A model generated the notes under the pieces. The model was not told the DNA's origin. It saw only the letters and a list, made by a program, of their open reading frames with translations, and made no database searches. From the IMG/VR virus record IMGVR_UViG_3300026510_000015, positions 1 to 24,004 of that record: DNA of 24,004 nt; one strand, given 5' to 3'. Within the stretch, counting starts at the first letter, position 1, and each line of letters starts with the position of its first letter. Shown here one piece after another: positions 1 to 24,004 of the stretch. This stretch comes from a virus. The position numbers and the translations under genes are program-made.

Positions 1-35
1 CTGATAAATCTTGTATTTGTGAGTATATTTTAAAT

Positions 36-43
36 TATAAATA
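36..43 (+). promoter_or_regulatory. T4-type late promoter, -10 box
   Basis: The octamer TATAAATA matches the T4 late -10 element exactly. In T4 this box is read by gp55-programmed RNA polymerase. Here it is followed by CCATAAAAGAGG, whose AGAGG (51-55) is the ribosome site of the gene starting at 62. If transcription starts about 6 nt past the box, the leader is only some 12 nt long. Confidence 0.85.
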
Positions 44-61
44 CCATAAAAGAGGTTAATT

Positions 62-796
62 TTGAGTAATATAATTCAAAACATTATTAAAAGTACCTTA
101 GGTGATGGAGCAAGAGCAACAAAATATGCTTGTATTATCACTGCACCTAGTGTACTGAAATTGGATGCTCAATATTTTGATGTTCTTTGTAAAACTGCTG
201 TAATTCCTGGAAAAAATACAGATGTGATAGATTTTCTTTATAAAGGAAGAAAAATACCTTTATCAGGACAAGAAAAATTTGAAGGAACTGTTGAATTAAC
301 ATTTTATAATGAAGAAAATCATAATCTTAGAATTTTAATAGATAAATGGATGAAAGCATCTCAATTTGATAACTTCTCGGATATAGTTTCACAAGAAGCA
401 AGAGAAATAAAAACAAGAAATTATTACACAAGTACATTACAAGTGCACCAACTTAATTTTGATGCTGATAAAGAAACTGCAATGTACACATTTCAAAATG
501 TATTTCCAATAACAGTATCGGCTATTACGATGGATTCATCTCTTAGAGATACATTAACAGAATTTACTGTAACATTTGCTTATTCATATTATGATGTAAC
601 TAAAAAAGATGACGCCATAAAAGCATCATTAGGAGCAAATACTGGTCCTGCTGGAGTTGAGCAAGCAAATAATGACTCTACTGAAACACCAATTTTTACT
701 CATGCTCCAGATACTTTTACCAACGCTTATACTAGTGCACAACTAGGAAGTCAAGATACTCCTGGAACAAATAGTTCTGAATTTTTAGATTTTTAA
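62..796 (+). CDS. gp19-like tail tube paralog (first of three)
   Basis: A 244-aa protein of the T4 tail-tube fold (gp19 type). The shared signature is visible: a G-RATKY start, LCKTAVIPG near residue 45, KGRKIPLSGQ near 60, a beta-hairpin with LTFYNEENH near 80, then a YTFQNVFP segment and a DTLTEFTVTFAYSYYD strand near 175. Tube proteins polymerise into hexameric rings that form the DNA channel. This copy is longer than T4 gp19 (163 aa). The excess is a Ser/Thr/Asn/Pro-rich, probably disordered tail after residue 190. The start is TTG at 62, chosen because AGAGG lies 6 nt upstream and the protein aligns with its paralogs from there. It follows a late promoter and is 11 nt from the next tube gene. 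It may be a specialised ring or terminator rather than the bulk tube; which one cannot be told from sequence. Confidence 0.8.
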   Translation: MSNIIQNIIKSTLGDGARATKYACIITAPSVLKLDAQYFDVLCKTAVIPGKNTDVIDFLYKGRKIPLSGQEKFEGTVELTFYNEENHNLRILIDKWMKASQFDNFSDIVSQEAREIKTRNYYTSTLQVHQLNFDADKETAMYTFQNVFPITVSAITMDSSLRDTLTEFTVTFAYSYYDVTKKDDAIKASLGANTGPAGVEQANNDSTETPIFTHAPDTFTNAYTSAQLGSQDTPGTNSSEFLDF

Positions 797-807
797 AGGA
801 GAACTAA

Positions 808-1434
808 ATGAATTTTACAATTGAAGACCTAAAAAAGAATCTTGGTCCTGGTTTAGGACTAAGAAAATCAAAATATCTTTTGGAGATACCATCTGCAAAT
901 AGTAAGCAAGTTAATATTCTTTGTAGAAGTACATCTTTACCAGAGCGCACTATAGGTTCTGTAGAAGTATTTGATAAGGGTAGAAAATTTAAGATGCGAT
1001 CAGAAACAGCATTTCCTAATGTATATAATATTTCAGTAGTTGATGACTCTGAAAATAAGTTAAGAAGACTATTTGATAGGTGGTTATCAGAAGTAGATAA
1101 TACAAAACCCAAAAATAATGGTATTTTAGGAACTCTTACACCAGCAGATGTTCCTGTTATTGATGATGAAAGTGGTGTTATAAATAATATACCTAGTGCT
1201 AGTTCTAATGAGTCCATTCCTGAAATTCAGTTAGGTTTTTTAGGATATCAAACTGATATTAATGTTTGGCAATTAGATAATACTGGCAAAAAGATTTATG
1301 GATATAAATTACAAAATGCTTTTCCAACATCAGTAGGAACAGTAGAATTGGATGATAGTGATGAATCAACATTATCAGAATTCAGTGTAGATTTTACATA
1401 TTCTGAATTTATACCTATATATAATAATTTATAA
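808..1434 (+). CDS. gp19-like tail tube paralog (second of three)
   Basis: A 208-aa tube-fold protein, clearly related to its neighbours at 62 and 1771. It has a GLGLRKSKYLLEIPSAN start, LCRSTSLPERTIGSVEVFDKGRKF, FPNVYNISVVDDSEN, then YKLQNAFPTSVGTVELDD and the last strand LSEFSVDFTYSEF. Between residues 105 and 145 it has an insertion rich in Asn, Asp and Ser that replaces the shorter loop of the other copies. A good Shine-Dalgarno (AAAGGAG, 796-802) precedes the ATG. No promoter box lies directly upstream, so it is probably read from the promoter at 36. Expected role: a tail tube or tube-end ring protein. It could be a junction protein rather than the main subunit. Confidence 0.75.
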   Translation: MNFTIEDLKKNLGPGLGLRKSKYLLEIPSANSKQVNILCRSTSLPERTIGSVEVFDKGRKFKMRSETAFPNVYNISVVDDSENKLRRLFDRWLSEVDNTKPKNNGILGTLTPADVPVIDDESGVINNIPSASSNESIPEIQLGFLGYQTDINVWQLDNTGKKIYGYKLQNAFPTSVGTVELDDSDESTLSEFSVDFTYSEFIPIYNNL

Positions 1435-1443
1435 GGAAAATAA

Positions 1444-1701
1444 ATGAAATTTAGCGATTTGTTAAATAAAGAAGTTCAAGAGAAATCTGAAATAGTAGAA
1501 AAAAGTGAAAAGGCTATTGATAAAAAACCTTTACCTGATGATTTATTTATTAAGCACGGACTTAAAATTAAGACCAAATTTGGTACTAAATTTGGTACAG
1601 AATATGTATTTTATAAAGTACATCCTAAAGATGAATTCAGTAAAATACTTAAAGGATACAAATTTAAGTATAGTGATAAATCAATATTTGTAGAAAATTA
1701 A
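1444..1701 (+). CDS. small basic protein of unknown function, in the tube gene cluster
   Basis: An 85-aa ORF with Shine-Dalgarno AAGGA at 1434-1437 and an ATG 9 nt after the previous stop, so it is likely co-transcribed and coupled. I do not recognise the family. The N-terminal 30 residues are charged and probably helical (a run of Glu/Lys ending in KKPLPDD). The C-terminal half looks beta-rich and repeats KFGTKFGT around residue 45. No signal peptide or membrane segment is seen. Its place between two tail-tube genes suggests a virion or assembly role, but that is inference only. Confidence 0.6.
   Translation: MKFSDLLNKEVQEKSEIVEKSEKAIDKKPLPDDLFIKHGLKIKTKFGTKFGTEYVFYKVHPKDEFSKILKGYKFKYSDKSIFVEN
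1576..1598 (+). repeat. short tandem repeat AAATTTGGTAC x2 within the 85-aa gene
   Basis: AAATTTGGTAC occurs at 1576-1586 and 1588-1598, a 12-nt period that keeps frame and encodes KFGT twice. It looks like a recent slippage duplication inside the coding region. Confidence 0.75.
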
Positions 1702-1738
1702 AAAATACTTAAATATTGAAAGAATGACAGTTGAAAGT

Positions 1739-1746
1739 TATAAATA
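1739..1746 (+). promoter_or_regulatory. T4-type late promoter, -10 box
   Basis: An exact TATAAATA followed by CTTAAAA, in the 69-nt gap before the third tube gene. AAGGAG and ATG follow at 1760-1771. The spacer CTTAAAA is shared with the promoters at 20670 and 23906. A degenerate copy of the downstream part (AAATACTTAAA) sits at 1703-1713 without a good -10 box. Confidence 0.85.
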
Positions 1747-1770
1747 CTTAAAATAATATAAGGAGAAATA

Positions 1771-2349
1771 ATGGCGAATATAGCTAATCTTAAACAAGCA
1801 CTTGGTGCTGGTGGTAGAGTTAATAAATATAGATTAAATTTTTCAGTTCCATCTGCAGTACCTATAACATCTGATCTTCAAAATGCAGATGTGCTTTGTA
1901 AAGCAACTCAATTCCCTGGAATGACAATTACCCCTATTGAGGTTTTTAATCAAGGTAGAAAATTGGTAATTCCTGGAGATACAACATACGAGAATACTTG
2001 GACTGTAACATTTTATAATACTGAAGATCATGGTATCAGAAGAGATATGATAGCTTGGATGAAAGCAGCAGATGATTTTCAGAAAAATGAACATTCAGGT
2101 AATCCTGGTGATATCATGGGTGAATTAGGAGTTACACAATTAGATTCTATGGCAAAAGATACAGTAACTTATACATTTCATAATGTTTGGGTTTCTGGAG
2201 TGGAAGCAGTTGAGGTATCTGATGATGCAGATGGTGGTGTTCAAGAAATGGTTGTTACATTCACATTCACTGACTGGGTTGTTGGAAATGGTGAATTTAA
2301 CGCACCAGATAAAGCAAATGCTGGAACAAAAAATAGTATAGCTGGATAG
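1771..2349 (+). CDS. 19: tail tube protein, gp19
   Basis: A 192-aa tube protein. It is the closest of the three copies to T4 gp19 in size and layout: GRVNKYRLNFSVPS, DVLCKATQFPGM, VFNQGRKLVIPGDTTYENTWTVTFYNTEDHGIR, then YTFHNVWVSGVEAVEVSDDADG and VVTFTFTDW. This is the known gp19 pattern of paired beta-sheets with a long hairpin that lines the tube. It has its own late promoter 25 nt upstream and a strong Shine-Dalgarno (AAGGAG), which fits a protein needed in about a hundred copies or more. I therefore take this copy as the main tube subunit. That assignment among the three paralogs is inferred from promoter placement and length. Confidence 0.88.
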   Translation: MANIANLKQALGAGGRVNKYRLNFSVPSAVPITSDLQNADVLCKATQFPGMTITPIEVFNQGRKLVIPGDTTYENTWTVTFYNTEDHGIRRDMIAWMKAADDFQKNEHSGNPGDIMGELGVTQLDSMAKDTVTYTFHNVWVSGVEAVEVSDDADGGVQEMVVTFTFTDWVVGNGEFNAPDKANAGTKNSIAG

Positions 2350-2361
2350 TATTGGTAATAC

Positions 2362-2934
2362 ATGGGATTATTTAAAAAATCTATTGATTATATTAAAAAT
2401 TTAGGAGTTAAGGAATTAACACCTAAAGAGTCAGTAGAAATGATAAAAAATTTGATGAAAACTTCATCAGTGAAGATACAATCAAATTTATTACCAGGTA
2501 ATCTCATAACATTTGTTTATGATGCAAAGGATAAATCGCAAAAATTTGATAGAACTCCATTTGTGATGGTTTTATCTAAAACTTCTAAGTACATGCTGGG
2601 AGTAAACTTTCACTGGATGCCTGTTTCGCATAGGTCAGTTCTAGTAGATTACATTTTGAGAAAAAATTCTAAGCGCATTAGAATGAAAAAACCATTAAAG
2701 ATGGGATATAGGGAGCTTAGAGCAGCTGTAAAAGGCATTGGTGCATTTCCAGTCGTAAGACTCTATATAAGGGCAAGAATGAGTCCTAAGGGAGTGCTAG
2801 TTCCTAGTGAGTTATTAAGGGATGCTGCAAAGATGAAGACAGAGACATTCACTCAAGGCAAAGCAAATAGTACCACACTTTGGCAACGAGCAAAACAAAA
2901 GTACAAAAGTACTAAGAGAAAAATACTAAAATAA
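2362..2934 (+). CDS. conserved-looking structural-module protein of unknown function
   Basis: A 190-aa basic protein. Its central part carries LLPGNLITFVYDAKDKSQKFDRTPFV (about 43-68), then GVNFHWMPVSHRSVLVDYIL (about 79-99), a pattern I associate with small virion-module proteins of T4-like phages but cannot name. The C-terminal 50 residues are Lys/Arg-rich (ending QKYKSTKRKILK), which would suit DNA or RNA contact. It lies between the tube genes and the prohead genes, where T4 has portal gene 20, but it is far too short to be a portal. No convincing Shine-Dalgarno precedes the ATG. The 12-nt gap after gp19 forms a small GTATT-GGT-AATAC hairpin, so translation is probably coupled. Confidence 0.7.
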   Translation: MGLFKKSIDYIKNLGVKELTPKESVEMIKNLMKTSSVKIQSNLLPGNLITFVYDAKDKSQKFDRTPFVMVLSKTSKYMLGVNFHWMPVSHRSVLVDYILRKNSKRIRMKKPLKMGYRELRAAVKGIGAFPVVRLYIRARMSPKGVLVPSELLRDAAKMKTETFTQGKANSTTLWQRAKQKYKSTKRKILK

Positions 2935-2953
2935 TTTTCATGAAAGGAATTAT

Positions 2954-3193
2954 ATGTTAGATAAAGATGTTTTAACAACAGCTAATGATAAAAAATTCTC
3001 TGAATTTTCAAAAGCTGTAAAACAAGAGTTACACAATAAATTAGCAAACCACAAGGTTACTAAACAATATGTGTCAGATTTTGATAAGATTCAACAAATG
3101 AAAAAATCATTTGCTGAAATTTCAAAATCACAAACTTCTGAAGAACCTAAGGAACCTGAAGAACCTAAGAAACAAGAGGAACCAGAAGAATAA
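2954..3193 (+). CDS. small prohead-core-like protein with acidic tail (gp67/68 position)
   Basis: A 79-aa protein with a helical, charged N-terminal part (residues 1-58) and a Glu/Pro/Lys tail (EEPKEPEEPKKQEEPEE). It is preceded by AAGGA and followed 14 nt later by the prohead protease gene. In T4 the small prohead core proteins gp67 and gp68 occupy this place, and gp67 (80 aa) also ends in a long acidic tail. Assignment rests on position, size and acidity, not on clear sequence identity. If correct, it is an internal core component removed or cut by the gp21 protease during maturation. Confidence 0.5.
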   Translation: MLDKDVLTTANDKKFSEFSKAVKQELHNKLANHKVTKQYVSDFDKIQQMKKSFAEISKSQTSEEPKEPEEPKKQEEPEE

Positions 3194-3207
3194 ATTAAGG
3201 AGGTAAA

Positions 3208-3927
3208 ATGAAATTAATTTTTGAAACAGAAGACAAAAATAATCTAATTACTGAAGCCGTAATCAATGAAGCAAAAGAAAAAAAATATATTATAAAAGGA
3301 ATATTTTCTAGTCCAGGAGTTAAGAATAAGAATGGACGAGTTTATCCTAAAGATATATGGGAACGAGAGGTCAAAAATTATCAAAAAGTAATTAAGTCCG
3401 GTAGTTCAAATTCATTGTTGGAGTTAGATCATCCACCAAGACAAAATGTTGATATGATGCAAGCAGTTGCAAAAATGAACAAATTATATATTGATGGTGA
3501 TTATGTTATGGGTGAAGCAGTTCTATTGGATAATCCAAAAGCAAATCAACTTAAAACTTTAATTGATGCTGGAATTAAAATGTCAGTTTCATCAAGAGGA
3601 GTTGGTAAAGTAAATAATGGTTTAGTTGAAAATTTCAAACTAATTACTTTTGATATTATACCAAATCAAGCACAGTCAGATATTAATGCATCAATGCTAG
3701 GTATAGTTGAAGGTATTCTTGAAAGTAAGGAGTATGAAATTGTTGACAATATTATTACTGAGAAAACTATTGAGAAAACTGAAGAACCCGAAGAGATTAA
3801 AGAGCCTGAAGAGATTAAAGAACCTCTTGAAGAGAAAAATATCTTAGAAAGTGCTGAAAAAGACGAGATTTCTAAAGCAATTAAGGAAAAATTTACAGAT
3901 TTTCTTAATATTTTAGCAAAATCTTAA
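3208..3927 (+). CDS. 21: prohead core protease, gp21
   Basis: A 239-aa protein of the T4 gp21 protease family, which shares a fold with HK97 and herpesvirus capsid proteases. The likely catalytic residues can be seen: His75 in LLELDHP and the serine of MSVSSRG (Ser128 or Ser129), with the following LITFDIIPNQAQ strand typical of the family. In T4 this enzyme cuts the core and capsid proteins after (Leu/Ile)-X-Glu and then itself. Possible self-cleavage sites IVE (166-168) and ILE (170-172) lie just after the folded domain. The C-terminus, about residues 185-220, is an acidic tail with EIKEPEEIKEP repeats resembling the tail of the upstream 79-aa protein. A very strong Shine-Dalgarno (AAGGAGG) precedes the ATG. 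Confidence 0.92.
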   Translation: MKLIFETEDKNNLITEAVINEAKEKKYIIKGIFSSPGVKNKNGRVYPKDIWEREVKNYQKVIKSGSSNSLLELDHPPRQNVDMMQAVAKMNKLYIDGDYVMGEAVLLDNPKANQLKTLIDAGIKMSVSSRGVGKVNNGLVENFKLITFDIIPNQAQSDINASMLGIVEGILESKEYEIVDNIITEKTIEKTEEPEEIKEPEEIKEPLEEKNILESAEKDEISKAIKEKFTDFLNILAKS

Positions 3928-3935
3928 ATTAATAT

Positions 3936-3943
3936 TATAAATA
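3936..3943 (+). promoter_or_regulatory. T4-type late promoter before the scaffold and capsid genes
   Basis: An exact TATAAATA in the 79-nt gap between the protease and scaffold genes. Its downstream sequence (ACTTAACAATACATAAA) differs from the other promoters and leaves a longer leader of about 58 nt. That leader can form a weak 6-bp hairpin TTTGTT/AACAAA (3978-3994) just upstream of the AGGAG site at 3997-4001. Confidence 0.8.
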
Positions 3944-4006
3944 ACTTAACAATACATAAATTATATTGGTAATGTTATTTGTTAAATAAACAAAATAGGA
4001 GTACAA

Positions 4007-4732
4007 ATGTTAGAAAAATTATTCGAAACATTAGATGAAAAAGTTTTTACTTCTGAAGTTAAAGAAGACTTACAAAGTCAATTTAATGAAGCTGTTGAGG
4101 TTAAAGCCCTTGAAGTAGCAGCTGAAAAAATGGAAGAAAAAATTTCAGATTTAGAGGAAAAATCAGAAGAATATAAGGCAATTTTAGAGCAAGAATATGA
4201 TGAAAAATCAAAAACTCTTTTTGAGCAAGTAGATGCATATCTTGAAAAAGTTGTTGATGATTTTATTGAGGATTCAAAAGGTGCTCTTGATGAGTCAATT
4301 AAATCAGAAAAAGCTGATATGATTATTGAGGCTATGCAATCAATGTTAATTTCAACAGGTGTTGAAATAGCAAAAATTGAAGAAGCTAAAAATTCATCAG
4401 AGCCGGAATTTCAACTTCAAGAAATGACTGCAAAATATGATGCTATAATTGAAGAAAACATTAAACTTGAAAAAGCTAATGAAAAACTTTTAAAAATGGG
4501 TATTATATCTGAGTTAAAAGAAGGTATGAATGTAGTAGAAGGTGAGAAGTTTGAGAAATTAGCAGATCTTGTTGATTTTGAAAATTCAGAGTCTTATCTA
4601 AATAAGCTTATCACAATCAAGGAAAATATTAAAGTTCCTGCAAAGATTGAAGAAAAGCAAGAAGAAAAACAAGAAGAAAATCTTGATGAAAAAACTGAAC
4701 CTAAAGATATATCTTTTGGTCACTTAATTTAA
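4007..4732 (+). CDS. 22: prohead scaffolding core protein, gp22
   Basis: A 241-aa highly charged, largely helical protein, close to T4 gp22 (269 aa) in size, character and place between protease and capsid. The opening, MLEKLFETLDEKVFTSEVKEDLQSQFNEAVEVKA, is typical of gp22 homologs. A long coiled-coil-like stretch covers about residues 20-90, and a second helical block lies at 130-165. The tail has EEKQEEKQEEN repeats and ends in GHLI. In T4 the scaffold fills the prohead and is degraded by gp21. A candidate cleavage site LQE is near residue 137. It is co-transcribed with the capsid gene 15 nt downstream. Confidence 0.87.
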   Translation: MLEKLFETLDEKVFTSEVKEDLQSQFNEAVEVKALEVAAEKMEEKISDLEEKSEEYKAILEQEYDEKSKTLFEQVDAYLEKVVDDFIEDSKGALDESIKSEKADMIIEAMQSMLISTGVEIAKIEEAKNSSEPEFQLQEMTAKYDAIIEENIKLEKANEKLLKMGIISELKEGMNVVEGEKFEKLADLVDFENSESYLNKLITIKENIKVPAKIEEKQEEKQEENLDEKTEPKDISFGHLI

Positions 4733-4747
4733 TATAGGAGAAATAAT

Positions 4748-6109
4748 ATGGATTTAAATGAAAGTATAAACGCACTTATTGAAAGTGAAAAATTTGATAA
4801 ATTAGATGTTCCTGAAGCATCTTATATGAAGATGATGTTGGAGAATGCTCATAAAGAACATGAAATGGCATTATCAGAGGGAACTGTTTCTGGAGATATA
4901 GCAATATTTACTCCAATCATAATGCCTTTAGTTAGAAGAGTTATACCTAACCTTATAGCTAATGAAGTTCTTGGTGTACAACCAATGGCTCTACCAACTG
5001 GTTTTATTTACGCTCTTGTAAATAGATATATAGGAAGTAAAGAGCAACCAGTTAAACCAACAGCTAATGGACAAATTCTTGTTCTTAATGATCTTACTGG
5101 TGTTGATCTTGATTCTATAATCACAGATAGTGCTGGTAGTAAAGGTGATGTTCAATATATCGAACCAGATGATGTTGCTGATCTTACAAAAGGTGGAAAA
5201 GTTCTTGTTAATCTTGAATCAATTCCTCTAGTAGTTGGTGCTACATCAGTTGGTACAATAAATATAGATGCTGTTTTTACAAACGAATTAGCATTTTATC
5301 AAGTTCTTAAAAATTACACTGGTTCAATGACAACTGCAGAAGCAGAGGTTCTTGGAACAAAAATGAACGAAGTTGGTTTTGATATTGCTAGAAAAAGTGT
5401 TGAAGCTAGATCAAGAGCACTTAAAGGTAGATATTCAGTAGAAATGTACCAAGACTTAAAATCTCAACATGGTCTTGCTGCAGATCAAGAATTAATGAAC
5501 CTTATAGGTTATGAAATTCATGCAGAACTAGATAGAGAAATAGTTAATTTTGTTAACAAAAATGCTACACAAGTTGCAAATGCATTCAAACCTGCTGCAG
5601 CAGATGGTAGATGGGAAATAGAAAAATATAGAGCTGAAGTTATCAAAATGAAAAGAGAATCAACTCAAATTGGTTTAGAAACTAAAAGAGGTAAAGCAAA
5701 TGTAATGATTGTTTCACCTAGTACAGCTACAATGCTTCAAGAAGTTGGCTCATTCAAAATAGCAACTCAAGCAAGTGGAACTAATGCGCCAGTATCTGGT
5801 GGTGTTGCTGGAACATTTGATAATCAATTTAAGGTAATTGTTGATCAATTCAGTGCTTCTAACTATTGTACAATGCTTTATAAAGGTGCTGATAAAAGAG
5901 ATGGTATGGGATTCTTTTCTCCATATGTACCATTAAGCTTCACTAAAGTTACTGACCCTGAAAGTGGACAACCAGCAATCATAGCAAAAACAAGATATGC
6001 TTTGGAAACTACTCCTGGTGTTGAAAATGCAATAAGTAATGATAGAGCAAAAACTTATGCTAGATCATTTGGTATAGATTTCACAGGAACTGCACTAGCA
6101 AATTTCTAA
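4748..6109 (+). CDS. 23: major capsid protein, gp23
   Basis: A 453-aa protein of the T4 gp23 family (HK97 fold). The diagnostic block GDIAIFTPIIMPLVRRVIPNL is at about 49-69 and GVQPMALPTGFIYALVNRY follows at 76-94. Further on are DRWEIEKYR-like and ANVMIVSPSTATML segments and a C-terminal GFFSPYVPL/ TRYALETTPGVENA region, all typical. T4 gp23 is 521 aa, so this is a compact version. A gp21-type cleavage site, LSE-Gly, is at residues 42-45, which would release a 44-residue propeptide (65 in T4). The Shine-Dalgarno is AGGAG. A strong hairpin follows the stop codon. No separate gp24 vertex gene lies nearby. Confidence 0.95.
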   Translation: MDLNESINALIESEKFDKLDVPEASYMKMMLENAHKEHEMALSEGTVSGDIAIFTPIIMPLVRRVIPNLIANEVLGVQPMALPTGFIYALVNRYIGSKEQPVKPTANGQILVLNDLTGVDLDSIITDSAGSKGDVQYIEPDDVADLTKGGKVLVNLESIPLVVGATSVGTINIDAVFTNELAFYQVLKNYTGSMTTAEAEVLGTKMNEVGFDIARKSVEARSRALKGRYSVEMYQDLKSQHGLAADQELMNLIGYEIHAELDREIVNFVNKNATQVANAFKPAAADGRWEIEKYRAEVIKMKRESTQIGLETKRGKANVMIVSPSTATMLQEVGSFKIATQASGTNAPVSGGVAGTFDNQFKVIVDQFSASNYCTMLYKGADKRDGMGFFSPYVPLSFTKVTDPESGQPAIIAKTRYALETTPGVENAISNDRAKTYARSFGIDFTGTALANF

Positions 6110-6131
6110 GAAATATTATACTATAATATAT

Positions 6132-6154
6132 TTGGAGGTCTTTAAGACCTCCAA
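6132..6154 (+). terminator. strong hairpin after the capsid gene, probable transcription end or mRNA-stabilising stem
   Basis: TTGGAGGTC (6132-6140), a 5-nt loop TTTAA and GACCTCCAA (6146-6154) form a perfect 9-bp stem, 23 nt after the capsid stop. The sequence after it (TAAAATAAG) has no clean T-run. Termination is therefore plausible but not proven, and protection of the capsid mRNA 3' end is an alternative. Confidence 0.6.
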
Positions 6155-6168
6155 TAAAATAAGAGAAT

Positions 6169-6226
6169 AAAAATAAGTAGATGCTCTGTGGTTAGTTTCA
6201 TCTACTTATTTTTGTTAAACTAACCA
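6169..6226 (+). promoter_or_regulatory. two interlocked inverted repeats: terminator, pseudoknot or attenuator-like element
   Basis: Stem A pairs 6169-6183 with 6199-6213, 15 bp without mismatch, around a 15-nt loop. Its 3' arm ends in TTATTTTTG, like a terminator. Ten bases of that loop (TGGTTAGTTT, 6189-6198) are perfectly complementary to 6217-6226 (AAACTAACCA), giving stem B. Only 3 nt separate the end of stem A from stem B, too few to span a full 15-bp helix. The two stems should therefore compete, or stem A must open in part. The element lies 15 nt before the ribosome site of the homing endonuclease gene. Confidence 0.65.
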
Positions 6227-6248
6227 ACTCTTATTATATAGGAGTACT

Positions 6249-7955
6249 TTGAAAATAAACTACCGATATACAAAATATAATCCTCCATTTTTTACTCAAA
6301 AAAAGCAATTTAAAAGATTAAAAATACAGATGTATGCATGGTATCTTTTACATGAATACAATGAAGATATTTGTTTAGATTTTCTTGCAAAATATATATC
6401 CAAATTAAAACTTATTCTTGATAAAAATTTTAGAGAACTTAAAAAATATGCAAATTCAATTTATCCATTTGAAAATGATTATAGTCTTTTAAGAAAATTA
6501 ATCTTAAATAATGGAAAATTATGTGAACATTGTTTTGGTCCATCTTATAAAGGATATAAGTATTGCTCACAAAAATGTTCTAGTACAGTTGTAAATACTA
6601 AAAGAATAGATTATCCAAGAGGATATAAATTGTCTGATGAGACTAAACAAAAAATATCAAATTCTGTAAAATTTTACTTAAATTCACTATCTAGCGAACA
6701 ACGGGATTACTTAAAGGTTTCAGGAAAACCTAGAGGACCAGGAAAACTTAACTTAAATATAGAAGGTATTAAACTTCAAGAATACAAAGGAACTCTAAAT
6801 ACTGTAAGAGTTATATGTAAAAAACATGGAGATTTAGGATATATGAATTATACAAATGTTGTATATTCAGGAGCTAAAGAAAAAATTTGTGAAAAATGTT
6901 TCATAGATATGTTAAAACTTCAAAGAATTAAAGATATAAGCAAAGTTTGTGATAAGAGAAATATACAATTCGTAGATATAGTAGATAAATATACAATTTT
7001 ACTTAAATGCAAAAAGCATGGAAACTTCACAACATCACTTAAAAATTTTTTACAACACGAAACTGGATGTCCAAAATGTTCAAATAATACATCAAAAGCT
7101 GAATTAGAAATTAATAAAATTGTTAATGGAATTCAAAATGATAGAACTTTGATTAAACCACTTGAAATTGATGTTTTATCAACAGAATATAAATTTGGTA
7201 TTGAATATGATGGAATTATGTTTCATAGTGAGGGAATACATAAGTCCGCAATGTTCAATAAACTCAATGATCTAAGAAATAATCATTTACATAAGACTGA
7301 ACTTTGTGAAGAAAAAGGATATCAGTTATTTCATATTTTTGACAATGAATGGCTTAATCCAGATAAACAAGAGATATGGAAGTCCATAATCAGAAATAAA
7401 ATGGGACAAAATACTAGAATTGGTGCTAGAAAATGTTCTGTTAAAGAGGTATCTAGTAAAGAAACAAGGAAATTTCTTAATGAAAATCATCTTCAGGGAT
7501 ATGCTACCAGTTCAGTAAATATAGGGCTGTACTATAATAATGATTTGATTCAAATAATGACATTTTCTAAGGTTCAAAATATATATGAGATGGTTAGATT
7601 ATGTTCTAAGATAAATTTTTCAGTTCAAGGAGGTGCTAGTAGATTACTTAAGCATTTTGAGAGAAATTACAATCCTAAGAGTTTAGTTAGTTATGCTAAT
7701 AGAAGATGGTCAGAAGGTAATTTATATTTGAAATTAGGATTCGGGTTAAATCATATATCTAGTCCTGATTATTTCTACTTTTTACCTAATAAATATATAT
7801 TGGAATCAAGAAATAAATTTCAAAAACATAAATTATCAAAATTACTAGAAATATACGATCCCAATCTAACAGAAGTTCAAAATATGTTTAATAATGGATA
7901 TAGACGAATTTGGGATTGTGGGAATTATGTATTTGTAAAAGAATATACTATGTAA
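6249..7955 (+). CDS. free-standing homing endonuclease, Vsr-like nuclease with zinc-finger clusters
   Basis: A 568-aa protein. The N-terminal half has three Cys/His clusters suited to zinc binding: C92-C95-C106-C110, C190-H193-C214-C217 and C254-H257-C274-C277. The nuclease core (about 285-385) reads LEIDVL, KFGIEYDGIMFHSE, HLHKTELCEEKGYQLFHIFDNEW, matching the Vsr-like (EDxHD-type) homing endonucleases of phages. Candidate catalytic residues are Glu306/Asp308, Glu319, His326 and His346. The C-terminal domain (about 390-568; NENHLQGYATSSVNIGLYY, ending RIWDCGNYVF) is the usual partner of this nuclease in phage genomes. The start is TTG at 6249 with GGAG at 6241-6244. It sits alone between capsid and tail genes, as invading free-standing nucleases often do. 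Its target site is unknown, and it probably spreads by cutting phages that lack it. Confidence 0.85.
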   Translation: MKINYRYTKYNPPFFTQKKQFKRLKIQMYAWYLLHEYNEDICLDFLAKYISKLKLILDKNFRELKKYANSIYPFENDYSLLRKLILNNGKLCEHCFGPSYKGYKYCSQKCSSTVVNTKRIDYPRGYKLSDETKQKISNSVKFYLNSLSSEQRDYLKVSGKPRGPGKLNLNIEGIKLQEYKGTLNTVRVICKKHGDLGYMNYTNVVYSGAKEKICEKCFIDMLKLQRIKDISKVCDKRNIQFVDIVDKYTILLKCKKHGNFTTSLKNFLQHETGCPKCSNNTSKAELEINKIVNGIQNDRTLIKPLEIDVLSTEYKFGIEYDGIMFHSEGIHKSAMFNKLNDLRNNHLHKTELCEEKGYQLFHIFDNEWLNPDKQEIWKSIIRNKMGQNTRIGARKCSVKEVSSKETRKFLNENHLQGYATSSVNIGLYYNNDLIQIMTFSKVQNIYEMVRLCSKINFSVQGGASRLLKHFERNYNPKSLVSYANRRWSEGNLYLKLGFGLNHISSPDYFYFLPNKYILESRNKFQKHKLSKLLEIYDPNLTEVQNMFNNGYRRIWDCGNYVFVKEYTM

Positions 7956-7971
7956 TAGGTTCCTTATATTA

Positions 7972-7979
7972 TATAAATA
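7972..7979 (+). promoter_or_regulatory. T4-type late promoter, -10 box
   Basis: TATAAATA followed by CTATAAAAGAGG, in the 41-nt gap after the endonuclease gene. The AGAGG at 7987-7991 is the ribosome site for the TTG start at 7997. The 20-bp promoter plus ribosome-site block is identical to the one at 20079. Confidence 0.85.
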
Positions 7980-7996
7980 CTATAAAAGAGGTTCTT

Positions 7997-8563
7997 TTGA
8001 AATTAAATGATGTAATAAACAAAGTTCAAAATATTAATTGGACCAAAATAAATAATTTCAGTATTATATTAATGCCTAATGACTTACAATTCTCAAGTCT
8101 TATAAATTGGGATAGAGGTAGTGAATTTAATGATACTCTGAACACTGCTTTGGTAAGCATTGAAACCCCAGCATATACTGCAGCCGAAGTTTCAACATTT
8201 GTGGGAAATACTTGGAGATACCATCAAGGTAGAGATGAGTTATTCAAATTTCAACTAACATTTAGAGATTATAATCAAATGGCATTATATACATTATTCA
8301 GAAATGCTTATGAAAAATCAAAGGATCAATATGCAGATAGAGTAAAATTTCAATTAAAAATATTTTCAGATGCTGATAAAAATGTGCAACAAAAAAATAT
8401 TTTAGAGATAGATGATGCTATATTAATAAATGTTTCGCAAGTACAATTTTCTCATAAAACAGAGAATGAAATAGCAGAATTTAATGTTCAGTTTATGTCA
8501 AACCCTCCTAAACATCCTAACGGATTTATTTTAGGAACTCCAACAATTGCGATGATTAAATAA
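7997..8563 (+). CDS. tube-fold baseplate or tail-tube junction protein (gp54-like candidate)
   Basis: A 188-aa protein starting at TTG 7997. An upstream ATG at 7910 is in frame but overlaps the endonuclease gene and lacks a ribosome site, whereas the TTG lies 5 nt after AGAGG and downstream of the late promoter. The pattern follows the tail-tube fold: SIETPAYTAAEVSTFVGNTWRYHQGRDELFKFQLTF, a helix YNQMALYTLFRNAYE, then IDDAILINVSQVQFSHKTENEIAEFNVQFMSNPP, parallel to the gp19 copies at the left. T4 gp54 and gp48 use this fold to join hub and tube. It lacks the extra domain of T4 gp54 (320 aa). Being first in the tail block and upstream of the tape measure fits a junction ring. It could equally be a fourth tube-type ring. 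Confidence 0.55.
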   Translation: MKLNDVINKVQNINWTKINNFSIILMPNDLQFSSLINWDRGSEFNDTLNTALVSIETPAYTAAEVSTFVGNTWRYHQGRDELFKFQLTFRDYNQMALYTLFRNAYEKSKDQYADRVKFQLKIFSDADKNVQQKNILEIDDAILINVSQVQFSHKTENEIAEFNVQFMSNPPKHPNGFILGTPTIAMIK

Positions 8564-8579
8564 AAATGAAAGGAAATAA

Positions 8580-9332
8580 ATGTCTTCAGAAAAAACACAA
8601 GAGGCAACAAAAAGTTACAAATTACCAGAAACTAAATATTTCAGTATTGATTTAGGACACAAAAATGTAAATATAAGAAAATGGAAAGCAAAAGATAGAA
8701 ATGCTTTTAAGAAGCTTGTTGAGTCTGATAATTCTAATATTGAAAATAAAATACTTCAAATATTAGTTACTAACTGTTTAGAGGATAAAAAGGTACCATT
8801 ATCATTTGATGAATTACAATACTTATTCGTAAAAATTAGAGCACTTTCAATTTCAGATGATTTTACATATACATATATTTGTTCTAAATGTAAAAATGAA
8901 AATATCAAAAAGTTAAAAATTTCTGATGTTATAAAATTTTCAAGTTCTGAGTATAAACCAATAGAAATGGAAGGTATTAAAATTGAAATACAAACACCTC
9001 CTAATGCAGATTTTTACAATAAGAAGATAAATTCACAAGATTATAATGAATCATATGAATTAGCACTTTGCACAAAGTCTATTAATGATAATATAACAAT
9101 GAATTTTAACGAAATTATTGAGTATTATGAAGATTTAGAAACTGATATTTATGATAAAATCATGGAAGAATTTGATAAAATGAGATTTAAGTTACTAAAT
9201 AAGAAAACTTTTACATGTAATCATACAATAACTGATTCAGAAACTAATGAAAAAACCAAATGCAATCATAAATTAACTGTTGAATTTGATGAAATTCCAG
9301 ATTTCTTTCCTGAGAGTTGGTTAAAACGATAA
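8580..9332 (+). CDS. gp26-like baseplate hub/tail assembly protein with zinc ribbon
   Basis: A 250-aa protein resembling the T4 gp26 baseplate-protein family. After an acidic N-terminus it has a helical segment FDELQYLFVKIRALSIS, then Cys101-X2-Cys104 in YICSKCKNENIKKL. A second metal-binding-like pair is near the C-terminus (C213-X-H215 and C228-X-H230). Between them is a helical, Asp/Glu-rich domain. The protein ends DFFPESWLKR. In T4, gp26 and gp51 help assemble the hub and tape measure. The Shine-Dalgarno is AAGGA. The next gene, also with two Cys pairs, begins 1 nt after this stop, so the two are probably made together. Whether it corresponds to gp26, gp28 or gp51 is not certain. Confidence 0.6.
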   Translation: MSSEKTQEATKSYKLPETKYFSIDLGHKNVNIRKWKAKDRNAFKKLVESDNSNIENKILQILVTNCLEDKKVPLSFDELQYLFVKIRALSISDDFTYTYICSKCKNENIKKLKISDVIKFSSSEYKPIEMEGIKIEIQTPPNADFYNKKINSQDYNESYELALCTKSINDNITMNFNEIIEYYEDLETDIYDKIMEEFDKMRFKLLNKKTFTCNHTITDSETNEKTKCNHKLTVEFDEIPDFFPESWLKR

Positions 9333-9333
9333 A

Positions 9334-10035
9334 ATGAGAAAACATATAAAATATTCTAATAGAGATTTCTTTATAACAGCATATACTACTGAGCAAGAGA
9401 AAAACATATTACTATATTTAAGTGTAAATGATATTCCACAAATAGATGATATTTTTGAGATTATTAAAGATAATGTTCATCCATTATATAATTTTTCTCA
9501 TAAAGAGAAATTTTTAATTTTAATATTACTCAGAAGTATCTCTGTTGGTGAGACCTATGAACTTAAAATGAAGTGTAATAACTGTAAAAAGAAATTTGAA
9601 TTTACTAGTGAATTATCTAAAATAATACAAGATAGTAGTCTTGATAAAACATTTAATGGATATGAAATAAATGATGTTATTTCAGACGATATTAATGATT
9701 TTGTAAATTTTGATACTGGTGAAATGGATATAGATGAATATGATGAACTTCAAGATTATATAAATACTCATAAGGTTAGATTTAATTTAAGTACTGAAAC
9801 AATTTGTCCATATTGTGAAACTGTAAATGAAGTAAAATTTTCAGAGGAACTAATATTAGACAATTTATCTGAAGATACAATTGAATTTATTTATAAAACA
9901 ATATCAAGTATGATATATTATGGAAATTTTTCTAAAAAAGATATTGATAGTATGTTTCCATTTGAAAGAAGTATATATTTGGGATTGTTAAATACTGAAA
10001 TTAAAAAAAATCAACAAAAAGGAATTATCGAGTAA
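9334..10035 (+). CDS. second zinc-ribbon hub/tail assembly protein (gp26/gp28-like)
   Basis: A 233-aa protein built like its upstream neighbour: a helix FLILILLRSISVGETYELKMKC, then Cys81-X2-Cys84, a long acidic middle, and a second pair Cys158-X2-Cys161 (TICPYCETVNEVKF). The C-terminal helices end FERSIYLGLLNTEIKKNQQKG. The match to the gene at 8580 in the R(A/S)(L/I)S-I/V...C-X2-C region suggests an old duplication. No Shine-Dalgarno is seen. The ATG is 1 nt after the previous stop, so translation likely depends on coupling. It sits directly before the tape measure gene, which fits a tape-measure chaperone or distal hub protein. Assignment to a numbered T4 gene is inference. Confidence 0.55.
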   Translation: MRKHIKYSNRDFFITAYTTEQEKNILLYLSVNDIPQIDDIFEIIKDNVHPLYNFSHKEKFLILILLRSISVGETYELKMKCNNCKKKFEFTSELSKIIQDSSLDKTFNGYEINDVISDDINDFVNFDTGEMDIDEYDELQDYINTHKVRFNLSTETICPYCETVNEVKFSEELILDNLSEDTIEFIYKTISSMIYYGNFSKKDIDSMFPFERSIYLGLLNTEIKKNQQKGIIE

Positions 10036-10073
10036 CTCTAAACTCCTTTGAGATTTAGAGAAATCAAAAGGAG
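10036..10073 (+). promoter_or_regulatory. possible two-state hairpin over the tape-measure ribosome site
   Basis: State 1: CTCTAAA (10036-10042) pairs with TTTAGAG (10054-10060), with an inner CTC/GAG stem (10043-10045 with 10050-10052). State 2: CTCCTTT (10043-10049) is the exact complement of AAAGGAG (10067-10073), the Shine-Dalgarno of the gene at 10080. State 2 buries the ribosome site and state 1 frees it. No T-run follows, so it is not a terminator. Confidence 0.5.
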
Positions 10074-10079
10074 GAATTT

Positions 10080-12644
10080 ATGAAATTTACACAAGGGTTA
10101 ACTAAAATTATTTCTGCTGATAAATCATATGATGATTTAGTTAAAAGTAAAAATATTTTGGTAACTATGATTGATGATGAAGAAAAAATCATAAAAACCT
10201 CTACAAATTCTAATGAAAAATCAAGAAGTTCTAAAAAAATATTTTTTTACAGAACAAAACTTAAACTAATAGATAATAAAATATTAAATTACCTCAATAA
10301 AACCAAAAATTCTGTTCAATTAGAAGGTCCTAATGATTTGGTTGAAGAACAAAAGGTTTCTGATGCAACTCCTCTAAAAACCCCTAAAGAAAAATTTGAA
10401 ATCATCAAAAAAGTATCTATTTTAGGAAGTATTGTAGATTCTCTTAAAAAAAGAGTTAAATCTCTCGAAGATGGTATAGATCATCAAGATACTGAGATAG
10501 TTAATGCTCCTGAACAAGTAAAGTCAAGCGACCAATCATCAGATAACTTGAAAGAGGATACTCCTAAAATTTCAAAATCAGGAATAGGATTTATACTTAC
10601 TGCCTTACTTGGTGGGGCTGCAGTTATTGCGTGGTTACAAAGTGTAAATGCTCTTGGACCAGGAACTCTTAAACTAACTTATAAAATTTTTAAATGGATT
10701 GGAACTGCTCCAGGAAAATTATTCTCATGGATATTTAATGGTATTAAGAAAAAAATTAGCGAAATAATTCATACTATCCTAAAACCATTTTCCGATGCTA
10801 TTGATGCATTTAAAGCAAAAATTAAATCAATGATTGATGCTGCAGTAAAACCTTTCAAAGATGCTATTTCAGCAGTAAAATCTAAAGTTCTTAAAATAGT
10901 TCATGCTGCTATGGAGCCTGTATTAAAAATAATTGATACATTTAAAACAAAAGTACATAATATTTTAGAACCTATAATCAAGGTTATCGATAAAGTTAAA
11001 AATTTCTTCAATATAAAAGCTCACCTTAAAAATATTAAAGATAATGCTATTAAAGGTGCTAAAAATTTATACAACAAAGGTAAAGAAAAATTAAGTTCAT
11101 TTTGGGACTCAACAAAGAAAAAAGCTTCCAATGTTTATAGTTCTGTTAAGGAAAAAGCTGGTAATGTTGTTGAGTCTGCTAAAAATTCTAAGGCTATTGA
11201 AGCAATTTCAGAAAAAGTAAAACCTATCACTAAAGTGGTAAAAATGGGGTATAATGCTATTAAAAAACCAGTTGAAGTAGTATATGAATTTGGAAAAACT
11301 AAGGTTAAAGCAATAGGGTCTTATCTGAAGAAAAAAGCAGAAAAATATGTTATTCCAATTATCAAAAAAGTATTCACTAAAGTAGGTGGCAAAGAAGGGG
11401 CAAAATTATTTACAAAAATTCCTGGTGTGTCATTGCTAGCAGGAATGTCATTTGCCGCAAAAGATATATATCATGGAAATTATCTCAAAGCTGCACTTGA
11501 TGTATTATCTGGAATCGCAGCAAGTTCTGCGGCATTAGATGGACCATTAGGATTAGCACTATCAGTAGCAATTGATGCTCTTAATTCTCAAATTCCTGGC
11601 AATGAGGATAAAGTTAAAACCAAAACACCTAAAATTGATAAACCCAATAATAAAGTGATTAAAGTTCCCAAAATTCCTGATTTATCTCAAGGTAGTACTC
11701 CAATAGGCAAATCAAATAGATATTCAGATACTCTTGCTAGTCATTTTAAATCAGTAAAACCTAAAGGAACAGAAACTACTAAGTCATCAAAACATTATAT
11801 GGATTTACCAGATCATTCTGGAAAAATACTCTTAACAGATAGTGAACAAAAAATACTTGATAATGCCAAAAGTCCTCATAAATATAAAAAAGCACAAAGA
11901 CTAATATTAAAAAGACGACAAGAACAATTTGATTATGAATATATGCAAAAAACAGGAATGCATCTTATTAAATATAATGGGCATAAAATACCAATAACCA
12001 AAAAAGAAGCTGAACCACTTGATAAACTTTCCAAAGAATTTTCACAAGCAATGAATAAACCTGGAGATAAATCAGAGGAATTAGATATGCTAACCAAAAA
12101 GAGAGATGAGATATATAAATCTCTTTATGAAAAACATAAAAAAGAAGAAATAACTAAAAATGTTGAATTAGGTATTATACCATTATCTAAAAACAAATCA
12201 TTTAAGGATGCTGGATATACAGGAAAATTAGAAAAATCTCAAAATGTAAAAGCATCTAAAACAAATATCAATTCTAATAAATCTAATAATAGTCAAATGG
12301 ATGCTTCTCCAATTTCAAATAAATCTTCAAAAACTCTAAATTTTTCAATAATGTATCATGGACATAAAGTTCCAGTTACTAAAGAACAATCTGATAAATT
12401 AGCAAGTATTGAAAGTGCAAGAGATGATAATGCTGTTATACAAGGGCAAAAATATAGAAAAGAACTTTATGATGAAATGACTAATGCACCAAAATCAAAT
12501 AAAGGAAAAAATATTCTTAAAAAAGAAATAGTACCACAAGCAGTTTCAAAACCTGAAAAACAAAATGTAGTCCCAGTACATAATACCACAATTATAAATA
12601 CATCTAGTAACGAATACGCAGCAGATGTTATGAATTTATTTTAA
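10080..12644 (+). CDS. tail tape measure protein (gene 29 counterpart)
   Basis: An 854-aa, Lys-rich, mostly helical protein, the longest gene here. Features in order: charged N-terminal helices (1-135); a membrane-type segment ISKSGIGFILTALLGGAAVIAW (165-186); amphipathic helices with repeated KPFxDAI/FKxKI motifs (about 235-310); a long Lys/Ala helical stretch to 430; a second hydrophobic Gly/Ala region (446-506); then a low-complexity tail with a duplicated GHK(I/V)P(I/V)TK motif near 634 and 761. Size, composition, hydrophobic segments and place before the gp48-like gene all fit a tape measure, which sets tail length and enters the host on infection. T4 gp29 is 590 aa, so a longer tail would be expected. 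No close motif match to gp29 is visible, so the call rests on architecture and context. Confidence 0.72.
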   Translation: MKFTQGLTKIISADKSYDDLVKSKNILVTMIDDEEKIIKTSTNSNEKSRSSKKIFFYRTKLKLIDNKILNYLNKTKNSVQLEGPNDLVEEQKVSDATPLKTPKEKFEIIKKVSILGSIVDSLKKRVKSLEDGIDHQDTEIVNAPEQVKSSDQSSDNLKEDTPKISKSGIGFILTALLGGAAVIAWLQSVNALGPGTLKLTYKIFKWIGTAPGKLFSWIFNGIKKKISEIIHTILKPFSDAIDAFKAKIKSMIDAAVKPFKDAISAVKSKVLKIVHAAMEPVLKIIDTFKTKVHNILEPIIKVIDKVKNFFNIKAHLKNIKDNAIKGAKNLYNKGKEKLSSFWDSTKKKASNVYSSVKEKAGNVVESAKNSKAIEAISEKVKPITKVVKMGYNAIKKPVEVVYEFGKTKVKAIGSYLKKKAEKYVIPIIKKVFTKVGGKEGAKLFTKIPGVSLLAGMSFAAKDIYHGNYLKAALDVLSGIAASSAALDGPLGLALSVAIDALNSQIPGNEDKVKTKTPKIDKPNNKVIKVPKIPDLSQGSTPIGKSNRYSDTLASHFKSVKPKGTETTKSSKHYMDLPDHSGKILLTDSEQKILDNAKSPHKYKKAQRLILKRRQEQFDYEYMQKTGMHLIKYNGHKIPITKKEAEPLDKLSKEFSQAMNKPGDKSEELDMLTKKRDEIYKSLYEKHKKEEITKNVELGIIPLSKNKSFKDAGYTGKLEKSQNVKASKTNINSNKSNNSQMDASPISNKSSKTLNFSIMYHGHKVPVTKEQSDKLASIESARDDNAVIQGQKYRKELYDEMTNAPKSNKGKNILKKEIVPQAVSKPEKQNVVPVHNTTIINTSSNEYAADVMNLF
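12593..12600 (+). promoter_or_regulatory. possible T4-type late promoter inside the end of the tape measure gene
   Basis: TATAAATAC is present 55 nt before the gp48-like ATG, still within coding sequence (the INTSS codons). The context matches other promoters only through the first C after the box. In AT-rich coding DNA such octamers also arise by chance. Confidence 0.35.
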
Positions 12645-12654
12645 AGGAACTATA

Positions 12655-13440
12655 ATGAATGTTTTACATTTTCCAGACAATATAACAACAGAAGATTTTC
12701 GTTATAGAAGAATGACCATAATAATTCATGATATAAAATCTTTTAAAGAAGTAGGAAAAGACCTCCAAAATAAATTAAAGGATTTAAAAGAAAAGACTAC
12801 AGCCGCATTTGCTAGTAATAATGGAGTTTTAACAAGTACAGAATCTGTTCTTAGTGTTATCGGAAAGGTTAAAGAATATGGTGGAAAGCCACTACATAAT
12901 ATTATATTGCCTATACCTAATGAGTTAAACGATTCTGTTACACATAATTTTCAACAAAAAGATGGTATTGCTTCCTCAGTCCTATCATCAATTCCTGGAG
13001 TAAATACAGCACAGGAAGAAGTAGGCAGTAGAATGGCAAATGTTTCTGGTGCACAAAAAATTATGGCTAATCCTGGTTATTTTCAAAATTATACTGGTTC
13101 AGATCCAAGAACATTTGATTTTACATTTAAACTTATTCCAAATAATAAGGCAGAAGCAAATACCATCAGCGAAATTATTCGTTTAGTCAAAAAATTCTCT
13201 AGTCCAAGTACGGATCAATCTGGTGTAATTATGACTGCTCCTAACTTTTTCACTCTTCAATTAGATAATAAAAATCCTCTTCAAGCTTTGTTAAATATTC
13301 AACCTTGTGTGGTTAGTAATGTAAGCACCAATTATGCAAGTACTGGAGTTCTTGAAACAACAATGGATGGTAATCCCAAATTTATGGACTTAAAAATAAC
13401 ATTTAAAGAAGTAAGAGCAATGGAACAAAAGGATTGGTAA
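12655..13440 (+). CDS. baseplate-tail tube junction protein, gp48/gp54-like
   Basis: A 261-aa protein. The C-terminal 130 residues carry YFQNYTGSDPRTFDFTFKLIPNNKAEANTISEIIRLVKKFSSPS, then PNFFTLQLDN, a CVVSNVSTNYASTGV strand and a final DLKITFKEVRAMEQKDW. This layout is typical of the tube-initiator proteins gp48 and gp54 that crown the T4 hub. The N-terminal 90 residues include a helix KDLQNKLKDLKEKTTAAF and then LHNIILPIPNELNDSVTHNFQQ. T4 gp48 is 364 aa, so this is shorter. The Shine-Dalgarno is AAAGGA. The gp53 gene begins 1 nt after its stop, which supports a wedge/hub role. Confidence 0.72.
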   Translation: MNVLHFPDNITTEDFRYRRMTIIIHDIKSFKEVGKDLQNKLKDLKEKTTAAFASNNGVLTSTESVLSVIGKVKEYGGKPLHNIILPIPNELNDSVTHNFQQKDGIASSVLSSIPGVNTAQEEVGSRMANVSGAQKIMANPGYFQNYTGSDPRTFDFTFKLIPNNKAEANTISEIIRLVKKFSSPSTDQSGVIMTAPNFFTLQLDNKNPLQALLNIQPCVVSNVSTNYASTGVLETTMDGNPKFMDLKITFKEVRAMEQKDW

Positions 13441-13441
13441 A

Positions 13442-13927
13442 ATGGAACAAATGAAAAATACATTCATATTATATGATAAAGATGAAACTGATGATTTCAT
13501 ATATAGCGATTATACATCTAGACCCGTAAGGAGAGTTTTTGATCTTCCTGAAAGTTCTGATAGCAATTATATAGATTATAAAGTTATTCAAGATAATGAT
13601 TTAATTGAAGGAATTTCACAAGACCTTTATGGTAGTCCTGATTTTTGGGATATTTTAATTTTAATAAATGAAAATGATGATCCATTATTTTCAATGCCAT
13701 ATGATTATGATGTACTTACAGATATTTCAACTTCTGTAATTGAAAAATATATTAGTGATTATTCGGGAGTTTATAAACAAGCAACAATGGATGAGTTAAA
13801 AACAAATTATCTAGCTAATTTGGAAAAGAAAAATGAAACAGAAAGCACAATCAAAATTATAAAACCAGAAAAATTATATGATTTTATAAAAATTGTAAGA
13901 GAGTATTTCATAAAAGAGAATATATGA
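13442..13927 (+). CDS. 53: baseplate wedge protein, gp53
   Basis: A 161-aa protein. The gp53 hallmark is clear: DLIEGISQDLYGSPDFWDILILINENDDPLFSMP (about 51-84), equivalent to the T4 IYGNPQLYWVLLMCND stretch, a LysM-like fold. The opening FILYDKDETDDFIYSDYTSRPVRRVFDLP and the C-terminal helices complete the family layout. In T4, gp53 clamps adjacent wedges around the hub. The start at 13442 has AAAAGGA 8 nt upstream. A second in-frame ATG at 13451 is possible. The TGA overlaps the next ATG (ATGA), so translation of the following small ORF is coupled. Confidence 0.85.
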   Translation: MEQMKNTFILYDKDETDDFIYSDYTSRPVRRVFDLPESSDSNYIDYKVIQDNDLIEGISQDLYGSPDFWDILILINENDDPLFSMPYDYDVLTDISTSVIEKYISDYSGVYKQATMDELKTNYLANLEKKNETESTIKIIKPEKLYDFIKIVREYFIKENI

Positions 13928-14052
13928 AAATGATTTATACAAAAACTAAAAACTCTGTTTTACAAATGGTAAAAAATTCAGAAAAATATAAAATTATAAG
14001 CAAAAAAGAGTTCTTAAAGTTCTTAAAATTATCAAAGGATAATAATGTCTAG
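13924..14052 (+). CDS. 42-codon overlapping ORF between gp53 and gp27, unknown
   Basis: An ORF of 42 codons begins in an ATGA overlap with the gp53 stop and ends in TAG 8 nt inside the gp27 gene. The peptide is basic (about a quarter Lys), starts MKMIYTKTKNSVLQMV and ends KKEFLKFLKLSKDNNV, and is probably helical. No family is recognised. The double overlap gives an unbroken path of stop-start coupling from gp53 to gp27. That argues it is translated, even if only to carry ribosomes onward. It could be a small assembly peptide or a leader. Confidence 0.5.
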   Translation: MKMIYTKTKNSVLQMVKNSEKYKIISKKEFLKFLKLSKDNNV

Positions 14053-15184
14053 TTCAGTAGAGTCGGTAAATCAATCATCATCAATATATAATATAAGTAT
14101 AACTATCAATGATTTTTCAATTGATAAAGAATTAATTCAAGACTACGCTGTTAATTGGGAAGGATTTAGTATATATGGGCACTTAGTCATAAATGACATT
14201 TATGATATTATCAATACTACTGATCTTAAACCAAATGATGAGATTGTAATATCATATACTGATGTTTATGATAAATTATTTGCTAGAAATTATAATATAG
14301 TTTCAACTTATGAAAAATTTGAGCAAGATTCTAAATTATTGAGAATAAATTTTAGAGATGTTATATCATCAAAACTAGAGCGAATTTATATTGATAAATC
14401 TTACGAAGAAACTAAATTATCAGAAGTATTTACTGAATATTTTAATAAATATGCTGCTCCATTAATATCAGGATATCCTATAAATTTACATTTTGAAAAT
14501 ACAACAGAATTAAGACACAAATATTGTATTCCTAAAGATAGAAATTTTTTAGAATTTATAAATTTAGAACTTTATAAGGAAGGATATTTTTTATATCAAG
14601 ATAAACAAGATATATACTTAACAAAGGGTGTAACAGTACCTGAGCATAATTATCCTTACAAACAAGTTCCTCCTCATGATGTATATGGGTTTAACATAAT
14701 TAGCTATAGATTAAAATTTAATAATTTAGAAAATAAAGAAATTCCAAGAAGTAAGTTTTTTGTTTATAATCCAGCTGGAAAAACTATGGACCATTATGAT
14801 GAAACCTTTAGCTCTTACAAAGAACGTCTTAAAATTGTTAAAAATAATATTACAGATGAACAAGAATTTGAAGTCACTGAAAAATTTAGAACTCAAGAGT
14901 ATTTAGTAGATAATACATATTTTTATTATTATCCACATATGAATAATAGTATTCTTGAAATAGTTGTTCCCGGAAATATAGAGTACTCAAAAATTTATAG
15001 AATTATGCAAGTTGACATGGCGGGAAATAGAAATTCATTAACTTCACAAAAAACTGGTAATATAAAACTTTCGGGAAAATATAAGTGTTTTAGAGTACAA
15101 GATAAACTAGTAAATGGAAAACGATTTATTCAAAAATTATTTCTTTATAGAGTTGAAGAAACACCTGATATATTTAAGAAATGA
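14045..15184 (+). CDS. 27: baseplate hub protein, gp27-like
   Basis: A 379-aa protein, close to T4 gp27 (391 aa) in length and placed directly before the gp5 spike gene. The opening ISITINDFSIDKELIQDYAVNWEGFSIYGHLVINDIYDII and the strand pattern NDEIVISYTDVYDKLFARNYNIVSTYEK resemble the tube-like domain found in gp27/gpD hub proteins. The middle (CIPKDRNFLEFINLELYKEGYFLYQDKQDIYL) is the region these proteins use around gp5. In T4, three gp27 copies form a ring adapting the hexameric tube to the trimeric spike. AAAGGA (14035-14040) precedes the ATG. The stop TGA lies inside the first unit of the 19-bp repeat array and overlaps an ATG. Confidence 0.78.
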   Translation: MSSSVESVNQSSSIYNISITINDFSIDKELIQDYAVNWEGFSIYGHLVINDIYDIINTTDLKPNDEIVISYTDVYDKLFARNYNIVSTYEKFEQDSKLLRINFRDVISSKLERIYIDKSYEETKLSEVFTEYFNKYAAPLISGYPINLHFENTTELRHKYCIPKDRNFLEFINLELYKEGYFLYQDKQDIYLTKGVTVPEHNYPYKQVPPHDVYGFNIISYRLKFNNLENKEIPRSKFFVYNPAGKTMDHYDETFSSYKERLKIVKNNITDEQEFEVTEKFRTQEYLVDNTYFYYYPHMNNSILEIVVPGNIEYSKIYRIMQVDMAGNRNSLTSQKTGNIKLSGKYKCFRVQDKLVNGKRFIQKLFLYRVEETPDIFKK

Positions 15185-15300
15185 AAATATATTTAAGAAA
15201 TGAAAATATATTTAAGAAATGAAAATATATTTAAGAAATGAAAATATATTTAAGAAATGAAAATATATTTAAGAAATGAAAATATATTTAAGAAAGGCAA
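15168..15300 (+). repeat. seven-copy 19-bp tandem array joining gp27 and gp5, with a chain of mini-ORFs
   Basis: Seven head-to-tail units of ATATATTTAAGAAATGAAA fill 15168-15300 exactly (133 nt). Units 1-6 are identical. Unit 7 differs at two bases, turning ATGA into AGGC and creating the AAAGG ribosome site of gp5. Unit 1 encodes the last gp27 residues and stop, so the array seems to have grown from the gene end. Each ATG opens a 13-codon frame, MKIYLRNENIFKK, whose TGA overlaps the ATG two units on. From the gp27 stop the chain runs 15181-15222, 15219-15260, 15257-15307, and its last stop overlaps the gp5 ATG at 15304. Confidence 0.95.
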
Positions 15301-15303
15301 AAA

Positions 15304-16017
15304 ATGAAATTATATAGAGGTATTGTAACAAATAATAAAAATCCAAAATCAAATGATTCTCCAACAAGAGATGGAAGAGTACAAGTAAGATTATTTGAAA
15401 TACACGGACCAAATGTTAAAGATAAAGAATTACCTTGGGCAGAAGTTATGCAAGGAATAGATTATATAGGGTTTTTTGATGGTCCAAAAAATATTACTGC
15501 GCCATATGATTATAATGCTTCAAATAAAGGAGAAACACCATCTCCTGATCCAAAAATAGGGTATGGAAAAAATACTATTATAGAAATTGGAACATGGGTG
15601 TTTTGTTTATTAGATCATGATAATCCAAATATGCCTATTGTTATAGGAACAATAGCATCTCATAATGAAATAAATGAATTTTCTAATCCCAAAAATCAAG
15701 TAACTAGAACAGTTTCTGGTCATATGGTAGAATTTGATGATAATGATGGAAATGAAAGGATACATATTCATCATAAATCAGGAACAGATATTGAAATAGG
15801 ACCAGATGGCACTGTAACAATTGTTAATGTAAAAGATGTATTTATGCATACTTATGGTGAACAAAAGGAAACCATCGATGGTAATGAAACTAGACTTATA
15901 AAAGGTAATATTGATGAAACATCAAATGGAACTTGTACTGAATTGTATAAAGGTACTCAACACACAACTTCAAATACACATATAAAACTCAATGCTCCTA
16001 GGATTGACTTAAATTAG
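15304..16017 (+). CDS. 5: baseplate central spike, gp5-like without lysozyme
   Basis: A 237-aa spike protein. Residues 1-115 form the gp5/VgrG OB-fold: YRGIVTNNK, DGRVQVRLFEIHG, LPWAEVMQG, WVFCLLDHDNPNMPIVIGTIAS. Residues 130-237 (VSGHMVEFDDNDGNERIHIHHKSGTDIEIGPDGTVTIVN, then short repeats with NGT and GNI) are the start and body of the trimeric beta-helix needle. T4 gp5 has 575 aa because a lysozyme domain is inserted between these parts. Here the two join directly, so cell-wall cleavage must come from another protein. The needle is also short. The ATG at 15304 has AAAGG 6 nt upstream and overlaps the stop of the last mini-ORF of the repeat array. Confidence 0.87.
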   Translation: MKLYRGIVTNNKNPKSNDSPTRDGRVQVRLFEIHGPNVKDKELPWAEVMQGIDYIGFFDGPKNITAPYDYNASNKGETPSPDPKIGYGKNTIIEIGTWVFCLLDHDNPNMPIVIGTIASHNEINEFSNPKNQVTRTVSGHMVEFDDNDGNERIHIHHKSGTDIEIGPDGTVTIVNVKDVFMHTYGEQKETIDGNETRLIKGNIDETSNGTCTELYKGTQHTTSNTHIKLNAPRIDLN

Positions 16018-16032
16018 ACACCTTTAAAAATA

Positions 16033-16040
16033 TATAAATA
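16033..16040 (+). promoter_or_regulatory. T4-type late promoter, -10 box
   Basis: TATAAATA followed by CCATAAAAGAGG, in the 40-nt gap before gp25. The first 20 bp are identical to the promoter at 36. AGAGG at 16048-16052 is the ribosome site, 5 nt before the ATG. Confidence 0.85.
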
Positions 16041-16057
16041 CCATAAAAGAGGCACTT

Positions 16058-16411
16058 ATGGATATATATTATGACTATAATTCTTTAACAGAAGTTGTTA
16101 CCAATGAAAACGCCATTAATAATTCATTAAAAAATATTCTTTTAACTCGTATAGGATCATTACCTGGAAAACCTACATTTGGTTCGCATATTCCAGAACT
16201 ATTATTTGATTTTGAAGATAGTATAACAGAAGGACTTCTTATAAATTATATTATTGATGCAATTTTAGAGTGGGAACCAAGAATTACAATTAAAAATGTA
16301 GAAATAAAATCTATTCCAGAATACAATAGAATGATAGCAAATATTACTTATGAGTATAAAATGATGGGCAAAAATGTTACAGAAGTAGCAAATATTTTGC
16401 TTAAGGATTAA
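16058..16411 (+). CDS. 25: baseplate wedge protein, gp25
   Basis: A 117-aa protein of the gp25/gpW family, close to the T4 length of 132. It has the family blocks INNSLKNILLTRIGSLPGKPTFGSHIPELLFDFED (about 20-54) and the conserved EPR motif (73-75, in ILEWEPRITIKNVEI). gp25 is the small core subunit that nucleates sheath polymerisation and anchors the gp6/gp7 wedge in contractile systems, with relatives in type VI secretion (TssE) and pyocins. It is transcribed from its own late promoter. The gp6 gene follows after a 9-nt gap. Confidence 0.95.
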   Translation: MDIYYDYNSLTEVVTNENAINNSLKNILLTRIGSLPGKPTFGSHIPELLFDFEDSITEGLLINYIIDAILEWEPRITIKNVEIKSIPEYNRMIANITYEYKMMGKNVTEVANILLKD

Positions 16412-16420
16412 GGAGTACTA

Positions 16421-18415
16421 ATGGCAATAATAAAAGAAACTATCCCATTTAATTTTGATGAAATTTATAATGGTATTGCTGCAAAATTTGCAGAAAAAGG
16501 ATATGATTCACCTTACGATGGATCAAACTTAGCACAGCTAATTACATCAATGGCATATACAACTTCAATGTTAAATGCCAATACAGCTGCAAATATTAAT
16601 GAGACAATATTATCATTAGCAAGAAAACGCCCTAATATTATTCAAGATGCAAGAATGCTTGGATATGAAGCAGTTCAAAAAATAAGCTATACTTATGAAA
16701 TTGAATTAATTTTTGATAAAACTAAAAATTATACTATACCAAAATATACTGAATTTTCTGCTGGTTCTAATAAATATTATTACATGGATGATGATATTGA
16801 TTATGATGCTACTGAAGGTGATATCCTCAAAATTAGAGTTAAAGAGGGTGTTTTACATAAATATGCGGATGAACCAGAAAATCTTAAACAAATTGTGGCC
16901 AATCTTCAATATTTTGATATACCATATACAGATGTTGAAGAAAATGGAATCGAAGTTTTTGTAACGAACTATACTCAAGAGGGTATATTAATGACAAAGA
17001 CTAAGTACAAAAAATCCGAAACACTCTTAATGGATATTAGTGATAAATTAAGTAGGGAATTTGTTAGGGTAGAAGATATACATTTACTTACTCCTAGAAT
17101 ATATTTTGTTCTTTCGGGTGTTGGTAATCCTATACCAAGAGGTTCTATTATTGAATTTAATGTTTTGGTTTCTAAAGGTGAAGATGGTATAATGACTGTT
17201 GATCCTACTACTACTATTGAAGACATAACAATAAGACCAGGATATAGAGAAGTTATTGTTAAAGGAAATACAGAAGAAACAAATCAATCAATAAAAGAAA
17301 ATGCACCATTATTACATAATACTGCTGGAAGAGTTGTAACTGCAAATGATTATATTGTTATTGCAAGAAAACATCCATCATGTAAAGAAGCATTTATTTT
17401 TGGAGGAGAAGATGAGCATCCTAAAAGATTGGGAAATATATATTTTGCTTTAACACCAGAAAAAGTTCAAAGAACATTCTCTAATGACTCAGAAAATACA
17501 GAATTTATATATGATTTTATTGAAAACGATGAAAATAATTATTTACTTCCTGAAGATTTTATCTCTACTGATATTGATATTCAAGGAAATATAGTAAACC
17601 CAGGTATAATTGATAATATAAGAATGCTTAATTTGCCAGCATTAGAATATAATATTAGAAATCCTATTTATATTTATTTAGATTTCAATATTAATATTAA
17701 AAAATATGCTATTTCAACCAATAAAAAAATTATCAGAGAAAATATTTTTGGTGTTCTCAGTGATTATATTGCTACTCTCGAAACATTTGAAACAGAATTT
17801 TTCTTATCAAATGTAACTAAAAGACTTGATGGATATTTAACAGATGTTACTGGATTGGATATAGATGTAAATTTTCAAATAATGTTAGATAAACACTCTA
17901 TTGCATATGAATCAATACCATTTTCTTGTCCTAATCCTGATCCTACTGATAGTCCATATTTAGCAAATCCAGCAATAGAATTTCAAAAAGAGTACATGAT
18001 TCATCTATATTTAGAAACTCCATATGAAGGAATATATAATAATGATAATTTTTTAATTTTAGATAATTTGCCTAAAATTGATACTACTCAATTTATCAAT
18101 GGGCATGATTTACATGTGGATTTTTCAACTTATGCAGCTGATACTATTCCTGATGCCCTTAAAAATAAACTTGAATTTGATATATATGTTAATTCCGAAA
18201 AAGTAGGAGTATATTCTATATATAATGATAGAAAAATACTTATCGAAGTAAAAATATTTTGTAAGGATGATGATAGTTTTCCTGTACCCGGATATACACA
18301 AATTCACAATGATTATTTTGATACTCCTAGATATTTAGATATTGTTTATCCTAGCAAGAACTTCAAAACAATACGAAATAGTATTTTTAAGTTAAGAAAA
18401 TTAAATATTATATAA
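16421..18415 (+). CDS. 6: baseplate wedge protein, gp6 (baseplate J family)
   Basis: A 664-aa protein, almost the same length as T4 gp6 (660). The N-terminus FNFDEIYNGIAAKFAEKGYDSPYDGSNLAQLITSMAY is the standard gp6 opening. The core baseplate-J block HNTAGRVVTANDYIVIARKHPSCKEAFIFGGEDEHPKRLGNIYFAL lies at about 296-341. In T4, two gp6 chains and one gp7 make the wedge core, and the gp6 ring opens during sheath contraction. AAGGAG precedes the ATG. The gene downstream encodes the expected gp7-type partner. Confidence 0.92.
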   Translation: MAIIKETIPFNFDEIYNGIAAKFAEKGYDSPYDGSNLAQLITSMAYTTSMLNANTAANINETILSLARKRPNIIQDARMLGYEAVQKISYTYEIELIFDKTKNYTIPKYTEFSAGSNKYYYMDDDIDYDATEGDILKIRVKEGVLHKYADEPENLKQIVANLQYFDIPYTDVEENGIEVFVTNYTQEGILMTKTKYKKSETLLMDISDKLSREFVRVEDIHLLTPRIYFVLSGVGNPIPRGSIIEFNVLVSKGEDGIMTVDPTTTIEDITIRPGYREVIVKGNTEETNQSIKENAPLLHNTAGRVVTANDYIVIARKHPSCKEAFIFGGEDEHPKRLGNIYFALTPEKVQRTFSNDSENTEFIYDFIENDENNYLLPEDFISTDIDIQGNIVNPGIIDNIRMLNLPALEYNIRNPIYIYLDFNINIKKYAISTNKKIIRENIFGVLSDYIATLETFETEFFLSNVTKRLDGYLTDVTGLDIDVNFQIMLDKHSIAYESIPFSCPNPDPTDSPYLANPAIEFQKEYMIHLYLETPYEGIYNNDNFLILDNLPKIDTTQFINGHDLHVDFSTYAADTIPDALKNKLEFDIYVNSEKVGVYSIYNDRKILIEVKIFCKDDDSFPVPGYTQIHNDYFDTPRYLDIVYPSKNFKTIRNSIFKLRKLNII

Positions 18416-18425
18416 GGCAAAATAA

Positions 18426-20072
18426 ATGATTAAACAAATTATTCCAGCCATAACACCATCAAATATTACAGATATTCAACTACTTAAGGATGCACTTGAT
18501 ATATTTTTAGATTATATTGAAAAGAACTCTAATATTTCTGAAGATATAAAAAATATATTTGATCAAAATAAGATTCCAATATATGAAGAATTTGTAAAAA
18601 TATACCTTAATAATGTGTATTCAGTTCTTAGCAAAACTGAACATAATGAAAAATTATATAATGCTCTAAAAGGTTTATATGGAGCATTAGGAAAAGATAT
18701 TGATACTATTGATACATCAATAGATATTATAGGACTTTTAACTGAAGATTACATAATTACTAATAAAGATTATAAATCTGCTAAAGGTACTCCAAAAGCA
18801 ATGGAATACATTTATAATATTGTTATAAATTCTGGTGTTCAGAGAGATTTCTTAGAAGATAATACAGGCAATTTTAGATATTATGAAAATGGAAATCTTT
18901 TTGAGTATAATATAGAAGGCACAATGATGTCAGAAGTTTACGAGCAATTTGTAAAACCTCTAGCACACCCTGTCGGATGGGCATACTTTTATCAGCGAAT
19001 ATTTTACTTAAATTTCATCGATTATTTTGATCTCAAATTTGTTTATACAGTAAGATCAATGGAAGTTAGATGTATGAATGGTGATATATATTCTAAAGAT
19101 GACTATGCTACTAATATATCTCATGATGGGTCTCAACTAGTTCAAAATAATGTACCAGAATTTATATATACTCAATATGTTGGTGAAATACATAATAAAT
19201 CTAAATTAGTGACAGTGATATTTGAGTCAGGTGAAAAGATTATTTCTAATCAATTTCCAAGAAGTCTCATATTATATAATGCAGATGGTTCTGAAAAAAT
19301 AAATTATGATAATTTTGATGGAAACTGTGGATTTTATTTAGATTATGATGTTAAAACAGAAACTACTGTTGATGATAATATAGATTTTCATTGGACTGCT
19401 CAATTTGCTAGCACAACGGGAAAAAAGAATGATATTGGAGCAGGAAATGTTTTTATAGGTAATTTCATTATTGGTGATGAATTAGTTAATAAAGATACCC
19501 CTGTAACATATCAGTCTATAATAGGCAAATTTGGTGGAACTTATGCTACTCCTTCATTAAACGAAGGATTACCACCTGAATATTGGGATTTAACATCATA
19601 TAGACTTGATGATTATAATTTTATTTTTGATGCTGGTCTACCTCCAAGAGCTATTGATTCTAGTGTAGATGAAAAAGATGGGATAACATATCCTAGATGG
19701 GATGAGACAAATGAAGTTGCTCGATATGATGTTGGTGGATATTCTGGAAATACTGCAGATGATGAATATGATTGGGAACAAGTACTAAAAATAATACCTC
19801 ATCAAGAATTTGGGTTTGATGAACCATTCGGAGATCAAAAATATTGGGATAATTATGAATTAAAATTTGATAATTTTACATTTGATAGCGAATATGTAGC
19901 CGAAGAATTTTCAATAATTTATGGGTGTAATACATTTGATACAGATATTAGATGGGATTATTTTGTATTTGACGCTAAATATATATCTGGTGGATTTAAT
20001 GATGCAGAAGTAATTACAGAAGAGCTAAATACTTTATGCCCTCAATATTTTACACATATAAATATAACTTGA
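18426..20072 (+). CDS. baseplate wedge protein, gp7-like/tail protein I type
   Basis: A 548-aa protein next to gp6, where the gp7 or gpI partner is expected. The N-terminal 200 residues are mainly helical, with ALKGLYGALGKDIDTIDTSIDIIGLL, a SAKGTPKAMEYIYNIVINSGV block and EGTMMSEVYEQFVKPLAHPVGWAYFYQR (HPVGW at 181-185), the kind of core that packs on gp6 in the wedge. The rest is beta-rich with many Asp, Tyr and Phe residues, including repeated DxYxFxFD stretches after 390, and may hold peripheral proteins or fibres. T4 gp7 is 1032 aa, so this is about half size. The ribosome site AAGGC is weak. Assignment rests on context plus the helical core. Confidence 0.6.
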   Translation: MIKQIIPAITPSNITDIQLLKDALDIFLDYIEKNSNISEDIKNIFDQNKIPIYEEFVKIYLNNVYSVLSKTEHNEKLYNALKGLYGALGKDIDTIDTSIDIIGLLTEDYIITNKDYKSAKGTPKAMEYIYNIVINSGVQRDFLEDNTGNFRYYENGNLFEYNIEGTMMSEVYEQFVKPLAHPVGWAYFYQRIFYLNFIDYFDLKFVYTVRSMEVRCMNGDIYSKDDYATNISHDGSQLVQNNVPEFIYTQYVGEIHNKSKLVTVIFESGEKIISNQFPRSLILYNADGSEKINYDNFDGNCGFYLDYDVKTETTVDDNIDFHWTAQFASTTGKKNDIGAGNVFIGNFIIGDELVNKDTPVTYQSIIGKFGGTYATPSLNEGLPPEYWDLTSYRLDDYNFIFDAGLPPRAIDSSVDEKDGITYPRWDETNEVARYDVGGYSGNTADDEYDWEQVLKIIPHQEFGFDEPFGDQKYWDNYELKFDNFTFDSEYVAEEFSIIYGCNTFDTDIRWDYFVFDAKYISGGFNDAEVITEELNTLCPQYFTHINIT

Positions 20073-20078
20073 AAAGAG

Positions 20079-20086
20079 TATAAATA
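20079..20086 (+). promoter_or_regulatory. T4-type late promoter, -10 box
   Basis: TATAAATA followed by CTATAAAAGAGG. AGAGG at 20094-20098 serves the ATG at 20104. A second exact TATAAATA lies 22 nt upstream (20057-20064) within the last codons of the preceding gene and may be a minor tandem promoter or chance. Confidence 0.85.
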
Positions 20087-20103
20087 CTATAAAAGAGGCA
20101 AAA

Positions 20104-20661
20104 ATGAATGAACATTTTATAAAAGTAAAAGGTTATTTCAAAATTGAGGCAATAAAGGATGGAAAAGTTATTGACTCATTTGAAAAACACAATCTAATAA
20201 TGGATTTAGCGAGAAGTACTTTCGCAAAACTTCTAGCGGGTATTAATGGAACTCCAATTGTTGACAGATTTGTTCTTGGAACTGAAGGAAATATTGATGG
20301 TGATTTTCTTGCACCTAAAACTGAACTTAATGGATTTACATCAGATAGAGAAATGTTATTTTCAGAAGCAACAGGAACTGAAGGAACAAATTATGAGTCA
20401 ATATATTTTAATACCTCTGGGGTTTCTGGAGATACTGTAACAGCAGATGATGGTGTATCAACTATAAAGACTACTGTTTCGGGATCAGATGTAATATATG
20501 AAATAAATATTGATAATATGGCAGCAAATGGAACAGGAACTATAATTTTTACAGAATGTGCGTTCTATACTGGTTCTGAAATATTTTCAATGAGAACATT
20601 CAAAGGTAAAATTAAAGATGATACAGTATCTCTTAAAATTACTTGGAAGATAATGTTCTAA
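20104..20661 (+). CDS. putative baseplate- or fibre-associated structural protein, unknown
   Basis: A 185-aa protein with its own late promoter, located between the wedge and fibre genes. It begins FIKVKGYFKIEAIKDGKVIDSFEKHNLIMDLARSTFAKLLAGINGTPIVDRFVLGTEG, an opening I have an impression of in small phage tail proteins but cannot name. The second half is predicted beta-strand (FTECAFYTGSEIFSMRTFKGKI, ending DTVSLKITWKIMF). No membrane segment, signal peptide or coiled coil is seen. The absence of low-complexity repeats separates it from the fibre genes that follow. A fibre connector or baseplate periphery protein is the best guess from position. Confidence 0.55.
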   Translation: MNEHFIKVKGYFKIEAIKDGKVIDSFEKHNLIMDLARSTFAKLLAGINGTPIVDRFVLGTEGNIDGDFLAPKTELNGFTSDREMLFSEATGTEGTNYESIYFNTSGVSGDTVTADDGVSTIKTTVSGSDVIYEINIDNMAANGTGTIIFTECAFYTGSEIFSMRTFKGKIKDDTVSLKITWKIMF

Positions 20662-20669
20662 TGAAAATT

Positions 20670-20677
20670 TATAAATA
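20670..20677 (+). promoter_or_regulatory. T4-type late promoter, -10 box
   Basis: TATAAATA followed by CTTAAAAAGGA, in the 35-nt gap before the first fibre-like gene. The box begins 8 nt after the preceding stop. The ribosome site AAGGA is part of the same short stretch. Confidence 0.85.
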
Positions 20678-20696
20678 CTTAAAAAGGAATTAAACT

Positions 20697-21686
20697 ATGG
20701 CAATAAATTTTAATCTTTCCACTTACTCATGGTTTAAGGATAATGAAACTGTAATTTATGGATCAAGAGCAACATCTGCTAGTGTAAATAAAGCAACATT
20801 ATTTCTTAAAAAGGAATTAGATGGTCTTTATAACTATACTAAAATAAAGTTTTCTAGTAATCCATTAGAATGGGATGCTGGAACAACTTATGAAATTGGA
20901 GATGTGGCTTCACATAATGGAACTATATACCAGGCAACAGCGGAAACTGTAACTGAACCACCATCTGCAGATTGGGAAATATTTAATACTTCATCAGAAG
21001 ATTTATCATTAAAATATGTTTCTATTGGTGATTCAAATTATATAGGATCTTATGATCATGGTTCTGTAAAAGGAATGATAGTAGGTTCTGATAGCACAAA
21101 TGCTATAAGTACACCTAAAAACGGTTTAATCCCTTGGGATAATGGTTCAAGTTCTAGTTTAGGAACATCATCTAATAAATTTAATAATATATGGTCAGTA
21201 AATGGAAATATAGGAACTCTTACAAGCACAAATATTTCTAGTACTGATATAACATCTTCAACTATAGAAGCAACTACAATGACTGCTGATTTATTTGATG
21301 GAAAATCAACGTCTGCTGAATATGCAGACCTTGCAGAGAGATATGATTCCGATAAAGTTCTAGTGTCTGGAATAATTGCTGGAATTGGAGGAGAAAAAGA
21401 AATAACATTATTTCAACCAGGAATGCCTTTAGCTGGTGTTATTTCAACAAATCCTGCATTTAAAATGAATGATATACATAATGATAATGAATTTAGACCA
21501 TTTGTAGCTCTAAAAGGAAAGGTACCTTGTAAGGTAAGTTCTCCAGTAAGAAAAGGCCAATATATAATAGCAGGAAAAGATGGTTTAGGATATGGAGTAA
21601 TATCTATTCCAGATAATTTAAGGGACTCAGTAGTAGGTATAGCATTAGAAGATTCTATTGATAATGTTGTTAATATTAAGGTCTAA
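20697..21686 (+). CDS. tail fibre/adhesin-type protein with carbohydrate-binding-like module
   Basis: A 329-aa protein. About residues 58-95 read WDAGTTYEIGDVASHNGTIYQAT...PPSADWEIF, the W..GT.Y..GD.V...G..Y.A...P...W pattern of chitin-binding-like (CBM5/12-type) modules common in phage adhesins. Residues 100-200 are Ser/Thr/Asn-rich beta-structure, typical of trimeric fibre shafts. From STSAEYADLAERYDSD (about 204) to the end is a compact C-terminal domain (GVISTNPAFKMND, VALKGKVPCKV, SPVRKGQYIIAG, VVGIALED) also found in the next gene. The domain recurs at the ends of phage fibre and baseplate proteins and may act in trimerisation or self-cleavage. It has its own late promoter. Sugar binding is inferred from pattern only. 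Confidence 0.7.
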   Translation: MAINFNLSTYSWFKDNETVIYGSRATSASVNKATLFLKKELDGLYNYTKIKFSSNPLEWDAGTTYEIGDVASHNGTIYQATAETVTEPPSADWEIFNTSSEDLSLKYVSIGDSNYIGSYDHGSVKGMIVGSDSTNAISTPKNGLIPWDNGSSSSLGTSSNKFNNIWSVNGNIGTLTSTNISSTDITSSTIEATTMTADLFDGKSTSAEYADLAERYDSDKVLVSGIIAGIGGEKEITLFQPGMPLAGVISTNPAFKMNDIHNDNEFRPFVALKGKVPCKVSSPVRKGQYIIAGKDGLGYGVISIPDNLRDSVVGIALEDSIDNVVNIKV

Positions 21687-21697
21687 AAGGAGTACAA

Positions 21698-23845
21698 ATG
21701 GCAACATTTGAAGAAATAGATTATACAGATTTTTTAACTAATTATGGATTAAAGGATGGTGAGCGAGCAACTGCTATCAGATTAAATTTACCACTTTTAA
21801 GACTTAAAAAAGAAACAAATGTAACATATAACTCTTTGGCGTTAATTAATGGTATGCCGGGTATTCCTTGGAGAAATGTAGAGCCATATATTGTTGGTGA
21901 CATAGTACAAAATACTCTTGCCGATAATAAATTTTATAGAGCAAGAAAAAATAATACAGGAATTAGACCTGATTTATCACCCGATGATTGGGAAGTTGCA
22001 GAAATTTCTGATTATACAAATACTCTTAACCCAGCTAATATCCTTTATAAAAATAATCAAGATGCTTATACTCCAACTGGGGATTATAATCCTGCTACTA
22101 AAAAATATGTTGATGTAAACTTATCATATTATTTGTTAAAAAATGAAAAAGCAGTTGATTCAGCAAAATTAAATGGTGAAGTAGTAACCAATACATTATC
22201 TGATAGCATGACAAAACCAGCATCAGTAAAATTAGTTAATGTTCTAAATACAAAAACCGATACAAAATTAGATGCTTCAGAATTTAATGCTAATAATATT
22301 ATTTCAAAATTGGAAACAGTTGATGGTGCTTTATCAGGATTAGATGCTGATAAATTAGATGGTAAATCCTCTGAAGAATTTATGTTTAGAGGTGATTCCA
22401 ATAACTTTGATACTCTAAAAACTCCAGGTTCTTATAAAATTATGCCAGGAGCAACAGGAGCACCTAATGGAACAAGTACATTCTCAGTAATTGTTGGTGG
22501 TCACTCAGGAAAATATAATCAAGTAGCTACTGATATAACACTAAACAAACTATATTATAGAAGTTTTAATACTTCTTGGAGTGCTTGGAAAGAATTTGCA
22601 AGTGCAACTGGAAATGTTGCTACAGCAGATAAATGGTCATCAACAATGACAATAACATTGGCAGGGGATACAACAGGAAATGTTACTTTTGATGGTTCTG
22701 CTGATAAAACTTTAACAGTCTCCGTACTTAATGATTCGCATATACATGATGTTAGATATTATACCAAAACAACTTCAGATGGTAGATTTTTAGGATTACA
22801 TGCAGATGCAGATAACAGTATATTGTTTAATAGTATTCCATTAACCGATTTTATAAGAAATAATGTTGATAGTACCAATTCTGCAGATTATACTTGGACT
22901 GGAGAAAATACATTTAATGATATAGATGCTGATAATTTAACATTATCCGGTGATTTGACTGTTAATGGAACTACAACTACAATAAATAGTTCAACAATTC
23001 AAGTTGATGATAAAAATATAGAACTTGGAACAGTAGCATTACCAACAGATATTACAGCAGATCAAGGAGGAATTACTCTTAAGGGTAGTACTGATAAATC
23101 TATAATATGGGATAAAGCTCAAGATAAGTGGTTATTTACACCTGGAATTGTTGCTGATATTACGGGTACTGCAGATAATGCAAATACATTGGATAATTTA
23201 GATAGTACACAATTTTTGAGATCAGATGATGACGATATAGATACTGGAAAATTAACAATTAATAAAGATATTGGAAACACAGAGGATTATAGTTCGGGAC
23301 AATTTGAATTAAAATGTGAAGATGGTAAAGATGTGTCTATGGGATTTCATAGAACAGGATACACAGCTTGTCAATTAAGACATAGTTCAAATGGACTTAT
23401 ATTATCAGGAACAACTCAAACTGCAACAGCTGATATGACAGTTACTGGAAAATTTATTGGAACTTCAACATCTGCAGAGTATGCGGATTTAGCTGAGAAA
23501 TATACATCTGCTCATAATATACCTAAGGGAACTATTGTAACTATCCCAGAGAATGAAGATTATGAAATTAAAACTTGTTATAAAAATGATGTACCATTTG
23601 GTGTAGTTTCTGATAAACCAGGTTTTATTCTTAATGAAAAAATAAATGGAATTGAAATTGCTCTTATAGGACAAACTCCTATAAGAATTAATGGTCCTGT
23701 TAAAAAAGGACAACCAATAACAATTGACAATAAAGGCGTAGGAAAAGCTTGTGATTATAGTATTGAACACCATAAAATAGTAGGTACAGCTTTAGAATCC
23801 AACTTATTAGAAGAAGAAAAACTTGTAAGGTGTACTATTTCTTAA
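21698..23845 (+). CDS. long tail fibre protein
   Basis: A 715-aa modular fibre. Residues about 54-100 hold a second CBM-like module (PWRNVEPYIVGDIVQ...FYRARKNNTGIRPDLSPDDWEVAE). A YNPATKKYVD motif common in fibres follows near 130. A pyocin-knob-like segment is at about 240-305 (PGSYKIMPGATGAPNG...LYYRSFNTSWSAWKEFAS). Shaft repeats come next (TADKWSSTMTITLAGDTTGNVTFDGSADKTL; LSGDLTVNGTTTTINSSTIQVDDKNIELG). The C-terminal 125 residues (STSAEYADLAEKY...GVVSDKPGFILN...PVKKGQPITIDNKG...ALES) match the C-terminal domain of the preceding protein. Role: host-receptor binding, inferred from modules. AAAGGAG precedes the ATG, 11 nt after the previous stop. No fibre chaperone gene is in the window. Confidence 0.82.
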   Translation: MATFEEIDYTDFLTNYGLKDGERATAIRLNLPLLRLKKETNVTYNSLALINGMPGIPWRNVEPYIVGDIVQNTLADNKFYRARKNNTGIRPDLSPDDWEVAEISDYTNTLNPANILYKNNQDAYTPTGDYNPATKKYVDVNLSYYLLKNEKAVDSAKLNGEVVTNTLSDSMTKPASVKLVNVLNTKTDTKLDASEFNANNIISKLETVDGALSGLDADKLDGKSSEEFMFRGDSNNFDTLKTPGSYKIMPGATGAPNGTSTFSVIVGGHSGKYNQVATDITLNKLYYRSFNTSWSAWKEFASATGNVATADKWSSTMTITLAGDTTGNVTFDGSADKTLTVSVLNDSHIHDVRYYTKTTSDGRFLGLHADADNSILFNSIPLTDFIRNNVDSTNSADYTWTGENTFNDIDADNLTLSGDLTVNGTTTTINSSTIQVDDKNIELGTVALPTDITADQGGITLKGSTDKSIIWDKAQDKWLFTPGIVADITGTADNANTLDNLDSTQFLRSDDDDIDTGKLTINKDIGNTEDYSSGQFELKCEDGKDVSMGFHRTGYTACQLRHSSNGLILSGTTQTATADMTVTGKFIGTSTSAEYADLAEKYTSAHNIPKGTIVTIPENEDYEIKTCYKNDVPFGVVSDKPGFILNEKINGIEIALIGQTPIRINGPVKKGQPITIDNKGVGKACDYSIEHHKIVGTALESNLLEEEKLVRCTIS

Positions 23846-23905
23846 TATATTCCTATTTGAGATAGTATATCTTTAAATAATTACTATTTGTGTAGTTCTA
23901 AAGAT

Positions 23906-23913
23906 TATAAATA
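23906..23913 (+). promoter_or_regulatory. T4-type late promoter, -10 box
   Basis: TATAAATA followed by CTTAAAAACAAGAGG. AGAGG at 23924-23928 lies 5 nt before the ATG at 23934. The rest of the 88-nt gap after the fibre gene shows no terminator-like stem, only a 5-bp AGATA/TATCT repeat. Confidence 0.85.
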
Positions 23914-23933
23914 CTTAAAAACAAGAGGTATTT

Positions 23934-24004
23934 ATGGCAACTACTGGAATAATACAACGAAGAAGTACTAAGGCATATCTTATTCAAAATCCTCCTATTA
24001 TAGG
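23934..24004 (+). CDS. partial gene, probable fibre-type protein N-terminus
   Basis: An open frame running off the right edge, with late promoter and AGAGG ribosome site. The 23 visible residues, MATTGIIQRRSTKAYLIQNP followed by PII, resemble the IIQ.RR(G/S)T..A....NP. opening of many phage fibre proteins. Position after two fibre genes agrees. Too little is present for more. Confidence 0.5.
   Translation, partial: MATTGIIQRRSTKAYLIQNPPII

Follow-up and report, generated by a model that had tools for sequence, protein, structure and literature searches.

Interlocked RNA helices in the leaders of homing endonuclease genes of T4-like phages form a probable translational switch

The window analyzed here is a stretch of 24,004 nucleotides that makes up positions 1 to 24,004 of the 24-kb IMG/VR virus contig IMGVR_UViG_3300026510_000015. 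It contains a major capsid protein gene, gp23, whose nearest named relatives are those of Vibrio phiKT1024-type phages (57%) and of Campylobacter Firehammervirus (about 45%), and downstream from it a homing endonuclease gene. Between the two lies the element studied here, made of two interlocked helices (A and B), an outer helix (O), and a hairpin (S) that contains the Shine-Dalgarno (SD) sequence. The features of the locus are as follows:

4748–6109, + strand: gp23, the major capsid protein gene, neighbor upstream of the element (Pfam PF07068, E=2.1e-98)
6132–6154, + strand: hairpin TTGGAGGTC...GACCTCCAA, on the 3' side of gp23 and separate from the element (from sequence)
6158–6165, + strand: O5, AATAAGAG, the 5' strand of the outer helix and a near-copy of the SD strand (anti-anti-SD; from sequence)
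6166–6183, + strand: A5, the 5' arm of stem A, 18 bp (inverted-repeat search; covariation)
6184–6188, + strand: L1, CTCTG, with a near-invariant CTC (49 of 50 copies have it among the first 11 nt of their loop)
6189–6198, + strand: B5, the 5' arm of stem B, within the loop of stem A (inverted-repeat search; covariation)
6199–6216, + strand: A3, the 3' arm of stem A (inverted-repeat search; covariation)
6217–6226, + strand: B3, the 3' arm of stem B, abutting A3 (inverted-repeat search; covariation)
6227–6245, + strand: S hairpin, ACTCTTAT-TAT-ATAGGAGT, containing the Shine-Dalgarno AGGAG at 6240–6244 (from sequence)
6228–6235, + strand: O3, the anti-SD strand CTCTTATT, whose partner is either O5 or, with pairing from 6227, the SD strand (from sequence)
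6249–7955, + strand: homing endonuclease open reading frame (ORF) of 568 aa with a TTG start at 6249 (phrog_3339, "homing endonuclease," E=1.2e-104; phrog_559, E=3.3e-105; Pfam DUF723)

On the + strand, the hairpin at 6132–6154 is not followed by a T run; hairpins matching it, often with CTTCGG loops, were found after gp23 in many relatives. The flank of the capsid gene is also a recurrent home of homing endonuclease genes, which differ there in orientation and family (the window; L005; L011; L154; NCTC12673, L028 15299–16606; and T4 segD, L609 6561–7232).

Stem A (6166–6183/6199–6216; 18 nt, 94% complementary) consists of 17 Watson-Crick pairs and one U-G pair (6168/6214), and stem B (6189–6198/6217–6226; 10 nt) is 100% complementary. 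A preliminary description of this DNA had reported a perfect 15-bp stem at 6169–6183/6199–6213, the loop of which was complementary over 10 bases to sequence 3 nt past the stem. Both pairings are real, the first as the inner part of stem A and the second as stem B; the 3 nt taken for a gap instead belong to the three outermost pairs of the longer stem A, and the linker between A3 and B3 is 0 nt. Because there is no linker, full A and full B cannot coexist in one molecule, as had been argued. The summed score of A pairs plus B is 27, compared with at most 17 in 200 dinucleotide shuffles of the surrounding 260 nt and at most 19 in ten shuffles of the whole 24-kb window, and the RNA fold of 6150–6250 (–30.3 kcal/mol, z=–6.07) was equaled in none of 200 shuffles. 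Elsewhere in the window, tandem AAATATATTTAAGAAATG-like units at 15185–15290, between ORFs ending at 15184 and starting at 15304, give a false interlocked-repeat score.

The viral contigs L001, L004, and L011, which carry related gp23 genes, have the same plan directly 3' of gp23 in different bases. Further copies came from searches with gp23 and endonuclease alignments and from a scan for interlocked repeats; a pattern search of whole contigs yielded several copies per contig, and a second pattern that included the late promoter led to a set of 50 distinct copies in viral contigs, at least five of them on the 81.7-kb contig G042. The parser that defined these 50 demanded an exactly complementary stem B and the anchors AAGAG and CTC[TC]T[AG], so that the perfect pairing of B, the anti-SD core, and the AAGAG (whose presence in O5 is thus not independent) are partly products of selection. 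Features beyond what the parser selected are the promoter spacing of 6–9 nt, the loop CTC (49 of 50 copies), the direct abutment of A3 and B3 (37 of 50), and the SD hairpin. One extra copy, L545, precedes a GIY-YIG-like gene on a 4-kb contig, presumably a phage fragment, in a metagenome-assembled genome (MAG) labeled Cloacimonadota; bacterial and archaeal genomes gave at least 118 pattern matches, and among the matches listed L545 was the one true copy. Several candidates were rejected: L554 looks alike, but precedes an unrelated membrane-protein-like ORF without a late promoter; L124, which scored in the gp23-locus scan, has only 9 pairs in 13 in stem A and overlaps the gp23 hairpin; and the patterns ATATAAGAGAT...CTCTTATAT and the ATAAGTAGAT hairpin pattern gave mostly chance matches (L192 is an ordinary hairpin).

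A CAAGAG variant of the pattern added 0 new copies after parsing. The signature is absent from Campylobacter NCTC12673 and CP220, from Vibrio phiKT1024, and from bases 1–150000 of the 168,903-base T4 record; the endonucleases after gp23 in NCTC12673 are without the element, and a nucleotide similarity search of named phages returned weak chance matches only. A search of the window against Rfam gave no match, and around the element every match by E-value scored below the gathering cut-off. The leader is apparently undescribed so far: searches of Rfam and of the open-access literature, which covers a minority of subscription journals, returned no earlier description of such a leader, so that its novelty is likely rather than certain. 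A second type of leader, with few copies, precedes endonuclease genes in L005 (5386), L149 (1483), L056 (60), and L062 (start near 600–700), and L088 (814) and L087 may belong to it; here stem A is long (19–26 bp in most) and its loop pairs, after a linker, with the Shine-Dalgarno segment itself. In L005, L149, L056, and L062, the linker is longer, the SD is B3, and the outer helix is missing. As separate observations, L239 (contig G007) has an identical 26-bp stem A at 4191 and 5352, ∼1.2 kb apart, with B3 matches of 7 versus 11 bases, and at L029 825–880 (NCTC12673, about 100825–100880) inverted repeats of 11 and 12 bp interlock within a region of overlapping coding sequences that adjoins no endonuclease gene.

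Across the copies, the shape of the interlocked helices is strongly conserved and their sequence almost never. The 50 copies have 50 distinct A5 sequences and 48 distinct B5 sequences; stem A is near-perfect over 14–21 bp, and at most of its positions nearly all four Watson-Crick types are represented. We measured covariation in an ungapped alignment of the 11 copies with identical spacing, using all 10 columns of B and allowing mismatches. In this alignment 97.7% of cells are paired, and 26 of 28 pairs have changed on both sides (18 of 18 in A, 8 of 10 in B); the compensatory changes in relatives that the preliminary description had called for are thus abundant. The covariation score is 0.851, versus 0.254 in shuffles (0 of 500), a contrast that is inflated by relatedness, and at most 0.114 in slid registers, controls that retain relatedness. 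The loop of one stem therefore pairs beyond that stem, with covariation for both helices, as in an H-type pseudoknot, and full A plus full B would need the base of A to be opened. In many copies starting with AU, the second pair of stem A from its base is often U-G, U-C, or U-U, as if the base were kept weak. Where stem A contains a single non-Watson-Crick pair, this is G-U in 13 copies and A-C in 2; the parser allowed any number of G-U pairs and one mismatch, and both kinds were equally tolerated in this subset. This ratio is the reverse of that expected for an antisense RNA, and points to RNA of the coding strand as the functional form.

A T4-type late promoter, TATAAATA, lies 6–9 nt upstream of AAGAG in 44 of the 50 copies, the search having permitted 3–16 nt, and is also found in copies collected with a promoter-free pattern. 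Six copies, including that of the window, have none at the expected place; since no late promoter is visible there, the window copy is probably transcribed by readthrough from gp23. On contig G042 (82 kb), the element occurs at 5 of 31 TATAAATA sites, each before an endonuclease-type ORF. Most copies lie away from gp23 and have their own late promoter, which speaks against the earlier notion of the element as a link between capsid transcription and the endonuclease.

Every copy with a readable downstream gene precedes a homing endonuclease gene, an endonuclease-like gene, or a remnant of one, and the co-occurrence proposed as a check, that the element travels with homing endonuclease genes, was borne out. 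As judged by PHROG, Pfam, and motifs read directly, the downstream genes are of the GIY-YIG, HNH (HHILP), and Vsr-like/DUF723 kinds, often with NUMOD3; GIY-YIG, HNH, and Vsr-like proteins have unrelated folds and here share one leader. The ORFs after L230 and after L312 (at 7302) match PHROGs of unknown function only and are endonuclease-like by association, as PHROG 5104 is common to both and to L276, which also matches homing endonucleases. The genes after copies L202, L203, L302, and L232 (at 6032) are broken, and contig L001 ends before its downstream gene can be judged. In L011, the leader is followed by a 52-aa ORF and then by a 960-aa ORF (5667–8549) in which two Vsr-like homing endonucleases are fused via PKPILKVNV repeats. 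The gp23 loci without a downstream endonuclease match have no convincing element, barring L004, L149, and L152, where the gene that follows either encodes a different kind of endonuclease or is cut short. Among endonucleases adjoining gp23 in the same data set a minority have the element, which is therefore not required.

Outside the knot there are three further strands, generally an upstream O5 UAUAAGAG, an anti-SD CUCUUAUA, and an SD strand UAUAGGAG; the outer helix and the SD hairpin that they form were absent from the preliminary description. The anti-SD is able to pair with either of the other two, and in every one of the 50 copies these pairings share 3 nt or more. In the window the outer helix is 6158–6165/6228–6235, and the S hairpin pairs 6227–6234 with the SD strand ATAGGAGT at 6238–6245. 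Under a strict rule, an SD-like triplet lies within the 3' arm of S in 46 of 50 copies. The bases before AAGAG change together with O3 (AUAAGAG/CUCUUAU, ACAAGAG/CUCUUGU).

We therefore suggest that the element serves as 5' leader to the endonuclease mRNA and, probably, as a translational RNA switch that hides the ribosome-binding site (RBS) and lets through a self-timed pulse. As far as can be read from the sequence, it combines conserved pairing in A and B, overlapping O and S, a place between late promoter and start codon, and linkage to endonucleases. That it acts on translation is very likely, and there is good reason to take O as the ON state and S as the OFF state; a role for the pseudoknot in driving this change over time is suggested only tentatively. 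Two choices would be involved. In the inner one, A3 would be either fully paired with A5 (the 18-bp hairpin) or paired in its loop-proximal part only, together with the GC-rich stem B, as an H-type pseudoknot. In the outer one, the anti-SD CUCUUAUA would sit either on O5 UAUAAGAG, leaving the SD free (ON), or on the SD strand UAUAGGAG, hiding it (OFF). During transcription, A and then the outer helix would be the first to form, and the newly made SD would be briefly free. Later B would invade, the AU-rich base of A would open, and the outer strands would be moved to opposite ends of a rod of ∼21 bp; the outer helix would then fail and the SD hairpin would close the message. In this way a potentially harmful nuclease would be made in a brief burst that times itself.

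This order, from A+O (open) to B+S (closed), is proposed on the basis of growing-transcript folds, pseudoknot energy, and stack geometry. The geometry of an H-type pseudoknot separates the 5' end of A from the 3' end of B, one at each end of the stack, and would be expected to hinder the outer helix. When growing transcripts were folded with pseudoknots ignored, the outer helix had P > 0.5 in all 50 copies once its 3' strand had emerged, and the SD hairpin exceeded the same value in 42 of 50 by the end. Mean energies over the 50 copies lie near each other, at –25.1 kcal/mol for A+S and –22.5 kcal/mol for A+O; the minimum free energy folds are split between the SD hairpin (28 copies) and the outer helix (21), so that the resting state is uncertain. 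Nearest-neighbor folding excludes pseudoknots; in a rough estimate with a pseudoknot penalty of 7–9.6 kcal/mol, which like the loop limits is a rough choice, the top of A plus B is favored over full A in 44 of 45 copies. By this estimate, the compact pseudoknot with an open base of A that was earlier mentioned as an alternative is energetically favored. GC content rises from 13.5% in the base of A to 30% in its top and 53% in B. Altogether, the element is real, conserved, RNA-level, and linked to endonucleases; translational control is its best reading, and the details of timing are what we infer beyond it.

It could be argued that control is based on the SD hairpin, which is present in nearly all copies and mostly stabler than the outer helix, with I-TevI, segB, and mobE as precedent (PMC2988022). 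However, this leaves unexplained why B covaries as strongly as A, why linkers are zero in most copies, and why the outer strand repeats the SD strand, and we consider it rather unlikely. Very unlikely, in our view, is a role in RNA processing, with RNase III or a phage nuclease cutting duplex A under the control of B and thus freeing the endonuclease mRNA from upstream mRNA. Stem A is indeed a near-perfect duplex of 14–21 bp, and the window copy, which lacks its own promoter, lies downstream from a strongly expressed gene; but in 44 of 50 copies transcription is predicted to start right at the element's edge, which leaves no upstream RNA for a nuclease to remove, and processing accounts for neither O/S nor B. 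The inverted repeats might also be read as DNA, as a cruciform, recombination end, or operator serving cassette movement or promoter self-control; the element does accompany endonuclease genes of several families, and I-TevI is a known case of operators close to late promoters (PMC2988022). Yet the stems differ in 50 of 50 copies, leaving no common sequence for a protein to read, the spacing to the late promoter and the SD is fixed, and sense-strand G-U pairs outnumber A-C 13 to 2, all of which makes a DNA-level site highly improbable. The main reading of the preliminary description, an attenuator in which A terminates transcription and B prevents termination, drew on the T-rich 3' arm of the window copy and is scarcely tenable, as a five-T run at the 3' side of stem A occurs in 1 of 50 copies, that of the window alone, GC-rich B3 directly abuts A, and a terminator scan of the window made no + strand call at the element.

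If the leader is a translational switch, it changes a picture in which RNA control of T4-like homing endonucleases was described gene by gene, as hairpins. One leader serves unrelated folds and is repeated within a genome, and control therefore seems to be a module picked up by or kept with selfish genes, as opposed to one evolved afresh each time. A bolder version, possible although we would not call it probable, is that of a portable self-timing module: GIY-YIG, HNH, and Vsr-like endonucleases in one group of T4-like phages would have acquired the same late-promoter-plus-leader cassette, several per genome; the change from 18-bp hairpin to pseudoknot would pull the outer helix apart and close the RBS a set time after synthesis, and the stems would diverge against copy recombination or cross-pairing. 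With only their shape held constant and all else randomized, the ∼50 natural variants lend themselves well to testing how pseudoknots and switches fold. Several downstream genes have no Pfam match, and the leader motif plus late promoter is usable to find homing endonucleases missed by protein searches.

Among known systems, HEARO and OMEGA RNAs are likewise structured RNAs that adjoin nuclease genes, those of the IscB/TnpB endonucleases; here, in contrast, there is no Rfam match at the gathering cut-off and the downstream proteins belong to homing endonuclease families. The MS2 maturation gene leader and the hok and aapA3 toxin mRNAs make SD/anti-SD choices by synthesis order, and in MS2 a transient fold lets translation occur before the final fold closes (PMC6733600). 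A choice of this kind, in synthesis order, is what we propose here from predicted folds, although the genes and folds are others and the interlocked A/B knot is missing there. The leader of T4 gene 32 is, like ours, that of a T4-like phage with an H-type pseudoknot, which there affects translation by nucleating gp32 on an unstructured, A+U-rich RBS region (PMC3014915); in our element the RBS is instead in hairpin S, B is GC-rich and much longer, and the gene is not gene 32. The closest known system is that of the T4-type homing endonuclease hairpins: I-TevI, I-TevII, I-TevIII, segB, and Aeh1 mobE have RBS-sequestering hairpins with a late promoter close by, and late transcripts lack the 5' arm, so that the SD escapes (PMC2988022). 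This agrees with the earlier remark that RNA structure restrains homing endonuclease genes in T4-like phages, and our leader likewise has the SD of an endonuclease gene in an RNA hairpin (6227–6245 in the window; 46 of 50 copies). Unlike in those systems, TATAAATA precedes the entire element (44 of 50 copies), so that late RNA would carry the full leader, and one leader, with a second strand competing for the anti-SD and two interlocked helices, serves unrelated nuclease families.
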